This document shows positions 1 to 64,000 of a stretch of 64,000 bases of DNA, piece by piece. The DNA is from Candidatus Hydrogenedentota bacterium (GTDB lineage: Bacteria; Hydrogenedentota; Hydrogenedentia; Hydrogenedentales; JAEUWI01). The stretch lies in contig JAEUWI010000033.1 of assembly GCA_016791475.1 (NCBI GenBank), forward strand, positions 1 to 64,000. Direction: 5' to 3'. The notes below the pieces were generated by a model, which had not been told where the DNA came from, ran no database searches, and saw only the letters and a list, made by a program, of their open reading frames with translations. Positions within the stretch are counted from its first letter, which is position 1. The number at the start of each line of letters is the position of its first letter. Both the position numbers and the translations under genes were made by a program.

Positions 1-77
1 AGCCTACAGCCTACAGCCTACAGCCTACAGCCTACAGCCTACAGCCTACAGCCTACAGCCTACAGCCTACAGCCTAC
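1..77. repeat. Heptamer tandem repeat AGCCTAC x11
   Basis: Eleven perfect head-to-tail copies of the 7-mer AGCCTAC start at the window edge, so the array may continue to the left. The last copy contains the TAG stop codon of the minus-strand aminotransferase gene. A further copy and a partial copy of the same heptamer lie at 52053-52063, beside other short repeats. The units are contiguous with no spacers, so this is a microsatellite and not CRISPR. Confidence 0.95.
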
Positions 78-1255
78 CCCCTCATCGCCTTCACCGCGTC
101 GATCAAGGTGTTCAGAGACTCGCGACTCTGACGCGGATTAATCGGGAAAGTCACCAGCCGCTCCGCCATGGTCTCTGCGACGGGGAACTGCCCCCGGGTG
201 TAACCGCGATTCTGGAAGGCGGTGGACCAGTGGAGTGGGATGTAATGGAATCCGATGTGGATCTGCTTCTCGTGGCGCATACGGTAGATGAAGTCTTCCT
301 TGTTTACGCCAAAGACCGCAGGATCAATCATGACAGGATAGAGATGGAAGACGTGCTTGTGTTCCGGCAGTACCGTCGGCAGGGTAAGTCCGGGCACATC
401 TCTCAGATGCTCCGTGAGATACGCCGCGTTGTCGATCCGGCGCTGGTTCAGGACATCGGCCTTTTTCAACTGCTCGGTGCCCACGGCGGCCTGGATATCG
501 GTCATGCGATAGTTGTAGCCACAGTCGTCGAAGTCCTGCCACCAGAACTTCTTGTCCATGGGGAACTTGTCGGGATCCAGCGCGCAGTACTTGGTGTTGC
601 CACCATGAACCCGTGTGCAGTGGGAACGATAGAGTGAGACACGCTCGAAAATTTCCGGATCGTTGGTGACGACCATGCCGCCTTCGCCGAGGGTGGAGAT
701 GTTCTTCTGCTCGTGAAAACTGAAGCAACCCGCCGCGCCCATGGAACCCGCCATGCGGCCCTTGTACTGCCCGCCGATGGTGTGACACGAGTCCTCCACC
801 ACCGGGATGCCGTGCTTGTCGGCTATGGCGAGAATGGCGTCCATATCGGCACATTGGCCGTAGAGGTGCACGGGGATGATCGCCTTCGTGTCCGGCGTAA
901 TGGCCGCTTCGAGCTGGGCGGGATCGAGGTTGAAGGTCACGGGATCCACGTCGACAAAGTCGATTTCGGCGCCAAGGGTCACCGGGACCGCCGCTGTGGC
1001 AATCCACGTCATCGGCGTGGTGATGACGCGGTCGCCGGGCTTGATGCCCAGACCAACCATGGACAGGAACAGTGCGGCGGTGCCGTTACTGACGGCCCGG
1101 GCGTACTTTGTGCCGCAGTACTCAGCGAATTCCTTTTCAAAATCAACGCAGGCATTGCCGCAGGTGGGGGCGTTGTCGCGCAACACGCGCAGCAACGCTG
1201 CCTCTTCTTCCGGACCGTATTGGCTGCCAAACTTGATGGTAAGTTCGTCGTTCAT
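74..1255 (-). CDS. DegT/DnrJ/EryC1/StrS aminotransferase
   Basis: Encodes 393 aa of the PLP-dependent sugar aminotransferase family, which moves an amino group onto keto-sugar nucleotides for surface polysaccharides or secondary metabolites. Visible hallmarks are the N-terminal segment ending NGTAALFLSMVGLG, the PLP-contact stretch VEDSCHTIGGQY, and the Schiff-base lysine context FHEQKNISTLGEGG. The frame is open upstream, but I start at the ATG at 1255 (MNDELTIKFG) because an AGAGG ribosome site lies 7 nt before it. The length is normal for the family. The stop lies inside the heptamer array. The next genes upstream on this strand (RmlD-like reductase and transporter) are separated by a 270-bp repeat-bearing gap, so it may be its own unit. 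The exact sugar substrate cannot be read from sequence. Confidence 0.9.
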   Translation of the reverse strand: MNDELTIKFGSQYGPEEEAALLRVLRDNAPTCGNACVDFEKEFAEYCGTKYARAVSNGTAALFLSMVGLGIKPGDRVITTPMTWIATAAVPVTLGAEIDFVDVDPVTFNLDPAQLEAAITPDTKAIIPVHLYGQCADMDAILAIADKHGIPVVEDSCHTIGGQYKGRMAGSMGAAGCFSFHEQKNISTLGEGGMVVTNDPEIFERVSLYRSHCTRVHGGNTKYCALDPDKFPMDKKFWWQDFDDCGYNYRMTDIQAAVGTEQLKKADVLNQRRIDNAAYLTEHLRDVPGLTLPTVLPEHKHVFHLYPVMIDPAVFGVNKEDFIYRMRHEKQIHIGFHYIPLHWSTAFQNRGYTRGQFPVAETMAERLVTFPINPRQSRESLNTLIDAVKAMRG

Positions 1256-1274
1256 GGGGAAACCTCTTTTTTTG

Positions 1275-1529
1275 AACCGCAAATGGACGCGAATTAACGC
1301 GAATTAAGAATACCGGCAACTGAAGTGGCGACTTTATCGTCGCATATCGTCTGCTTCAAAAATAGCCTCGGCTCTCGCGACAGATACTGGCGTATATTTC
1401 ACCGCTATGGTTGAGGCGAAGCCCCGTGATGGGATTGCTCTATTGAAAACAAGCATAGGAAAGGCACTTATCAGCGAACGTGTCCCCGAACCAACGAAGA
1501 TACGCGTTAATTCGCGTTCATTCGCGGTT
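1275..1529. repeat. Palindromic element with 27-bp inverted ends
   Basis: The gap between the aminotransferase and the reductase is bounded by 27-bp inverted copies (1275-1301 and 1503-1529) that differ at two positions. Each contains the core GCGAATTAACGCG. The right arm reaches the first base of the reductase stop codon. The interior of about 200 bp shows no convincing gene. It looks like a non-autonomous REP/MITE-type dispersed element, but no transposase or target duplication is visible. Confidence 0.6.
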
Positions 1530-2416
1530 CACCTTCCAAAGATCATATCCAGCGCCTCGTCCAAATCGCGCATGGGAGTCTTCAGCGTTTCCTTCGCCAG
1601 GGCATTGGCGAGGGAAACGTTGTTGGGCCGGGGTGCGCGGCCGGGCATGGCATTGGAGTCGGTCGGGACGATCAGGCCTTCGCTGTGGCCGAGCTTTCGG
1701 GCGATTTGCTTCGCCATTTCATAACGATTGAGACAGGTGCTGCCCGCAAGATTGATGGTTCCGGTAAAGTCGTTCCCCGCGAGTTCCAGCAGGCTTTTCC
1801 CGAGGGTGATGACGTCCACGGGCGAACGCACTTCGTTCTCCGGGATTTGAATCTCCCGGCCTTCCCGGAGATTTTCTTCCATCTTCACGAGGAATGAATT
1901 GCCCGACCCCATGATGGGCATGCCGATGACCAAAGCCACGCGAACAATGACGGAGTTTTCCAGGGCCTCGTGGGCGAGGACTTCCGCGGCCACTTTGGTG
2001 CGGCCGTAGAAATTAACCGGTGATACGAGGGCATCTTCACTGTAGAAACCGTCCACACCGTCAAAGACATTGTCCGTGGAGCAGAAGAGGAAACGCGCGC
2101 CATGCTCGGCCGCGAGGCGCGCCAGGCGACCGGTCGTCTCCGTGTTGACCAGCGCGGTCTCTTCCTGGTTGGCCTCGGCATAGTCGATATTGGCAATGGC
2201 CGCAATGTGGATGATGGCGTCGGGCTTTACCGACGCGACGATTTCCGCCGTTTTCGCCTTGTCGGCGAGGTCAAAGGCATGATGGACCACGTTGGCGGGC
2301 ACCCCCGCGAGGGGACTTCGGCTGCAGGCATGCATATCCCAGTCGGCGGGCGCATGGTGCAGGACGCTGCCGCCGACGAACCCGCTGGCACCGGTGACGA
2401 GAACCTTCTTACTCAT
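1529..2416 (-). CDS. RmlD-like NAD(P)-dependent sugar reductase/epimerase
   Basis: Encodes 295 aa of an extended short-chain dehydrogenase, closest in style to dTDP-4-dehydrorhamnose reductase (RmlD). The Rossmann motif VTGASGFVG is at residues 7-15. VNTETTGRLARLAAEHGARFLFCSTDNVFDG matches the RmlD strand that precedes the catalytic Tyr-Lys pair, here YGRTKVAAE. I start at the ATG at 2416, because longer reading would run back through the transporter gene. This start overlaps the transporter stop (2409-2411) by 8 bp, so the two are probably translationally coupled. The likely role is the final reduction of a deoxy-sugar nucleotide for envelope glycans. The substrate is inferred from the family only. 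Confidence 0.85.
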   Translation of the reverse strand: MSKKVLVTGASGFVGGSVLHHAPADWDMHACSRSPLAGVPANVVHHAFDLADKAKTAEIVASVKPDAIIHIAAIANIDYAEANQEETALVNTETTGRLARLAAEHGARFLFCSTDNVFDGVDGFYSEDALVSPVNFYGRTKVAAEVLAHEALENSVIVRVALVIGMPIMGSGNSFLVKMEENLREGREIQIPENEVRSPVDVITLGKSLLELAGNDFTGTINLAGSTCLNRYEMAKQIARKLGHSEGLIVPTDSNAMPGRAPRPNNVSLANALAKETLKTPMRDLDEALDMIFGR

Positions 2417-3779
2417 TCGAACTTTGCTCCGACTGCTGACGCAGTTCGTTTCGTTTGTGAATGCGATGAACCTGCCACGAGAGGATGAACATGATGACAA
2501 CAAAGAGCAGGGCCGTCCCGAGGCCGAGCATGTTCACATTTCGAATCTGATCCACCGGCTCGCGTCCCTCCATGAGGTAGGGAATCCAGAGTTCCTGCAC
2601 GACCGGCCCGATACTGCCGATGCCATTAACCAGCCCCGCAACGGCCACGGCGTTGCGCTCGCCCGCGACGACGACCGCCGCGACACCGCACAGCAGCGTG
2701 TCCGGTCCGTAGAGCATGAAGCCCACCATGCCAAAGCAAATTGCGAGCATGGTCGGATCGGTACCCCACTGCAAAACCATCAGGTAGCCCACGACAATGC
2801 CGATGCCCATCAGCAGGGTAAGGCGCTCCCACCGCCCGCGAAACAGTCGGTCCAGCACGATTCCAGCTATGATGGCGCCCGCGAAACCGGCGAAGTCGAA
2901 GATGGTGGAGTAATAGGATGCCTGATCCACGCCGAGCTGATTGGCGGGGTCCAGTCCTTCCTGCCGCGACTGGATATAGAGGAAGGTGGGCAGCCAGGAA
3001 TCAAGGGCATAGCGCAAGAACTTGATGCAGAAATAGGCAATGCCCATCAGGGGCACGATGGGATTGAGCACAATCCGGAGATAGTCCTTGAAGTTGACGG
3101 ACTCGGCGGTAGAGGCCTGTACCGCATTGTCCACGGCGTCTTCGTCGTGATCGATGATGGGATCGAGACCGACATCCTCCGGCTTATCCCGCTGCCAGAA
3201 GTAGATAATCCACCACACGGCGAAGGCAACGAGGGTACAGCCCCAGAACGCATAGGGAACGCCAAGATGGGCGAGAAGCCAGCCCGCCAGGGCCTTCACA
3301 ACGATGTTGCCCACCAGATAGCTGGTGGACCAAACGCCCATGATGGTGCCGCGCTCCGCTTTGCGCAGCCATTCCGCCACCCCCCCCACCACGCCGGGCC
3401 AGCCCGCGGCCTGCACGAGTCCATTGAAGAACATGAACACGATGAAGGTGCTCAGGGAGTTAGAGAAACCGAAGACGACGTTGATGGCGATGGAAGCACC
3501 CAGGCCACCGAGCAGGAGACTCCGGGGACCATACTTGCGTCCGACGAAGCTGTTGACGAACTGGCCGATCATGTAGGCGACGAGATAGGCCGTCCAGATG
3601 TAGGAAACGCCGTGGAGGCCAAAATCATAGCCGCTCCCCTCTTCCAGCATCAGGGGCTTTGCGGAACCGAAGGCCTTGCGAACAAGATAGAAGCCCGCAT
3701 AGGCCATGTAGGTGGAAAACAAAATCTTGTATTGCCAGGCGCGCTGGTCGCTATTCAGGGGCTTTAATGCAGCGGACAC
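2409..3779 (-). CDS. MFS transporter, organophosphate:phosphate antiporter (OPA) type
   Basis: Encodes 456 aa with about 12 hydrophobic segments. The N-terminal signature YMAYAGFYLVRKAFGSAKP is like that of GlpT/UhpT/UhpC proteins, which exchange phosphate for glycerol-3-phosphate or hexose phosphates across the inner membrane. The central loop after TM6 (about residues 200-225) is acidic. The C-terminus is short and charged and overlaps the start of the RmlD-like gene by 8 bp. A 200-bp gap to the nitrilase-like gene probably holds its promoter. The OPA assignment is fairly strong, but the actual substrate is unknown; UhpC-like sensors share this fold and cannot be excluded. Confidence 0.85.
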   Translation of the reverse strand: MSAALKPLNSDQRAWQYKILFSTYMAYAGFYLVRKAFGSAKPLMLEEGSGYDFGLHGVSYIWTAYLVAYMIGQFVNSFVGRKYGPRSLLLGGLGASIAINVVFGFSNSLSTFIVFMFFNGLVQAAGWPGVVGGVAEWLRKAERGTIMGVWSTSYLVGNIVVKALAGWLLAHLGVPYAFWGCTLVAFAVWWIIYFWQRDKPEDVGLDPIIDHDEDAVDNAVQASTAESVNFKDYLRIVLNPIVPLMGIAYFCIKFLRYALDSWLPTFLYIQSRQEGLDPANQLGVDQASYYSTIFDFAGFAGAIIAGIVLDRLFRGRWERLTLLMGIGIVVGYLMVLQWGTDPTMLAICFGMVGFMLYGPDTLLCGVAAVVVAGERNAVAVAGLVNGIGSIGPVVQELWIPYLMEGREPVDQIRNVNMLGLGTALLFVVIMFILSWQVHRIHKRNELRQQSEQSSNE

Positions 3780-3979
3780 GAACTACTACTCCTCGGGTGA
3801 AATCGCAGAACCGGCGGAGGCGTCCAGTATTAAAGGTTACCACACCCCGATCGGCGCGCATTGGGTTGATTCCTGGGTTGGAATATCTTACCCCGACGGT
3901 GAAGATTATTGGGCTTCCGGACGCTCCCCATCTGGAAGAGCCGATATAGTACCGCTTGCACGCCGCCGCTGCAAGAATA

Positions 3980-4768
3980 CTACCAGCGCATCTGCTCCGC
4001 GCGCGATGGGTCCAGCGTCACCCGAAGGATACTCGGGCGCATGGTGGCCTCGGCGATGACGTGGCCGCCGGGGTGAATTGCAAGAGAGTGGCCCACCCGA
4101 ACCTGCGGCCCTTCCACACCGCAGTGGTCCGCACGCAGAAGATAGGCCCCGCAGAACTTGGCCAGCATCCGCATCCTCATGCGCCACTCATCGAGGCATT
4201 CATCGACCATACAGTCGATGACCTCGGACTTACCGTAATTGGTCTTGGCGAGGCCGTAGGAGGGCACAAGGATAAGGTCCGGACGCTGCTCCGCCATCGC
4301 GTTCTGGTTGGCGCGTTCGATGGTGTCCAGGCAGATGAGAATTCCCACCCGGCCAAAGGGCGTCTCCACGACCTCGATTGTAGACCCCGCGGTGAAGCCG
4401 CCGGTCAGGTCGCAGGAGGCCAGGGTGACTTTCCGGTGCTTGTGGAGCAGATCGCCCCCCGGCGAATAAAACAGGGCCGTATTGTAGACGGCATCGCCAT
4501 CGCGCTCGATGGTGCCGCTGCACAGATATACTCCGTGGCGCTGGGCGAGTCGGCCAAGCCGGTCACTGAAGGGACCGGGCACCGCTTCCGCCAGAGGGCG
4601 AAAGTCGGCGACCGTGGTGTAGGGCGTGAAGGGGGTCTCGGCGATGAGGACTAGATCCGCGCCCACGGCGGCCTCGCCAATCAAGGTCTCGAGGCGCGCA
4701 ATGGCTTCGTCTTTGTCGGGAGGACAGTCAAACTGAATGACTGCGGCTTCGATTTTCTTTCTCAGCAT
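3980..4768 (-). CDS. Carbon-nitrogen hydrolase (nitrilase superfamily)
   Basis: Encodes 262 aa. The three catalytic residues of the family are visible: Glu in LIAETPFTPY, Lys in HKHRKVTLA and Cys in GILICLDTIER. Members hydrolyse non-peptide C-N bonds in amides, N-carbamoyl compounds or nitriles, usually in the cytosol. The gene begins 13 bp after the stop of the upstream PLP enzyme, so they are most likely one operon. A joint role in processing an amino-acid-derived amide is plausible but not provable here. Length is normal, with no signal peptide. Confidence 0.88.
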   Translation of the reverse strand: MLRKKIEAAVIQFDCPPDKDEAIARLETLIGEAAVGADLVLIAETPFTPYTTVADFRPLAEAVPGPFSDRLGRLAQRHGVYLCSGTIERDGDAVYNTALFYSPGGDLLHKHRKVTLASCDLTGGFTAGSTIEVVETPFGRVGILICLDTIERANQNAMAEQRPDLILVPSYGLAKTNYGKSEVIDCMVDECLDEWRMRMRMLAKFCGAYLLRADHCGVEGPQVRVGHSLAIHPGGHVIAEATMRPSILRVTLDPSRAEQMRW

Positions 4769-4781
4769 GACGTCCGCGTTC

Positions 4782-6266
4782 CTAAGCTATGGTGAGTCCG
4801 TCCAAGGCCTCGGCGAATCGGGACTTGAGATCTTCCAGCGGTTCCAGACCGATGGATACCCGGACGAGCCAGCGAGATACCCCGTGGCTCTCCGCCCAGT
4901 CGAGCTCTTCAAAATGGGCCAGCAAGGTGTAGGGACAGGCGAGGGAGAAGTTGTTTCCGAGGCTCGGGCCCTTTGAGATTTGGAGGCGATCATAGAACCG
5001 GGGCGCGTTGGCCGGGCCGTTGTGGAGAACAACGGAAAACAGGCTGCCATAACCGCCGCCGGGTCGCATGATCTCCCCATAAGCGTCGCGCAGGCAATAC
5101 TTGGGATAGAACACCGAGTGGACCGCGGGCTGCCGCACGAGCCAGTCGCAGAGCGCTTCGGTCGTGGCATTGGACTTGAACACACGTTGTTCGAAATCCC
5201 GGGAATTCCGCTCCAACACGATCGCATCGTCGTCCCAGAAGAGCTCGTCAAAATTGCGGGCGGCCTCGGCCGCGAACGCGGCGCCAAAGGGCCCCCCGCC
5301 ATGGACCGCCAGCCCCCCCGCCATCACGTCACCCTCACCGGAGAAGGCCTTGGTCAGGCTGGTCACCACGATGTCCGCATGGGGAAACACGTTTACGTTG
5401 GCGTACGTGGCCGCCGTGTCGTCTACGATCAGAGGAACCCCGTGGTGGTGGGCGAGTTTCGCGAGGTCGGGCAGGCTGCAGCCCGTCAGGAGTGGGTTGC
5501 CGGGAAATTCGCAGACGATGGCGGAAATCGGCTGGGAGGCCAGGAGCGCGCCGACCATATCGAGATCATAGTCTCCCACGAAGTGACTTCCGGGTCCAGA
5601 GACCGTCTGCACCTTGAAAACATCGACGTAGGGAAAGCCCAACTGGATGCTTTTTGCGCCGGGGCGACGTTCCTGCACGAGGCGCATGGCCCGGCTCATC
5701 GCCGCCATGCCCGAGGGATAGAGCCACACGTGGTCGGGGGATTCACCCAGAAAAGCGCCGATGCGTTCGCGGATTATCTTCTTGGCTTCGGGGCCGCCGG
5801 GAGCGGCTTCGCGCCCTTCGAGGGCGGCTTCCGCCCGGCGCGAACTGATGATCTTCCCGAAATGCTGCCAGAAGGCCTTGGCATCGCGGAAACCCTCCTC
5901 GGGGAAGAAGACCCCATGGATCCGGGTCTCCGGGCAGAGTTCACGGCGCGCGTTGGCCCAGCCTCGCTCCATGAGGAAGAGAACACACCGGTCCGCGGCT
6001 TCCTCCGAGGGGAAGGCGAAACATCGCTCACCGGGCCGACCGTAGCGTTTCTCGAGCAGGGCGAAAAGTTCGGCGACCTGGGGATGAAGCACGAAACGGG
6101 GATAACCCAGTTGCATGGCGGAGACAATTTCCGGGCGGCCTTCCTCGTAGCCCACGGCATGATCCCAGCAGGGCAGGGCCACGGAGGTAGCGTGGGGCGA
6201 ATCCGGCAGGGGCTTCCCCAGGTCCTCGGCGCTCCAGCAGGGATCAATCAGAAGATTTCGGCTCAT
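4782..6266 (-). CDS. Cys/Met metabolism PLP-dependent enzyme (cystathionine gamma-synthase-like)
   Basis: Encodes 494 aa if it starts at the ATG at 6266 (MSRNLLIDPCW). The frame stays open 54 codons further upstream, but that part reads as low-quality sequence and overlaps likely promoter DNA. The PLP-binding aspartate lies in VPLIVDDTAAT and the Schiff-base lysine in TSLTKAFSGEGDVMAGG, both diagnostic of this fold-type I family. The protein is longer than typical MetB/MetC (about 390 aa). The extra roughly 100 N-terminal residues are predicted to be globular and not a signal. Similar long enzymes occur in O-succinylhomoserine-type sulfhydrylation or elimination, but the reaction is not decided by sequence. 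No clear ribosome site precedes the chosen start. Confidence 0.8.
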   Translation of the reverse strand: MSRNLLIDPCWSAEDLGKPLPDSPHATSVALPCWDHAVGYEEGRPEIVSAMQLGYPRFVLHPQVAELFALLEKRYGRPGERCFAFPSEEAADRCVLFLMERGWANARRELCPETRIHGVFFPEEGFRDAKAFWQHFGKIISSRRAEAALEGREAAPGGPEAKKIIRERIGAFLGESPDHVWLYPSGMAAMSRAMRLVQERRPGAKSIQLGFPYVDVFKVQTVSGPGSHFVGDYDLDMVGALLASQPISAIVCEFPGNPLLTGCSLPDLAKLAHHHGVPLIVDDTAATYANVNVFPHADIVVTSLTKAFSGEGDVMAGGLAVHGGGPFGAAFAAEAARNFDELFWDDDAIVLERNSRDFEQRVFKSNATTEALCDWLVRQPAVHSVFYPKYCLRDAYGEIMRPGGGYGSLFSVVLHNGPANAPRFYDRLQISKGPSLGNNFSLACPYTLLAHFEELDWAESHGVSRWLVRVSIGLEPLEDLKSRFAEALDGLTIA

Positions 6267-6420
6267 CAGTCGGGCGTACCATGGCGTAAAAGGGTGACAT
6301 GTTCCTACGCAGCCCCTCGATCCATGCACACATTGAAGGGGGCTTACGGGCCGCACACCATAGCACAATCGGGTGTTATTCCGGAAATGCGCACCCGAGG
6401 CGGAGTCCGGCGCCCGGAGA

Positions 6421-6439
6421 AGTGACATTTTTTGTCACT
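6421..6439. promoter_or_regulatory. Perfect 7-bp dyad, candidate operator
   Basis: AGTGACA and TGTCACT are separated by five T residues and lie in the gap between the divergent PLP enzyme and pilin genes. The symmetry would suit a homodimeric regulator or a small RNA hairpin. It lies about 95 bp upstream of the sigma-54-type promoter of the pilin gene, a usual distance for an enhancer site. No regulator can be named. Confidence 0.4.
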
Positions 6440-6532
6440 CAGTCCCCCTCAGGGGCGAAATAATGCGCATCGCCGGGTGGTCGCGAGAGGGGGCATATTG
6501 CTAACCATCCTGTTTACAACACCTTAAGCATC

Positions 6533-6548
6533 TGGCACGGCAAATGCT
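6533..6548 (+). promoter_or_regulatory. Sigma-54 (RpoN) type -24/-12 promoter of the pilin gene
   Basis: TGGCACG followed by four bases and ATGCT matches the consensus TGGCACG-N4-TTGCW with one mismatch, with GG and GC correctly spaced by 10 nt. Transcription would start near 6558, leaving a leader of about 67 nt before the pilin ATG. Sigma-54 control of major pilins through PilS/PilR is established in Pseudomonas, Myxococcus and Geobacter. No PilR-like gene lies nearby. Confidence 0.7.
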
Positions 6549-6625
6549 CTATCCTGGCAGGTCAATTGACCTCCAGGTACAGAATATTACCGCACTGATC
6601 ATAACGAACGGATAGGAGATGGGAT

Positions 6626-7051
6626 ATGAGCAAAAAAAGCGGCTTTACTCTGATTGAGCTCATGATTGTTGTCGGGATAATCGCCATCATTGCGGCCATC
6701 GCCATCCCGAATCTGCTGCGCTCGCGTATCCAGACCAACGAATCGGCGGCGATACAGAATCTGCGGACGGTGATGGGCGCACAGACGGCCTACAGCGCGA
6801 CGAACTATGTGTTCGCGACGGATTTCGATGACCTGACAACGGCCACCCCATCCTTCCTGGCGGGCGACTGGGATCCGGCCCGGGGCGGCTACAATTTTGT
6901 CCTCGGCGGTGATGTGGACAACTTTACGCTCAACGCCAACGCGAAGGAGTATGGCGTGACCGGGAACCACGGCTTTTACACCGATGCTTCCGGGGTCATT
7001 CGATTCGCCGTGATGGGCGATGCGGACGGATCGGGTGAGCCGATCGGCTGA
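6626..7051 (+). CDS. Type IV pilin / type II secretion pseudopilin
   Basis: Encodes 141 aa. The leader MSKKSG is followed by FTLIELMIVVGIIAIIAAIA, the textbook prepilin signature: cleavage after Gly6, N-methylated Phe+1 and the Glu+5 that aligns subunits. The remaining globular domain is small and ends in an acidic GDADGSGEPIG tail, possibly calcium-binding as in major pseudopilins. An AGGAG ribosome site precedes the ATG. A sigma-54-type promoter lies about 80 bp upstream and a terminator-like hairpin about 110 bp downstream, so the gene is probably monocistronic and strongly expressed. No prepilin peptidase or pilus ATPase is in the window. Major pilin and pseudopilin cannot be separated from this sequence. 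Confidence 0.9.
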   Translation: MSKKSGFTLIELMIVVGIIAIIAAIAIPNLLRSRIQTNESAAIQNLRTVMGAQTAYSATNYVFATDFDDLTTATPSFLAGDWDPARGGYNFVLGGDVDNFTLNANAKEYGVTGNHGFYTDASGVIRFAVMGDADGSGEPIG

Positions 7052-7160
7052 CTTACGGACTTGAGGATGGTGGTGGTGTCGGTGCGCACCCCATGCCGCG
7101 CCGATACTGGAAACCTGGACTCGGCTGCGCGCGGAAAAAGCGGGAGCAGACACATTGGGC

Positions 7161-7190
7161 AGGCCCCCCACTTCGGGGGGCTTCGTATTT
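7161..7190 (+). terminator. Intrinsic terminator-like hairpin after the pilin gene
   Basis: A 9-bp stem built on CCCCCC and GGGGGG around an ACTTC loop is followed by a weak T-rich stretch (CGTATTTCT). It separates the pilin gene from the oxidoreductase operon. Confidence 0.65.
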
Positions 7191-7276
7191 CTGGCAAGAC
7201 GGATGACTTTTTAATCCTTCCCGGCCATCGGGTACACTCCTCTACTGGCAACCCAAACGCAGTGAGGCAACGAGTC

Positions 7277-8383
7277 GTGGGCGAATCCGATCTGAAAGTT
7301 TCTTCCACTCAGGCTCTGGACGAGATTCCCGCGCCGGAGCTCCCCTGGCTTCCGCCCCGTGCGCCCCAGCCCATACCGGGAATCGGTCTCATCGGGTGCG
7401 GGGGCATCACGGCCTACCACCTCGACGCTTACCGCGACGCCGGTTTTCCCGTGCTGGCCTTCTGCGATGTCGATGAAGACCGTGCATCGGGTCGGCGGGA
7501 TACCTACAATCCTTCGGGCGCGGTCTACGCGGACTACGTCACCCTGCTCGCACACCCCGGTATCGAAGTGGTGGATATCGCCACCCATGTAGAGGTGAGG
7601 GGTGCCATGATCGAGGCCGCCCTTCGCGCGGGGAAGCATGTGCTGAGCCAGAAGCCCTTCACGCTGGACCTTGCCGAAGGCGAGCGGTTGATTGCGCTGG
7701 CGGAGGAGAGAAATCTCAAGCTCGCCGTCAATCAGAACGGCCGCTGGGCCCCCCACTTCAGCTACATGCGCCAGGCGATCGCCGCGGGAGTCATCGGCGA
7801 GGTAAACGCCGTCCATCTGGCGGTGCACTGGGACCATGCCTGGACCGAGACTACGGTCTTTAACGACATACCGCACCTGATTCTGTACGACTTCGCGATT
7901 CACTGGTTCGACATGCTGACCTGCTTCATGGGCGATACCGCGCCCTTGCGTGTCTTTGCTTCGGAAGCGCGGACGGCACGCCAGACCAACAAACCGCCCA
8001 TGCTGGGTCAAGTTATTGTGGAGTACCCAAACGCTCAGGCCACGCTGGTGTTTGATGCGGCCACGAAATTCGGCGCGACAGACCACAGTTTCATCGCGGG
8101 CACGCTCGGCACCCTCCAAAGCACGGGCCCCGACTTAAGCCACCAGGCGGTAACGCTGTACAACGAGCACGGTATCGCACGCCCCGCCTTAACCGGAGAA
8201 TGGTTCAAGAACGGCTTCGAAGGAACCATGGCGGAATTGCTGTGCGCCATCGCCGAGAACCGCCCCCCAGCTAACAGCGCCCGAAACAATTTGAGGAGTT
8301 TGGCGTTGTGTTTCGCGGCGATTGAAAGCGCCCGTAGTCACCAGCCCCAGGTTCCGGGTAACATCCGGCGCATGCCAAACTGA
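7277..8383 (+). CDS. Gfo/Idh/MocA family oxidoreductase
   Basis: Encodes 368 aa from a GTG start at 7277 with GAGG 9 nt upstream; another in-frame GTG at 7262 is possible. The Rossmann motif GIGLIGCGGITAYHLDAY is followed by the family motif VLSQKPFTLDLAEGERL, where the Lys of EKP-type motifs contacts the nicotinamide and substrate. Catalysis is usually NAD(P)-dependent oxidation or reduction of a sugar or cyclitol. A TIM-barrel isomerase-like gene follows after 25 bp, a pairing typical of inositol or keto-sugar catabolism. No signal peptide is visible, so it is probably cytosolic. Confidence 0.88.
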   Translation: MGESDLKVSSTQALDEIPAPELPWLPPRAPQPIPGIGLIGCGGITAYHLDAYRDAGFPVLAFCDVDEDRASGRRDTYNPSGAVYADYVTLLAHPGIEVVDIATHVEVRGAMIEAALRAGKHVLSQKPFTLDLAEGERLIALAEERNLKLAVNQNGRWAPHFSYMRQAIAAGVIGEVNAVHLAVHWDHAWTETTVFNDIPHLILYDFAIHWFDMLTCFMGDTAPLRVFASEARTARQTNKPPMLGQVIVEYPNAQATLVFDAATKFGATDHSFIAGTLGTLQSTGPDLSHQAVTLYNEHGIARPALTGEWFKNGFEGTMAELLCAIAENRPPANSARNNLRSLALCFAAIESARSHQPQVPGNIRRMPN

Positions 8384-8408
8384 CGTTCAAACACGACGGA
8401 GCATCAAC

Positions 8409-9314
8409 ATGATTCAAGTCGGAATTCTAAACGCCTATTTCCCCTACACGCTGGAAGAGAGCGCGCGGCGCATCCGGGCGCTGAACTTCAACACGGTCCA
8501 GCTCGACCTCGTCTTCAAGGATATGGATCTCGGTGTTAACGACATCAACACGGCGAAATGCAAGACCATCCGCGACACCTTTCGCCGCTACAATCTGCCC
8601 ATCTGCTGCATCTCGGGCTACACGAACCTGGTTCACCCCGATCCGGATAAACGCAAGGCCAATCTGGCGATGCTCAAACAGATCCTCCACCACGCGTGCG
8701 AACTGGGCACCCCCTACGTCATCAGCGAGACGGGAACCTTCGACCCCGACAGCGACTGGGTACACCATCCAAGAAACAAGACGCGCGAGGGCTACGAGGA
8801 ATGTCGCGACGTGATCGCGGACATCGTCCAGTGCGCCCGAGAGCACGGCGCGCGCTTTCTCATCGAGACCTACGTCAATAATGTCATCGGATCGATTGAG
8901 GAGACCCTTCGGCTCTTTGCCGACATCAACGACCCGACACTTGGCCTGCTGATGGACCCGACGAACTATTTCGAGACGCACAATATCGACCAAATGGACA
9001 CGCAACTCAACGCCATCTTCGATGCCTTATCCGACAAGATCGTCATCGCCCATGCCAAGGACGTGCGCAAGGCGGAAAAGGATCAGGGCGTGGTGCTTTC
9101 CAACATTGACGCGGGTGAAGGGCACGCCTTGCAGGGCGTCGGCATGATTGAATTGCCCCCGCCGGGGCTGGGAGTGTTGAACTACGACCTCTACCTGAAG
9201 CGCCTCGCCCGGAAGCACCCGAACATTCCTATCATCATCGAGCACCTGGATGAATCGGATGTACCCCGGGCGAAGGAATTTATCGACGGGCGGCTGATGG
9301 CAAACGGGGTGTGA
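8409..9314 (+). CDS. Sugar phosphate isomerase/epimerase-like TIM barrel
   Basis: Encodes 301 aa of the xylose-isomerase-like TIM-barrel (AP endonuclease family 2) superfamily. Metal-ligand positions are suggested by YVISETG, FLIETYVNNVIGS, LLMDPTNYFE, VIAHAKDV and IIIEHLD, the usual Glu/Asp/His/Glu set of barrel strand ends. CGGAG precedes the ATG at 8409. The start downstream of the oxidoreductase stop by 25 bp indicates an operon. Likely an epimerase or isomerase of a keto-sugar or inositol derivative; the substrate is unknown. Confidence 0.85.
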   Translation: MIQVGILNAYFPYTLEESARRIRALNFNTVQLDLVFKDMDLGVNDINTAKCKTIRDTFRRYNLPICCISGYTNLVHPDPDKRKANLAMLKQILHHACELGTPYVISETGTFDPDSDWVHHPRNKTREGYEECRDVIADIVQCAREHGARFLIETYVNNVIGSIEETLRLFADINDPTLGLLMDPTNYFETHNIDQMDTQLNAIFDALSDKIVIAHAKDVRKAEKDQGVVLSNIDAGEGHALQGVGMIELPPPGLGVLNYDLYLKRLARKHPNIPIIIEHLDESDVPRAKEFIDGRLMANGV

Positions 9315-9467
9315 GGCGGGCGGGTCTCAGAACCCGGCGAACAACTTCAGGAGGACGACGGGTATCTGTGTGGCACGCTACGCCCGCCATCCGCCGGGTG
9401 ATTTTCCCCATCGTCTTGTGTACACTGTATCCATCGAGTATTGGCAACACGTCAGGCGGGTATTAGC

Positions 9468-12400
9468 ATGTCTTTGAAGTCTTTCGCGCGCGCTCTGTTC
9501 ATCGGGACGCTGACCGTTGGTTCCGGCGTCATTGCCGAAGAAATGAGAGCCCCGGCATCGCCCCAGGACCTGGAATTCTTTGAATCCAAGGTGCGACCGG
9601 TGCTGAGCCAGTATTGCTACGAGTGCCATGGCGCGGAAACCCAGAAGGGCGGTCTGCGCCTGGACCATATTAGTACCATCCTCGCGGGTGGCGAGTCCGG
9701 CCCGGCCCTCATCGCAGGGAATCTGGCCGAGAGCCGTATCCAGCTCGCCGTAGCGTATGACAACGTAGATCTCCAGATGCCGCCCAAGGGCATTCTCCCC
9801 CAGGAAGCGCGCGACGCCCTCGCCGAATGGATCACGCGCGGCGCTCCCTGGCCTGAAGAGCCCGTACCAATGGGCGGCGCGGCTGTGGAGGTCTTCGACC
9901 TGGAGCAACGGCGCGATACGCACTGGGCCTGGCAGGCTGTGAGCGATCCCGCGCCGCCTGCGGTTCAAGATGAGCGCTTTCAGCACCACCCGGTGGACCA
10001 GTTTCTCCAGGCGAAGCGCGAGGAAAAGGGACTGACCACCGCACCCGAGGCGGATCGCCGGGTGCTTGCGCGGCGCGCCTCTTTTGCCCTGACCGGTTTC
10101 CCGCCCGCCCCCGAAGAGGTGGATGCCTTCGTCGCCGACGCCTCGCCGGACGCCTACAGCCGCCTTTTGGATCGACTCCTGGACGAGCCGGCCTTCGGCG
10201 AACGCTGGGCGCGCCACTGGTTCGACCTCGTGCGGTATGCCGAGACCCACGGCCACGAAGGCGACTATCCCATTCGCCATTCCTGGCCCTACCGCGACTA
10301 TGTGATTCGCGCGTTGAACGACGACGTGCCCTACAATCAGTTCGTGCGCGAACACATCGCGGGCGACCTGCTGAAGCAGCCGCGCGAGAATCGCGAGGGA
10401 CGCTTCAACGAATCGGTCCTCGCCACGGGCTTCTGGTACATGCACCAGGCCACCCACGCCCCGGTGGACGTGCAGCGCGATCAGGCGGATCGCATCGACA
10501 ACCAGCTCGATGTCATGTCCAAGGCCTTTCTGGGTATGACGGTCTCTTGCAGCCGCTGCCACGACCACAAGTTTGACGCCATTCCCGCACGGGACTACTA
10601 CGGGATGGCAGGTCACCTTTACAGCGCCCGGCAATCGGTGGCTTTTCTCGATCCCGGCCACAAAATACACTCCAGTACAGTGGCCCACCAGGCCGTGTTC
10701 CGCGACCAGATCGCCAGAACGCTGTCCGTCGTTGACGCGACACCTACTGTCGATCACCTTTCCGTCGCCCCTTATTTAACAGCAGCCGCAATCGTTCTGT
10801 TCGACGCACCCAAGCCCACGGACGGCGTACCCCTGGAAATTCCGCCGGACAACGCGCATCCCGAGCCACGGCCCGCCGTGGGACGCCCCATCGCCGTGGT
10901 TGCGGGAGAAATGCAGCTTGACGCGGACCTGCTCGATCGCTGGGTTGTGGCCCTGTCCGAGCCGGGCGTCGAAAGGCCCAGTCATCCCCTCCATGCCTGG
11001 CATCGACTCGCCCGCGAATCGCGCGTGGCGGAAGCCCAGACCTTTCTCGACAGCACTCGCGCTCTGGCCACCGCGCCCGCGACGACTCAGGAAGATCCGA
11101 CGAACCGGGTCTATGCCACCTTCGATGGGACGGACTTCGAGGGCTGGTTCAATTCGGGAGACGCCTTTGGCGCAGCACCTTCCCCGGCCAATGCCTGGCA
11201 GTTTCTCCACGGGGAGGTGTTCCCCACGCTCCAGGGCACGGCTCACAGCGGCCTCGGCGCTGGGCGCCTGCAGGGCATACTCCGCTCCCCCAATTTCAAA
11301 ATTGACAGCGACTATATCCATTTCCGTCTGGCGGGGCAGAACACGCGCATTCGACTGGTCATCGACGGCTACCAACTGACACCCGACAATGGCCTCCTCT
11401 TTGGCGACACGATGATCTACGTGGGCGACACCCGTGGGGCCTTTGCCTGGCACTCCATGGGCAAGCAGGTGGGAAAATACCGGGGACGAACCGCCTACAT
11501 CGAGATTATCGACGAAAGTAATGGTTACATCGCGGTCGACAAGATCGTTTTCAGCAATAATCCTGAGCCGCCGATCGACCCGGCGTTGTCCTTCGCGGAT
11601 CTCGTTCAGCCGGATGCCCCGAACGCGACAGCGACGCTGGAAGAGCTCGCACGGCGCTACGAAGCGGCTTTTCGAGCCGCGTGGGCGACCGGCGATCTTC
11701 AAGCCCGCTGCTCGAACCCCTATGCCGCCCTTCTCCTCCGTCGGGGCCTCTGGTGGAGCCCGGAAAAACTTGCTGAGCGCGACGCCATCCGAGCGGCCCT
11801 CTTCCAGTCCGAAGAACGCATTGCGGAGCCCATGAAAGCCGTGGCCATCACCGACGGCTCCCCCGACGATGCGGAGTACTTCATCCGCGGCGACCACAGG
11901 AATGCCGGCGACCCCGTACCCCGTGGCTTTCTGGCGGCGCTGAGCACCCGCATCGATCCCGTCGCGCCCGATCGGCTCACGCTGGCGGAGAAAATGGTGG
12001 ACCCGGCAAACCCCTTGACGGCCCGAGTGTACGTGAACCGGATCTGGCACCATCTTTTCGGGCGGGGCATCGTGGCGTCCGTGGACAATTTCGGCAAGTT
12101 GGGCCAGCCGCCCACGCACCCCGAACTGCTGGATTTCCTGGCCACGCGCTTCGTGGAAAACGGGTGGTCCACGAAGTGGCTCATCAAATACCTCATGAGT
12201 ACGGAGACGTGGCGAATGAGCAGCGTGCCCTGCTCCCCGGAAAGCGAGAAGCTCGATCCGGCGAATCTTTATCTCCACCGCATGACGGTGAAGCGCCTTG
12301 AAGGCGAAGTTATTCGCGATTCCCTCCTGGCGCTCGGCGGCAATCTGGACGCCACCATGTACGGCCCGTCCGTTCAGGCTTACGTGGCTCCATTCGAGCA

Positions 12401-12851
12401 GAACCGGCGCAGCCCCGCGTCCGGCCCGATGGATGGCAATCGACGCCGCACGGTCTATCTGGAAGTGCGTCGCAATCACCTTCTCCCCATGGTGATGGCC
12501 TTCGACGCCCCTGTCCCCGACACCACCATCGGCGCCCGAACGGTATCCAATTTGCCCGCGCAGGCGCTCATCATGATGAATGATCCCTTCGTGCTGGCCC
12601 AGGCACAGGTCTGGTGCGAAAGGATGCTGGCGAGCGAGCCCCCGGATCTCGATACCCTGCTGGAACGGCTCTATCAGGAAGCACTTACACGGGCCCCACG
12701 GGACGACGAACGTGGCGCGCTCGGCGCTTTCGTGCGGTCCCAGGCCGCGCTCTACGGCATCTCGGATGGCGACGTCTGGAAGGACAGACGCGTGCTGACC
12801 GACTTGTGCCATACCATATTCATGCTCAAGGAATTCATTTACATCGGCTGA
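9468..12851 (+). CDS. PSD1 c-heme / DUF1549 / DUF1553 planctomycete-type secreted protein
   Basis: Encodes 1127 aa. A signal peptide (residues about 1-23) precedes a PSD1-type cytochrome c domain with the heme motif CYECH. The DUF1549 domain follows, with WARHWFDLVRYAETHGHE and a second C-x2-C-H in [13 protein letters not shown]. The C-terminal DUF1553 domain has RVYVNRIWHHLFGRGIV. Between them, at about residues 540-700, lies an extra domain resembling a carbohydrate-binding or concanavalin-like sandwich, absent from the second paralogue at 56669-60073. The ATG at 9468 is preferred over a TTG 27 nt earlier because it gives a clean signal peptide. The DUF1501 gene begins 16 bp downstream, as is usual for these pairs. 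Function is not established; periplasmic oxidation linked to polysaccharide breakdown is commonly inferred. Confidence 0.88.
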   Translation: MSLKSFARALFIGTLTVGSGVIAEEMRAPASPQDLEFFESKVRPVLSQYCYECHGAETQKGGLRLDHISTILAGGESGPALIAGNLAESRIQLAVAYDNVDLQMPPKGILPQEARDALAEWITRGAPWPEEPVPMGGAAVEVFDLEQRRDTHWAWQAVSDPAPPAVQDERFQHHPVDQFLQAKREEKGLTTAPEADRRVLARRASFALTGFPPAPEEVDAFVADASPDAYSRLLDRLLDEPAFGERWARHWFDLVRYAETHGHEGDYPIRHSWPYRDYVIRALNDDVPYNQFVREHIAGDLLKQPRENREGRFNESVLATGFWYMHQATHAPVDVQRDQADRIDNQLDVMSKAFLGMTVSCSRCHDHKFDAIPARDYYGMAGHLYSARQSVAFLDPGHKIHSSTVAHQAVFRDQIARTLSVVDATPTVDHLSVAPYLTAAAIVLFDAPKPTDGVPLEIPPDNAHPEPRPAVGRPIAVVAGEMQLDADLLDRWVVALSEPGVERPSHPLHAWHRLARESRVAEAQTFLDSTRALATAPATTQEDPTNRVYATFDGTDFEGWFNSGDAFGAAPSPANAWQFLHGEVFPTLQGTAHSGLGAGRLQGILRSPNFKIDSDYIHFRLAGQNTRIRLVIDGYQLTPDNGLLFGDTMIYVGDTRGAFAWHSMGKQVGKYRGRTAYIEIIDESNGYIAVDKIVFSNNPEPPIDPALSFADLVQPDAPNATATLEELARRYEAAFRAAWATGDLQARCSNPYAALLLRRGLWWSPEKLAERDAIRAALFQSEERIAEPMKAVAITDGSPDDAEYFIRGDHRNAGDPVPRGFLAALSTRIDPVAPDRLTLAEKMVDPANPLTARVYVNRIWHHLFGRGIVASVDNFGKLGQPPTHPELLDFLATRFVENGWSTKWLIKYLMSTETWRMSSVPCSPESEKLDPANLYLHRMTVKRLEGEVIRDSLLALGGNLDATMYGPSVQAYVAPFEQNRRSPASGPMDGNRRRTVYLEVRRNHLLPMVMAFDAPVPDTTIGARTVSNLPAQALIMMNDPFVLAQAQVWCERMLASEPPDLDTLLERLYQEALTRAPRDDERGALGAFVRSQAALYGISDGDVWKDRRVLTDLCHTIFMLKEFIYIG

Positions 12852-12867
12852 GCCCAGGATTTACCCC

Positions 12868-14319
12868 ATGAATCAAGACCGTGAAACTGGATGCGCCTGT
12901 CGGCAACATACGAGCCCCGCGCCCCTGACCCGGCGCGACATGTTGCTGCGCTGCGCCAATGGCTTCGGCGCCATAGCGCTCTCCGCCCTGCTCGCCGAGC
13001 GCGCTTACGGCGCCGTGCAGCGCGGCGGGGTCGCACCCGCAGCATCGCACTATCCCGCCAGGGCCCGCAACGTCATCTTCCTGTACATGGATGGTGGTGT
13101 CTCCCAGGTGGACAGTTTCGATCCCAAACCGCGTCTGACTGCCGAGAACGGAAAGCCGTTTTCGATGACCATGGAGCCAACCCAATTCGATAACAACGGC
13201 TCCACCCTGGGCAGTCCCTGGGCCTTCAAGCAATATGGCCAGAGCGGGACGCCGGTCTCCGATCTCTTCCCCTACGTGGGCGAGTGTGTGGATGACCTGG
13301 CCATCATCCGCTCCATGGTATCGAAGTTTTCCGAACACAACCAGGCCAATTACTTTCTCCATACGGGACACGGCCTCGTGGGTCGCCCTTCCATGGGCGC
13401 GTGGACGCTCTACGGACTGGGCACGGAGAATCAGAATCTTCCGGGCTTCGTTGTGCTGAACGGTGGCCTTATCCCTTCCGGTGGCGTGGACAATTTCGGC
13501 GCGGGCTTTCTTCCCGCCGCGTACCAGGCATCGCTCTTCAAGGCGCAGGCCTATCCACTGGCAAATATCGCCCCCACGGAAAGTGTGCCGGGCGCGCAGA
13601 TCGCCCAGCTCGGCCTGCTCAATCAACTCGATCAAGCGTCCCTCAATGTGCGCGGCCACCACGACGCGCTGGAGGCCGCCATCGCCAACTACGAACTCGC
13701 CTACCGCATGCAGACGGCGGTTCCCGACATGGTGGATCTCAAAGGCGAGAGCGATGCGACCAAACGCCTCTATGGCATGGAAGCCGCCTATGAACAGACC
13801 CGCGCCTATGGCCTTCAGTGCCTCATCGCACGGCGACTCATTGAACGCGGGGTTCGCTTCGTCGAATTGACCTGCCCGCCCATCGACGGCCAAGACCGCT
13901 GGGACGCCCATGGCGATCTGGTGAGCAACCACAGTCTCAATTCCCTGGCCGTGGACCAGCCCATTGCGGGCCTGCTCAAGGATTTGAAGTGCCGCGGACT
14001 GCTGGACGAAACCCTGGTGATCTGGGCGGGCGAATTCGGGCGAACGCCTTTCGCCCAGGGCACGGTCGGGCGCGACCACAATCCCTTCGGCTTCACCATT
14101 TGGATGGCGGGCGGCGGCGTGAAGCCCGGCGTCGTCTACGGCGCCACGGATGAATTCGGTTACAAGGCGATCGAGAACAAGGTGGAGATTCACGATCTCC
14201 ACGCGACGATACTCCATCTGCTGGGCTTTGATCACACGAAGCTGACCTACCATTACAGCGGACGAGATATGCGCCTGACCGACGTGCACGGACACATCGT
14301 GCATGATATTTTGGCATAA
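12868..14319 (+). CDS. DUF1501 protein with Tat-type signal
   Basis: Encodes 483 aa. The N-terminus TRRDMLLRCANGFGAIALSA is a twin-arginine export signal. The body shows the DUF1501 pattern of the alkaline phosphatase/sulfatase fold: [20 protein letters not shown] near the N-terminus, [15 protein letters not shown] and [21 protein letters not shown] near the C-terminus. It follows the PSD1 gene after 16 bp, and the two are almost always neighbours in planctomycete-like genomes, implying a joint periplasmic function. The enzymatic activity is unknown. Length is usual. Confidence 0.9.
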   Translation: MNQDRETGCACRQHTSPAPLTRRDMLLRCANGFGAIALSALLAERAYGAVQRGGVAPAASHYPARARNVIFLYMDGGVSQVDSFDPKPRLTAENGKPFSMTMEPTQFDNNGSTLGSPWAFKQYGQSGTPVSDLFPYVGECVDDLAIIRSMVSKFSEHNQANYFLHTGHGLVGRPSMGAWTLYGLGTENQNLPGFVVLNGGLIPSGGVDNFGAGFLPAAYQASLFKAQAYPLANIAPTESVPGAQIAQLGLLNQLDQASLNVRGHHDALEAAIANYELAYRMQTAVPDMVDLKGESDATKRLYGMEAAYEQTRAYGLQCLIARRLIERGVRFVELTCPPIDGQDRWDAHGDLVSNHSLNSLAVDQPIAGLLKDLKCRGLLDETLVIWAGEFGRTPFAQGTVGRDHNPFGFTIWMAGGGVKPGVVYGATDEFGYKAIENKVEIHDLHATILHLLGFDHTKLTYHYSGRDMRLTDVHGHIVHDILA

Positions 14320-14326
14320 GGTTATT

Positions 14327-14402
14327 GAGCGGAGGCTTTACAGCCCCCAAAGAGGAATATGGTTGCGATGAAAAGCAACCGGGGGATGCGTAGTCCCCGC
14401 TC
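14327..14402 (+). other. Nested hairpin in the leader of the SDR gene
   Basis: Three concentric stems can be drawn: GAGCGG with CCGCTC, then CCCCC with GGGGG, then GGTTGC with GCAACC closing an 8-nt loop GATGAAAA. There is no T-run after it, so it is not an obvious terminator. It lies between the DUF1501 stop and the SDR ATG, about 60 nt before the latter. It could be a structured 5' leader or an RNA processing site. I do not recognise it as a known riboswitch. Confidence 0.4.
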
Positions 14403-14463
14403 CATAGTTCCATAAATCCTGCCCAGACACCGGGCCTAATCGAACATTACTGGAGAGCACTAA

Positions 14464-15237
14464 ATGACCACCAACGGATCGCACCCCTTTTCACTGGCAG
14501 GCAAGGTTGCCTGGATTACCGGCTCCAGCACGGGCCTGGGAAAGGTGATGGCCATGCAACTGGGCGCTGCGGGCGCCAAGGTTGCGCTGAATTACAACAA
14601 CAATCAGGCCCGCGCGGAAAAGACCTTTCAAGAGTTCAAGGATGCGGGACACGAAGGCATCATGCTGCGCGGCAGCGTCATCGTGGAAGACGAGGTAAAC
14701 CGCATGCACCGGGAGATCGTGGATACCCTGGGACCGGTGGACATTCTGGTGGTGAACGCCACGCCCGATCAGCCCCAGATGCCCATTGAGGAGTATACCT
14801 GGGAGTTCTACCAGTCCATGCTGGACTTCTTCGTAAAGAGTCCCTATCTGCTCACCAGAGCCGTACTACCCGGCATGAAGGAACGTCGCGCGGGCCGCAT
14901 CATCAATATCGGTTCCGAAGTCTTCACACGGGGCGTTCCGAACTTCACCGCCTATTGCGCGGCCAAGGGCGGTCAGACCGGCTTCAACCGCAGTCTTGCC
15001 AATGAGCTTGCCCCCTGGGGCATCACCGTTAACATGATTTCGCCCGGCTGGATCCTGGTGGAGCGTCATGAGAAAGACCCCCAGGAACTCAAGGACGGCT
15101 ATTTGGCCGGCCTGCCCATGAAGCGCTGGGGCGTGCCGAAGGAAGTGGCGGACACGGTGCTGTTTCTTTCCAGCGATGAGGCCTCCTACATTTCGGGCCA
15201 GAATATCGCCGTGAACGGGGCGCACACACTGGGTTGA
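14464..15237 (+). CDS. Short-chain dehydrogenase/reductase
   Basis: Encodes 257 aa, the usual size of a classical SDR. The cofactor motif TGSSTGLG is at about residues 19-26 and the catalytic YCAAKGG (Tyr and Lys) at about 162-168, with the conserved NIGSEV serine strand before it. The C-terminal FLSSDEASYISGQNIAVNGAH is typical of 3-oxoacyl-ACP-reductase- or sugar-dehydrogenase-like members. It probably oxidises or reduces a secondary alcohol with NAD(P)H in the cytosol. It sits 144 bp after DUF1501 and ends at a strong hairpin terminator, so it may be transcribed alone or as the last gene of the PSD1 operon. Confidence 0.9.
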   Translation: MTTNGSHPFSLAGKVAWITGSSTGLGKVMAMQLGAAGAKVALNYNNNQARAEKTFQEFKDAGHEGIMLRGSVIVEDEVNRMHREIVDTLGPVDILVVNATPDQPQMPIEEYTWEFYQSMLDFFVKSPYLLTRAVLPGMKERRAGRIINIGSEVFTRGVPNFTAYCAAKGGQTGFNRSLANELAPWGITVNMISPGWILVERHEKDPQELKDGYLAGLPMKRWGVPKEVADTVLFLSSDEASYISGQNIAVNGAHTLG

Positions 15238-15252
15238 TTCTTCTTGGAAGCG

Positions 15253-15289
15253 AGGCCGCCCCTTTGCGTGTGGGGCGGCCTTCGTACTT
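15253..15289 (+). terminator. Intrinsic terminator after the SDR gene
   Basis: A stem of ten base pairs (AGGCCGCCCC with GGGGCGGCCT) around a 9-nt loop is followed by TCGTACTTT. It lies 15 bp after the SDR stop codon. Confidence 0.8.
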
Positions 15290-15293
15290 TACA

Positions 15294-15349
15294 GGACGGA
15301 TAGGATCGATACGACCCATGCAAATCCGTCCCGTCGGTCCTATCCGTCC
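15294..15349. repeat. 12-bp inverted repeat with TCCTATCCG repeats
   Basis: GGACGGATAGGA at 15294-15305 is perfectly inverted at 15338-15349, and the right arm runs into tandem copies of a TCCTATCCG-like nonamer. It sits between the SDR terminator and the next promoter. Comparable nine-base periodicity occurs at 52104-52238. It probably belongs to a family of intergenic repeats of this genome. Confidence 0.5.
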
Positions 15350-15442
15350 TATCCCCCCGCGTTGCCTTTCCCCAAGCCCCTTGTTATAGTGGCGGCGGTT
15401 CATTTGCTCACAACAGCTCCCGCGCAACAGGCAGGAAAAACG

Positions 15443-16921
<1,479 letters not shown>

Positions 16922-16923
16922 GC

Positions 16924-18897
16924 TCATGGCTTCTCCCCCACCTTCGCCGCTCGATTGCGCACGCTGAGCACAGGCTTTCCCGCCGAGCCAAAATCGCCGG
17001 TGAACAGGAGCCAGGTATCCTGCGGCTCGCCGCCGGACGGAAGGGTCAGGTCCAGCGATATTTCCTGCCGCGTCATGGGATCCAGAGCGACCTCCCACGT
17101 GTTCGCGGGCAGCGTCTCCCCCGATGACTGCAAGACCATTTGCAGGGTCCCGGATGCTTTCGCGGCTCCCAGATTGTAGACCGTCATGTTTCCCTTCAGT
17201 TCGGTGCCGGGCTCAAATTCATAGGCCGCTTCCTGCGTCCACTCCACGGTGCGAATAACCGGTTCGATGCCCGGCGCGTCGAACTGTAGTACGATGGGCG
17301 ACGCCTCTCCTGTCCGCCGGGTTTCCACCGCGACACTTCGCAACTTCAGTGCGTCGCTCGATCCTGCGGGCAGCAACAGAAACACTGGCGCGGCACTCAA
17401 TTCCGCAGGGGCGCGGGGCTCCAGAGGCCGACCAAGATAGTCGAGTGCGGCCTCGACCAGCAGAGACTCCGGAATCGGCCACGGCGCGCTGATTCTGCCC
17501 CGCTCCGGCCAGTCAAACTCGCCCTCACACCAGGCCACGAGGACATCGCGCTCAACACCATCGGGACGGGCGCGGAAGGCATACACGTGCAGCTCAGGTT
17601 TTTCTGGAACTTCGTATCGTCCCAGGCAGCGCCCATCCGCCAGCAGGCGTCCCAGCGTGGCCAGGGCCACATAGCCGGGACGGGGCGTGTGGTCCGCACG
17701 GAGTAGTCCGAACTGGACGCGATTGTCCCCTTCCATATAATGGCCCAGGATAAAGTGAAAGTGGCGACTCGCACCGGAGAAAAGGCTGCGGACATAGGAC
17801 TGGGTCACAAACTCCGCCTTGCGACGGTCCATTTCTGGCGTGAAATCGCCTGTTGCGGAGGCTGGGTCGGCGTTCATCCCCCGATCTCCCTCGGTCACCC
17901 AGATGGGTCGGCCGCTCGCCCCGTTGCGAGAATCGGCCCAATACCCTTCATAGCCGTGGGGCCAGTCATAAGAATGTATGCTGTAGACGTCGAAATAAGG
18001 CCAGGTTTCGTTCCGAAGCAAATCCTCGACCTGCGTGGCCCGGTTAATGCCGCCCAGGGGGTTCCAGCACACGGTGAGCGATGGGTCACCCGCCTTGAAG
18101 CCCAGCCAGGCCGCTTTTTGCAGGGTGCATAACTCGTCCATCGTGAAGCCCCCGAAATTCGCGGCGTTGCCTTCGTTCCATGGTTCCCAGGCCTGCACGC
18201 GGCCGTGAAATCGCTCCGCCATCCCTCTGCAGAAGGCGTGCAACTTCAGCAGGTCGGTGCGGGGGCGCTCCGAGCCTGTGGTTGAGATCAGGGCCCACTG
18301 AGGTCGGGTATGGAAGACTTGGAGAATCTTGAGGCCCGAGGCCGTCTGAATATCGGCACTGTCGTCGTACTTCGTGCGGGGCAGAAAGACCCCCGTTGAT
18401 TCCTGAACCTCGCGCCAGTGAATGCGATCGCGCACCCAGCCAACACCCGCCCGCCGCGCCAGTTCGGCCATCAGGGGCCAGTCGCGCTGATCCTTTGCGC
18501 CGAGCCACGCCAGGGCCACGTCGAGTGCGATGGGCGAGTCCCCCGCAGACGGCGCCACTGCGGGCTCAAGCACGGCGGCGGTGGTGAAACCGAGCGATGC
18601 ACCGTCCTGTGCCTGAAATTCGACGCGGTACCACCCCACAGGCAGGGCCCCCAGATTGACGCTCGCCCCGGACACCGGAAGCTCGGACAGGGACTCCATA
18701 CGCTCGTTCAGCAGTCGCAACGAATGGACAGGGGCGGAGAGGTCATCGGGAAGGGGAACGAGAACGGACTCGCCTCGGAGGAAGACGTGTGCCTCAGCGC
18801 CGACACCGGGCTCGACGCTCCGAGTTCGCAAGCAGGTGATCGCAAAGAGCGCAGCGACGGTGATGACGAATAAGCGGCCGACAGGAGTGGTCAACAT
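16924..18897 (-). CDS. Clan GH-A-like glycoside hydrolase, exported
   Basis: Encodes 657 aa with an N-terminal hydrophobic export or anchor segment (RLFVITVAALFAITC). The central TIM barrel carries WEPWNEGNAANFGG, whose Asn-Glu is the acid/base of clan GH-A, and RPIWVTEGDRG, whose Glu would be the nucleophile; the spacing fits GH39/GH5-like enzymes. The C-terminal 200 residues look like one or two beta-sandwich modules. It probably hydrolyses a polysaccharide outside the cytoplasm, in keeping with the two sulfatases encoded next upstream on the same strand. The exact family cannot be decided by eye. It is convergent with the lysyl-oxidase-like gene, with only 2 bp between stops. Confidence 0.75.
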   Translation of the reverse strand: MLTTPVGRLFVITVAALFAITCLRTRSVEPGVGAEAHVFLRGESVLVPLPDDLSAPVHSLRLLNERMESLSELPVSGASVNLGALPVGWYRVEFQAQDGASLGFTTAAVLEPAVAPSAGDSPIALDVALAWLGAKDQRDWPLMAELARRAGVGWVRDRIHWREVQESTGVFLPRTKYDDSADIQTASGLKILQVFHTRPQWALISTTGSERPRTDLLKLHAFCRGMAERFHGRVQAWEPWNEGNAANFGGFTMDELCTLQKAAWLGFKAGDPSLTVCWNPLGGINRATQVEDLLRNETWPYFDVYSIHSYDWPHGYEGYWADSRNGASGRPIWVTEGDRGMNADPASATGDFTPEMDRRKAEFVTQSYVRSLFSGASRHFHFILGHYMEGDNRVQFGLLRADHTPRPGYVALATLGRLLADGRCLGRYEVPEKPELHVYAFRARPDGVERDVLVAWCEGEFDWPERGRISAPWPIPESLLVEAALDYLGRPLEPRAPAELSAAPVFLLLPAGSSDALKLRSVAVETRRTGEASPIVLQFDAPGIEPVIRTVEWTQEAAYEFEPGTELKGNMTVYNLGAAKASGTLQMVLQSSGETLPANTWEVALDPMTRQEISLDLTLPSGGEPQDTWLLFTGDFGSAGKPVLSVRNRAAKVGEKP

Positions 18898-19008
18898 CGG
18901 CGGGGTACCTCCATGGGCAATGCAGGCCGCTCCCCCGAGTCAGCCCGCGCACGGAACAATACCGTAGCACCCCGGAGCGCTTCCGCGCCACAACGAGCTA
19001 CGCAAGCC

Positions 19009-20565
19009 TTAGTCCTCGCTCTCCTTAACGCCCACCTTCGCCGCCCAGGTGTCGTAGAGTGCCTGAAGTTCTGCGGCTTTCTCCGGCAAGTCTGCAATGC
19101 GATTCTTCATCTCACTTCGATCTTCGAGCAGGTTGTACAGCTCCCAGGGCCCGCCCTTGGCGGCCACCAGCTTCCAGTCCCCCTGGCGCACCGCGCGATT
19201 GCCCATGTGTTCCCAGTAGAGGATCCGCTCGCCGTCCGGGACCTCGCCGCGAAATGCGGGTACCAGGCTGCGCCCCTCCATCGGCAGGATGGCCTGGCCT
19301 TTGGACGTCTGGGGATAGGTCGCCCCGGCCAGCTCCACGATCGTTGCCATGATATCCACTAAATGGCCCGGCTGTCGTGTGAGGCCGCCACGAGAAGGAA
19401 TGCCCGAGGGCCAACGCGCGATGAGGGGCGTCGATATGCCCCCTTCATGAACCCAGTGTTTATACATGCGAAAGGGCGTATTGCTTGCGCTGGCCCAGGA
19501 GCGGCCATAGCTCATGTAGCTGTCCACCCCCCCGGCGGGCTGGCCGTTCTTGCGGTTATCGAATCCCAGCGCCCCGCCTTCATGACAACCGCCATTGTCG
19601 GACAAGAACAGAACCAGTGTATTGTCCCCTTTCCCCGTCTCGTCCAGCGCCGCCAACACCCTACCGATCCCCTGATCCATGCGGTCAATCTGCGCGGCAT
19701 ACACCGCCATGCGGCGATCCATGTCGGCCTTATCTTCCACAGACTCCCAGTCAACGGTCTCGCCGTCGCGCGGCGGCAGCGCCCACGCCGGATCGATGAG
19801 CCCCATTTCTATCATGCGCTGATAGCGGGCCTTGCGCAGGACATCCCAGCCTTCCGAATACTTGCCCAGGTAGCGCTGGATATCTTCCTCCAGCGCGTTC
19901 AGGGGCCAGTGCGGCGCGGTGTAGGCCACGTAGAGGAAAAAAGGATTCTCCTTGACGCCGTATTCTCTGAGGTAGGCCACGGCGTTGTCGGTAATTGCAT
20001 CGGTGAGATACCAGTCTTTATTCGGCGGCTCATAAGCTTCCCCGTCGATCGCGAACTTTCGCACCTCTCCGGGATTCTTCACCTGCTTGATGTCGAAATA
20101 GTTCATCGCGCCACCAATCAGACCGAAGTAGCGATCAAAACCCCGATCAACCGGCCAGTGGGGCCTGTCCTCTCCCACGTGCCACTTGCCCGCCATCAGT
20201 GTGGTGTAGCCCGCATCCTTCAGCACTTCCGCCATGGTTACGCACTGGTCGTTGAGGAACCCCTGATAGGGGCCGGGGCCCGTCTTGCTGTTGACCATGC
20301 CGCCCATGCCCGCCTGGTGGGGATAAAGACCGGTGAGCAATGAAGCGCGCGTGGGACAGCATCGCGCCGCGTTGTAGAACTGCGTGAATCGAAGCCCTTC
20401 CGATGCGAGCTTGTCCAGGTTGGGCGTGCGAACTTCGCCGCCGTAGCACCGGATGTCCGAATAGCCCATGTCGTCCGCCATGATCAGGACGATGTTGGGG
20501 CGCGGTGCGGCCTCGCTTGAAAGTGTGGCCAGAATCAGGGCTGCAAGTATTCCAAGTTTCTTCAA
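19009..20565 (-). CDS. FGly-dependent sulfatase (arylsulfatase family)
   Basis: Encodes 518 aa with a signal peptide (MKKLGILAALILATLSSEA). The N-terminal metal site PNIVLIMADDMGYSD and the maturation motif CCPTRASLLTG (C-x-P-x-R) are present, so the first Cys should become formylglycine. Further conserved parts are MAGKWHVG and LVLFLSDNGGCHEGG. It likely removes sulfate esters from polysaccharides in the periplasm. The gene lies in line with a second sulfatase (73 bp upstream) and a GH-A hydrolase (111 bp downstream), forming a likely sulfated-glycan utilisation cluster. No anaerobic or aerobic formylglycine-generating enzyme is in the window. Confidence 0.92.
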   Translation of the reverse strand: MKKLGILAALILATLSSEAAPRPNIVLIMADDMGYSDIRCYGGEVRTPNLDKLASEGLRFTQFYNAARCCPTRASLLTGLYPHQAGMGGMVNSKTGPGPYQGFLNDQCVTMAEVLKDAGYTTLMAGKWHVGEDRPHWPVDRGFDRYFGLIGGAMNYFDIKQVKNPGEVRKFAIDGEAYEPPNKDWYLTDAITDNAVAYLREYGVKENPFFLYVAYTAPHWPLNALEEDIQRYLGKYSEGWDVLRKARYQRMIEMGLIDPAWALPPRDGETVDWESVEDKADMDRRMAVYAAQIDRMDQGIGRVLAALDETGKGDNTLVLFLSDNGGCHEGGALGFDNRKNGQPAGGVDSYMSYGRSWASASNTPFRMYKHWVHEGGISTPLIARWPSGIPSRGGLTRQPGHLVDIMATIVELAGATYPQTSKGQAILPMEGRSLVPAFRGEVPDGERILYWEHMGNRAVRQGDWKLVAAKGGPWELYNLLEDRSEMKNRIADLPEKAAELQALYDTWAAKVGVKESED

Positions 20566-20638
20566 CGATTTTCTCCGTGGCGGAAGCCCCCAGACGATGG
20601 AGGCCCTGCTAAAGCGACTAAGCTGATCTTACGCCTAC

Positions 20639-22213
20639 TCACTTAGGCGAATCCGGCGCGGGAAACTTCCGAATCTCGCTGAATCGCGGGTAGGTCTCGA
20701 AGACTTCACCTTCTCCCGTAGCGCGGGGATCGCCTGTCTCTTTGAGAAAGGCGTCAAGCTTCCCCGAAAGCTCCCGCTTCACTTTGGCGGAATCGGGATG
20801 GGTCGCCAGATTCACCAGGCAATCGGGATCCGTGTTGATGGCGTACAGCTCTTCAGCAGGACGCTTGCCCACGGCGAGATCGAGAAACTTTCGAATACCT
20901 GGATCACTGTGGCCCTCCACGAGATACGTCAGTGAGGGGCCCGCGTCGATGTCGTGGTAAGCGTCATGCATTGGACCAAGCTGGCTCAGGTCTTCCGAAT
21001 TCTTTCCCGTTCCGTATTTCTGCGGGTCCCCGGCGGGCCAACGGTCCGGATGGTAGTTCCGCACGTAGAGGTATTCGGCTGTACGGATACCGCGCTGGGG
21101 ATAGCCCCAGTTGTTGTACCGCGAGGAGGAGTGTCGCTCCCGCGCGCTGAAGACTGCATCGCGCGATGGCTCGACCACGCCGGACTTCCCGCTGATGAGC
21201 AACGCCAGCATGCTCTTGCCAACCATGGACGGCGCGTCGCCCATTGCGCCGGGGTGTGTTACGCCTGCCGCCTCCAGCAGGGTCGGCGCGAGATCGGTGA
21301 GGCTGATCAGGTCGTCGCTTGTACGACCGCCGGGCGCCTTCGCGCCCCACCGAATCGCCAGCGGCATCCGTATGCCCGCTTCATAGACATTGGCCTTGGC
21401 GCGTGGAAAGGACATGCCGTTATCGGCCGTCACGATAACAATCGTGTTGTCCAGCTCCCCTTCCTGCTCCAGCATCGCGATCATGCGGCCCAGATGGGCG
21501 TCGAACCATTCTATCTCCGCGCAGTAGTCCAGAAGGTCGCTGCGAATCTCCGGGGCATCGGGCAGGAAGCCCGGCACCTTGGCGTCCTCAAGGCGCTTGC
21601 CCTGCTCCAGGCCGATGCCCTTCTTATACGTGCGGTGCGGTTCCTTGCCGCCATACCAGAAGCAGAAAGGTTGCCCCGGTTTTCGCGCCTTGAGAAAATC
21701 GCCGAAGTTCGCCGCATAGTCATTCGAATTAATCCCATCGGGAGAGGCCATCGTCTTGTCCGCAAACTCGGGGCCCGCCGGATTTCGCGAGCGGCCCGAA
21801 GCCTTGAAGTCGCCCGGCCCCCATCCCTTGCCGGTGAATCCCACGAAATAACCCGCAGCTTCCAGGAGGTCCGGATAGGTCACGTACTTCGTCGGAAAAC
21901 CGCTCGCGTGGGTAGCCGCGTCTTCCAGTTGCCAGCAATAGCGTCCCGTCAGCAGGGCGGCGCGGGAAGGACTGCATCCCGGCGATGCAGTGACTGCATG
22001 GGTGAAGTAAACGCCTTCATTCGCGATCCGGTCAAAGGCCGGCGTCTGGATAGCGGGATAGCCCGCTTTGGAGGTGTGGTAGAAGGACTGGTCGTCGGAA
22101 ATGGCGAGGAGGATGTTGGGGCGGTCGGCCGAGAACACCCGTGGGGTGCAGAAGATGACAATAAGCAGGCCAATAACAAGGCCAAAACAGCGACGGATGA
22201 ATAGACTGCCCAT
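20639..22213 (-). CDS. FGly-dependent sulfatase, heparan N-sulfatase-like
   Basis: Encodes 524 aa. The start at 22213 (MGSLFIRRC) has GGAGG five bases upstream; a longer reading adds only four residues. A signal peptide with a strong hydrophobic core (LVIGLLIVIFC) precedes PNILLAISDDQSFYH and the formylglycine motif CSPSRAALLTGRYCWQ. Metal-site features DNGMSFPRAKANVYEAGIRMPL match N-sulfoglucosamine sulfohydrolase-type members more than the neighbouring arylsulfatase. It acts outside the cytoplasm on sulfated sugars. It is the first gene of the sulfatase/hydrolase cluster. Confidence 0.9.
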   Translation of the reverse strand: MGSLFIRRCFGLVIGLLIVIFCTPRVFSADRPNILLAISDDQSFYHTSKAGYPAIQTPAFDRIANEGVYFTHAVTASPGCSPSRAALLTGRYCWQLEDAATHASGFPTKYVTYPDLLEAAGYFVGFTGKGWGPGDFKASGRSRNPAGPEFADKTMASPDGINSNDYAANFGDFLKARKPGQPFCFWYGGKEPHRTYKKGIGLEQGKRLEDAKVPGFLPDAPEIRSDLLDYCAEIEWFDAHLGRMIAMLEQEGELDNTIVIVTADNGMSFPRAKANVYEAGIRMPLAIRWGAKAPGGRTSDDLISLTDLAPTLLEAAGVTHPGAMGDAPSMVGKSMLALLISGKSGVVEPSRDAVFSARERHSSSRYNNWGYPQRGIRTAEYLYVRNYHPDRWPAGDPQKYGTGKNSEDLSQLGPMHDAYHDIDAGPSLTYLVEGHSDPGIRKFLDLAVGKRPAEELYAINTDPDCLVNLATHPDSAKVKRELSGKLDAFLKETGDPRATGEGEVFETYPRFSEIRKFPAPDSPK

Positions 22214-22562
22214 ACCAACCTCCATTAGCCGACCACAATCGGCTTCGATTGCTCAGTACACTCTCTGCAGGGCGCTATTGAGGTGATAGTAGCCAGAAGA
22301 GAGAATACGGATTGCAGCGCGGGAGGTCAAGTTGGGCATGACAGTTCGGCGTGACCTATCGGACGAGGCGACGACCAATCTTGCATTCGAACGATACAGG
22401 CGCATTCACCCATTGCGAATCCGCCTTCTTCTCCTCCCTCTATTGGCAGGGCGCTCGCTTCCAGCAGTCGGCGCCCGATAACGAATACAAACAGGCACTG
22501 CGATGCTGTCTCTTAGACGGCGTCTGGCTCTACGTCTCGGTATCCCCATAACGCGATGACCA
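22214..22562. other. Intergenic region, nothing recognised
   Basis: About 350 bp between the second sulfatase and the PIN toxin gene. It presumably holds the sulfatase promoter. A 66-codon open frame on the plus strand lacks a ribosome site and any family resemblance. No repeat, riboswitch or tRNA was seen. Confidence 0.5.
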
Positions 22563-23048
22563 CTACTCTTCGGCAGCTTCCAGGACTCTATCAATAAGCG
22601 CCGCGCTGACGTGAAAGCCTGCTTGCGTATTGAGCGCTTCGAGCACCGGCCGCAGTACCGACAGGTGCCCTTGCACCTTTGCCTCAAGCAACACACCCAG
22701 CACCCCCACGACCCTGCATCCGAGCCGAGTCGCGGCCATGCGACCTCGACGCTCATCCATCAACAGCAGGCCCGCCTGATTTTCCACGGAGAGGGCTATC
22801 GCCTCAGCCTCGCCCGGGTCCAGCTTAAGCGTTAGGGCTTCCACCAGCGCTCGATCTCTCACGGCCCGCACGCGTATCCACGGGGCCGAAACGAGAGCCG
22901 CTACTCCGGGGGCATCATCTTCTACACCTATGGCTTCACCGTGGACGGCTTCGGGAATCAGCACCACTGAATAGAGCTTTTGCAAGAGGTCCAGATGTCC
23001 GACCACAGCCAGGCTGATGAGTGGTGACGCGTCACTGACAACAATCAC
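22563..23048 (-). CDS. PIN-domain toxin, DUF3368 type
   Basis: Encodes 161 aa. The PIN nuclease pattern is visible: VVSDASPLISLA near the N-terminus (first Asp), LDPGEAEAIALSVE (Glu) and LLLMDERRGRMAATRLG (Asp-Glu-Arg), as in DUF3368 proteins. Such proteins are predicted metal-dependent RNases and act as toxins paired with UPF0175. The gene overlaps the UPF0175 gene by 4 bp (ATGA), so translation is coupled with the antitoxin first. The C-terminal helix is longer than minimal PIN toxins but normal for DUF3368. Confidence 0.85.
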   Translation of the reverse strand: MIVVSDASPLISLAVVGHLDLLQKLYSVVLIPEAVHGEAIGVEDDAPGVAALVSAPWIRVRAVRDRALVEALTLKLDPGEAEAIALSVENQAGLLLMDERRGRMAATRLGCRVVGVLGVLLEAKVQGHLSVLRPVLEALNTQAGFHVSAALIDRVLEAAEE

Positions 23049-23290
23049 ACGCGTCCCAGCTCACGAAGCGTACGCAAGTCGTTCTCGAATTCAGCCACGT
23101 CGTAGTGTGCCTCAATTCCCCGGCTCGCCAGTAGGTGCTGGAATCGCAGACGATTTACCTCCGCGAGGCGTGCGGCCTGGGCTAGCGTAAGCCGCTCCCG
23201 TTCAAAGAGGAAAACAGCCAGTTCCATACGGAACTCACTCCCGCTCATCTGCACGGCTTCGAGGAGATCGTCCGATATCGTTACACTCAT
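23045..23290 (-). CDS. UPF0175 family antitoxin
   Basis: Encodes 81 aa. FEREELT-like sequence (here LFERERLTLAQAARLAEVNRLRFQHLL) is the core helix-turn-helix of UPF0175, which binds DNA and neutralises the DUF3368 PIN toxin. The C-terminal part AHYDVAEFENDLRTL probably wraps the toxin. It is the first gene of a two-gene operon; its product would be expected to repress the promoter in the 190-bp gap upstream, although I see no convincing operator there. Confidence 0.85.
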   Translation of the reverse strand: MSVTISDDLLEAVQMSGSEFRMELAVFLFERERLTLAQAARLAEVNRLRFQHLLASRGIEAHYDVAEFENDLRTLRELGRV

Positions 23291-23479
23291 AAATCGCTCC
23301 TGATCAGAGGATCGCTTTGACCTCGAATTGAATTAGCGGTACCGACGACCGGGGTGCCCAGTTACGGAGAGGCGCATGCCATTGCTCGCCGCACTCTATG
23401 ACGAATTATACGATCAATGCGGCAAAGGCGCAATGGCCTATCGGTCTTGCGATAGCAGCCCAGTGCGACCGTCTCCCCC

Positions 23480-24649
23480 CTACTCCTGCAACCGCTTCTT
23501 TTCCTCGCCCTTGAGCAGCGCGTGCGCTTCCTGGAGTCTTTCGGGAATCACGGAGGCATAGGGATGCTTCGCAACGGTCGCCGTGACCGCTTCGAGATCA
23601 ACGCCTTCGAGTTTCTTACCGGGAAACCAGTGCCCGCCGTTGCCGAGGAGGCCATAGCGCATTTTGCCGTATTCGACCATATCGAAGGCCTTGGCATAGT
23701 TCCAGAGGCGAAGCACGACCGGAATGTTCACATCGCCGGGGGTCTCGTCCCATTCGGGGAGGCCTTTTTCCCAGTTGGCGACCCAGTCTTCGCCCAGTTG
23801 GTCGACGAGTGCCTCGTGAAGGCGGGATTCGATGGGGGCGATGTGTTCGGCGGCCTGGTCCATCAGACGGACTGTTTCCATGTGAATGTCAAAGTCTTCG
23901 GGGCAGGAAACGCCGCAGCTCAGGGTGTGCACTTCGGGCCGCGCGAGACAGAACAGACCATTGAAGACCATGGGATGGAGCGGCGCGCAGAGCTCGATGA
24001 GCTTCTGGCTGGGCTTGTAGAGCAGACCGCCTTTGTCATTGGGAGAAATGATGAAGACGCCCATGTCGCGCTTCGTTGCTTCGAGCACGGCGGGCCAGTT
24101 GTTCTGGAAGATGTAGTACCAGTGCAGGTTCACATGCTCGAACATGTCCGTCTTTATCGCGTCTGTGATAACGCTCAGGGGTCCATGGGTGGAAAAGCCG
24201 ATATCGCGGATTCGGCCTTCTTTCTTCCACTGCAGGGCGGTGTCCATGCACTTCTTCGTATTTTCGAGACACTCGGGCGTGTTCACGCCGTGGAAGGAGA
24301 AAATGTCCACATAGTCGAGCTGAAGCAGGCCCATGGACTTTTCAAACTCCTCAACGAATTTCGACACGTCGGCGCTGGGGCCCACCTTGGTCTGCACGAT
24401 GATCTTGTCGCGCTGGAAGGTCGGCAGGATTTTGCCCAACTGGTATTCGCTCGTGCCATAGCCCCGGGCGGTTTCGATGTGATTGACGCCCAGCTCCACG
24501 GCGCGGTGAATGCAGGCTTCGAGGTTTCTCTGGTTCTCGGGCGTGACCTTGTCAGTCTCGTAGTCTTTCCAGGACTGCTGGTAGCGCATGCCGCCGCAAC
24601 TGATAACGGGAATCTGGAGTTCGGTTTTACCGAATCGACGATATTGCAT
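23480..24649 (-). CDS. Aldo/keto reductase
   Basis: Encodes 389 aa with the (beta/alpha)8 AKR pattern: GKTELQIPVISCGGMRY, HIETARGYGTSE, IIVQTKV and DIFSFHGVN. The catalytic tetrad Asp-Tyr-Lys-His would be Glu-Tyr-Lys-His here, since the usual DTA is ETA; this substitution is seen in a subset of bacterial AKRs and does not by itself imply inactivity. The C-terminal 70 residues extend beyond the core barrel. NADPH-dependent carbonyl reduction in the cytosol is expected. The rhodanese gene lies 54 bp upstream on the same strand. Confidence 0.85.
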   Translation of the reverse strand: MQYRRFGKTELQIPVISCGGMRYQQSWKDYETDKVTPENQRNLEACIHRAVELGVNHIETARGYGTSEYQLGKILPTFQRDKIIVQTKVGPSADVSKFVEEFEKSMGLLQLDYVDIFSFHGVNTPECLENTKKCMDTALQWKKEGRIRDIGFSTHGPLSVITDAIKTDMFEHVNLHWYYIFQNNWPAVLEATKRDMGVFIISPNDKGGLLYKPSQKLIELCAPLHPMVFNGLFCLARPEVHTLSCGVSCPEDFDIHMETVRLMDQAAEHIAPIESRLHEALVDQLGEDWVANWEKGLPEWDETPGDVNIPVVLRLWNYAKAFDMVEYGKMRYGLLGNGGHWFPGKKLEGVDLEAVTATVAKHPYASVIPERLQEAHALLKGEEKKRLQE

Positions 24650-24703
24650 TCGATTTCTATCCTTTTCTTCTCCGCCCGCAAAGCGACCGAAAACCTTTAA
24701 ATC

Positions 24704-25585
24704 TTACTCTTCACCTTCCGCCACGGGACACGTGGCATCATTTCCCCACTCCGCCATGGAGCCGTCGTATACGGAGACGTCTTGAAAGCCCGCGATGCGA
24801 TAGGCGAGGTAGCCCACGGTCGCATCGCGACCGCTGTTGCAATAGGTTATCACGGGCTTCTTCCCAGCCGGGACGCCCGAGCCAATCATCTCCCGAATCT
24901 TTTCAGGAGACTTAAAGGTGAAGTATTTCCCCTCGACGAAAGATGTGGCGGGCTTGCTCTTGGCGCCGGGGACGTGGCCGGCATTCTGGACGAAGTCCTT
25001 CTTCTTCGCGCCGGTGTACTCGTCTTTCGAGCGGAGGTCCACCACGAGCGCCGTTCCACGATCCATCGCCGCCATCAGTTGCTTCTTATCCACCACCAGC
25101 GCTTCGGCCCGCTTCAGGTCCGTCAGGTGGTCCACGCTGGAAGGCGGCACCTTACTCGGGCCCGTCTCCGGAACGCCGCCTTCGGCTTTCCACTTCGCGA
25201 GGCCACCATCAAGCACGCGGACGTCGTCGAAGCCCGAATGCTCGAGTACCCAAAAGAGGCGGGTGACCCCTTTCACTTCCGCGCCGTCCTCCAGGCCGCC
25301 ATAGACCACCAGCGTCTTCCCCATCTCAAGGCCTGCGGCGGCAAACAAGGGAACCAGAGCGTCGTGCGATTTGAGCATCCCGATGACACCGTCGCGCGTC
25401 TCCGAGAGGGAATCCACATCAAGATTTGCAGCGCCGGGGATATGGCCCGCCGCGAAAGATTCCGCGCTTCGCGCATCTACAAAGAGGGCATTGGTCAGTG
25501 TTGCCACGCTGGCGCTGTCCACCAGCGGGGATTCGGCCCGTACCGCGCAGGCCAGCAGCAAGGTGAGGGAAAGAATTGTGCGCAT
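24704..25585 (-). CDS. Exported two-domain rhodanese (thiosulfate sulfurtransferase)
   Basis: Encodes 293 aa from the ATG at 25585, where a signal peptide (MRTILSLTLLLACAVRA) begins; the frame is open further upstream but overlaps the histidine kinase gene. The N-terminal rhodanese domain (DARSAESFAAGHIPGA) has YGGLEDGA at the active-loop position and no Cys, so it is structural. The C-terminal domain has DLRSKDEYTG and the active loop YCNSGRDATVG with the catalytic Cys. It would transfer sulfane sulfur in the periplasm, perhaps from thiosulfate. The signal peptide is unusual for housekeeping rhodaneses, which are mostly cytosolic. Confidence 0.85.
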   Translation of the reverse strand: MRTILSLTLLLACAVRAESPLVDSASVATLTNALFVDARSAESFAAGHIPGAANLDVDSLSETRDGVIGMLKSHDALVPLFAAAGLEMGKTLVVYGGLEDGAEVKGVTRLFWVLEHSGFDDVRVLDGGLAKWKAEGGVPETGPSKVPPSSVDHLTDLKRAEALVVDKKQLMAAMDRGTALVVDLRSKDEYTGAKKKDFVQNAGHVPGAKSKPATSFVEGKYFTFKSPEKIREMIGSGVPAGKKPVITYCNSGRDATVGYLAYRIAGFQDVSVYDGSMAEWGNDATCPVAEGEE

Positions 25586-25640
25586 GAGGTATCTCCAGTC
25601 CAAATACCGTCCAATATTTTCGAATGTCTCCGGCCCGGAC

Positions 25641-28600
25641 TCACGCGGGCGCGGATTTGTTTCCGGGGCGATAGCTCTGCACCAGCCCCAACAGATCGTC
25701 CGCCTTGAACGGCTTGATAAGGTACCCGTCGGCGCCACACTCGTGCAACTGGGCCAGGCTCTTATCCACGGGCTTTGCGGTGACCATATAGACCTTGATG
25801 CCGGAAATGGCCGCGTTGGACTTGATCCGCCGGCAGGTCTCCCAGCCGTCGATGCCCGGCATAGCGATATCGAGTAGCACCAGCCAGTAGTCGCCGTTGG
25901 CCACCTTTTCCAAGGCATCCTCGCCGTTATTGCAGCGTTCCGTGGGGTAGCCCTCGTTTTCCAGGCATCGCGATATGAAGATGCCGATCTCCTGGTCATC
26001 ATCCACGCAAAGCACCTTGTCACCCAACTGGTCGAAGCCGGGGACGCCATGGCTCAGGGCATAGTGAATCCCGCTGAGAAGGGTGCTCTTACGGAAGCCT
26101 CGCCGGATACGCGCGGCGACTTGAGACTCGTACTTCGCATAGAGCGTATCATCGTTGGTGAGTAAAATAACGGGCACGCCCACCGCCGCGGGTGTGTTGA
26201 CGATCTCCTCCACCACCACGCTTCCGAGGGGGCCGGCCTCCGTGTCGACCAGCAGCACGTCGGGGCTGTACTTTTCCGCCAGGGCACGGGCCACGGACGG
26301 GTAGGCGGCGTGAATGACATCCATCCCCTCCGAAAGGAGCAAATTGCGAATCTGCGCGCTCAGGGCACGGTCCTGTGTTACCAACTCCACGAGCAGGTGA
26401 GTTTCCGTGGGCAGAGGTGGATTGGGCCCGGCGTTCGAGCGTTCCGGATGCTGGGACATGCTCAGGGGGAGCACGAAATTGAAGGTCGTTCCCTTGCCCA
26501 CCTGGCTGGTCACGGTGATCCGACTGCCATGCAGGCGCATGATGTCCTGGGCGATGGCAAGCCCGATACCGGTGCCGCCATACTTCCGGGTGGAGGAACC
26601 ATCGTACTGGTAGAAGCGCGTAAATATCTTGTCCAGCGCCTCTTCGGGGATCCCGATGCCCGTATCCGACACAGAAACGGAAGCCTGTGCGCCGTCGAAT
26701 TTGATTTCCACGCTTACCCGACCGCCGCCGTCGTTGAATTTGACGGCGTTGGAAAGAAGATTGTTGAAGACCTGGCCCATCTTACCCTTGTCGCCTTCGA
26801 CAAGGACCGGCCCCTCCGTGGCGATAAGATCCAGCGCGATATCGCGGCTGTCCGACACGGGTTTGATAATTTCCATGCTCGTCCGGGCGCAATCCACCAG
26901 ATCGAAGGTGTCAAACACGAGCTCTTCCGCCCCACGATGGAGCCGGGAGAAATCGAGGAGATTCTCGATCAAGGTAACCAGCTTCTCGATATTGCGGAGG
27001 CTGATGCCCAAATAATCCGACTGCACTTCGTTGATCGGGCCCACCTTGCCATTGAGGATCATGTCCGTGTAGCCCATTACCGCCACCAGGGGCGTCCTGA
27101 GTTCGTGGGACACATTAGACAGCAGGTTGGTCTTGAGCTCGTCCAGCGTCTTCAACTCGTCGTTCATATCGTGGAGGCGTTCCCGTGCCAGGGTCACTTC
27201 TTCGAGCGAGTGCTGTAGATTTTCCAGGAGCTGGGCATTCCGAATGGCCACGGCCACATGGGGCGTCATCTGTTCGGAGATCTCGATTTCGTGGCGCCCG
27301 AAGGCGGCCACCTCTTTCGCGCCGAGATTGAGGGTCCCGATGATGCGCTCGGTTGCGTAGAGCGGCAGGCAGAGACAACTGCGAATCTCTTCCGGAAATT
27401 CGCTGGCGAAGGGCGAGTTCCCCTTGCGCAGATCGCGCACGCAGAGCACTTTTTTCTCCCGTGCGACCCAGAGGGCGCTTTCCGGTCCTCCCTCGGTTCG
27501 TTCCAGAGCCATGTTTCCGCTTGCCGGCTCCGGCCACAGATGATGGGTCTCCAGGGTGTCGCTCTGAGGATTCATCAAGACCACTTCGGCGTAGTCAAAG
27601 GTGATCAGCTTGCGAACTTCGACCACGATGCTTTCGTAGACGCGCCCGGCCTCCAGGCTGGAATTGATCGTGTTGGCGATCTGGTTGATCGCCGCAATGC
27701 GATCGGAGCGCTCCCGGGCCTCCTGTTCCAGCATCACGTTCTGGGTCACATCGCGGAAGGTGCCCTCCATGCCGATGAAGGCTCCGCTCTCGTCGAAAAT
27801 GCGATTGGCGCTGAGTTCCACGCAGATCGTCCGATCATCGGGCCGTTTCATCCAGACCCGCGCCCGTTCCACGAAGCGATGCCGTTCCAGCTCTCCGGTG
27901 ACGCGGGCGTAATCCATGCGTTCGAGAAAGAGCTCCCGCAGATTGAGCCCCACCACGGAGGCCGCGCTCTTGAAACCAAGAATCTGGACGCCGGCGGGAT
28001 TGATCAGGGTCAGGCGCCCCTCGGTATTGGTCTGGTAGATCCCGTCGCGCATGGAGGTGATGAGATTACGGTAGCGCTCCTCGGATTCCTCCAGTTGATT
28101 GATATTGGTGCGAAGGGCACTGGCCATCTTGTTGAAGGACATGGCCAACTCTTCGATCTCGTCCCCCGTGCCGATGACGAGCTTCAGCTCGAGATCGCCC
28201 TGCCGGATGATCTGGGCACCTTCATTGAGGAGGGAGACGGGACGAATGACGTTGTTGTGCACGTTTCGGTAGGCGATGATGCAAAAGAGGCCGATGATGA
28301 GACTGGAGAAGACCAGAGTCAGCGCGGCGGCAATATTGATGTTTTCGTAGACATCGTAGGCGGAGCAATAGGCCAGAAGATAGATCTGCCTGCCTGGTAG
28401 CAACCGGTGAAACGCGACCACCGCGGCCATAGGGGTGCCGTGGCCACGATAATCATTGAGCAGGAGTGCGCCCGAATCTTCCCGGGGAAACTCGGTCAGA
28501 TGTGCGACGAGCGCGGCATCGGTCGGGCGCGAAGCCGTGCCGGATTGAGAAGTGTCGTTTCCGATCTCCGCCATGTAGTGGGTCAGAAAGTTCCCACTGC

Positions 28601-29240
28601 CCGCCGGGGCGACAATTTCGTATTTCTCGTCTTCCTCCAGCGCTACGGGCCACGTCTGCTCGGCCAGGTTGCCCAGTACGTCGCGCACGCCCTGATCTTC
28701 GACCAGGAAACCCATGGGCTGCACATTGCCACCCACCTTGACCGGAGTCGCAACGCTGAGAATATAGCCGGCGGTGTCAAAGGCAATGGGAGCGGTGCCC
28801 AGCAGTTCGCCTTCCCACTCAGGGTGGCGTTCGGTCGGTGGCACCGCACGGGTGCTGCCGAGCAGCACGCCGAAACGATCATACGCGGAGAAATCCGCCC
28901 GATCATCGCCGCCGCTTACGGCCAGATCTTTCAACTGCCGGAGCGCCGCGAGCAACTCGGACTGGGCCAGCGAAGAAGCGGCCAGCGTGATGGTCCTGAT
29001 GAGCTCGGGATCGCGCGCGGCGCGGGCCGTGCGCTGGCAGCGCGCCATGATGGCGAGCTGGAGCCCCTCGGTCCTGAGGCGGGCCGCCGTTTCCAGGTTA
29101 ATTCGGACGGCGTTTTTCTGGTTTTCCCGCGCAAGCACATAGCCACTGACCAGGGCCAGCGCCATCGGGATCACCCCAACCCAGAGGATGGAGGTGATAA
29201 ACTTGCGCTCGATTCCGCCACGAGCCTGTCGCTTGAACAT
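25641..29240 (-). CDS. Hybrid sensor histidine kinase with two receiver domains
   Basis: Encodes 1199 aa from the ATG at 29240; a GTG 42 nt earlier is possible and neither has a clear ribosome site. TM1 (about 15-37) and TM2 (about 315-337) flank a periplasmic sensor. Then follow HAMP (about 338-395), PAS (ITSMRDGIYQTNTEGRLTLIN, about 400-510), GAF, HisKA with SNVSHELRTPLVAVMGY (phospho-His), and HATPase with NNLLSNAVKFND, DTGIGIPEE and GGTGIGLAIAQ. The first C-terminal receiver-like domain is degenerate (LLVDTEAGP at the phospho-site region). The second is canonical: VLCVDDDQE, LLDIAMPGIDGWE and the switch Lys in YLIKPF. It probably signals with the HTH-receiver regulator encoded 184 bp upstream. 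Confidence 0.9.
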   Translation of the reverse strand: MFKRQARGGIERKFITSILWVGVIPMALALVSGYVLARENQKNAVRINLETAARLRTEGLQLAIMARCQRTARAARDPELIRTITLAASSLAQSELLAALRQLKDLAVSGGDDRADFSAYDRFGVLLGSTRAVPPTERHPEWEGELLGTAPIAFDTAGYILSVATPVKVGGNVQPMGFLVEDQGVRDVLGNLAEQTWPVALEEDEKYEIVAPAGSGNFLTHYMAEIGNDTSQSGTASRPTDAALVAHLTEFPREDSGALLLNDYRGHGTPMAAVVAFHRLLPGRQIYLLAYCSAYDVYENINIAAALTLVFSSLIIGLFCIIAYRNVHNNVIRPVSLLNEGAQIIRQGDLELKLVIGTGDEIEELAMSFNKMASALRTNINQLEESEERYRNLITSMRDGIYQTNTEGRLTLINPAGVQILGFKSAASVVGLNLRELFLERMDYARVTGELERHRFVERARVWMKRPDDRTICVELSANRIFDESGAFIGMEGTFRDVTQNVMLEQEARERSDRIAAINQIANTINSSLEAGRVYESIVVEVRKLITFDYAEVVLMNPQSDTLETHHLWPEPASGNMALERTEGGPESALWVAREKKVLCVRDLRKGNSPFASEFPEEIRSCLCLPLYATERIIGTLNLGAKEVAAFGRHEIEISEQMTPHVAVAIRNAQLLENLQHSLEEVTLARERLHDMNDELKTLDELKTNLLSNVSHELRTPLVAVMGYTDMILNGKVGPINEVQSDYLGISLRNIEKLVTLIENLLDFSRLHRGAEELVFDTFDLVDCARTSMEIIKPVSDSRDIALDLIATEGPVLVEGDKGKMGQVFNNLLSNAVKFNDGGGRVSVEIKFDGAQASVSVSDTGIGIPEEALDKIFTRFYQYDGSSTRKYGGTGIGLAIAQDIMRLHGSRITVTSQVGKGTTFNFVLPLSMSQHPERSNAGPNPPLPTETHLLVELVTQDRALSAQIRNLLLSEGMDVIHAAYPSVARALAEKYSPDVLLVDTEAGPLGSVVVEEIVNTPAAVGVPVILLTNDDTLYAKYESQVAARIRRGFRKSTLLSGIHYALSHGVPGFDQLGDKVLCVDDDQEIGIFISRCLENEGYPTERCNNGEDALEKVANGDYWLVLLDIAMPGIDGWETCRRIKSNAAISGIKVYMVTAKPVDKSLAQLHECGADGYLIKPFKADDLLGLVQSYRPGNKSAPA

Positions 29241-29424
29241 GGTAAACAAGGAGAATATCCGGTTGGCATCTTGGACCCGCACTCCCGCCGGGACACCGAA
29301 ATTAAACCTCGGAACGGGGGAGCTTCAGGCGCTTGGGTAAAGCCCCGTTGGGCCTTGCGCGAACACATGATGCCAGTTCGCCCGAGCCGGTGCAAGCCCG
29401 CCGAATACCGCGCACACGAGGGAT

Positions 29425-30009
29425 TTACTCGCTCGCCCGGCCCCGACCGATAAGATCCCGGACCTTGTCCAGCATTTGATCCACGCGAAATGGCTTCGCA
29501 AGGTACTCGTCGGCGCCACACGAAAATATCCGTTCGATGTCGGACTCTTTTGTGAGGCAGGTGACCGCCATGATGGGAATACTGCGGGTGAGTTCGTTGT
29601 CCCGGAGGGCCTTGCAGACTTCGAAGCCGTTTATCTCCGGCATGAGAAAGTCGAGCAAGATGAGGTCCGGTCCCATCTGGGCCGCTTTCAGGCCCACTTC
29701 CGTCGCGTTGCTCACCTTCACCAGCTCGAAGCCATCGTCCGTGAGGATATTCTCCATCAGGGCCAACGCGTCGGGATCGTCGTCGACAATCATGACCCGA
29801 CGCTGCGAGGGCCCCTTTTCCCGGGGAAACATATCGTATTTCTCCCGGAATCGATCCAGATCGTCTTCGAGGATTCGATAGTGCCCACCCGGCGTCCTGG
29901 AGGCTTTAATCAGCCCTTGTTTAATCCAGTTCTTAATGCTGTGGTGGGTGACGTGGCAAATCTTGGCGGCCTCGAAGGTGGTATATGCTTTTTGTTCACG
30001 ATCACTCAC
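29425..30009 (-). CDS. MerR/excisionase-type HTH fused to a receiver domain
   Basis: Encodes 194 aa from GTG at 30009 with AAGGAG 8 nt upstream. Residues about 8-55 form a winged-helix of the MerR/excisionase kind (TTFEAAKICHVTHHSIKNWI followed by SRTPGGHYRI). Residues about 70-185 are a receiver domain with VMIVDDDPDAL, the phospho-acceptor Asp in LLDFLMPEING and the switch Lys in YLAKPF. DNA-binding first and receiver second is the reverse of the usual OmpR/NarL order. It probably binds DNA when phosphorylated by the hybrid kinase encoded downstream, and it may regulate their shared unit. Confidence 0.88.
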   Translation of the reverse strand: MSDREQKAYTTFEAAKICHVTHHSIKNWIKQGLIKASRTPGGHYRILEDDLDRFREKYDMFPREKGPSQRRVMIVDDDPDALALMENILTDDGFELVKVSNATEVGLKAAQMGPDLILLDFLMPEINGFEVCKALRDNELTRSIPIMAVTCLTKESDIERIFSCGADEYLAKPFRVDQMLDKVRDLIGRGRASE

Positions 30010-30229
30010 GAGCCATACTCCTTAAAAAAAGAACGCGCTGACTTCATTTCGCCGCACGATGGGAAGTTCGGTGTACAAGAAACGAGAAGCCGCGTACAAT
30101 TAGCATTTTAATGAACTTCAGACTGATTATAACGCGCTATTTGTAAACCTGTCAACTCAACGCTAACAATTATCGCTGTTTTCACTATTTAGCCCAGGGG
30201 AGGAGCCCCGGTTACGCCGGGCACCGGGT

Positions 30230-31828
30230 TCAGGATGATAACATCTGGTACAGGTCATTAAACAGCACAATTTCACGTAATTCCACACCGGAGGTCAGCA
30301 GTTTCACATCGGTCGGATAGAGCCCCGTCACGATCCGGAAGCCGAGGAAGTACGCCGCAAGTAGGATTACGTAGGAACCCAGAACAATATTGATGTATCG
30401 CCCGCTTAAGGAGATCCAGGCCTTACGCCTGCGTCGGCCCGCTTCGCGCAATCGCTCCGCATATTCTGGATCCTCCAGAAATCCCTGACAGAGCCGTTCC
30501 GGCGCGGGTAGACGCAATAGGGGGAAAACCAGCGCATAGACCAGGATGGCGGATAGCAAGAGGTGCCAGGCGACTTGAATTCCCGTCTGAAGCCCCCCTG
30601 TCTCCATGGTGCCGGAAAGGAGGAGAAGGAGCGCGACCAGAACCAGCCATCCGCCGAGGAGGTACATTCCCCCCCTGGCCTGCCGAAGGGTCCGGGCATT
30701 CTTGTCGGTGCGAAACAAACTCGACAGCAGCCAAGCGGCGCTGACCGCCGCGCCGAGCACCAGCATGCCCTGGGCGGCAAGCCCCAGGGGCCGGGTCACG
30801 TGTCCCTCCGCCGCCGCGACGAATTTCTCCCGCTCGGCCTCGAAGTGCTGCACACGGGCAATGGCCGCCTCGATCTTTTCCAGTCGGGCCCTCAACTCGG
30901 CCGGTTCGGCGCCCCGACGCTCGCGCAATGCGATCCGCATGAGGAGGGCGTCTTTCTGGACCTGGAGACCGCAGAGGGCGGGGCTGGTGCCGACACCGTC
31001 TCCATCTTCCGTCCCGGCCTGGAGCAATCGATCGCCCATCTGCTGCACTTGAAGCAACCAGCCATCCCACGCTTGGAAGTCCCCCTGGTCCAGCGCTGCC
31101 CCGGCGCGCTTGATGACGACATTCCGGAGGTAGTACAAGGGTGCGCAGGCTTCGTCCGCGAGGCGTCGCTGTAGCATTTCATACCAGTTACCCCGCTTGG
31201 GCAGGGATTCATGCCACAGGGGCTGGGGGAAGACCGCGGGCTCGCCACTGTCGTTGGCGCGTCCCAACAGGGCCAAGGCGGTCCGGAAGTCGTCTTCCGA
31301 TTCGGAGGACGCGGCAATCGCGGCCGCCTGAAGATACTTGGGCAGGGCATTTCGCGTCGCCTTCAGCGTCGCCTCGCGAAAAATCTGTCGAGACTCCTTG
31401 AACTGGCGCTGCTGAAACAGCTTGCAGCCGTAGACGATAAGCAGCGAGCCCTTGTCCGGGGCGAGCTTTACCGCTTCGGCAAAGCGCTCGATGACGAGGT
31501 CGTCCTCTTCTATATTGGCCAGGGCCTCCACGTACTTCGCGGTGGGGACTTCGCGGTTCTCACTGTCCCGGCGCACCACATTACGCAGAATCGCCCGCTG
31601 GGAATCGTCTTCCAGCGTGAGGGCCATGCGGTAGTGAACCTCGTTCAATTCGTAGCGGAGATAACGCTCCACATAGTACAGCGAGAAGGTGAAGCCGATG
31701 CAGGCGAAGACCAGCAGCCGAAAGGCACGGCGGGTGCGCCGGGCGCCCACGTAGTCCCCTCCAACGCCATACGGCAGGAGGTGACGGTTGTTGACGTCCT
31801 GGCGCTCCCCGCGTGGCGCGTCGCTCAC
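30230..31828 (-). CDS. TPR-like multi-pass membrane protein, unknown function
   Basis: Encodes 532 aa. One transmembrane helix near the N-terminus (AFRLLVFACIGFTFSLYYV, about 36-54) is followed by a helical TPR-like region (AEAVKLAPDKGSLLIVYGCKLFQQRQF and neighbours) of about 300 residues and a short coiled coil (LRARLEKIEAAIARVQHFEAEREKF). Four or more membrane helices follow in the C-terminal third. I do not recognise a named family. It overlaps the pgi start by 4 bp (ATGA), so the product is probably made together with glucose-6-phosphate isomerase, although the biological link is unclear. Confidence 0.7.
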   Translation of the reverse strand: MSDAPRGERQDVNNRHLLPYGVGGDYVGARRTRRAFRLLVFACIGFTFSLYYVERYLRYELNEVHYRMALTLEDDSQRAILRNVVRRDSENREVPTAKYVEALANIEEDDLVIERFAEAVKLAPDKGSLLIVYGCKLFQQRQFKESRQIFREATLKATRNALPKYLQAAAIAASSESEDDFRTALALLGRANDSGEPAVFPQPLWHESLPKRGNWYEMLQRRLADEACAPLYYLRNVVIKRAGAALDQGDFQAWDGWLLQVQQMGDRLLQAGTEDGDGVGTSPALCGLQVQKDALLMRIALRERRGAEPAELRARLEKIEAAIARVQHFEAEREKFVAAAEGHVTRPLGLAAQGMLVLGAAVSAAWLLSSLFRTDKNARTLRQARGGMYLLGGWLVLVALLLLLSGTMETGGLQTGIQVAWHLLLSAILVYALVFPLLRLPAPERLCQGFLEDPEYAERLREAGRRRRKAWISLSGRYINIVLGSYVILLAAYFLGFRIVTGLYPTDVKLLTSGVELREIVLFNDLYQMLSS

Positions 31829-33192
31829 CCCTCGCCCCCCATGAGGCGGCGGGCAATGATTTTGCCTTCTTCCACACCGGGTTGATCAAAGGTATTGACG
31901 TTATAGAGACGACCGGCCATGGCGGTCTCCACTTCGAGCATGTACAACAACTGGCCGACGGTGTGGGCGTTGACCTTGGGCAGAATCACGCGGATGGCGG
32001 GGCGCAGGCTGGCCTTGAGGGCGTCCAGCGTGCCGACCAGTTCGGCGGTCATCAGCTTGTTCATCGAAGCGCCGCGCAGGTAGTCCAAATCTTTAATTTC
32101 CGTGAGGTTCGCGGGAATCTTCAACGTCTTGTCGAATCGACCGGCTTCGAGCGTGGTAAAGATCTTGTCGTTGGGACCTTCGCGGAAAAGCTGCACCTGC
32201 GAGTGCTGGTCGGTGGCGCCGAGGGCCTTGATGGGCGTCTGTCCCGCATAGACCTCTTCCCCATCGAGGCTGAACTTCTTACCCAGGCTTTCGGCCCAGA
32301 GCTGGCGATACCAATCGGCCACGTCGCGGAGCCCGTCCACATAGGGCATCATGACGGACATGACCTTGCCCTTCTGCTTGTCCATCATGTAATGCACGGC
32401 GGCGCGCAGGTACGCGGGGTTATCCATCAGACTTCCGAGAGAGCAGCGCTTGTCCATGGCGGCGCAACCGGCGAGCATCTCATCGATATCGAGACCGATC
32501 AAGGCGGCGGGGAGCAGGCCAACCGGTGTAAACACGGAGAAACGTCCGCCCACATTGAGCGGGATGTCGAAGCTGTCAAGGCCATAGGCCTTGGCGACGG
32601 GATGAAGAAGGCTCTTGGGGGCGTTGGGGCCCTGGGGGCTGGTGGTGACGATAAGGTGATCTTTCACCTTGTCCTTGCCGAGCTTGCTCTCGAGAATTTC
32701 CAGCACGATCATGAGCTGGGACATGGTCTCCGCGGTGCCGCCGGACTTGGAAATCACGTTGTAGAGGGTTTTCTGCGGCGGGCACAGGCGCAGCATGGCG
32801 CGGAAGGTCACGGGATCGATGTTGTCCATGACAAAGAGTCGCGGAAAGCCTTTGCGTCCGCGCTTGGTGAGCATATTGTAATAGGGCGGATTCAGCGCGG
32901 TGTTCAGCGCGGTGATGCCCAGGGCGGAGCCGCCGATACCGAGCACGACGAGATTTTCATAACCGAAAGCGGCGTATTTCTTTGCCGCCGCCTTTACCGC
33001 CTTAAGGGTTTCTTTGTCCTTGTGAAGGTCGTAGAAGCCGTAGGCCTTGTCCTTGCGCTCTTTCTGGAGGATCTTGTGTATTTCGAGGACCCGGGGCTCG
33101 ATGGCCTGAAATTCGGCTGGCGTGATGCCGTGTTCCTTGCCTACGGCGGCGGACTTGGCCCGCGAAATATCGATGCGAATATCGGCTTGCAT
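31825..33192 (-). CDS. pgi: Glucose-6-phosphate isomerase
   Basis: Encodes 455 aa of the bacterial short form. It interconverts glucose-6-phosphate and fructose-6-phosphate in glycolysis and gluconeogenesis. The sugar-phosphate loop LVVLGIGGSALG, the VISKSGGTAETMSQ loop, LNVGGRFSVFTPVGLLPAAL and the C-terminal FDQPGVEEGK are all present; the catalytic Glu lies near GATDQHSQVQLFREGP. It starts 3 bp after the helicase stop, and its stop overlaps the membrane-protein gene, so three genes form one unit. The protein is cytosolic and housekeeping. Confidence 0.95.
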   Translation of the reverse strand: MQADIRIDISRAKSAAVGKEHGITPAEFQAIEPRVLEIHKILQKERKDKAYGFYDLHKDKETLKAVKAAAKKYAAFGYENLVVLGIGGSALGITALNTALNPPYYNMLTKRGRKGFPRLFVMDNIDPVTFRAMLRLCPPQKTLYNVISKSGGTAETMSQLMIVLEILESKLGKDKVKDHLIVTTSPQGPNAPKSLLHPVAKAYGLDSFDIPLNVGGRFSVFTPVGLLPAALIGLDIDEMLAGCAAMDKRCSLGSLMDNPAYLRAAVHYMMDKQKGKVMSVMMPYVDGLRDVADWYRQLWAESLGKKFSLDGEEVYAGQTPIKALGATDQHSQVQLFREGPNDKIFTTLEAGRFDKTLKIPANLTEIKDLDYLRGASMNKLMTAELVGTLDALKASLRPAIRVILPKVNAHTVGQLLYMLEVETAMAGRLYNVNTFDQPGVEEGKIIARRLMGGEG

Positions 33193-33195
33193 TGC

Positions 33196-35754
33196 TCAAT
33201 CCTCGGTTGGTTGCTGGAAGAAAGTTTCCATCTCTTGAAAAACAGTATCGCGATCACCCCGAACGACGCTTAACGGCGGCAGGGAATCCAGGAAGATGCG
33301 ACCGTAACGTTTGGTCAGAATGCGCTGATCAAGTACAACAACGACGCCCCGATCGCTGCGCCTCCGTATGAGGCGGCCAAATCCCTGGCGGAATTTTATG
33401 ACCGCCTGGGGTACGGAGTAGTCCATGAAGGCGTTGCCGGTTCGGGCTTCAATCGCCTCGGACCGGGCCTGCTGGATAGGCTCCGTGGGAACCCGAAAGG
33501 GCAGTTTGGGCAGTATAACACACTGCAAGGAATCGCCGGCAACGTCCACTCCTTCCCAGAAACTGTCGGTGGCGAAGAGCACGCTGTTGGCGTCGAGCCG
33601 AAAGCGATCAAGCAACTGGGTGCGTCCGGCTTCGCCCTGCTTCAGGGGCGTGATGCCCGCCTTCCGCAGGTCTCCCGCGAGGTGTTTGTAGGCGTGCTCC
33701 AGCGCGTAGAACGAAGTAAACAGGACGAAGGCATGTCCCCGGGAGATCTCCAGTGCGCGTCGAATCCCCGCCACCGAATCCTCCAGAAAGCGGCGATCGC
33801 CGGGGTCCACGACATCATTGAGCAGGCACAGCATGGCCTGTTCGCGATAGTTGAAGGGCGAGTCAAGGAGCGCGGTGCTTACCCTGCCGTCCTCCACGCG
33901 ATTGAGTCCCAGGCGTTGAAAGAGATAGTCGAACTCGCGCCGGACCGCGAGGGTGGCCGAGGTCATAACGACGGTGTCCAGGTTGTTGTACACCCATTCC
34001 GCAAGGGGCGGCCCCACTTCCAGCGGGCACCGCGCAATGCGGATGGACTGATCGTGGCGCGCGTCGACTTCGATCCAGCGAACCGTGTTCTCCTGCAGCT
34101 CTTCGCTGGTGCATTCCAGCAGGGCGTTGGCCGTGCGTTCGAGACGACCGGCGTAAGCCTGCAACTGGGCTCTCTCGGACACCAGCGGCGGCTCTTCCCC
34201 CTCTTCCTTCGGAGGGATACGCATGAGCAGGGTATGGAGATCCTTGAGATGCTTCAAGAGCTTTGTTACGGAATCGACCGCGGGGACGACCCGCTCGTTG
34301 TGTACTTTGCGCAGTCGCTTATCGAGTAAGATCTCCTCGGTAAGGCGCCACTTCACGTCGCGGCCAATTTCGCCACTACAAATGGAGGCGAGTTCGCGGA
34401 GGGCCAGAAAGGAATCTTCGACCAGATTGCGACTCTCAAAGAGCAGGGGCTTCACCTTCTCCTCGATGAGTGTCTGTATCACCTCAAATTTATCCACCGA
34501 AAGCTGAGGACATTCCTTCACCAGCATCGCGCGGATCACGGGAATAAGACCGCGTTCCTGACCCCGCTCCATGCGAATAAAGCGTCCAAAAGAGGCCTTG
34601 GCGCCAAAAAGCGTGGCGGAGAGGCCAAAATACTCGGTGGCGGAGTCCTCGATGCTGTGGGCCTCGTCGAAGATCACGCGCTTGTAGTGGGGCAACACCG
34701 CCTGAGCCGAAAAATCGCCCGCCTCTTTCTTGATCGCGATGTCGGAAAAAAGCATGTGGTGATTCACCACCAGCAGATCGGCCTTGCCCATCTCGCGCCG
34801 GGCCTTTCCCACAAAACAACGCTTATTATCCGGGCAACGCCCCATGCTGCAACTGTCCGACTCGGAGCAGACCTTTTCCCAGACCTCGCGACCGGGCATG
34901 AAGGGCAGATCCGTCCGGCTGCCGTCCTCGGTTTTCTCGGCCCACTCGCTGATGGCCTGAAGCTGGCCTTGGGTGGCTTCGTCGTCAAACAAGGTGGTCT
35001 CGGACAATGCCCGCTCCAGCTTGCGAAGGCAGAGGTAGTTGCCCCGTCCCTTCACCAGGCAGGCCTCGAGAGGTTCGTTAATCGACTTCCGAATCAGCGG
35101 GATGTCTTTCTCCATGATCTGTTCCTGGAGATTGATGGTCCGGGTGCTGATGACAATGCGCTCTTTGTTTCGCCTGGCCCACAGGGCGGCGGGCAGCAAA
35201 TAGGCAAAGGTCTTCCCCACGCCCGTGGGCGCTTCCACCACCGCGATGCGATTCTGATTGAAGGCGTCGGCCACCGCTTCCATGAATTGAACCTGCTGCG
35301 GGCGCACCTCGAAGCCCGGCAGGGTTTTCCCCATCTCGCCGTTGGGCGCGAACATCTTCCGCAGCTCCTGGGTGGAGAGGAGTGCGACCTGTTTGGGGAG
35401 AAAGGGCTCCACCACCACATAGACTCGGGTGACATCGTTGTCCACGATGTAGACCCCGTGGCCGTGGGCGCTGTACATGGCGGCCAATTGAACATCCGCC
35501 TCGCTCGGCGCGATTTCGCCCGAGGGATGGTTGTGGATCACTACATCGCGAACGTCCAGCGTTTCAAAAAGTGCCGGAACGGCGGTCTCGTGGCCCCGCG
35601 CACAAACACGCACGGTGCAGATGCGTCCCTGGCCATCGAAGGCCCCCGCAAAGAAGACCTCGCGCCCCCCCGCTTCCGCGATGGCCTCCTGAATCTTCAG
35701 GGCCGCCGCCGGGGTGAAGCGGGTGAGTATATTTTCTCCGAGGGCGTTGTTCAT
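33196..35754 (-). CDS. DinG-type Fe-S helicase with an N-terminal JAMM/RadC-like domain
   Basis: Encodes 852 aa. Residues about 1-125 form a JAMM metalloprotease-like domain with E32 and HNHPSGEIAPSEAD (H74, H76, S84, D87), the full zinc set seen in RadC/MPN+ proteins. The rest is an XPD/DinG superfamily 2 helicase: Walker A EAPTGVGKT at about 174-182, four cysteines for an Fe-S cluster in CSESDSCSMGRCPDNKRC, DEAH in IFDEAHSIEDS and the C-terminal SFWEGVDVAGDSLQ and QGFGRLIRRRSD motifs. It should unwind damaged or R-loop DNA. The JAMM fusion is uncommon for DinG and suggests coupled isopeptide cleavage or structural binding. It heads the helicase-pgi-membrane protein unit; a dyad lies 78 bp upstream. 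Confidence 0.88.
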   Translation of the reverse strand: MNNALGENILTRFTPAAALKIQEAIAEAGGREVFFAGAFDGQGRICTVRVCARGHETAVPALFETLDVRDVVIHNHPSGEIAPSEADVQLAAMYSAHGHGVYIVDNDVTRVYVVVEPFLPKQVALLSTQELRKMFAPNGEMGKTLPGFEVRPQQVQFMEAVADAFNQNRIAVVEAPTGVGKTFAYLLPAALWARRNKERIVISTRTINLQEQIMEKDIPLIRKSINEPLEACLVKGRGNYLCLRKLERALSETTLFDDEATQGQLQAISEWAEKTEDGSRTDLPFMPGREVWEKVCSESDSCSMGRCPDNKRCFVGKARREMGKADLLVVNHHMLFSDIAIKKEAGDFSAQAVLPHYKRVIFDEAHSIEDSATEYFGLSATLFGAKASFGRFIRMERGQERGLIPVIRAMLVKECPQLSVDKFEVIQTLIEEKVKPLLFESRNLVEDSFLALRELASICSGEIGRDVKWRLTEEILLDKRLRKVHNERVVPAVDSVTKLLKHLKDLHTLLMRIPPKEEGEEPPLVSERAQLQAYAGRLERTANALLECTSEELQENTVRWIEVDARHDQSIRIARCPLEVGPPLAEWVYNNLDTVVMTSATLAVRREFDYLFQRLGLNRVEDGRVSTALLDSPFNYREQAMLCLLNDVVDPGDRRFLEDSVAGIRRALEISRGHAFVLFTSFYALEHAYKHLAGDLRKAGITPLKQGEAGRTQLLDRFRLDANSVLFATDSFWEGVDVAGDSLQCVILPKLPFRVPTEPIQQARSEAIEARTGNAFMDYSVPQAVIKFRQGFGRLIRRRSDRGVVVVLDQRILTKRYGRIFLDSLPPLSVVRGDRDTVFQEMETFFQQPTED

Positions 35755-35831
35755 GGGGCTCCAGTGGGATTGGGGCGCGGCGGGTTGGAACGAAGTCTTT
35801 ACGCGCCGCGTCGGGTGGTGTATCCTACCTT

Positions 35832-35869
35832 GCCGGAGCGTTCTGAACCAAGTTCAGACCCGTTCCGGC
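35832..35869. promoter_or_regulatory. Long imperfect dyad upstream of the helicase gene
   Basis: The arms GCCGGA, CG and TCTGAAC mirror GTTCAGA, CG and TCCGGC about a 3-nt centre CAA. The core GAAC-N3-GTTC resembles the GAAC-N4-GTTC SOS boxes of Firmicutes but with one base less. It lies in the divergent gap between the DinG-type helicase (a DNA-damage gene in E. coli) and the DUF4832-like gene. It could be an operator for either, or a cruciform. No regulator is assigned. Confidence 0.4.
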
Positions 35870-35910
35870 GACTTGGAGCCCCTTTTCGGGGAGAAACGGA
35901 AGACAACCCG

Positions 35911-37545
35911 ATGCGCGTCTGGACTCATGGAATCCTCGCCCTTTTCCTCCTCGGAACGCTTCCGTCCTGGAGCCAGGGGCTGCCCGAAAGCGGCTGGGTT
36001 TCCCTCGCTTACGATGCGACGAAGGCACCTGCGGACAATCCGCTGAAGGGCTTCGTCCCATTTTCCGGGGAGTATGACTCCTTCCCCTACAGCATGGAAT
36101 TCGACTATGTGGGCCTGGCGACCCTCATGAGCGGACCCACTACCTTCACCTTCGACTCCGGGCTGGAGCCCCTGCTCAACGAAATTGCGGGACGGGGACA
36201 TCAGGCGATTATCCGGGTTTATCTGGACTATCCCGATGATTCTACGTCCATTCCCCAGTTCCTCCTCGATGACGGCCTTCAATTGACGGCCTACAACGGC
36301 AGCAGCGGCTCCGGCATGAGTCCGGACTACGACGACGAGAATCTGGTCCAGGCGCTCGAAGCCTTCATCGCGGCATTTGGCGCGCGCTACGACGGCGACC
36401 CGCGCGTTGGCTTTGTCCAGCTTGGCCTGCTGGGTCACTGGGGCGAATGGCACACCTATCCCGAGGAGGAGCTCTTCGCCGGCGTGCAAACGCAGAACCG
36501 GATTCTTGTCGCCTATGACAATGCCTTCAGCGAAACTCAGCTACTCATTTCGCAGGATGTCATGAGCCATGAACCCATGGCGACCCTCGAAACTCGACAG
36601 ATTGGATTCCACGACGACGACTTCACCAACTCGACCCTGCCCACGGAAGACTTCCATTTCTGGAGCCGGATGCTGGCAAACGAGTTCGACCTGCGCTGGC
36701 AATCGCTACCGAACGGCGGCGAAGTGCAGCCGGATTATCAGCAGGTCGTCTTCGATCAGCCCACCGGCGCGCCCGAGGATTTCGCAACGGCGGTTTCGAC
36801 CACCCACGTGTCCTGGCTGCTCTACCACCAGGCCTTTGAAGGCGATAACGGCGGCAGCAATGGCTGGAGCAACGCCAAAGTGGCGCGGGCCATCGCGGGG
36901 GCCAAATCGACGGGCTACGAATTTTTCATCAGCGCGGCAAACCTGCCGGACGCCCCCGAGAACGGGGCATTGACCATTGGCGTGCGCCTGCAGAATCGGG
37001 GCTTGGCCCCATTCTACTATGACTGGCCTTTCAAGATAACCGCAACGGGCAACGGCGGCGCCCCGGTCGTGCTGGAGACACCTGGCTGGGCCCTCAGTAG
37101 TATTCTGGCGAATTCGACCGACCATGAATTCGTTTTGGAGTCTGCGGCCCCTGGGCTAAACGCGGGAAACTATGCCATTCATCTGAGCGTGCCCAACATC
37201 TTGCCCGGTGGCAATCCGATCCGCTTTGCAAACGCCACTCAGGACGAGAACGGTGTTTTGCTGGGCACGCTGACCGTGGGTTCCGGGGGTGAGGGTGAGG
37301 GTGAAGGCGAAGGCGAAGGCGAAGGGAACTTGGAAGAAATTGCCGATGACCTGCTGACCGATTTTGATGACCTGGACGCGGACAACAGTGGCGGACTTAC
37401 GATAGGCGAAGCGCGTGTGGAACGGGCAGACTTGACGCAAACTCAGTACGACGAGATAGACACCAACCGTGACGGCGAACTGAGCGAGTCGGAATTGGAG
37501 GCACTCGCACCCCGCGAGAATCCCTTTGGGTGTAACCTGTCGTAG
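35911..37545 (+). CDS. DUF4874/DUF4832-like secreted protein with GE-linker and EF-hands
   Basis: Encodes 544 aa from the ATG at 35911, where a signal peptide starts (MRVWTHGILALFLLGTLPSWSQG). NPLKGFVPFSGEYDSFP and the barrel-like segments FVQLGLLGHWGEWHTYP fit the DUF4874/DUF4832 pair, a presumed glycoside-hydrolase-like module of unknown activity. The C-terminal beta-sandwich is followed by a short Gly-Glu linker (about residues 460-470), two EF-hand loops (DADNSGGLTIGEA and DTNRDGELSESEL) and PFGCNLS. The other two GE-linker proteins here continue past the Gly-Cys with a hydrophobic anchor; this one stops three codons later, 6 bp before a palindromic element. It may have lost its anchor. 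Confidence 0.75.
   Translation: MRVWTHGILALFLLGTLPSWSQGLPESGWVSLAYDATKAPADNPLKGFVPFSGEYDSFPYSMEFDYVGLATLMSGPTTFTFDSGLEPLLNEIAGRGHQAIIRVYLDYPDDSTSIPQFLLDDGLQLTAYNGSSGSGMSPDYDDENLVQALEAFIAAFGARYDGDPRVGFVQLGLLGHWGEWHTYPEEELFAGVQTQNRILVAYDNAFSETQLLISQDVMSHEPMATLETRQIGFHDDDFTNSTLPTEDFHFWSRMLANEFDLRWQSLPNGGEVQPDYQQVVFDQPTGAPEDFATAVSTTHVSWLLYHQAFEGDNGGSNGWSNAKVARAIAGAKSTGYEFFISAANLPDAPENGALTIGVRLQNRGLAPFYYDWPFKITATGNGGAPVVLETPGWALSSILANSTDHEFVLESAAPGLNAGNYAIHLSVPNILPGGNPIRFANATQDENGVLLGTLTVGSGGEGEGEGEGEGEGNLEEIADDLLTDFDDLDADNSGGLTIGEARVERADLTQTQYDEIDTNRDGELSESELEALAPRENPFGCNLS
37289..37326 (+). repeat. Short hexanucleotide (Gly-Glu) repeat
   Basis: Six in-frame GGNGAR units encode the Gly-Glu linker of the DUF4832-like protein. 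The run is far shorter than those at 16497 and 49928, showing how variable this linker is. Confidence 0.9.
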
Positions 37546-37551
37546 CGATTC

Positions 37552-37874
37552 AGGGACAGCGTCGCCCGGCGACTTCAATGCTGGGACCACCGCAACGAGC
37601 CCAACGGGAAGCCCGAACGGGGGAAGTGCGCTGCGACCGGCGGGGCTGTCCTGCAGGCTGGCGTCGCGGTTTAGATTATTCGGCCTGAGATCTGACCATG
37701 AAAGAATGGCCGCCCGACGCGCCACCTCGTGAACGATCGCTTGATATATATTGGGGCAACGTCGCCTAGCACAGGACAGCCCCGCCGGTTGATGTGTGCT
37801 TTGTCTCGAATGAGAAGAACCAAAGCCCCCAAAGTCTCTTACGCAATTTCGAGACCCGCGGCGACGCTGTCCCT
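37552..37874. mobile_element. MITE/REP-like palindromic element
   Basis: A 323-bp intergenic block is bounded by perfect 15-bp inverted ends (37552-37566 and 37860-37874, AGGGACAGCGTCGCC type). A second perfect 18-bp inverted pair (37636-37653 and 37772-37789, ACCGGCGGGGCTGTCCTG type) lies inside. Outer and inner repeats resemble each other in opposite orientation, a BIME/MITE-like layout. No open reading frame with support is inside and no target duplication is obvious. It sits between the DUF4832-like gene and xylose isomerase. Confidence 0.65.
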
Positions 37875-37963
37875 TCGCCACAATTGAGCCGGGCCGCCGC
37901 CGCGTGATAGCCTGTTGGGCGTATCCCCTCACCTTTTGCAACCCCATTGCGGAGAGAAACACG

Positions 37964-39277
37964 ATGGCTGAATATTTTCCGGGTATCAAGAAAATCAAAT
38001 ACGAAGGTCCGGACACGAAGAATCCGCTGGCCTTCCGTCACTATAAGGCGAGCCAGAAGGTGCTCGGCAAGACGATGGAAGATCACTTCCGCTTCGCCGT
38101 GAGCTACTGGCACACCTTCAAGGGCCTGGGCCAGGATCCCTTCGGCCTCCCCACCGCCATTCGCAGCTACAACAATGCGCCCGACGATGTGGCCGTGATG
38201 GACCGCACCATGGAAGCGGCTTTCGAGTTCTTCACCAAGCTGGGTGTGAACTACTGGTGCTTCCACGACTCCGACATCGCGCCCGAGGCGGAAACCCTCT
38301 CCGAATCCCAGCAGCGCCTCGACCGCGTGGCCAAACAGGCGAAGAAGCTTCAGGATGACACCGGCGTGAAGCTCCTCTGGGGCACGAGTAACCTCTTCTC
38401 CCACCGCCGCTTCATGTCGGGCGCGGCGACCAATCCCGATCCCGCGATCTTCGCCTATGCCGGCGCCAAAGTAAAGAAGGCGCTGGAAGTCACCAAGTAT
38501 CTCGGCGGTGAAGGTTACGTGTTCTGGGGGGGCCGCGAGGGCTATGAAACCCTGCTGAACACGGACATGGGCCGCGAGTTGGATCACCTGGCCCGCTTCC
38601 TCCACATGGCGGTGGACTACAAGAAAAAGATCAAGTTCAAGGGTCAGTTCTTCATCGAACCGAAGCCGAAAGAACCCACCAAGCACCAGTACGACTTCGA
38701 CGCGGCGAGCTGCCACGCCTTCCTCCAGAAGTACGGCCTGACCGATCACCTCAAGCTCAACATCGAAGCGAACCACGCCACGCTCGCGGGCCACTCCTTC
38801 CTCCATGAGCTGGAATACGCCGCCGCGAACGGCCTCCTCGGCTCCGTGGACGCCAACCGGGGCGATGAACTCCTCGGCTGGGATACGGACCAGTTCCCCA
38901 CGAACCTCTACGAGACCACGCTGGCCATGTATGCCATTCTCAAAGCGGGCGGCTTCAAGTCCGGCGGCCTGAACTTCGACGCCAAGGTCCGCCGCCAGTC
39001 CATCGACCCGGAGGACTTGTTCCACGCCCATATCGGCGCCATGGACGCCTTCGCCCGGGGCCTGAAGAGCGCCGCGAACATGATCAAAGACGGCAAGTTC
39101 GAAAAGGCCATCAAGAAGCGCTATGCCGGCTGGGACACGGCCTTCGGCAAGTCCATCGAGAGCGGCCAGGCCACCCTGGAAGATCTGGAAGCCTACACCT
39201 TCAAGAACGGCGATCCCCAGCCCCAGAGCGGCCGTCAGGAATACTTGGAAAATCTGCTGAACGAGTACATCGTCTGA
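37964..39277 (+). CDS. xylA: Xylose isomerase
   Basis: Encodes 437 aa, the normal length of class II bacterial xylose isomerase, which converts D-xylose to D-xylulose using two divalent metals. Signature stretches are VFWGGREGYETLLNTD, HLKLNIEANHATLAGHSF (metal ligands Glu and His) and LLGSVDANRGD. GGAGAG precedes the ATG at 37964. A strong terminator hairpin lies 55 bp after the stop. No xylulokinase is adjacent. The protein is cytosolic and fits the sugar-scavenging gene set. Confidence 0.96.
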   Translation: MAEYFPGIKKIKYEGPDTKNPLAFRHYKASQKVLGKTMEDHFRFAVSYWHTFKGLGQDPFGLPTAIRSYNNAPDDVAVMDRTMEAAFEFFTKLGVNYWCFHDSDIAPEAETLSESQQRLDRVAKQAKKLQDDTGVKLLWGTSNLFSHRRFMSGAATNPDPAIFAYAGAKVKKALEVTKYLGGEGYVFWGGREGYETLLNTDMGRELDHLARFLHMAVDYKKKIKFKGQFFIEPKPKEPTKHQYDFDAASCHAFLQKYGLTDHLKLNIEANHATLAGHSFLHELEYAAANGLLGSVDANRGDELLGWDTDQFPTNLYETTLAMYAILKAGGFKSGGLNFDAKVRRQSIDPEDLFHAHIGAMDAFARGLKSAANMIKDGKFEKAIKKRYAGWDTAFGKSIESGQATLEDLEAYTFKNGDPQPQSGRQEYLENLLNEYIV

Positions 39278-39332
39278 GGCCGGTTCCGTAATTGAATATA
39301 CCGCACGGGGCGGTTACTGGTAGTACAATGGC

Positions 39333-39371
39333 AGCGCATCGGAAAGATCCGATGCGCTACCTTTGTTTTGT
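39333..39371 (+). terminator. Intrinsic terminator after xylA
   Basis: A perfect 11-bp stem (AGCGCATCGGA with its complement) around an AAGA loop is followed by ACCTTTGTTTTG. It separates xylA from the toxin-antitoxin pair. Confidence 0.9.
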
Positions 39372-39450
39372 GTTCGGCATTCCAATTTTCGCAGTGATAA
39401 GCTGTCCACTCAAAGGTCCGCTTATACCGATACCCCGGAGGAACCGTAAC

Positions 39451-39663
39451 ATGCTGAATATCCAGATCGACGACCCCGAACTCGAAAGAAGCATCCGAAA
39501 CACGTACGGTAACAATACGCAATCCATTGCGCGCGCTTTCGCCGCATTCATTCAGCAAGAGCAACTCAAAGACGATGTCCGCGTATCCGTTCAGCAATTG
39601 GACAACGGGGAAGCTATCCCCCTGCGTACGGTAATGCAGGATTTGCGTTCGCGGTATGAATGA
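39451..39663 (+). CDS. Antitoxin-like protein partnered with a ParE/RelE toxin
   Basis: Encodes 70 aa from the ATG at 39451 with GGAGG 11 nt upstream; an open frame continues upstream without support. The N-terminal MLNIQIDDPELERSIRNTYG and the helix QSIARAFAAFIQQEQL suggest a small DNA-binding or dimerising antitoxin. The family cannot be named by eye; identification rests on the 8-bp overlap with a ParE/RelE-like frame. It probably neutralised that toxin, which is interrupted here. Confidence 0.6.
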   Translation: MLNIQIDDPELERSIRNTYGNNTQSIARAFAAFIQQEQLKDDVRVSVQQLDNGEAIPLRTVMQDLRSRYE

Positions 39664-39943
39664 ACGAGACATCGTATTCTCGCCACGGGCGCGCGAGCGA
39701 TTGGAAGAGATTGTCGAGTATCTCTATGGCAGACATCTTTCGAGCGAATTTGTTCTCGATTATATCGAGCAATTCGAGCATTGGTTGGAACGACTCCTTG
39801 GAACTTTTCCGGAATCGGGGACGTTGATGCCCGAGTACGGGGAAGGCGTCAGACGCGTCGTATACAAGAAGTACTGTTTTCTATACCGAATTTATTAAGA
39901 CAGGATTGAAGTTCTTACCGTATACCGCCGCAACCTTCCTTAA
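39656..39943 (+). pseudogene. ParE/RelE-type toxin interrupted by an in-frame ochre codon
   Basis: The first 80 codons read as a ParE/RelE toxin (VFSPRARERLEEIVEYL, then [16 protein letters not shown]) and stop at TAA 39896-39898. The same frame continues past this codon with [14 protein letters not shown] before the next stop at 39941-39943. That is exactly the C-terminal strand and helix end (RIEVLxVYRR) expected for an intact toxin. A single substitution, for example AAA to TAA, would explain it. The product is probably inactive unless the stop is read through or it is a consensus error. The reading starts 8 bp inside the antitoxin gene. Confidence 0.75.
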
Positions 39944-40064
39944 TGTCCAAAACCAACGGACCCGCAGTATCCAAAGCGCCCCCCTGACATTGCCCGACGC
40001 CCGGCACGAATGTACAATATCAGTACGGCGGAGTGTCCCGCCCATGAGGAGGTCTGAAGAAACC

Positions 40065-41348
40065 ATGTCATTGAACAATTCAACCCTGGTGATAGCCACC
40101 GTAGCCGCCGCGTCTCTTGGCGTCGCCGTGGCGGTCGGGCTGGGCTGGAACCCGCTGGCCCCGCTCGTGCACGCGGCGGCCGACCCGGCAGCCGGCTCCG
40201 GCACCAAAATCGGCGCGGGTGCCCATGCCGACGGCCCCGTTACGATCCGCGCCTTTACCAAAGAGGGCGTCCTCGGCGATCCAGTCACGACCGACCCGCT
40301 GGTGCTGGACAATGCCGAATGGAAGAAGCGCCTGACGCCCACGCAGTATTACATTTTGCGCGAGAAGGGCACCGAGCGCGCCGGCACTGGAGCCTTGCTT
40401 AAGAACAGCAAAGAAGGCGTGTACACCTGCGCGGCCTGCAAGCTTCCCCTCTTCGAGTCGAAGGCCAAGTTTGACTCCGGCACGGGCTGGCCGAGCTATT
40501 TCCAACCCATCGCCAAGGAAAACGTGCTGGAGATATCGGACGATTCCCACGGCATGATTCGAACCGAAGTGGTCTGCGCCCGATGCGGTGGACATCTGGG
40601 GCACGTGTTCAACGACGGCCCCGATCCGACTGGTCTGCGCTATTGCATGAACTCTGAGTCGCTGGGCTTCACCGAAAACACAAAATTGGCGGAACTGGCG
40701 GAAGAAGTAAAACCCGCCACGAAAAAAGCCGATACGGCGAAGGAAAGTGACTCCATGTGGTTGCCCATGCCCACCAATGATGTGCCGCTGGCGGCGGAAT
40801 CCGGCGAAGTCAAAGTGGTCTTTGCCGGGGGATGCTTCTGGTGCACCGAGGCCGTTTTTGAGGAGTTGGATGGCGTGAGCGCCGTCGTTTCCGGGTATAC
40901 CGGCGGCGATGCCAAGCAAGCGAACTATAAAGCGGTCTGCACGGGCACCACGGGCCATGCGGAGGCCATCGAGATCACCTATGACCCCTCCAAGATTACC
41001 TACGGCGCGCTTCTCCGTGTATTTTTCACGACCCACGACCCCACCACCTTGAATCGTCAGGGCGCGGATCAGGGCACGCAATATCGCTCGGCGGTCTTCT
41101 ACCAGGACGAGTCCGAAAAGGCGCGGGTGGAGTCGTATATCGCCGAATTGAACGCGTCTGGCAAGTTTGATGCGCCCATCGTCACCACCCTGGAACCCCT
41201 GACGGAATTCTACGAGGCTGAAGAGTATCATCAGGACTACGTGAAGCATAATCCCGGTCAGCCCTACATCCAGTTCAACGCTCTGCCCAAGGTCAAGAAA
41301 CTGCACAAGATGCTGGAGGCGGATAAGAAGGCGGGCGAAAAGACCTGA
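40065..41348 (+). CDS. msrBA: Exported MsrB-MsrA methionine sulfoxide reductase fusion
   Basis: Encodes 427 aa. A hydrophobic signal or anchor ([20 protein letters not shown]) precedes the MsrB domain with zinc cysteines CAAC and [12 protein letters not shown] and the catalytic Cys in [10 protein letters not shown] linker leads to MsrA with the catalytic [12 protein letters not shown] motif and [21 protein letters not shown]. MsrB-then-MsrA order occurs, but the reverse is as common. The two domains reduce the R- and S-epimers of methionine sulfoxide; the export signal points to repair of envelope proteins, as in the PilB or MsrPQ logic. An in-frame ATG 21 nt upstream is an alternative start. 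It ends at a bidirectional terminator. Confidence 0.92.
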
Positions 41349-41371
41349 GCCCGTTCACAGGACAAACAATT

Positions 41372-41414
41372 GCGGCCCGTACTCCATATCGGATACGGGC
41401 CGCATGCATTTTTG
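41372..41414 (+). terminator. Terminator between msrBA and the ORF-3-like gene
   Basis: A perfect 10-bp stem (GCGGCCCGTA with TACGGGCCGC) around a 12-nt loop is followed on the plus strand by ATGCATTTTTG. The symmetric stem may also serve the converging minus-strand unit. Confidence 0.88.
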
Positions 41415-41418
41415 AGCT

Positions 41419-42000
41419 TCAGTTGAGCGCGATTCCCTGGAGCGCCTCATTGACGGCAACCAAGTCAAAGAATTCGGGATCCAGATCGTCTCCGACCCAG
41501 TCCAGAATCTCCTGTCGCTGCTGGTGCGCGGGGTCGGCCAGAATGACCAGCATCTGCTGGTAGCCGTGAATTCCACCGCTGTCCTCCATCGGGCAGGCCC
41601 GCTTGCCCGTTACGCATTCGGGATGATCGAGTACGGCGGTATTGCTCTCGATCTTCTCCACGACGATTTCGTGTTCCCAACCGTCTCCGAAATCATACAG
41701 ATACACCATCTTGTCTTTTTCCAGCGGGAGCACATCCTCAAGGGAGATATCACCCGCGTCGGCCAGACTGAGTTGCCACGACGCGTCCAGTTCCGTCAGA
41801 TCGGTGTAGCGGGTGTCGTTCTTCTCAAACTGAAACAGGTGGCAGTTCTGCCAGCCCATGGCGGACTGGATGGCATAGTGCAGGTCGAGCAGAGAGAATC
41901 CGCCGGCGATTTTCAGACGCCGCCAAATCGGCGGTTTCGATCCGTGGAGGGTAATTTTGAGGGTGTAGAGTTTCTCGGCCTCTAACTTCTTCGGTGCCAT
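41419..42000 (-). CDS. Plasmid pRiA4b ORF-3-like protein
   Basis: Encodes 193 aa of PF07929-like type: LKITLHGSKPPIWRRLKIAG at the N-terminus, then LLDLHYAIQSAMGW, YLYDFGDGWEHEI and CPMEDSGGIHGYQ. The biochemical role of the family is unknown, although it recurs next to mobile and stress genes. I start at the ATG at 42000, 5 bp after the rtcR stop; a longer frame overlaps rtcR and is less likely. GGAAAG inside the end of rtcR serves as ribosome site. The tight spacing makes it the second gene of the rtcR operon and a candidate partner of that system. Confidence 0.8.
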   Translation of the reverse strand: MAPKKLEAEKLYTLKITLHGSKPPIWRRLKIAGGFSLLDLHYAIQSAMGWQNCHLFQFEKNDTRYTDLTELDASWQLSLADAGDISLEDVLPLEKDKMVYLYDFGDGWEHEIVVEKIESNTAVLDHPECVTGKRACPMEDSGGIHGYQQMLVILADPAHQQRQEILDWVGDDLDPEFFDLVAVNEALQGIALN

Positions 42001-42005
42001 GCGGC

Positions 42006-43610
42006 TCACTTTCCGGTAATGCGTTGCCAATTCAGGTCGAACTTCGCCAGGTACTTTCCCAGCCGATCCGCATCGTTGGTTGATTTTCTTTTGGTTCGGG
42101 AGACAGAGAATAGTTGCCGGCCCGCCTCGGAGAGGCTGCGGCATTCGCGACAGACGCGAACTACTTCCGCCAATTGTACTCGGTCGAAGGGGTCAATGTC
42201 GCCAATCTCCTCGGGACTCAATATCAGCTCCAGAATCTGCCGCCCCGGATCGTGGGCCGGACGGCTCCAGTCCCGCTTCAAGCGCTCCACCTCCCGCTCC
42301 ACTTCCGCCACCGTAATTCGGCCGCCCGAGGCCAGGGTGCTCATGCGCGTTACCGCCGCGCCCAGATCGCGAAAGTTGCCGTTCCACCGGCCCTCCGGCC
42401 CTTTGGCAAACTTCAAAAAGCGCTTCAACGCTTCTTTGTTGAACTGGACATGACTCCCCCGACGCTGGGCCGTCTTCTCCAGTTCGTAGTCCAAATTCGG
42501 GGCAATGTCTTCCTTGCGATCGCGAAGGCCGGGCAGAGAAAAAGACCACAGATTGATGCGCGCCAGCAAGTCTTCTCGAAATCGCCCCTGCCGAACGCCT
42601 TCGGACAGATCGCGATTGCTGCCGCAGATGAGCTGAAAGTCACTCTGGGCGGGCAGGTCCGCACCGACGGGCAGGAAGCGCTTTTCTTCGATGGCCTGCA
42701 GGAGCATGGCCTGCTCATCCATGCCGAGCTCCCCCACTTCGTCCAGGAATAGCAGGCCACGGTCGGCCGTGCGCAACAGCCCCGGACGATCACTGGTCGC
42801 CCCGGTGAAGGCGCCCCGCTTGTGACCGAAGAGTGTGGCCATCGCCGTATCTCCCCGCAGGGTGGCGCAGTTTACCGAAACAAAGGGGCCCTGGAGACGC
42901 TGGCGGAGCTGCTTCAGCTCGTAGATCTGTCGTGCGAGCTGAGACTTCCCCGCGCCGGTCGGGCCTGAGAGGAGAATCGGCTGGCGACTGTTCACCGCTA
43001 CCTTCTCCACTTCTTCGATCAGGGCGTTGAAAGCCGCGTTGCGCGTATTGATACCAGATTTAAGAAGCGATACATCGTCGCGCTGGTCCTGTTTAAAGCG
43101 CTTGGCAAGCTGATCGTAGCGGGAGAGATCGAGGTCGATGATTCCATAGCGACCCGGACTGCGCGGCTCGTCCCCGCGCCCCGGCCCCGTCTGCACGAGG
43201 CGTCCGGGTATATACCGGGCCTCGGTCAGGAGAAAGAGACAAATCTGGGCCACATGGGTGCCCGTGGTCAGATGAACGAGGTATTCCTCTTTCTCCAAAT
43301 CAAACGGATAGGCCCGGGCGAAGTCATGGAGGACGGAATAGACTTCCACGAAATCCCACGGATCGTCGCAATGCACATCGTGAATCCGCACGGACGTATC
43401 CGGGCAGGCGGAGCCGATGTCGCGTTGCACACGTTCTGCGGTGCGCTGGTGCACGGGGTCCGAGAGGAGCTCGAATCGGTCGACGCGCAAATCGGGCTGT
43501 CTGCAGAGATCGACGGAGGGTCGCCACTTTTCCCAGCGCTTTTCCGCGCGACCAAGTCGATCGAGGATGGTGCCGAGGAAGCCAATTACGACTATTTTCT
43601 TTTTAGCCAT
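42006..43610 (-). CDS. rtcR: RtcR-type sigma-54-dependent transcription activator
   Basis: Encodes 534 aa, close to E. coli RtcR (about 530). The N-terminal domain (about 1-180: VVIGFLGTILD, FELLSDPVHQRTAERVQRDI, EEYLVHLTTGTHVAQICLFLL) is the CARF-like sensor that responds to RNA ends with 2',3'-cyclic phosphate in E. coli. The AAA+ part has Walker A GPTGAGKS (216-223), the sigma-54 contact loop GAFTGA (266-271) and Walker B LLFLDE. A C-terminal region with an Arg/Lys-rich tail probably binds DNA. It faces a sigma-54 promoter 140 bp away that drives structured RNA and a slipin gene. In E. coli and Salmonella RtcR drives rtcBA; no RtcB or RtcA is encoded here. Confidence 0.92.
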   Translation of the reverse strand: MAKKKIVVIGFLGTILDRLGRAEKRWEKWRPSVDLCRQPDLRVDRFELLSDPVHQRTAERVQRDIGSACPDTSVRIHDVHCDDPWDFVEVYSVLHDFARAYPFDLEKEEYLVHLTTGTHVAQICLFLLTEARYIPGRLVQTGPGRGDEPRSPGRYGIIDLDLSRYDQLAKRFKQDQRDDVSLLKSGINTRNAAFNALIEEVEKVAVNSRQPILLSGPTGAGKSQLARQIYELKQLRQRLQGPFVSVNCATLRGDTAMATLFGHKRGAFTGATSDRPGLLRTADRGLLFLDEVGELGMDEQAMLLQAIEEKRFLPVGADLPAQSDFQLICGSNRDLSEGVRQGRFREDLLARINLWSFSLPGLRDRKEDIAPNLDYELEKTAQRRGSHVQFNKEALKRFLKFAKGPEGRWNGNFRDLGAAVTRMSTLASGGRITVAEVEREVERLKRDWSRPAHDPGRQILELILSPEEIGDIDPFDRVQLAEVVRVCRECRSLSEAGRQLFSVSRTKRKSTNDADRLGKYLAKFDLNWQRITGK

Positions 43611-43737
43611 TATTCTATCTCGCTATATTTTTCTCTAGTCAATGCCCAGCGAGAGCATAGGACATTTTCGCGCCTGAATCAATCATGACGACGCTAATCC
43701 CATGCGTTGCAGCAACTTGCATCCTGCCAACCGGGAG

Positions 43738-43765
43738 CAACTGGAAAGTTGGCACGGCTCCTGCC
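43738..43765 (+). promoter_or_regulatory. Sigma-54 promoter facing away from rtcR
   Basis: TGGCACG at 43750-43756, four bases, then CTGCC (43761-43765) gives a perfect -24 box and the invariant GC at -12, with GG and GC 10 nt apart. Transcription should start near 43776. A CAACT-GGAA-AGTTG dyad (43738-43751) overlaps the -24 edge, and TTGCAGCAACTTGCA lies further upstream, as possible RtcR sites. The position in the gap divergent from rtcR is as in known rtc operons. Confidence 0.85.
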
Positions 43766-44010
43766 TTAGAGAAGTCGTTGCCGATGCAGCCTCCGGGAGC
43801 ACGGCAACCCCGAAAGTTTAATCAAGATATTCAGTGAAGCCCCGCAAGGCCGGAAGGTACGCCGGGTTGAACTGAACGCTTGCCTCTAGGAGGCAGGCGC
43901 ACATTGCTGACGCCCCGCGACCGGCGGCGCAGTTCGCCCATCGTATCCCCTGGGATGCGGGCTTGGCGGGCGGCGTACCGTGAACGGGTTCTGAACGCTG
44001 GTGTCAGGAA

Positions 44011-44078
44011 GGGTAATGGCCCCGGATGGGCCGGGTGGCCTGGCCACCACACAGGTTCGACTCCTGTATTACCAACCA
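44011..44078 (+). ncRNA. tRNA-like module 1 with encoded CCA
   Basis: GGGTAAT (44011-44017) pairs with ATTACCA (44068-44074) in six of seven positions (1-72 is G-A). It is followed by A73 and CCA (44076-44078). A full T-arm ACAGG-TTCGACT-CCTGT (44051-44067) precedes the 3' strand. Between acceptor and T-arm are two 5-bp hairpins: GGCCC-CGGAT-GGGCC, whose loop offers the GG needed to dock on a T-loop, and GGTGG-CCTGG-CCACC in place of the anticodon arm. It is 68 nt and about eight nt too short for a decoding tRNA, so it is a tRNA mimic. Confidence 0.7.
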
Positions 44079-44143
44079 CGGGTAGCTCAGTTGGTAGAGC
44101 ATCGGACCAAGGATCCGAGAGTCGCGGGTTCGATTCCCGCCCC
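44079..44143 (+). ncRNA. tRNA-like module 2 with truncated acceptor
   Basis: Canonical D-arm (GCTC-AGTTGGTA-GAGC, 44085-44100), anticodon-like arm (TCGGA-CCAAGGA-TCCGA, 44102-44118), 5-nt variable loop and T-arm (GCGGG-TTCGATT-CCCGC, 44124-44140) are all present. The acceptor, however, is only GGG (44080-44082) with CCC (44141-44143), and the next bases form a separate hairpin. The nominal anticodon is AAG, but position 33 is C and not the universal U, and there is no long variable arm as tRNA-Leu would need. It starts right behind the CCA of module 1. A decoding function is unlikely. Confidence 0.75.
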
Positions 44144-44523
44144 ACACGCCTCGAAAGCGTGTTACCTCGTTCCGCAAGGAACACCAGAATAGAACCGGAA
44201 GGGTGCGGGCGGCGAACGGGTTGCCGGACGTCCCGGACCGCGCCATTCGTGGCGCGCGAAAGGAAGAACGGCAGCACCTCAGGCACCATGCGGCGCGCGG
44301 ATGCCGCCGTGTGCGAAACGCCAGGAAGCGTGGAACTCCCTCGGGAGACCAGCGCGGAAAGGCGGACCTTCGGGCCGCGTACTCCTCCGGGAATACGCGG
44401 GTAACACACGGCTCAAGCAGCGCCCCGTGCCGGAGGTGTGAAGGCCCGTCGTCGCCCGTGCCCCAAGGGTTAAAAATCATCATCAGGACCGATGAGGTCT
44501 GAACATACAAGGAGGTACACCCC

Positions 44524-45657
44524 ATGACGAACGTAATCACGGCTATTAAGGAACGCATCCTCAAGCGGGTCCATGTGCGCAAGCACGAATTCGGGCTTCG
44601 CGTTGACGAAGGCGAATTCACGAAGGTCCTCGGGCCCGGCGTGTACCGCGTAATCGACCCCATGAACCGGGTCACCGTGGACATCGCAAGCGAACGGGAC
44701 GTTTACCTTCAGCATCGCCAGCTTGACGTGATCGTGAAGTCGGGCGCGCTGGAGGGCCGCGCGCTGGTTCTGGAACTTCAGGACAACGAGCGGGCGATCA
44801 TCTCGGTAAATGGCCGGGTCCACAGCGTCATCGGCGCGGGCCTCTATGTGCTGCCGAACACCTTCAACAAGGTGGCGGCGGAAATTCTCACGACCGACGC
44901 GGTGCGGTTTGAGCACGCGAACCTGAACAACGTTCTGGCGGCTGCCGGTGCGGTGGCTGTCTTCGACAAGCATCAGGTGGACGAAGGTCGGGTGGGTCTG
45001 CTCTACCTCAACGGCGTGTTTCAGGAAGTGCTGACGCCGGGCCGCTATGCCTTCTTCAAGGGCGTGGGCGCGGTGAAGATTCAACTGGTCGATGTACGCG
45101 AGCGTGTACTGGACGTAGGCGGCCAGGAGATCATGACCGAGGACAAGGTTACGCTGCGGCTGAACGCCGTGGCGACGTATCGGGTGTGCGATCCGCGCCT
45201 CTATGCCGATGTGGCGGAGGATGCGGTGCAGGCCCTGTACCGGGATGCCCAGTTGGCGCTCCGGGCCACGGTGGGCACGCGCACCCTCGACACCCTGCTG
45301 GCGGAGAAGGACGCTGTAACCGATGAACTGGCGGAGGCCCTGCGCAAGCGGGCGGCCACGCTGGGTATTGAAGTGCTCAGCGCCGGTATCCGGGACATCA
45401 TCCTGCCGGGCGAAATGAAGGAACTGATGAACCGGGTGACCGAGGCGAAGAAGGCGGCGGAAGCCAACCTCATCGTCCGGCGCGAGGAAACGGCCGCCAT
45501 GCGGAACCAGGCGAACACGGCGAAGGTGTTGGAAAACAACCCGACGCTGATGCGTCTGCGGGAGCTGGAGGTGCTCGAAAAGATCGCGGTTCACGCGAAG
45601 CTGAATGTTGTGCTGGGCGAAAAGGGCCTGGCCGACCGGGTGGTAAACCTGCTGTAG
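44524..45657 (+). CDS. Slipin/SPFH (band 7) protein without membrane anchor
   Basis: Encodes 377 aa with AAGGAGG 8 nt before the ATG. The SPFH core (about 183-300) reads VKIQLVDVRERVLDVGGQEI, VTLRLNAVATYRV and ALRATVGTRTLDTLL, followed by a long helical segment EAKKAAEANLIVRREETAAMRNQANTAKVLE typical of slipins. Ordinary slipins begin with a membrane hairpin; here none is seen. Instead three related beta-modules lie at residues 20-41, 88-109 and 154-175, each ending G-x-G-x-Y or P-G-x-Y. This form is known beside RtcR in other bacteria, but its role is not established. It is the only protein gene of the transcript that begins with the structured RNA. Confidence 0.85.
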   Translation: MTNVITAIKERILKRVHVRKHEFGLRVDEGEFTKVLGPGVYRVIDPMNRVTVDIASERDVYLQHRQLDVIVKSGALEGRALVLELQDNERAIISVNGRVHSVIGAGLYVLPNTFNKVAAEILTTDAVRFEHANLNNVLAAAGAVAVFDKHQVDEGRVGLLYLNGVFQEVLTPGRYAFFKGVGAVKIQLVDVRERVLDVGGQEIMTEDKVTLRLNAVATYRVCDPRLYADVAEDAVQALYRDAQLALRATVGTRTLDTLLAEKDAVTDELAEALRKRAATLGIEVLSAGIRDIILPGEMKELMNRVTEAKKAAEANLIVRREETAAMRNQANTAKVLENNPTLMRLRELEVLEKIAVHAKLNVVLGEKGLADRVVNLL

Positions 45658-45674
45658 GCGGGGGGCGAAGGCGG

Positions 45675-45714
45675 ATCAGCCGGATTGGTCGAATCGGACC
45701 GATCCGGCTGATTT
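45675..45714 (+). terminator. Terminator-like hairpin after the slipin gene
   Basis: A 16-bp stem with one G-U pair (ATCAGCCGGATTGGTC with its complement) and a 6-nt loop lies 17 bp after the stop. The U-tract is weak (TTGG), so it may instead stabilise the 3' end. Confidence 0.7.
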
Positions 45715-45875
45715 GGCCGTTCAATGACCCCCTATGCCCGACGGCAGCATTTTTCCTGCCTACCGCTCCCTGCGCGCGCCCCGCCTGTGGTACAATCCCC
45801 GGTCCGCGCCGCGCTTGCCCCTGGCATCGCGTCTGGCCGGCTTTATTGCGACCCGATGGATACCCAGCAGCGCCC

Positions 45876-48554
45876 ATGACCCATGAACTTCGACTTACGC
45901 CCGGCGGCCAGTTGCGCTGGCAGACCCTGAACGACGACGCGAAGCACCTGGCCCCCCTGCAGAAGCACTTCGCCCACGACTGGCGCGAAGGGCTTTTCTC
46001 TCTTGCCGCCGCAAAGTACGACGTGGGCCCCTACCCTACCCTGATATTCTGGCAGGAATTCGCCAGCCAGTACCTCACGGCGCTGTGCCATGTGGCGCCC
46101 TCGGCCCGAGACTGTTCTGTCCCGCCGCCGGACCAGGAGACCGCCGAGACGCTCGCGATTAACGCCCCTCCCATGGTGGGTGGCGAATACCTTACCCCCG
46201 GGATGCTCGTGCGCATCTGGAAATCCCTGGATCGCTGGGTGGTGGACCAGTCCACGCTGGATGATGGACTGGACGCCTTTCTGCACGCCTGGGCCCCGAA
46301 ATGGCGGCAGGTGGGCCAGGTTTGCTTTCACCTGGCGGAGAATCCCGCCGATCCGGAGCGTCCCTTCGCCTTTTTGAGCACCTATGCCCAAGGCTTCAGC
46401 ACCGATGGCTCCCTCAAGCATCAGCCGCTGCGCAATGCCCTCGAGCAGTTTGCCGGCGACAATAAACGAAGCGCCCTGCTCAAACTGCTCACGCCGGTCG
46501 AGCGCGCGGCGAAGGCGTGCCCCTGGCTTCGCGAGATGGTGGACTCAGGCGCTATCTACCACGCCACGGCGTGGACCGCGTCGGAGGCGTACCGGCTCCT
46601 CCTCAGTGCGGAAACCCTGGAAGAATGCGGTCTTGCCCTGCGCCTGCCCAACTGGTGGAAGAAGCGGCCCCGTCCCCAGATAGCGGTTACGATTGGTGAA
46701 CAGCGCAGCACCACCCTGGGCGCATCGGCGGTGCTGGACTTCAAGATGGAAGTCGCGCTGGGGGACGAAGCCCTGACGCGCGACGAGGTGGACATGCTCC
46801 TGGAAGGGGGCGATGGACTCGTGTTTCTTCGGGGACAGTGGATCGAAGTAAGCAAGGCCAAATTGAGTGAGGCGCTGGCCCACTGGCAGGTGATCGAGCG
46901 CGAAGCACAGGATGGCCACATCGACTTTATCGAGGGCATGCGTCTTCTCGCGGGCGCCTCGCGCGACCTTCGCCCCGACGAACACGCCGAGGAGGAGCGC
47001 CCCTGGGTTCACGTGGCGGCGGGGGAGGCGATGCACCGCATACTGACGGGCCTGCGTGACCCGGCCAATCTCGAGCACTTGGGTTGCCCGCCGGGCCTCA
47101 AGGGCGAACTGCGCCCCTACCAGCGCGATGGCTTGAACTGGCTCCACTTCCTCTCTGAACTGGGCCTGGGCGCCTGCCTCGCCGACGATATGGGCCTGGG
47201 AAAGACGGTGCAAGTGCTCGCGGCCATGCTGGTGCGCCGCAAGAGCGACGCGACGGTGGAGCGCCCGCCCGCACTGCTGGTCGTTCCCGCATCGCTCCTG
47301 GGGAACTGGAAGAGCGAATCCAACCGCTTTACACCCGCACTCCGCCTGGCGATCCTTCATACTTCGGAGATGGAAGTGGATTCCATGGACGCCATCTCGG
47401 ACGATCCGGAAGGTCGCCTCCGGGGGACCGATCTGGTCATGACCACCTATGGCATGGTGACGCGGCTCGGCTGGCTGTCGGAGTTTGAATGGGACACGAT
47501 CATCCTGGACGAGGCGCAGGCCATCAAGAACCCCGCCACGCGCCAGAGCAAAGCGATCAAGAAGCTGCGCGGCGGACGCCGCATAGCCCTCACCGGCACC
47601 CCCATCGAAAACCGCCTGGGCGACCTCTGGTCCCTCTTCGACTTTCTGAATCCGGGGTTGCTGGGGTCCGCAACGCAGTTCAAGGGCTTCCTCAAAAGTC
47701 TGGAGGCGCGGGAGCACGACCACTACGCCCCCCTGCGCAAACTGGTGAATCCCTATATCCTGCGACGACTCAAGACGGATCGGGCGATTATTTCGGACCT
47801 TCCCGACAAGACGGAAACGTCGCGTTTCTGCAACTTGACGCCCCTCCAGATTAAACTCTATCAGCACACCGTCAACGCCATGGCCAACGCGCTGGAGTCC
47901 TCCGACGGCATGGCCCGTCGCGGCCTGGTGCTTAAGACCCTCACGCGGCTGAAGCAGATCTGCAATCATCCGAGTCAGCTCACCGGCGATGGCGGCTACA
48001 GCGCGAAAGCGAGCGGTAAATTTCAGCGGCTGGCCGAGATCTGCGAAGAGCTCGCCGAACGTCAGGAGCGCGTACTTATATTTACGCAGTTTCGCGAGAT
48101 CATTCCGGCGCTGGGCGATCACCTGGCTTCCCTCTTCGGTCGCCCCGGCCTGGCGCTTCACGGGGGCACCAGCGTGGGGAAACGGCGCGCCTTGGTGGAT
48201 CAATTCCAAGAGGAAGACGGCCCGCCCTTCTTCATCCTGTCCATCAAAGCCGGTGGCACCGGTCTCAACCTCACCGCCGCCTCGCACGTGATACATTTCG
48301 ACCGCTGGTGGAACCCCGCGGTGGAAAACCAGGCCACGGACCGGGCATTTCGCATCGGCCAGCGAAAGAACGTGCTGGTTCACAAGTTCGTGACACTGGG
48401 CACCATCGAAGAGCGTATCGACGCGCTGATCGAAGAGAAGCGCCAGCTCTCCGCCGAGATATTGTCGAACGACGGCGAGATTAATTTGACCGAGCTTTCC
48501 AACGATGAACTTATGAACCTTGTACGCCTTGACGTGAACCGCGCCGCGATTTGA
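45876..48554 (+). CDS. SNF2/RapA-family DEAD-like helicase
   Basis: Encodes 892 aa from the ATG at 45876. The SNF2_N ATPase motifs are ADDMGLGKTVQVLA (Walker A), IILDEAQAIKNP (DEAQ box) and LTGTPIENRLGDLWSLFDFLNPGLLG. The C-terminal helicase part has LIFTQFREI, SIKAGGTGLNLTAASHVIHF and DRWWNPAVENQATDRAFRIGQ. The N-terminal 400 residues are the helical region typical of the bacterial SNF2 family with a SWIM partner. The following gene begins 29 bp later and carries the SWIM zinc finger, confirming the pair. Role: ATP-dependent DNA translocation in repair or transcription; the detailed function in bacteria is uncertain. Confidence 0.92.
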   Translation: MTHELRLTPGGQLRWQTLNDDAKHLAPLQKHFAHDWREGLFSLAAAKYDVGPYPTLIFWQEFASQYLTALCHVAPSARDCSVPPPDQETAETLAINAPPMVGGEYLTPGMLVRIWKSLDRWVVDQSTLDDGLDAFLHAWAPKWRQVGQVCFHLAENPADPERPFAFLSTYAQGFSTDGSLKHQPLRNALEQFAGDNKRSALLKLLTPVERAAKACPWLREMVDSGAIYHATAWTASEAYRLLLSAETLEECGLALRLPNWWKKRPRPQIAVTIGEQRSTTLGASAVLDFKMEVALGDEALTRDEVDMLLEGGDGLVFLRGQWIEVSKAKLSEALAHWQVIEREAQDGHIDFIEGMRLLAGASRDLRPDEHAEEERPWVHVAAGEAMHRILTGLRDPANLEHLGCPPGLKGELRPYQRDGLNWLHFLSELGLGACLADDMGLGKTVQVLAAMLVRRKSDATVERPPALLVVPASLLGNWKSESNRFTPALRLAILHTSEMEVDSMDAISDDPEGRLRGTDLVMTTYGMVTRLGWLSEFEWDTIILDEAQAIKNPATRQSKAIKKLRGGRRIALTGTPIENRLGDLWSLFDFLNPGLLGSATQFKGFLKSLEAREHDHYAPLRKLVNPYILRRLKTDRAIISDLPDKTETSRFCNLTPLQIKLYQHTVNAMANALESSDGMARRGLVLKTLTRLKQICNHPSQLTGDGGYSAKASGKFQRLAEICEELAERQERVLIFTQFREIIPALGDHLASLFGRPGLALHGGTSVGKRRALVDQFQEEDGPPFFILSIKAGGTGLNLTAASHVIHFDRWWNPAVENQATDRAFRIGQRKNVLVHKFVTLGTIEERIDALIEEKRQLSAEILSNDGEINLTELSNDELMNLVRLDVNRAAI

Positions 48555-48583
48555 GTTTCCCCCATGTGTGGAAAGGCTTAGCT

Positions 48584-49585
48584 ATGTCGTTCTGGAGAAA
48601 GTACGTCCCTGTCGCTCAACGCCGGGCCAAGGCCAAGAGGGAAATCAAGGGCCTGCTGAAGAAGGGGCAAACGCCTCAACCCGTCTCGGTGGAAGGCCGG
48701 GCCATGGCCACGAGCTTCTGGGGAAAAGCCTGGTGCGACCACCTGGAGTCTTTCTCCGACTACTCGAATCGCCTGCCCAGGGGCCGGACCTATGCCCGAA
48801 ACGGGTCCATATGTCACCTGGAAATCTCGTCGGGCCGCATCGATGCCATCGTATCTGGATCAAACCTCTATGAGATTTCGATAACGATCACGCCACTCCC
48901 AAGGGACCGTTGGAACGCCATCGTCCAGAAAGCCGCGGGTGGAATCGGTTCTGTCATCGAACTGCTCCGCGGCGAACTCTCTCACGAGGTCATGAGGCTC
49001 GTCACCGACAAATCGGAAGGGCTCTTTCCCAAACCCGCAGAGATAAAGCTCAAGTGCTCCTGCCCCGACTGGGCGGACCTCTGTAAGCATCTCGCGGCGG
49101 TGCTCTACGGAGTGGGCAATCGCCTGGACACCCGGCCCGACCTGCTTTTTCTACTCCGGGGCGTGGATCCGCAGGAGCTGATCTCCACGAGCATCGCACT
49201 TCCCGATAGCGCAAGAGCAACGCACGCAATACCGGACAGCGCACTCTCCGGCCTCTTCGGCATCACCCTGGACCTGACGCCGCCGACAGAGAATGTAGCC
49301 CCGAAATCATTACGGAGTCGGCCAGTCGCAACCGCAAGAAAAGTGACTCCGACGCCCCGGAATCCCGCCAGGCGTGTGAAGCCCATCACCGGCCCCGCTA
49401 TACAACGACTCCGCAAGCGACTTGGCATGACACCGGAGGCCTTCGCGAAGACACTGGGCGTCTCCCTCGCCTCGGTCCTGCGCTGGGAACAAATCGCCGG
49501 CGAGGTCCGACTGCACGCGGCGTCACGCGCAGCCCTGGAAACTTTAGTCAGTCAACCCAAAGTCCCCAGGAAAATAAAGCCCTGA
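48584..49585 (+). CDS. SWIM zinc-finger protein with C-terminal HTH
   Basis: Encodes 333 aa. The N-terminal half (FWGKAWCDHLESFSDYSNRLPRGRTYARNG) is the usual SWIM-protein N-terminal region. CSCPDWADLCKHLAAVLYG gives the CxC...CxH zinc ligands. After a Pro/Arg-rich linker a helix-turn-helix of the XRE or MqsA-like kind appears at the end (IQRLRKRLGMTPEAFAKTLGVSLASVLRWEQ), an addition not always found in this family. It likely partners the SNF2 helicase encoded 29 bp upstream and adds DNA binding. AAGG precedes the ATG at 48584. Confidence 0.88.
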   Translation: MSFWRKYVPVAQRRAKAKREIKGLLKKGQTPQPVSVEGRAMATSFWGKAWCDHLESFSDYSNRLPRGRTYARNGSICHLEISSGRIDAIVSGSNLYEISITITPLPRDRWNAIVQKAAGGIGSVIELLRGELSHEVMRLVTDKSEGLFPKPAEIKLKCSCPDWADLCKHLAAVLYGVGNRLDTRPDLLFLLRGVDPQELISTSIALPDSARATHAIPDSALSGLFGITLDLTPPTENVAPKSLRSRPVATARKVTPTPRNPARRVKPITGPAIQRLRKRLGMTPEAFAKTLGVSLASVLRWEQIAGEVRLHAASRAALETLVSQPKVPRKIKP

Positions 49586-49599
49586 GGCCATTCCTCCAC

Positions 49600-51609
<2,010 letters not shown>

Positions 51610-51672
51610 GAAGACCCTTCGGTTCGACGCAACGGTTACAGTGCGCCGGAAGGGGAACGAGGGGGGGAGGAT

Positions 51673-51699
51673 GAAAAATAGCGGTGCTCCGCCAATCGC
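51673..51699 (-). terminator. Riboswitch expression platform: attenuator hairpin
   Basis: On the minus strand GCGG-AGCA-CCGC is followed by TATTTTT, a short intrinsic terminator upstream of the surface-protein start. GCGATTGG (51692-51699) adjoins its 5' arm and is exactly complementary to CCAATCGC (51744-51751), which overlaps the 3' end of the riboswitch P1 strand. Ligand-bound P1 would free the terminator, so B12 should lower expression. Confidence 0.65.
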
Positions 51700-51743
51700 C
51701 CATCCCTCGGGGCCCCGGATGCATGGCACACCCAGTGTTAAAC

Positions 51744-51942
51744 GCGATTGGCAGGTCTTCGGACTTTCAGGCGCGTCCCGTGGGGGGGGCCTACTCCGCG
51801 CGGCTTCCCAGTCCTGTATCGCCAGGGCCAGTGCCTTTGTTTCAGACTCCAGAGAGTCCGCTGCGCGTTTCGTTCCTGATTACCGCTGCGGGGCAGTTCC
51901 GGATTCACACCGGATTCCCTCTTAGCGTGCCGGGAACCCAAG
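51744..51942 (-). promoter_or_regulatory. Cobalamin (B12) riboswitch
   Basis: Read on the minus strand the region has the diagnostic blocks of the adenosylcobalamin aptamer in order: AGAGGGAATCCGGTG, TGAATCCGGAACTGCCCCGC followed by GCGGTAA, and near the 3' end AGTCCGAAGACCTGCC. The long P6-P10 arm lies between. It sits 135 bp upstream of the secreted protein start at 51609, on the same strand, with a terminator in between. The class binds coenzyme B12 and normally shuts down genes of B12 uptake or synthesis. Confidence 0.93.
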
Positions 51943-51999
51943 ATCCCGGCGCGAACCAACACCCTAAGAATACGGGAACAGGACTCGGGCTGTCAATAG

Positions 52000-52063
52000 C
52001 AGTTCACAATTGACAGTTGACAATTGACAATTGACAACGATTCGGTCCGGAGAGCCTACAGCC
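52000..52063. repeat. Short (TTGACAA) and AGCCTAC heptamer copies
   Basis: Four to five copies of an AATTGAC/AGTTGAC heptamer occur at about 52007-52037. One full and one partial copy of AGCCTAC (the repeat of 1-77) follow at 52053-52063. Both lie between the riboswitch and the nonamer array. Confidence 0.8.
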
Positions 52064-52103
52064 ACGTTTCACCGCATATCGCACGGCCCCATTGCCCCAT
52101 TGC

Positions 52104-52238
52104 CCCATAAGTCCCATAAGTCCCATACGCCCCATAAGTCCCATAAGACCCATAAGACCCATAAGTCCCATACGCCCCATAAGTCCCATAAGACCCATAA
52201 GCCCCATAAGCCCCATAAGCCCCATAAGCCCCATAAAT
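52104..52238. repeat. Nonamer array, 15 units of CCCATAAGN
   Basis: Fifteen contiguous 9-bp units start CCCATA and end AAGT, ACGC, AAGA or AAGC, with the last AAAT. Units 2-5 (AAGT, ACGC, AAGT, AAGA) recur as units 7-10, so longer duplications happened. It lies in the gap before the BNR gene. Frames through it would encode Met-Gly-Leu or Pro-Ile-Ser repeats, without other support. Confidence 0.95.
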
Positions 52239-52383
52239 TCCTTCCCATCGGTCGCCCAGCCTTCATTGTCCATTGTCCCTCGACTCGTTCGTTGATCAAT
52301 CGCCACTGGACACCCCGCCATCGCCATGGTAGGCTGGTATGAGGTTGCAGGCCAGTGAACGTTTCAACACGAAAGGGGACGCC

Positions 52384-53472
52384 ATGTCCAACGTGTGCCT
52401 CATGGTTTCCACGGAGAAGGGGCTCTTTCTCCTCTTCTCGGATAGTGCGCGGGAGCGCTGGGAAGTCCTTCCGCCCGCCCTCAAGGGTTGGAAGGTAAAC
52501 TATTGCACCATCGATCCGCGCACCGGGCTCATGTACGCGGCCGTCGGCCACTATGTCTATGGCCCAACCATCCAGATTTCCCGCGATCGGGGCAGGACCT
52601 GGGCGCAGCAGGAGCACGGACCCGCCTTCGGAAAGGAAAGCACCTCCAAGCTCAAAAACATCTGGACCATCGTGCCCGGTCTCGACAGCGAGCCAGGCAC
52701 CCTCTACGCCGGCACCGACGACGCGGGCCTCTTTGTCTCGCGCGACGGCGGCGTGCATTGGGAAGAACTCACGGCTATTTCCGAACATCCCACCCGCGCC
52801 GAGTGGATGGGCGGGGCGGGGGGGATGTGTCTTCACAGTATCCTGCTCGACAAGGACCGGCCCGACCGAATCCTCGTCGGAATTTCCGCCGTAGGGGTAT
52901 TGCGCTCGGACGATGGCGGCGCCACTTTCGAGCCCCGCAACGAGGGCATGCCCATCATCATCGAAGGAGAGAACCACAAGTGCGTTGGCTCCTGCGTCCA
53001 CGCCCTCGTGCAGGACCCCGCGGTTCCCAGCCGCATCTATCAACAGAACCACCAGGGCGTCCTGCGCACCGCCGACGGCGGCGACCACTGGGAACGTATT
53101 GAAAACGGCCTCCCCTCGGTCTTCGGCTTCCCCATGGTCATCGATCCACACGACGCCAGTACGCTTTACATCATCCCCCAGGAGGCCGACGAATACCGGA
53201 TCTTCAAAGACGGCCTGCCCATGGTCTATCGCACCCGGGACCGGGGAGATCACTGGGAACCCCTCAGAAAGGGCCTGCCGGAAAACTGCTACAGCGGCGT
53301 CCTCCGCCATGCCATGGTCATGGACACCTGCGACGCGCCGGGTCTCTACTTTGGTACTTCCGGCGGTCAGCTCTTTTACAGCCTGGACCGCGCCGAGAGC
53401 TGGCGCTCCATCCCGTGCAGTCTGCCGAGGATCAGCAGTGTCCGGGCTGCCGTGCTGGATGGGGAGCCCTGA
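52384..53472 (+). CDS. BNR/sialidase-like beta-propeller protein
   Basis: Encodes 362 aa from the ATG at 52384, with AAAGGGGA upstream. Repeated Asp-box motifs are visible: SRDRGRTWA, SRDGGVHWE, SDDGGATFE, TADGGDHWE, TRDRGDHWE and SLDRAESWR, the signature of BNR propellers. The first residues (MSNVCLMVSTEKGLFLLFSD) lack a signal peptide, so it may be cytoplasmic. Catalytic sialidase arginines are not evident, so a non-hydrolytic role is possible. The MoaD/ThiS-like gene follows after 3 bp. This two-gene unit recurs in other bacteria as far as I know, but its function is unknown. Confidence 0.8.
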   Translation: MSNVCLMVSTEKGLFLLFSDSARERWEVLPPALKGWKVNYCTIDPRTGLMYAAVGHYVYGPTIQISRDRGRTWAQQEHGPAFGKESTSKLKNIWTIVPGLDSEPGTLYAGTDDAGLFVSRDGGVHWEELTAISEHPTRAEWMGGAGGMCLHSILLDKDRPDRILVGISAVGVLRSDDGGATFEPRNEGMPIIIEGENHKCVGSCVHALVQDPAVPSRIYQQNHQGVLRTADGGDHWERIENGLPSVFGFPMVIDPHDASTLYIIPQEADEYRIFKDGLPMVYRTRDRGDHWEPLRKGLPENCYSGVLRHAMVMDTCDAPGLYFGTSGGQLFYSLDRAESWRSIPCSLPRISSVRAAVLDGEP

Positions 53473-53475
53473 ATC

Positions 53476-53760
53476 ATGGCGGTCGTCTCCGTACCCTTTA
53501 CCCTGCCCGGTCTTCTGGCCACTTGTGCCGACGGTCGTAAGGTGGTCAACGTGGAGGCCGAGACGGTGGCGGGGGCCATCGATGCGCTCCTAATCGCCTA
53601 TCCGCTGCTCAAAGTACACCTCTACGAAGAGGGTGGGCGACTTCGGCCCCACGTGATGTTCCTCTACAACGACCAGAGCGTTAAGTGGCTGCCAAGCTTG
53701 AACATAGCACTGCGGGAAGGTGACCGGATGACGGTGCTCCAGTTGGTTTCGGGGGGATGA
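53476..53760 (+). CDS. MoaD/ThiS-family ubiquitin-like sulfur carrier
   Basis: Encodes 94 aa ending in VLQLVSGG, the free diglycine C-terminus that E1-like enzymes adenylate and thiocarboxylate. The beta-grasp pattern matches MoaD/ThiS: VPFTLPGLLATC, AETVAGAIDALLIAYPLL and RPHVMFLYNDQSVKWL. It begins 3 bp after the BNR gene and shares its transcript. No MoeB/ThiF, MoaE or ThiG is nearby, so the acceptor pathway is unknown. A protein-modifier or sulfur-donor role with the propeller protein is only an inference. Confidence 0.82.
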   Translation: MAVVSVPFTLPGLLATCADGRKVVNVEAETVAGAIDALLIAYPLLKVHLYEEGGRLRPHVMFLYNDQSVKWLPSLNIALREGDRMTVLQLVSGG

Positions 53761-53889
53761 TCGGGGTGATCTTTGGTGGCGCGGTTTGCGTGGAATGCGC
53801 GTTTTAATTGGATTCTCATGGGAGCAATTGCTTACACTCCCCCGCTGTGTATTGCCCTTATCAATCCCAAACCAACAGGAATCCAAACC

Positions 53890-55185
53890 ATGAAAGACAC
53901 GCAAGAGGTGTCTCCGAACTACAAATGGCAGGTCGTCGGCATGCTGTGGTTCATGGCATTTTTCAACTACGCCGACCGCCAGGCCATCACCACCGTGTTT
54001 CCGTTGATCAAAGCGGAGATGAGCCTGACCAATGAACAAATCGGTTATATTGGCGCGGCTTTCGCCTGGATATACGGCCTCGCCGCTCCTTTTGCGGGTG
54101 CCGTCGTGGACCGCGTGCGCAGAAAAACCGCCATTCTCGTCGGGCTCATCGCCTGGAGCTTGATCTGCATCGCGACCGCCGGCTCCAAGACTTTCAGCCA
54201 CCTCATGTTCTGGCGGGCAGCCGAGGGCCTGGGCGAATCGTTCTATTTCCCGGCGGCCATGTCCCTAACCAGTGACTACCACGGCAAGGAAACCCGCTCC
54301 CGCGCCATGGCGATTCACCAGACCAGCGTGTATGTCGGCTCCATTGCCGGCGGCGCCTTCTCCGGACTGATCGGTCAGCATTTTGGCTGGCGCTGGTCCT
54401 TTGTTGTGTTCGGTTCGCTCGGCGTCATGCTCGGCATCATCCTCTGGCAGAAACTCCGCGAGCCCCGGCGCGGCGCGGCCGACCTCAAAGATGTCGGCGC
54501 GGACGACGCCCACGTTGCCGCCAAGGTCAGCTTCGCTGAATTCCTCAATATCGTCGCGACCACACCGACCGTGCTAATCCTGCTCTGTGCGTTTCTTTGC
54601 GCCAATTTCGTCGCGGCCATCCTGCTGATCTGGATGCCCTCCTACCTCACGGAGAAGTTTGGATTCAGCCTCGCGGAGGCGGGGCTGGGCGCCACGATGT
54701 CCGTGCAGTTGGCCAGCATGGTCAGCGTGGTCCTCGGCGGCTACCTCGCCGACAAGTTCCGCAAGACCACAACCCGCGGGCGTATTGGCGTGCAGATGGC
54801 CGGACTCCTCCTCGGCGCGCCCTTCGTCGTGCTCTGCGGCATGACCACCGAGGTCCTGTGGCTCATGGTGGCACTCTCGGCCTGGGGTTTCTTCAAGGGC
54901 CTCTACGACGCCAACATTTTCGCCTCCGTCTTTGACGTGGTTCGGCCCGAAGCACGCGGCTCCGTCGCGGGCTTCATGAATTGCATCGGCTGGCTCGGTG
55001 GCGCGGGTACCGCGCCCATCATCGTCGGCAAACTCGCGGAGAAGTACAGCCTCGGCACCGCGATCGCCCTCGGCTCGGTGGTGTACCTGCTGGGCGCGGT
55101 TCTCCTGCTCGTCGGCATGGTTTTCTTCGTCAAGCGCGACGTGGAGCGCATGCAGTCCGCCCTGGTGGCCGACGCGAAGTCGTGA
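53890..55185 (+). CDS. MFS transporter, anion:cation symporter (ACS) type
   Basis: Encodes 431 aa from the ATG at 53890 (AGGA upstream). Twelve hydrophobic segments and the motifs NYADRQAITTVFPLIKAEM, GAVVDRVRRKTAILVG and FWRAAEGLGESFYFPAAMSL mark the anion:cation symporter family, which imports hexuronates, glucarate or other organic anions with protons. The central hydrophilic loop is short. It lies downstream of the BNR/MoaD unit but with 129 bp between, so a separate promoter is possible. A strong terminator hairpin follows 20 bp after the stop. Confidence 0.88.
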   Translation: MKDTQEVSPNYKWQVVGMLWFMAFFNYADRQAITTVFPLIKAEMSLTNEQIGYIGAAFAWIYGLAAPFAGAVVDRVRRKTAILVGLIAWSLICIATAGSKTFSHLMFWRAAEGLGESFYFPAAMSLTSDYHGKETRSRAMAIHQTSVYVGSIAGGAFSGLIGQHFGWRWSFVVFGSLGVMLGIILWQKLREPRRGAADLKDVGADDAHVAAKVSFAEFLNIVATTPTVLILLCAFLCANFVAAILLIWMPSYLTEKFGFSLAEAGLGATMSVQLASMVSVVLGGYLADKFRKTTTRGRIGVQMAGLLLGAPFVVLCGMTTEVLWLMVALSAWGFFKGLYDANIFASVFDVVRPEARGSVAGFMNCIGWLGGAGTAPIIVGKLAEKYSLGTAIALGSVVYLLGAVLLLVGMVFFVKRDVERMQSALVADAKS

Positions 55186-55205
55186 ATCGACAATAGACGT
55201 TATGA

Positions 55206-55241
55206 AAAGCGCCAGCGGTCCGAAGGCCGCTGGCGCTTTCT
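55206..55241 (+). terminator. Bidirectional intrinsic terminator
   Basis: A perfect 13-bp stem (AAAGCGCCAGCGG with its complement) and 8-nt loop end in CTTTCTT on the plus strand and a run of A in front. It separates the converging transporter and DUF1501 genes. Confidence 0.9.
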
Positions 55242-55253
55242 TAATAACTGTCC

Positions 55254-56663
55254 CTACGCAATGATCGGCCGGATCACGTTTCCGTGTACATCCGTCAGTC
55301 GGAAGTCTCGCCCGCCACTGCGATAGGTCAGACGTTCGTGATCCAGACCCAGCAGGTGGAGTACGGTCGCCCAGAGGTCATAGACCGTGCACGGGTTTTC
55401 CACCACATGGTACCCGTAGTCGTCGGTCGCGCCGTGGACCGTGCCACCCTTTACGCCGCCGCCCGCCATCCAGATGGAGAAGCCGTAGGGGTTATGATCC
55501 CGGCCGTTGCTGCCCTGCGAGAAGGGCGTGCGGCCAAACTCGCCCGCCCACACCACGAGGGTTTCGTCCAGCAGGCCGCGGGCCTTCAAATCCTTCAGTA
55601 GCGCGCCGATGGGCTGGTCCACCTGGAGCGCCATGCTCGAATGGCCCTCCTGCAGATTGCCGTGTTGGTCCCAGGGATTGGCGCGCTGCGGATCCTGCGG
55701 GTTCTGGGACAGGCAACTTAACTCGACGAAGCGCACGCCCCGCTCCACCAGGCGCCGCGCCAGCAGGCACTGCCGCGCATAGGCCGCCGTGGAGCCGTTC
55801 GGGTGGTCGAGGCCGTACATGTCCTTCGTTGCCTGTGTCTCGCCGCTCAGATCGCAGAGCTCCGGCACCGCGGCCTGCATGCGGAAGGCCGTCTCATAGT
55901 TGGCCACGGCCGCCTCCACATCCTGCTGGCCACCGAGGTTGCTTATGAAATGCTTGTCCAGATCGCGCACCAGATCCAGGCGGGCCCGCTGATTTCCCGC
56001 GAGCTCCAGCGGCTGGATATTGCGCACCGCACTGGGCTGGTCGCCTTGCAGGAAGGAGCCCTGGGTCTGCGCCGGAAGGTAACCGCTGCTGAATAGACCA
56101 ACGCCCCCGTGGGGCACGGTGCTGTTGCCACTTTGAAGCACCACGAAGCCCGGAAGATTGTCCGCGTCCGACCCGAGGCCATAATTGATCCAGGCGCCGG
56201 CGCTCGGGTGGCCCATGAACGGGAAGCCGGTGTGAAAAAAGTAATTGCCCTGGGCGTGCTCGCTCACGCCGCTGGTCATCGAGCGGACCACCGCAAGCTC
56301 GTCGGCGCACGCGCCAATGTGGGGAAAGAGACTGCTCACTTCCATGCCGCTCTGACCGTAGCGTTTGAATTCAAAGGGCGAGCCGAAGATGTTGCCGTTC
56401 TGATTGAACTGGGTGCGCTCCACCTTCACCGGCATGGGCTTGCCATGCTCCGCATTGAGCCGGGGCTTGGGATCGAAGCTGTCCACATGAGACACGCCGC
56501 CCGACATGTAGCAGAAGATTACGTGTTTCGCACGGGGCTGATAGTGGGGAAGCGCAATCGCGGGACGCATCAATCCCGCCAGGGCCAGGGCCCCGAAGCC
56601 GGTGGAGCAACGGGTCAGCATTTCACGGCGGGAGATGGTCGCGGTGCGTGGGTCGTGGTTCAT
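55254..56663 (-). CDS. DUF1501 protein with Tat-type signal (second copy)
   Basis: Encodes 469 aa. [21 protein letters not shown] is a twin-arginine signal. [35 protein letters not shown] and [21 protein letters not shown] match the paralogue at 12868-14319 throughout, indicating an ancient duplication of the PSD1/DUF1501 unit. It starts 5 bp after the PSD1-type stop and is the last gene of a three-gene minus-strand operon with the PQQ-type lipoprotein. Probably periplasmic; activity unknown. Confidence 0.9.
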
Positions 56664-56668
56664 GGCGC

Positions 56669-59600
56669 TTACCTCAGGTAGATGAATTCTTTGAGACTGA
56701 AGAGGGACTGGGCGAGCTCCACCCAGGGCTGCGCCGGGGCCGCCAGCCCGCGAAGGTAGTCGAGCTGGGCCTGGGCTTCATTGCGCTGCTGCCACAAGCC
56801 CGGATTGGCCCTGGCGCTGCGCTGGTCTTCGGGGATCTCCGAAAATCGCGGATCTTCCGACAGTTTCTTCGCTACCGCTTCCGAGACCGCTTGCTCGTGA
56901 TCGGCCAGTCTGTCTTCGGCTACGTTGAGCCGCGCTTTCAGTGATGGCTCGAGCACTGCGCCATCGGGACGCGTCTGCGCCGTGGCGACATAGGCCAGCA
57001 TCCGCTCACGCTCTTCCGCTTGCGGTGAGCGACCCGTCACGAGGCGAAACATCGCTTCCGCCCGGGCACCATCGTCGGCCAGCGCAGCATCCTGCCGTAC
57101 CCGGCTCGCAAGTCCATCGGCCAGCATGCGGACGAAGGGTTCGTTCATGAACGTGAGCGACTGGGCGGGAACGTTTGTGCTGTCGCGCCGGCCCTGGGTC
57201 GTGAAGGGGGTGGGAAAGTCGAAGGTGGTCAACAGCGGATCGAGTCCGTTTCGTATGACCCGAACATACACGCTCCGCCGGGGCTCCCAGCCGCCGACGG
57301 GTTCACCGCCAATCGTTGCGTCCAGGCGGCCCGAGGTGGCGAGCATGGCATCGCGAATGGCCTCGGCTTCCAGCCTGCGCACATGGGCATGGGAGAGCAG
57401 GAGATTGTTCGGGTCGCGCTCGCGCGCCTCGCTGGAAGGCGCCGCGCTGAGCTGAAAAGTCCGCGATGTGACCAACAGGCGCAGCATGGCTTTGACGGAC
57501 CAATCTTCCTCGCGCATCCGCGTCGCCAGGAAATCCAGGAGCTCGGGGTGCGTCGGCAGTTCGCCCATCTTGCCGAAATTGTCGGTCGTGGCGACGATGC
57601 CGCGACCGAAAGTATAGTGCCAGAGGCGGTTCACGATGACGCGTGCGGCGAGCGGATTGTTCTCGCGCAAGATACTCTCCGCCAGCGCCAGGCGCCCTGC
57701 GTCCTTCGAGTCGTAAGGGGTCGCGTCGATACCCTCCAGAAAGCGGTGGGGCACGATTTCACCGGGCGTCTTGTGGTTGCCACGCACATACAGCGGCTGC
57801 GCCACCGGCGCACCTTCGAGCATGCCGGGCACGCGCGTTGGGACGGGTATTTCGCCTTCGAGTCGGCGATACTCCACCACAAGTGCGCCAGGCTCCTGCA
57901 ATTCCGCCAGTGTATTGGGCAATAATCCCCGCCGCACGAAATAGTTGAGGTAGCGGGCCTGCTCATCGCTCATGCGACCATCGCGCCAGGCCTCGATGGC
58001 CGCACGTAGCGAAAGCCGATAACGATCGGCCAGCGCTCCTGTGTTGTCGGGTTCGCCCTCGACTGCAAACAGCGGTGAGACGAACTCCGCCATCTCATCC
58101 CGGGGTTCTGGTTGACCCTCGTCCACGGCAATGGCTTCAGAAATACCAAACCACGACGGCGTCAGCTTCTGCTCCGCGAGCACGGCCTGATCCATCGCGG
58201 TGGAAATCTCCAGATGGGCCGTGTCGCCCTTCCAGTAGTCCATGTCCCAGCGCTGCCAGTGCCAATCACCGCCATTAAGTTTCGTAAGCGGATAGATCGT
58301 GCCATCCCGCGGATAATCCTGGACCACGTAGCGGTGGCGGGCGTCGCCATTGCCCGCAAAGCGCACATAGAGAGCCTTCTGCGCGACATCGAAGCGGGGC
58401 GAAGCGAGATTCGCACTGTGCTTCTGCGAAAGGAGATTGCCATAGGTGCCCGAGGGCAGAATCGTCTCCACGACGCGGTCTCCCCCGATAGCTACAATAA
58501 ACTCTCCAGGAGCAGAGGCTGTGGCCGCCACGCCGTTGCCATGGCGCTGCCAGTTTGCGCCGTCCTGCCCGAGATTCCATTGAAGCGGATAAGCCGTGCC
58601 GCGCCGTTGCTCCAGTGCGCCCCGGCTGCCGTGCCACTGGGCCGCGAGTTCGTTCCATCCCCGCCGGAGCGCGCCGTCCTCGGCTTTGCCCAGCCGCTGC
58701 CACGCGTGGAGCGGATCGAGATTTGTGGTTGCATTGGCGATGGCGTCGGCCCACGGACCAACGGGCGCTTGCAGCTTTGCGGGCAACTGATCGGTGGCCG
58801 CGATCCACGCGGTGGCCGTCGCAGCGCGAATTTGATTCTTCTGCGCCTGGAGGGCCGCCTTGTTCACATCCTGGCGCGCGGGGGTGTCGATGGTCACCGT
58901 GGCAGGGCGGGTGCTCGCGAATATGCCGTAGAGAGCGTAGAAGTCTTTCTGGCTGATCGGATCAAACTTGTGATCGTGACAGCGCGCGCAGGAGACCGTC
59001 AGGCCGAGAAAAGCTTTGGATATCACGTCCACCTGGTTATCCGTCACATGGACGCGCTCATCCAGCGGATCCGTGGGGGAGAAGCCGTGCTGCACGAAGC
59101 GAAACTGGGCATTGCCGATGACGGACTCGTTGATGCCGAGTTCTTCATTGATGCGCGGCACGGGCACACGGTCACCCGCGATGTGCTCGCGAACGAGATC
59201 GTCATAGGGCACGTCGGCGTTCAGCGCCCGAATGATATAGTCCCGATAGCGCCATGCGTGGGGAACGGCCGGGTCCCCTTCGCTGCCGTGGGTCTCGGAA
59301 TAGCGCATCCAGTCCATCCAGTGGCGGCCCCAGCGCTCGCCATAGGCCGGAGAAGCCAGTAGCTCTTCCACCGTGGATTCGACGGCGGCCTGCCGATCCG
59401 CCGCCGCCTCGGCCACAAAGCGCTCCACAGCATCCGGTGCGGGGGGCAGGCCCGTCAACACGAAATACAAACGTCGCGCGAGCGTCTCTGAATCGGCAAT
59501 CTCGGCGGCCGGCACACCGGCCTCATCGAGCCGCTGTTTGATAAACGCATCAATCGGATTGGCCGACCAGGCTCCATCGTTGACCGTGGGCGGCGCGGGG

Positions 59601-60073
59601 TTTGTGACCGGCTGAAAACTCCACCACGTCATGCGCCGCTCGCGCACCTTTTCCCAGGACATGTTCTCCTGAAGTTCGTGACTCGAAGGAGGGGTATCGC
59701 GCGGGTCCGCAGCGCCTTGGGCGATCCAAGTGGCGAAATTCGCGATCACATCCTTCGCCAGCGGTCCCGATGGCGGCATCTGCAAGTCCGCGTTCTCATA
59801 GTGAAGCGCAGTCATCAGGCGGCTGCCATCGGCATCGCCCGGCACCAGCACCGGGCCGCCATCACCACCCTTCAATAGCCCATCGCGAAAAGTAAGGTTC
59901 AATCCGCCCTTGATCTTTGCGGGATTGCCACCGTGGCACTCGTAGCAGTGGTCCACCAGCACGGGGCGAATAGTCTTCTCGAAAAACTCCACGGCCGCCG
60001 GATCCGCCGCCGCAAGTTGCGTCGCTCCAAGCGCCGCCAGGCAGAGCATCCGGCGTGCGGCAGCGGCGCTCAT
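56669..60073 (-). CDS. PSD1 c-heme / DUF1549 / DUF1553 protein (second copy)
   Basis: Encodes 1134 aa. A signal peptide ([15 protein letters not shown]) precedes a PSD1-like domain with CYECHGG, the DUF1549 region [20 protein letters not shown], the second heme-like [12 protein letters not shown] and the DUF1553 end ([24 protein letters not shown]). Domain order is as in the 9468-12851 paralogue, but the middle insert differs, so sequences have diverged. It overlaps the lipoprotein stop by 4 bp and is followed by DUF1501 after 5 bp. Likely periplasmic, joint role with its neighbours unknown. Confidence 0.9.
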
Positions 60074-61371
60074 GACTTGCTTTCAATGCGGTAGAGGAAG
60101 CCCGGTGTGCGCAGAAAAAGCGCCTTGCCCGCGGCCGCCGGAGAAGCCATCAATCCTTCGTCCAGTTTGTTCTCCGCCACCACCTCGAAGCTGCGGCCCG
60201 CGCGAAGTATTTTTGTCGTGCCCTGGGAGCTGGCGAAATACAGCAGCCCATCGGCCAGAATCGGCGACGCGATGAAATTGCCGCCGATCCGCTCGCTCCA
60301 CACCACCGTTCCCGAGTCGGATTCAAAGCAGGTCACCTCCCCGCGATTGCTCACCACATAAAGCAGCCCGTCAACCAGAATGGGCGAGGGCGTCTCCGGC
60401 ATGCTCCTGTCCACATATTTCCAGGCTACGTGCGTCCCGGAGACATCGCCCGCGCCGTCCGTCCGAATGGCCCAGAGGTCCGTCGCGCCATAGCCCAGCG
60501 CCGTGAACATCCGCTCGCCGTCCCACACCGGACGCGTCGAGGGTGTAAAGCCGATCTGCTCCACTTTCCAGAGCTCCTGGCCCGTGCGTGGATCATAGCC
60601 ATAGGTCGCCGAGGAACCCACGCTCAGCATCAGCGGCTTGCCGCCCTGCTCCACAATAAGCGGCGTGCTGAAGCTCTTTCGCAAATCGCCGCCGCGAATG
60701 ATCGAGCCATCCGGCTCAAAGTCTTCCCACTTTCGCGTGCGGTCGGTCCGCCACTTCGTCACGCCCGTGTGCTTATCCAGCGCGGTGACATACTGCTGAT
60801 CAATCCCGTCAAACGTCAAAATCAACAGGTCTTCAAAGAGAATCGGTGAAGAGCCCGGCCCGCGATAGTGACGGCAGGGGAGATCCGTGCGTTGCCAGAG
60901 TACCTCCGCCGTTTTCGTGTCCAGGCAGGCCGTTCCATAGCTGCCGAAATGTACATAGACCCGGCCCGATTCGATAGCGGGGGAGGGGGAGGCGTAGCAG
61001 TTGACATTGTTGCCCAGGGGCTCGGGCGAGGCGGATTCGAAGAGCTTCTTGTTGTGCAGGATCGCGCCCGTCGCCGCGTCCACGCAGATCACGTAATACT
61101 CCGTGCCCTCCTCCGTCGCCGTCGTCAGCCAGACCTGCCCATCCATCACCACCGGCGTCGACCAGCCCTTCAGCGGAATGGCCGTCTTCCAGGTGACGTT
61201 TTCCGCCTCACTCCAGTGCGTCGGCAGGCCGGTGGGCGTGGTGTCGCCGGCGGCCTGCACATGACCATCGCCGAAGGGGCCGCGGAATTCAGGCCAGGAT
61301 TCGCCCGCAGGCGTCGCAGCGCAACCGAGGAGCACCAGCCCCCCAAGAAAAAAGTGTCTCAATGCCAACAT
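60070..61371 (-). CDS. PQQ-type beta-propeller lipoprotein (BamB-like)
   Basis: Encodes 433 aa from the ATG at 61371, with GGAGAG about 10 nt upstream. LVLLGCAATP is a lipobox, so the mature protein should be lipid-modified at Cys. The body has repeated PQQ-propeller blades (GQVWLTTATEEGTEYYVICVDAATGAIL, ILTFDGIDQQYVTALDKHTGVTKWR, LYVVSNRGEVTCFESDSGTVVW). Such proteins either bind PQQ or act as scaffolds; the Trp-docking residues cannot be judged by eye. It starts the lipoprotein-PSD1-DUF1501 operon, suggesting a periplasmic complex with the heme protein. Confidence 0.88.
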   Translation of the reverse strand: MLALRHFFLGGLVLLGCAATPAGESWPEFRGPFGDGHVQAAGDTTPTGLPTHWSEAENVTWKTAIPLKGWSTPVVMDGQVWLTTATEEGTEYYVICVDAATGAILHNKKLFESASPEPLGNNVNCYASPSPAIESGRVYVHFGSYGTACLDTKTAEVLWQRTDLPCRHYRGPGSSPILFEDLLILTFDGIDQQYVTALDKHTGVTKWRTDRTRKWEDFEPDGSIIRGGDLRKSFSTPLIVEQGGKPLMLSVGSSATYGYDPRTGQELWKVEQIGFTPSTRPVWDGERMFTALGYGATDLWAIRTDGAGDVSGTHVAWKYVDRSMPETPSPILVDGLLYVVSNRGEVTCFESDSGTVVWSERIGGNFIASPILADGLLYFASSQGTTKILRAGRSFEVVAENKLDEGLMASPAAAGKALFLRTPGFLYRIESKS

Positions 61372-61496
61372 CCGCAACGCTCTCCCGGTAACTCAGACAA
61401 CCCGGCGCGCCGGTCACCCGGCGCACAAATTAAACTCGGATTGTATGCGATCCGCCCACAGACACGCCAGATCGCATCGGGAGACTTTCGGGGTAA

Positions 61497-61844
61497 TTAT
61501 TCCGGCCGCTGTTGCCCCGACTTGGGCGTTTTCTTGATCGCCCAGACGCCAAAAACAGCGAAGGCAAGGCTCGTGGCCAGCATGAACGTGACACCCCAGA
61601 ATGCCGCGCGCTTCTTGTTCAATTTCGGATTCGGATCCGGGATGGCCGGGGCATCGGCAGCCGCGTCACGCCCGTGATCCATCGCGGGAGCCTCCGGCGG
61701 AGTACTTGTCTCGGAGGCCTGTGCCACGACGATCCGGTCACCAGCGGACATATCCTTGGCCACCGCTGGTGTTACCGCCGCACCGGCGGCGAGCACAAGA
61801 AACGAAACAATAAGCGCGACGCGCGGGATGGTTATAGTATGCAT
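61497..61844 (-). CDS. Small exported protein with C-terminal membrane helix
   Basis: Encodes 115 aa with AGGAG 7 nt before the ATG. A signal peptide (VALIVSFLVLAAGAAVTPAVA) precedes an Ala/Pro/Asp-rich middle, and a second hydrophobic stretch (AFWGVTFMLATSLAFAVFGVWAI) near the C-terminus is followed by a basic tail. It would place a short periplasmic segment outside an anchored tail. No family is recognised. It lies 125 bp upstream of the PQQ-type lipoprotein on the same strand and could belong to that operon. Confidence 0.65.
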   Translation of the reverse strand: MHTITIPRVALIVSFLVLAAGAAVTPAVAKDMSAGDRIVVAQASETSTPPEAPAMDHGRDAAADAPAIPDPNPKLNKKRAAFWGVTFMLATSLAFAVFGVWAIKKTPKSGQQRPE

Positions 61845-62176
61845 TGGGAACTCCTGTGGAGGGTCCTGTCACGGCCCAAGTTACTGCGGAAAGACCACCA
61901 TTGTAGTTCCTGAAGCAAGGTGGAGTAAAAGTCCCCGCCAACGGGCCCGTCCTGCGTTCTTTAAAAGCGGGGGACGGTCCCACACGCGCGGTTGTTCTCC
62001 CCGGCCCTGTGAACATCAATGATCGGGCTATGCTGTCGATACGGAATCGTGCCGCGTGCAGGACGGTCCCCGCTTCCGTATAATACCGTCCCAGGCAGCA
62101 ACACGGGATCCCGCTCCCCGCGAATTCTCCTCGTATTGCGTCCCGTACCCTGTATTACCCCGAAGGACACCTTCTC
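61845..62176. other. Intergenic region with an imperfect inverted repeat
   Basis: About 330 bp between divergent genes. Blocks at 61965-61991 and 62051-62075 are inverted relatives of each other around GGGGGACGGTCCC and GGACGGTCCCCGC cores, which themselves are palindromic and REP-like. No gene is supported. Promoters of the small exported protein and of the ABC exporter must lie here. Confidence 0.5.
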
Positions 62177-64000
62177 ATGGCCAAGCGCGGCATCAATTTC
62201 AAGAGTTCCTGGGCGGAAGCCAGGACCATCATCTGGTCCCATCGCAAACGCATCGCGCTGGGCATGGTGCTGGTGGTGATTAACCGGCTTTGCGGCTTTG
62301 TCGCACCCGGCAGCACGAAGTATCTGGTGGACAATATCCTCGCACCCGGCGCCCACACCCAGCCGCTCTTCGGCATCAGCGATCCGGGGCAGCTTCTCAA
62401 GGTGCTGGGGCTTGCCGTGGCCGTGGCGTGCCTCGTTCAGGCGGTCACGACCTTTGCCCTCTCTCAGGTACTGGGCGTGGCGGCGCAGAAGGCCATCACC
62501 GACATGCGCAAGAAGGTGCAGCAACACGTCATGCGCCTGCCAGTCCAGTATTTCGACTCCACCAAGACCGGTGTGCTGATTTCCCGCGTCATGACCGATG
62601 CCGAGGGCATCCGCAACCTTATCGGCACTGGACTGGTTCAGGTCAGCGGCGGCGTCTTCGGTGCGGCCATCGCCCTGGGCATCCTCTTCTGGCTCAACTG
62701 GATCCTCACCGCGGTGATCATCGTGGTCCTCGCGGCCTTTGGCTTTTCCATGGCCTTCGCCTTCAACCGCCTGCGTCCCCTCTTCCGCGAACGGGGCGAG
62801 ATCAACGCCCAGGTTACCGGTCGCCTCACCGAATCCCTCGGTGGCGTGCGCGTGGTCAAAGGCTATACCGCCGAGCGGCGCGAAGACCTGATCTTCGCGA
62901 AGGGCATTCACCGGCTCTTCCGAAATGTGGCTGCCGCCGTGACCGGTGTCTCTGCCATTTCCTCCGTATCCACTGCCCTCATCGGCATCATCGCCACGGT
63001 GATGATCATGCTCGGCGGCCACTTCGTGCTCACCGGAGCCATGACACCGGGTGATCTTTTCATGTTTCTCGCCTTTGTCGCCATGGTGGTCATGCCGCTG
63101 GTCCAGATTGCTAACATTTCCACCCAGTTCAGCGAGGCTTTTGCCGGGTTGGACCGCATCCGCGAAATTCGCAGCATGGCTACGGAAGACGACGAGGACG
63201 CCAGTCGCGAAGCCACTGGCCCGGTGAACGGCGATATCGCCTTTGAAGGCGTTCACTTCGAATACGATGAAGGCGTGCCCGTGCTAAAGGGGGTATCGTT
63301 TCAGGCGCCCGCCGGATCCACCACGGCCCTCGTCGGTTCCAGCGGCTCGGGCAAGAGCACGCTCATCGGCTTGGTGATGGCCTTCAACCGTCCAAAGCAG
63401 GGGCGCGTTACCGTGGACGGGAAGGACCTCTCCGCACTGAAATTGCGGGATTACCGGAGCCACCTGGGGCTGGTCTTGCAGGAGAACTTCCTCTTCGACG
63501 GAACCATCGCGGAGAACATCGCCTTCTCCCGGCCCAACGCGCCGCGGGATGAAATTCAGCGGGTGAGTAAACTGGCCCACTGCGACGAGTTCATCATGGG
63601 TTTCGAGCAGGGTTATGACACGATTGTAGGCGAGCGGGGCGTGAAGCTCTCGGGTGGACAGCGTCAGCGTATCGCCATCGCACGGGCCATTCTGGCGGAC
63701 CCGAAGATCCTGATTCTGGATGAGGCAACTTCAAGCCTCGACAGCGAAAGCGAGGCCTATATTCAAGATGGGCTGAAGTCCCTCCGGAGTGGACGCACGA
63801 GCTTCGTCATCGCCCACCGACTCTCGACCATCCGCAGCGCCGACCAGATTCTGGTGCTGGAACATGGCGAAATTGTGGAGCAGGGGACCCACGCGGAACT
63901 CATGGCGATGAACGGGCGCTATCGCGATCTGCATGATCGCCAGTACCAGTTCGAAAGCAACCAGTTCATAAATCCCGGCGAAGATTTCACGCCCGAGGCC
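62177..64000 (+). CDS. MsbA-like ABC exporter, 3' end beyond window
   Basis: The frame runs from the ATG at 62177 without a stop to the right edge (608 codons), so the gene is nearly complete but open. The N-terminal part has six hydrophobic helices and the transmembrane-domain loop YFDSTKTGVLISRVMTDAEGI. The ATPase domain shows Walker A VGSSGSGKSTLIG, Q-loop VLQENFLFDGTI, signature KLSGGQRQRIAIARAIL, Walker B ILILDEATSSLDSES and H-loop VIAHRLSTI. The fused half-transporter forms homodimers and exports lipids, lipid A-linked sugars or drugs. The substrate is not evident. GAAGGA lies upstream of the start. Confidence 0.93.
   Translation, partial: MAKRGINFKSSWAEARTIIWSHRKRIALGMVLVVINRLCGFVAPGSTKYLVDNILAPGAHTQPLFGISDPGQLLKVLGLAVAVACLVQAVTTFALSQVLGVAAQKAITDMRKKVQQHVMRLPVQYFDSTKTGVLISRVMTDAEGIRNLIGTGLVQVSGGVFGAAIALGILFWLNWILTAVIIVVLAAFGFSMAFAFNRLRPLFRERGEINAQVTGRLTESLGGVRVVKGYTAERREDLIFAKGIHRLFRNVAAAVTGVSAISSVSTALIGIIATVMIMLGGHFVLTGAMTPGDLFMFLAFVAMVVMPLVQIANISTQFSEAFAGLDRIREIRSMATEDDEDASREATGPVNGDIAFEGVHFEYDEGVPVLKGVSFQAPAGSTTALVGSSGSGKSTLIGLVMAFNRPKQGRVTVDGKDLSALKLRDYRSHLGLVLQENFLFDGTIAENIAFSRPNAPRDEIQRVSKLAHCDEFIMGFEQGYDTIVGERGVKLSGGQRQRIAIARAILADPKILILDEATSSLDSESEAYIQDGLKSLRSGRTSFVIAHRLSTIRSADQILVLEHGEIVEQGTHAELMAMNGRYRDLHDRQYQFESNQFINPGEDFTPEA

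What the first reader, a model, noticed from the sequence alone, without database searches (positions are those of the whole stretch)
43776..44480. Large ornate RNA with long-range pairing and GNRA/UUCG tetraloops
Seen: 9-bp helix joining 43856-43864 and 43971-43979, GCAA and two UUCG hairpins, at least seven further stable stems, and no coding frame with a ribosome site. Motifs CCGGAAGG and GAACGGGTT recur at both ends, which suggests internal duplication. I do not recognise the fold as a known Rfam class.
Basis: seen in the sequence. Interest (0 to 1): 0.8.

Follow-up and report, generated by a model that had tools for sequence, protein, structure and literature searches.

The report
tRNA-mimicking RNA of slipin repair operons
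A roughly 700-base non-coding RNA that carries tRNA look-alike modules is switched on by a tRNA-damage sensor (RtcR) just ahead of a membrane-scaffold-type protein gene (slipin); the same kind of RNA sits ahead of such genes in many bacterial phyla and in about 30% of complete E. coli genomes, is not in Rfam, and in Bacillota its tRNA part is circularly permuted.

Summary
It is the 5' non-coding part of a sigma54 transcription unit: divergent RtcR (tRNA-damage sensor), one TTGGCAC-N5-CTGC promoter at 43749, ~700-nt RNA, then a slipin/Band_7 gene. Homologous RNAs precede slipin genes in Planctomycetota, Desulfobacterota, Gammaproteobacteria, Spirochaetes and Bacillota. They share tRNA-like modules and a 3' domain with GGAUACCG and YUNAARC..YUCCG motifs, held by a covarying helix (7 of 7 pairs with two-sided changes; 0/500 shuffles). 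RtcR loci with slipin have it (10/10); those without do not (0/7). In Bacillota the tRNA-like module is circularly permuted. About 1,625 of 5,426 complete E. coli genomes carry an unannotated version. Best mechanism: a damage-induced tRNA mimic working with the slipin ring as scaffold or nuclease decoy in tRNA repair. The RNA class is shown; the mechanism is inferred. A Band-7-associated 'tRNA-like molecule' was, from memory, reported in 2016, so the association is partly known.

The parts
42006..43610 (-). rtcR: sigma54-dependent activator with CARF-type sensor domain, divergent from the RNA
   Evidence: Pfam RtcR E=3.5e-81 and Sigma54_activat E=5.6e-48; PADLOC RtcR--CARF_AAA_HTH E=3e-251
43749..43764 (+). 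sigma54 (-24/-12) promoter TTGGCACGGCTCCTGC; transcription start expected near 43774-43776
   Evidence: only match of TTGGCACN5YTGC in the window, expectation 0.03; GG-N10-G(C/T) sites at the corresponding place in L036, L037, L045, L047, L049, L146 and E. coli
43774..44480 (+). structured non-coding RNA / leader of the slipin mRNA
   Evidence: z-score -7.2; homologues with covariation upstream of slipin genes
43927..43976 (+). 5' hairpin: 43927-43930/43973-43976 plus 43935-43939/43968-43972, followed by the conserved CGUUCCGUGNACGGGUUCU-type motif
   Evidence: same hairpin in 10 distinct sequences, congeners, other phyla and E. coli, 93% paired vs 76% for shuffled arms, 0/5000; sequences
44012..44073 (+). 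tRNA-like module 1: acceptor GGUAAU/AUUACC, two non-canonical arms, T arm 44050-44067
   Evidence: read from sequence; weak tRNA-Sec match 19.7 bits over exactly this stretch
44080..44143 (+). tRNA-like module 2: D arm 44085-44100, anticodon arm 44102-44118, T arm 44124-44140, no complementary 7-bp acceptor
   Evidence: Rfam tRNA 50.4 bits, model positions 5-66 of 71; ARAGORN finds no tRNA gene
44144..44182 (+). hairpins H1 (44144-44149/44157-44162) and H2 (44169-44173 GCAA 44178-44182), then CCAGAA
   Evidence: read from sequence; counterparts in L036, L037, L038, L049
44201..44220 (+). 5' strand of helix P-A closing the 3' domain
   Evidence: complementary to 44445-44463; counterpart helix in the Bacillota alignment 72% paired with changes on both sides in 3 of 6 pairs
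44292..44298 (+). 5' strand of core helix P-D, followed by conserved GGAUNCCG at 44299-44306
   Evidence: 7 pairs with 44417-44424 (A44419 bulged); in A1, 95.8% of cells paired and all 7 pairs with two-sided changes
44412..44428 (+). conserved CUCAAGC-N3-GCCCCG motif holding the 3' strand of P-D
   Evidence: found ~71-220 nt after GGAUNCCG in the 61 motif-bearing loci examined
44445..44463 (+). 3' strand of helix P-A
   Evidence: as for 44201-44220
44524..45657 (+). slipin / SPFH-Band_7 gene with two extra N-terminal beta repeats, preceded by AAGGAGGT
   Evidence: Pfam Band_7 E=7.3e-31; AlphaFold model pLDDT 84, Foldseek to stomatin E=2.7e-16

Best explanation
The region is the non-coding 5' part of an RtcR/sigma54-driven stress transcript and belongs to a widespread, Rfam-absent class of slipin-associated RNAs. 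Each has one or more tRNA-like modules and a 3' domain; a 5' hairpin is also seen in Gram-negative and Planctomycetota members. Shown by computation: conservation, covariation, tRNA-likeness, placement upstream of a slipin gene. Inferred: tRNA breakage activates RtcR, RtcR with sigma54 makes this RNA plus slipin, the slipin oligomer binds the RNA, and the tRNA-like elbow and anticodon loop let the particle engage tRNA-acting enzymes (RtcB, nucleotidyltransferases, anticodon nucleases) as a scaffold or decoy while tRNAs are repaired. It would be the slipin counterpart of the Ro60/Y-RNA pair found in other RtcR operons. My confidence in the RNA class itself is about 0.95; the number below is for class plus mechanism.
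For: RtcR and Band_7 flank it, with one sigma54 promoter. Homologous RNAs sit upstream of slipin genes across phyla. RtcR loci with slipin have the RNA (10 of 10); RtcR loci without slipin do not (0 of 7). P-D covariation 0/500 shuffles, slid controls 30-50% vs 87% paired; 5' hairpin 0/5000. 109 viral pattern matches mostly lack P-D pairing (mode 1 of 5) while slipin-linked ones have 4-5 of 5. tRNA-like modules in normal or permuted order, anticodon loops of 7 nt with A37 in 26 of 27, varied anticodons. RtcB lies within a few kb in many loci and elsewhere in the window's own genome. RtcR responds to tRNA fragments, and Y RNAs with tRNA-like domains occur in the sister operon (PMC7790460).
Against: No expression or binding data. 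The anticodons vary, D and acceptor parts are often degenerate, and the E. coli and Citrobacter versions keep only a recognisable T arm, so a decoy for one particular nuclease is unlikely. rtcB is not in the window's operon. The association with slipin could also reflect cis control of slipin translation.
Confidence: 0.55

Rival explanations
1. Cis-regulatory leader: the tRNA-like and 3' domains sense tRNA fragments, uncharged tRNA or a tRNA-binding protein and control translation or transcript stability of the downstream slipin; the RNA has no role in trans.
For: The RNA precedes the slipin reading frame and shares its transcript here; size, complexity and placement next to the ribosome site fit a regulatory leader.
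Against: In L045 rtcB lies between RNA and slipin. Gaps of hundreds of bases between RNA and slipin start occur in L036 and L037. Very large for a leader; no Rfam riboswitch or T-box match.
Confidence: 0.22
2. It is a source of real tRNAs: a damage-induced tRNA array (normal or permuted, the latter matured by RtcB ligation) that replaces destroyed tRNAs.
For: Intact tRNA arrays sit near the RNA in L038 and L064; the Anabaena trn tRNA operon, rtcB and a slipin share the repressor TrcR (PMC10272220); permuted modules score as tRNAs after rotation in silico.
Against: The window's modules are not called tRNAs and module 2 lacks an acceptor. Acceptor linkers show no constant CCA. D arms are incomplete in many Paenibacillus copies. 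E. coli has only a T arm.
Confidence: 0.12
3. A decaying tRNA cluster plus an ordinary structured leader without function.
For: Degenerate tRNAs are visible in the window.
Against: Compensatory changes across phyla and invariant motifs, and presence in about 30% of E. coli genomes.
Confidence: 0.03
4. A free-standing large ornate RNA of the GOLLD/ROOL/OLE sort that happens to lie upstream of slipin.
For: Size and complexity; GOLLD is also known for association with tRNAs (own knowledge).
Against: No match to any Rfam family other than tRNA in this RNA or the related loci tested; close linkage to slipin genes.
Confidence: 0.05

Closest known systems
SPFH/Band-7 modules with a 'novel tRNA-like molecule' in RNA-repair systems (Burroughs and Aravind 2016, NAR gkw722; abstract recalled from memory, paper not held)
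   Same: Band-7 gene in RNA-repair context with a tRNA-like non-coding RNA.
   Different: Whether that work described the 5' and 3' domains, the P-D helix, the permuted order or the E. coli locus could not be checked; none is in Rfam 15.
Bacterial Y RNAs (YrlA/YrlB) with Rsr/Ro60 in rsr-yrlBA-rtcBA operons
   Same: RtcR-controlled RNA-repair operon; RNA with a tRNA-like module next to a ring-forming protein gene.
   Different: Partner is SPFH, not TROVE; Rfam YrlA scores only 19.6 bits against a cut-off of 69; RNA is several times larger.
Circularly permuted tRNA genes of red and green algae and archaea (review PMC3978253)
   Same: T half precedes the D/anticodon half in Bacillota members; tandem duplication with loss of outer segments is the proposed origin, and the window still has tandem modules.
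   Different: Found here inside a larger structured RNA in bacteria, often with incomplete D arms; no evidence of ligation or maturation to a working tRNA. The window's own copies are in normal order.
tmRNA, including permuted two-piece tmRNA
   Same: Bacterial RNA combining a tRNA-like part with other domains; permutation known.
   Different: D arm and anticodon arm present; no ARAGORN or Rfam tmRNA match.
Vault particle (major vault protein plus vault RNA)
   Same: SPFH-fold protein with preceding beta repeats paired with an RNA; the full slipin model hits MVP with E down to 4.5e-10.
   Different: N-terminal repeats alone do not retrieve MVP; no sequence match; likeness is a lead only.

Membership tests
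RtcR-regulated RNA repair operon | divergent RtcR and sigma54 promoter | tested here: met
RtcR-regulated RNA repair operon | rtcB or rtcA in the activated operon | tested here: not met
   no rtcB next to slipin in the window; one RtcB elsewhere in the genome. Met in relatives L045, L049, L143, L146
tRNA (RF00005) | complete cloverleaf with acceptor stem | tested here: not met
   module 2 matches model positions 5-66 of 71 only; ARAGORN: no gene
Y RNA YrlA (RF02553) | match above Rfam gathering score | tested here: not met
   19.6 bits vs 69
Y RNA YrlA (RF02553) | linked Rsr/Ro60 (TROVE) gene | tested here: not met
   the neighbouring proteins scanned have no TROVE domain
Slipin-associated tRNA-like RNA class (this work) | GGAUNCCG and YUNAARC..YCCG motifs joined by helix P-D upstream of a slipin | tested here: met
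   window GGCGCGC/GC(A)GCGCC with 44299-44306 and 44412-44427
Band-7-associated tRNA-like molecule of Burroughs and Aravind 2016 | identity with the published molecule | not testable with these tools
   paper not held
Circularly permuted tRNA genes | T arm and acceptor 3' strand precede acceptor 5' strand, D arm and anticodon arm | tested here: not met
   not met in the window; met in Bacillota and other relatives: 37 of 102 T loops give a tRNA after rotation vs 3 of 306 shuffles, 27 with explicit arms
Circularly permuted tRNA genes | processing and ligation to a functional tRNA | not testable with these tools
   needs RNA analysis
GOLLD, ROOL, OLE, HEARO and other Rfam ornate RNAs | Rfam match | tested here: not met
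tmRNA | match to tmRNA models | tested here: not met
Vault-like particle | MVP-type repeats preceding SPFH shoulder | tested here: inconclusive
   full model hits MVP, N-terminal repeats alone do not

The most novel reading that the evidence does not exclude
A bacterial ribonucleoprotein, analogous to Ro60/Y RNA or vaults, in which a soluble SPFH ring carries a large tRNA-mimic RNA. The mimic's anticodon loops act as bait for anticodon nucleases and as substrate or gauge for RtcB. Its tRNA module has been circularly permuted in Bacillota through tandem duplication, which would be the first natural permuted tRNA-like molecule in bacteria outside tmRNA.
Probability: 0.3. Interest if true: 0.92.

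Novelty: new variant of a known kind. Interest (0 to 1): 0.76.

Why it matters
RtcR/RtcB operons respond to tRNA damage, yet how the repair machinery is organised is open. A conserved RNA partner of slipin, widespread and present in about a third of complete E. coli genomes, makes the question testable in a standard organism. The permuted tRNA-like module suggests a route (tandem modules in the window, permuted ones in Bacillota) by which permuted tRNAs may arise, and an Rfam family could be built from the alignments.

Tried and rejected
Rfam at low stringency: nothing but tRNA above noise. Phage origin: 109 viral pattern hits behave like chance; phage records hold no comparable slipin. Strict pattern search over 386 genomes found 3 (window genome, one congener, one unchecked) with 0 in the reversed-pattern controls listed, so the pattern is specific but misses variants such as G003. 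Vault identity: not upheld by the N-terminal model. The Burroughs and Aravind paper and the MAFFT structural mode were unavailable. My first P-D table was off by one column; the corrected count is. The 5' hairpin arms were picked by eye around conserved anchors, so its 93% carries some selection bias. No covariance model was built, so the family's full range was not measured.

Full report
What is in the sequence. The stretch 43774-44480 lies between rtcR on the minus strand (42006-43610; Pfam RtcR E=3.5e-81) and a Band_7/slipin gene on the plus strand (44524-45657; E=7.3e-31). The only TTGGCACN5YTGC site of the 64-kb window is at 43749-43764 (expected 0.03), where a sigma54 promoter should be; start of transcription would be near 43775. 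The slipin ATG follows AAGGAGGT. The 707-nt stretch folds to -342 kcal/mol, z -7.2 against 20 shuffles.

tRNA-like modules. Rfam matches tRNA at 44080-44143 with 50.4 bits but only model positions 5-66 of 71, and ARAGORN reports no tRNA. The D, anticodon and T arms are canonical in outline; the acceptor strands do not pair. Just upstream, 44012-44073 forms a second cloverleaf with a 6-bp acceptor GGUAAU/AUUACC, a T arm, and two odd arms. So the window holds two tandem tRNA-like modules. No other family is found above noise even at relaxed thresholds.

Relatives. A search with the slipin protein found the same architecture in two congeners (L036, L037) and in Planctomycetota, Desulfobacterota and others. 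In RtcR loci from other genomes the RNA is present where slipin belongs to the operon (window, L036, L037, L045, L047, L049, L143, L146, and between rtcB and slipin in L156 and L161). It is absent where sigma54 leads straight into rtcB, rtcA or rsr without slipin (L142, L144, L145, L157-L160). That is 10 of 10 against 0 of 7 (Fisher p about 5e-5, my arithmetic); presence was judged by eye, and L145 and L159 are short contigs, so slipin further away is not excluded there.

A conserved RNA class. Upstream of slipin genes in Bacillota, Spirochaetes, Planctomycetota, Desulfobacterota, Gammaproteobacteria and the window's lineage, a GGAUNCCG motif lies downstream of the T loop and is followed, typically about 120 nt later, by YUNAARC-N2-4-YYCCG (61 loci). 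The two motifs are joined by helix P-D. On an alignment of 27 trimmed Bacillota sequences (A1), P-D is paired in 95.8% of cells with two-sided changes in all seven pairs. The whole three-helix structure scores 0.566 against 0.253 in shuffles (0/500), and sliding the partners by 1-3 columns drops pairing from 87% to 30-50%. In the window P-D is 44292-44298 with 44417-44424 (A44419 bulged), enclosed by P-A, 44201-44220 with 44445-44463. A control set of 109 viral contigs that match the motif pattern shows mostly 0-3 of 5 P-D pairs, against 4-5 of 5 in 38 of 41 slipin-linked matches.

5' domain. Before the tRNA-like module a hairpin GCGC.../...GYGUUCC recurs from the window's genus to Planctomycetota, Trichlorobacter, E. 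coli and Citrobacter. In 10 distinct arm pairs 93% of 70 cells pair, against 76% after shuffling arms (0/5000). The arms were chosen around conserved anchors, which favours pairing somewhat. The latter is supported only within the genus, so I regard it as at most an alternative.

Permuted tRNA-like modules. In Gram-negative and planctomycetal members the module runs acceptor-D-anticodon-T-acceptor. In Paenibacillus and relatives, clostridia, flavobacteria and some spirochaetes it runs T arm, acceptor 3' strand, short loop, acceptor 5' strand, D arm, anticodon arm. Example L116: AGGGGTTCGAATCCCCT-ATCGCA-CTTCCAC-TGCGAT-TA-GCTCAATGGTAGAGC-A-CTCGACTGTTAATCGAG. Rotating the sequence in silico makes ARAGORN call a tRNA at 37 of 102 T loops, against 3 of 306 controls with shuffled downstream sequence; 20 score in normal order. 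Two of the 37 (L038) come from a tandem array of real tRNAs, and others in tandem arrays (L143, L097, L098) may be ambiguous for the same reason. An explicit arm search finds T arm plus adjacent acceptor hairpin at 60 T loops in 51 loci, and 27 with a 5-bp/7-nt anticodon arm, A37 in 26, and anticodons of many kinds. D arms are incomplete in many Paenibacillus copies. The 2014 review of permuted tRNA genes (PMC3978253) treats permuted tRNAs outside bacteria, names tmRNA as the bacterial permuted case, and proposes tandem duplication followed by loss of outer segments, which fits tandem modules in the window and permuted ones elsewhere. I found no report of bacterial permuted tRNA-like molecules in the held library, which is incomplete.

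E. coli. A plasmid search led to slipin plus nucleotidyltransferase genes at the yjbD-lysC locus; Citrobacter has rtcR directly adjacent. Of 5,426 complete E. coli genomes, 1,624 carry at least 80% of the 526-bp stretch and 1,627 match the Citrobacter RNA; no feature is annotated there in the genomes listed. The RNA has a sigma54 site, the 5' hairpin, a T arm and 3' conserved blocks, without recognisable D and anticodon arms. Homology to the window RNA rests on placement, the 5' hairpin, the T arm and a CUGCUUCCGC-type block, so it is likely but less firm than for the others.

Partner protein. The slipin model (pLDDT 84) has an SPFH domain like stomatin (Foldseek E=2.7e-16) and a long C-terminal helix. 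Ahead of it are two extra beta repeats where stomatins have a membrane anchor. Generic slipins found align mostly from residue ~150 on. The major vault protein is also hit, but the N-terminal repeats alone do not retrieve it, so vault kinship is only a lead.

Mechanism. RtcR operons respond to tRNA fragments, and in a sister operon Y RNAs with a tRNA-like domain accompany Rsr (PMC7790460). By analogy the RNA described here is most likely made upon tRNA damage and acts with slipin as a tRNA-mimicking scaffold or decoy. Transcription under RtcR is inferred from position and promoter; binding to slipin and any decoy role are inference. A cis-regulatory leader is the strongest rival; real tRNA supply is weaker because acceptors and D arms are often broken.

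Known or new. From memory, Burroughs and Aravind (2016) noted SPFH/Band-7 modules with a cognate novel tRNA-like molecule; the paper is not held. The association is therefore probably known in outline. The full RNA architecture, the covarying core, the permuted order and the E. coli locus are not in Rfam 15 or in the papers I could read.

Noticed in passing
L064:1111-3181: Paenibacillus allorhizosphaerae has an array of about 20 tRNA genes a few kb upstream of its slipin RNA; L038 (G096) has eight tRNAs directly before the tRNA-like module.
   Followed up: partly
L278:8487-9413: A zeta toxin family gene lies beside the E. coli slipin-nucleotidyltransferase pair (strain C2); same in L279.
   Followed up: no
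L051, L053, L054, L055 near 6001-7311: Some planctomycetal slipins match the N-terminal part of the window slipin twice, suggesting an extra N-terminal repeat.
   Followed up: no
window 45846-49585: SNF2 helicase (DUF3670) and SWIM zinc-finger gene pair downstream of slipin; the helicase scores against PADLOC ZorD and DpdE models, probably by generic helicase similarity.
   Followed up: no
window 51733-51975: Cobalamin riboswitch (84 bits) on the minus strand ahead of a protein with a long (GE)n repeat tract.
   Followed up: no
window 41419-42144: Plasmid pRiA4b ORF-3-like protein gene next to the 3' end of rtcR on the same strand.
   Followed up: no
G000 contig 22, 105888-106961: The window's genome encodes one RtcB far from this locus.
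   Followed up: no
L036, 3.4 kb rtcR-slipin gap: In a congener an extra gene-like stretch lies between rtcR and the RNA, and repeats lie between RNA and slipin.
   Followed up: no
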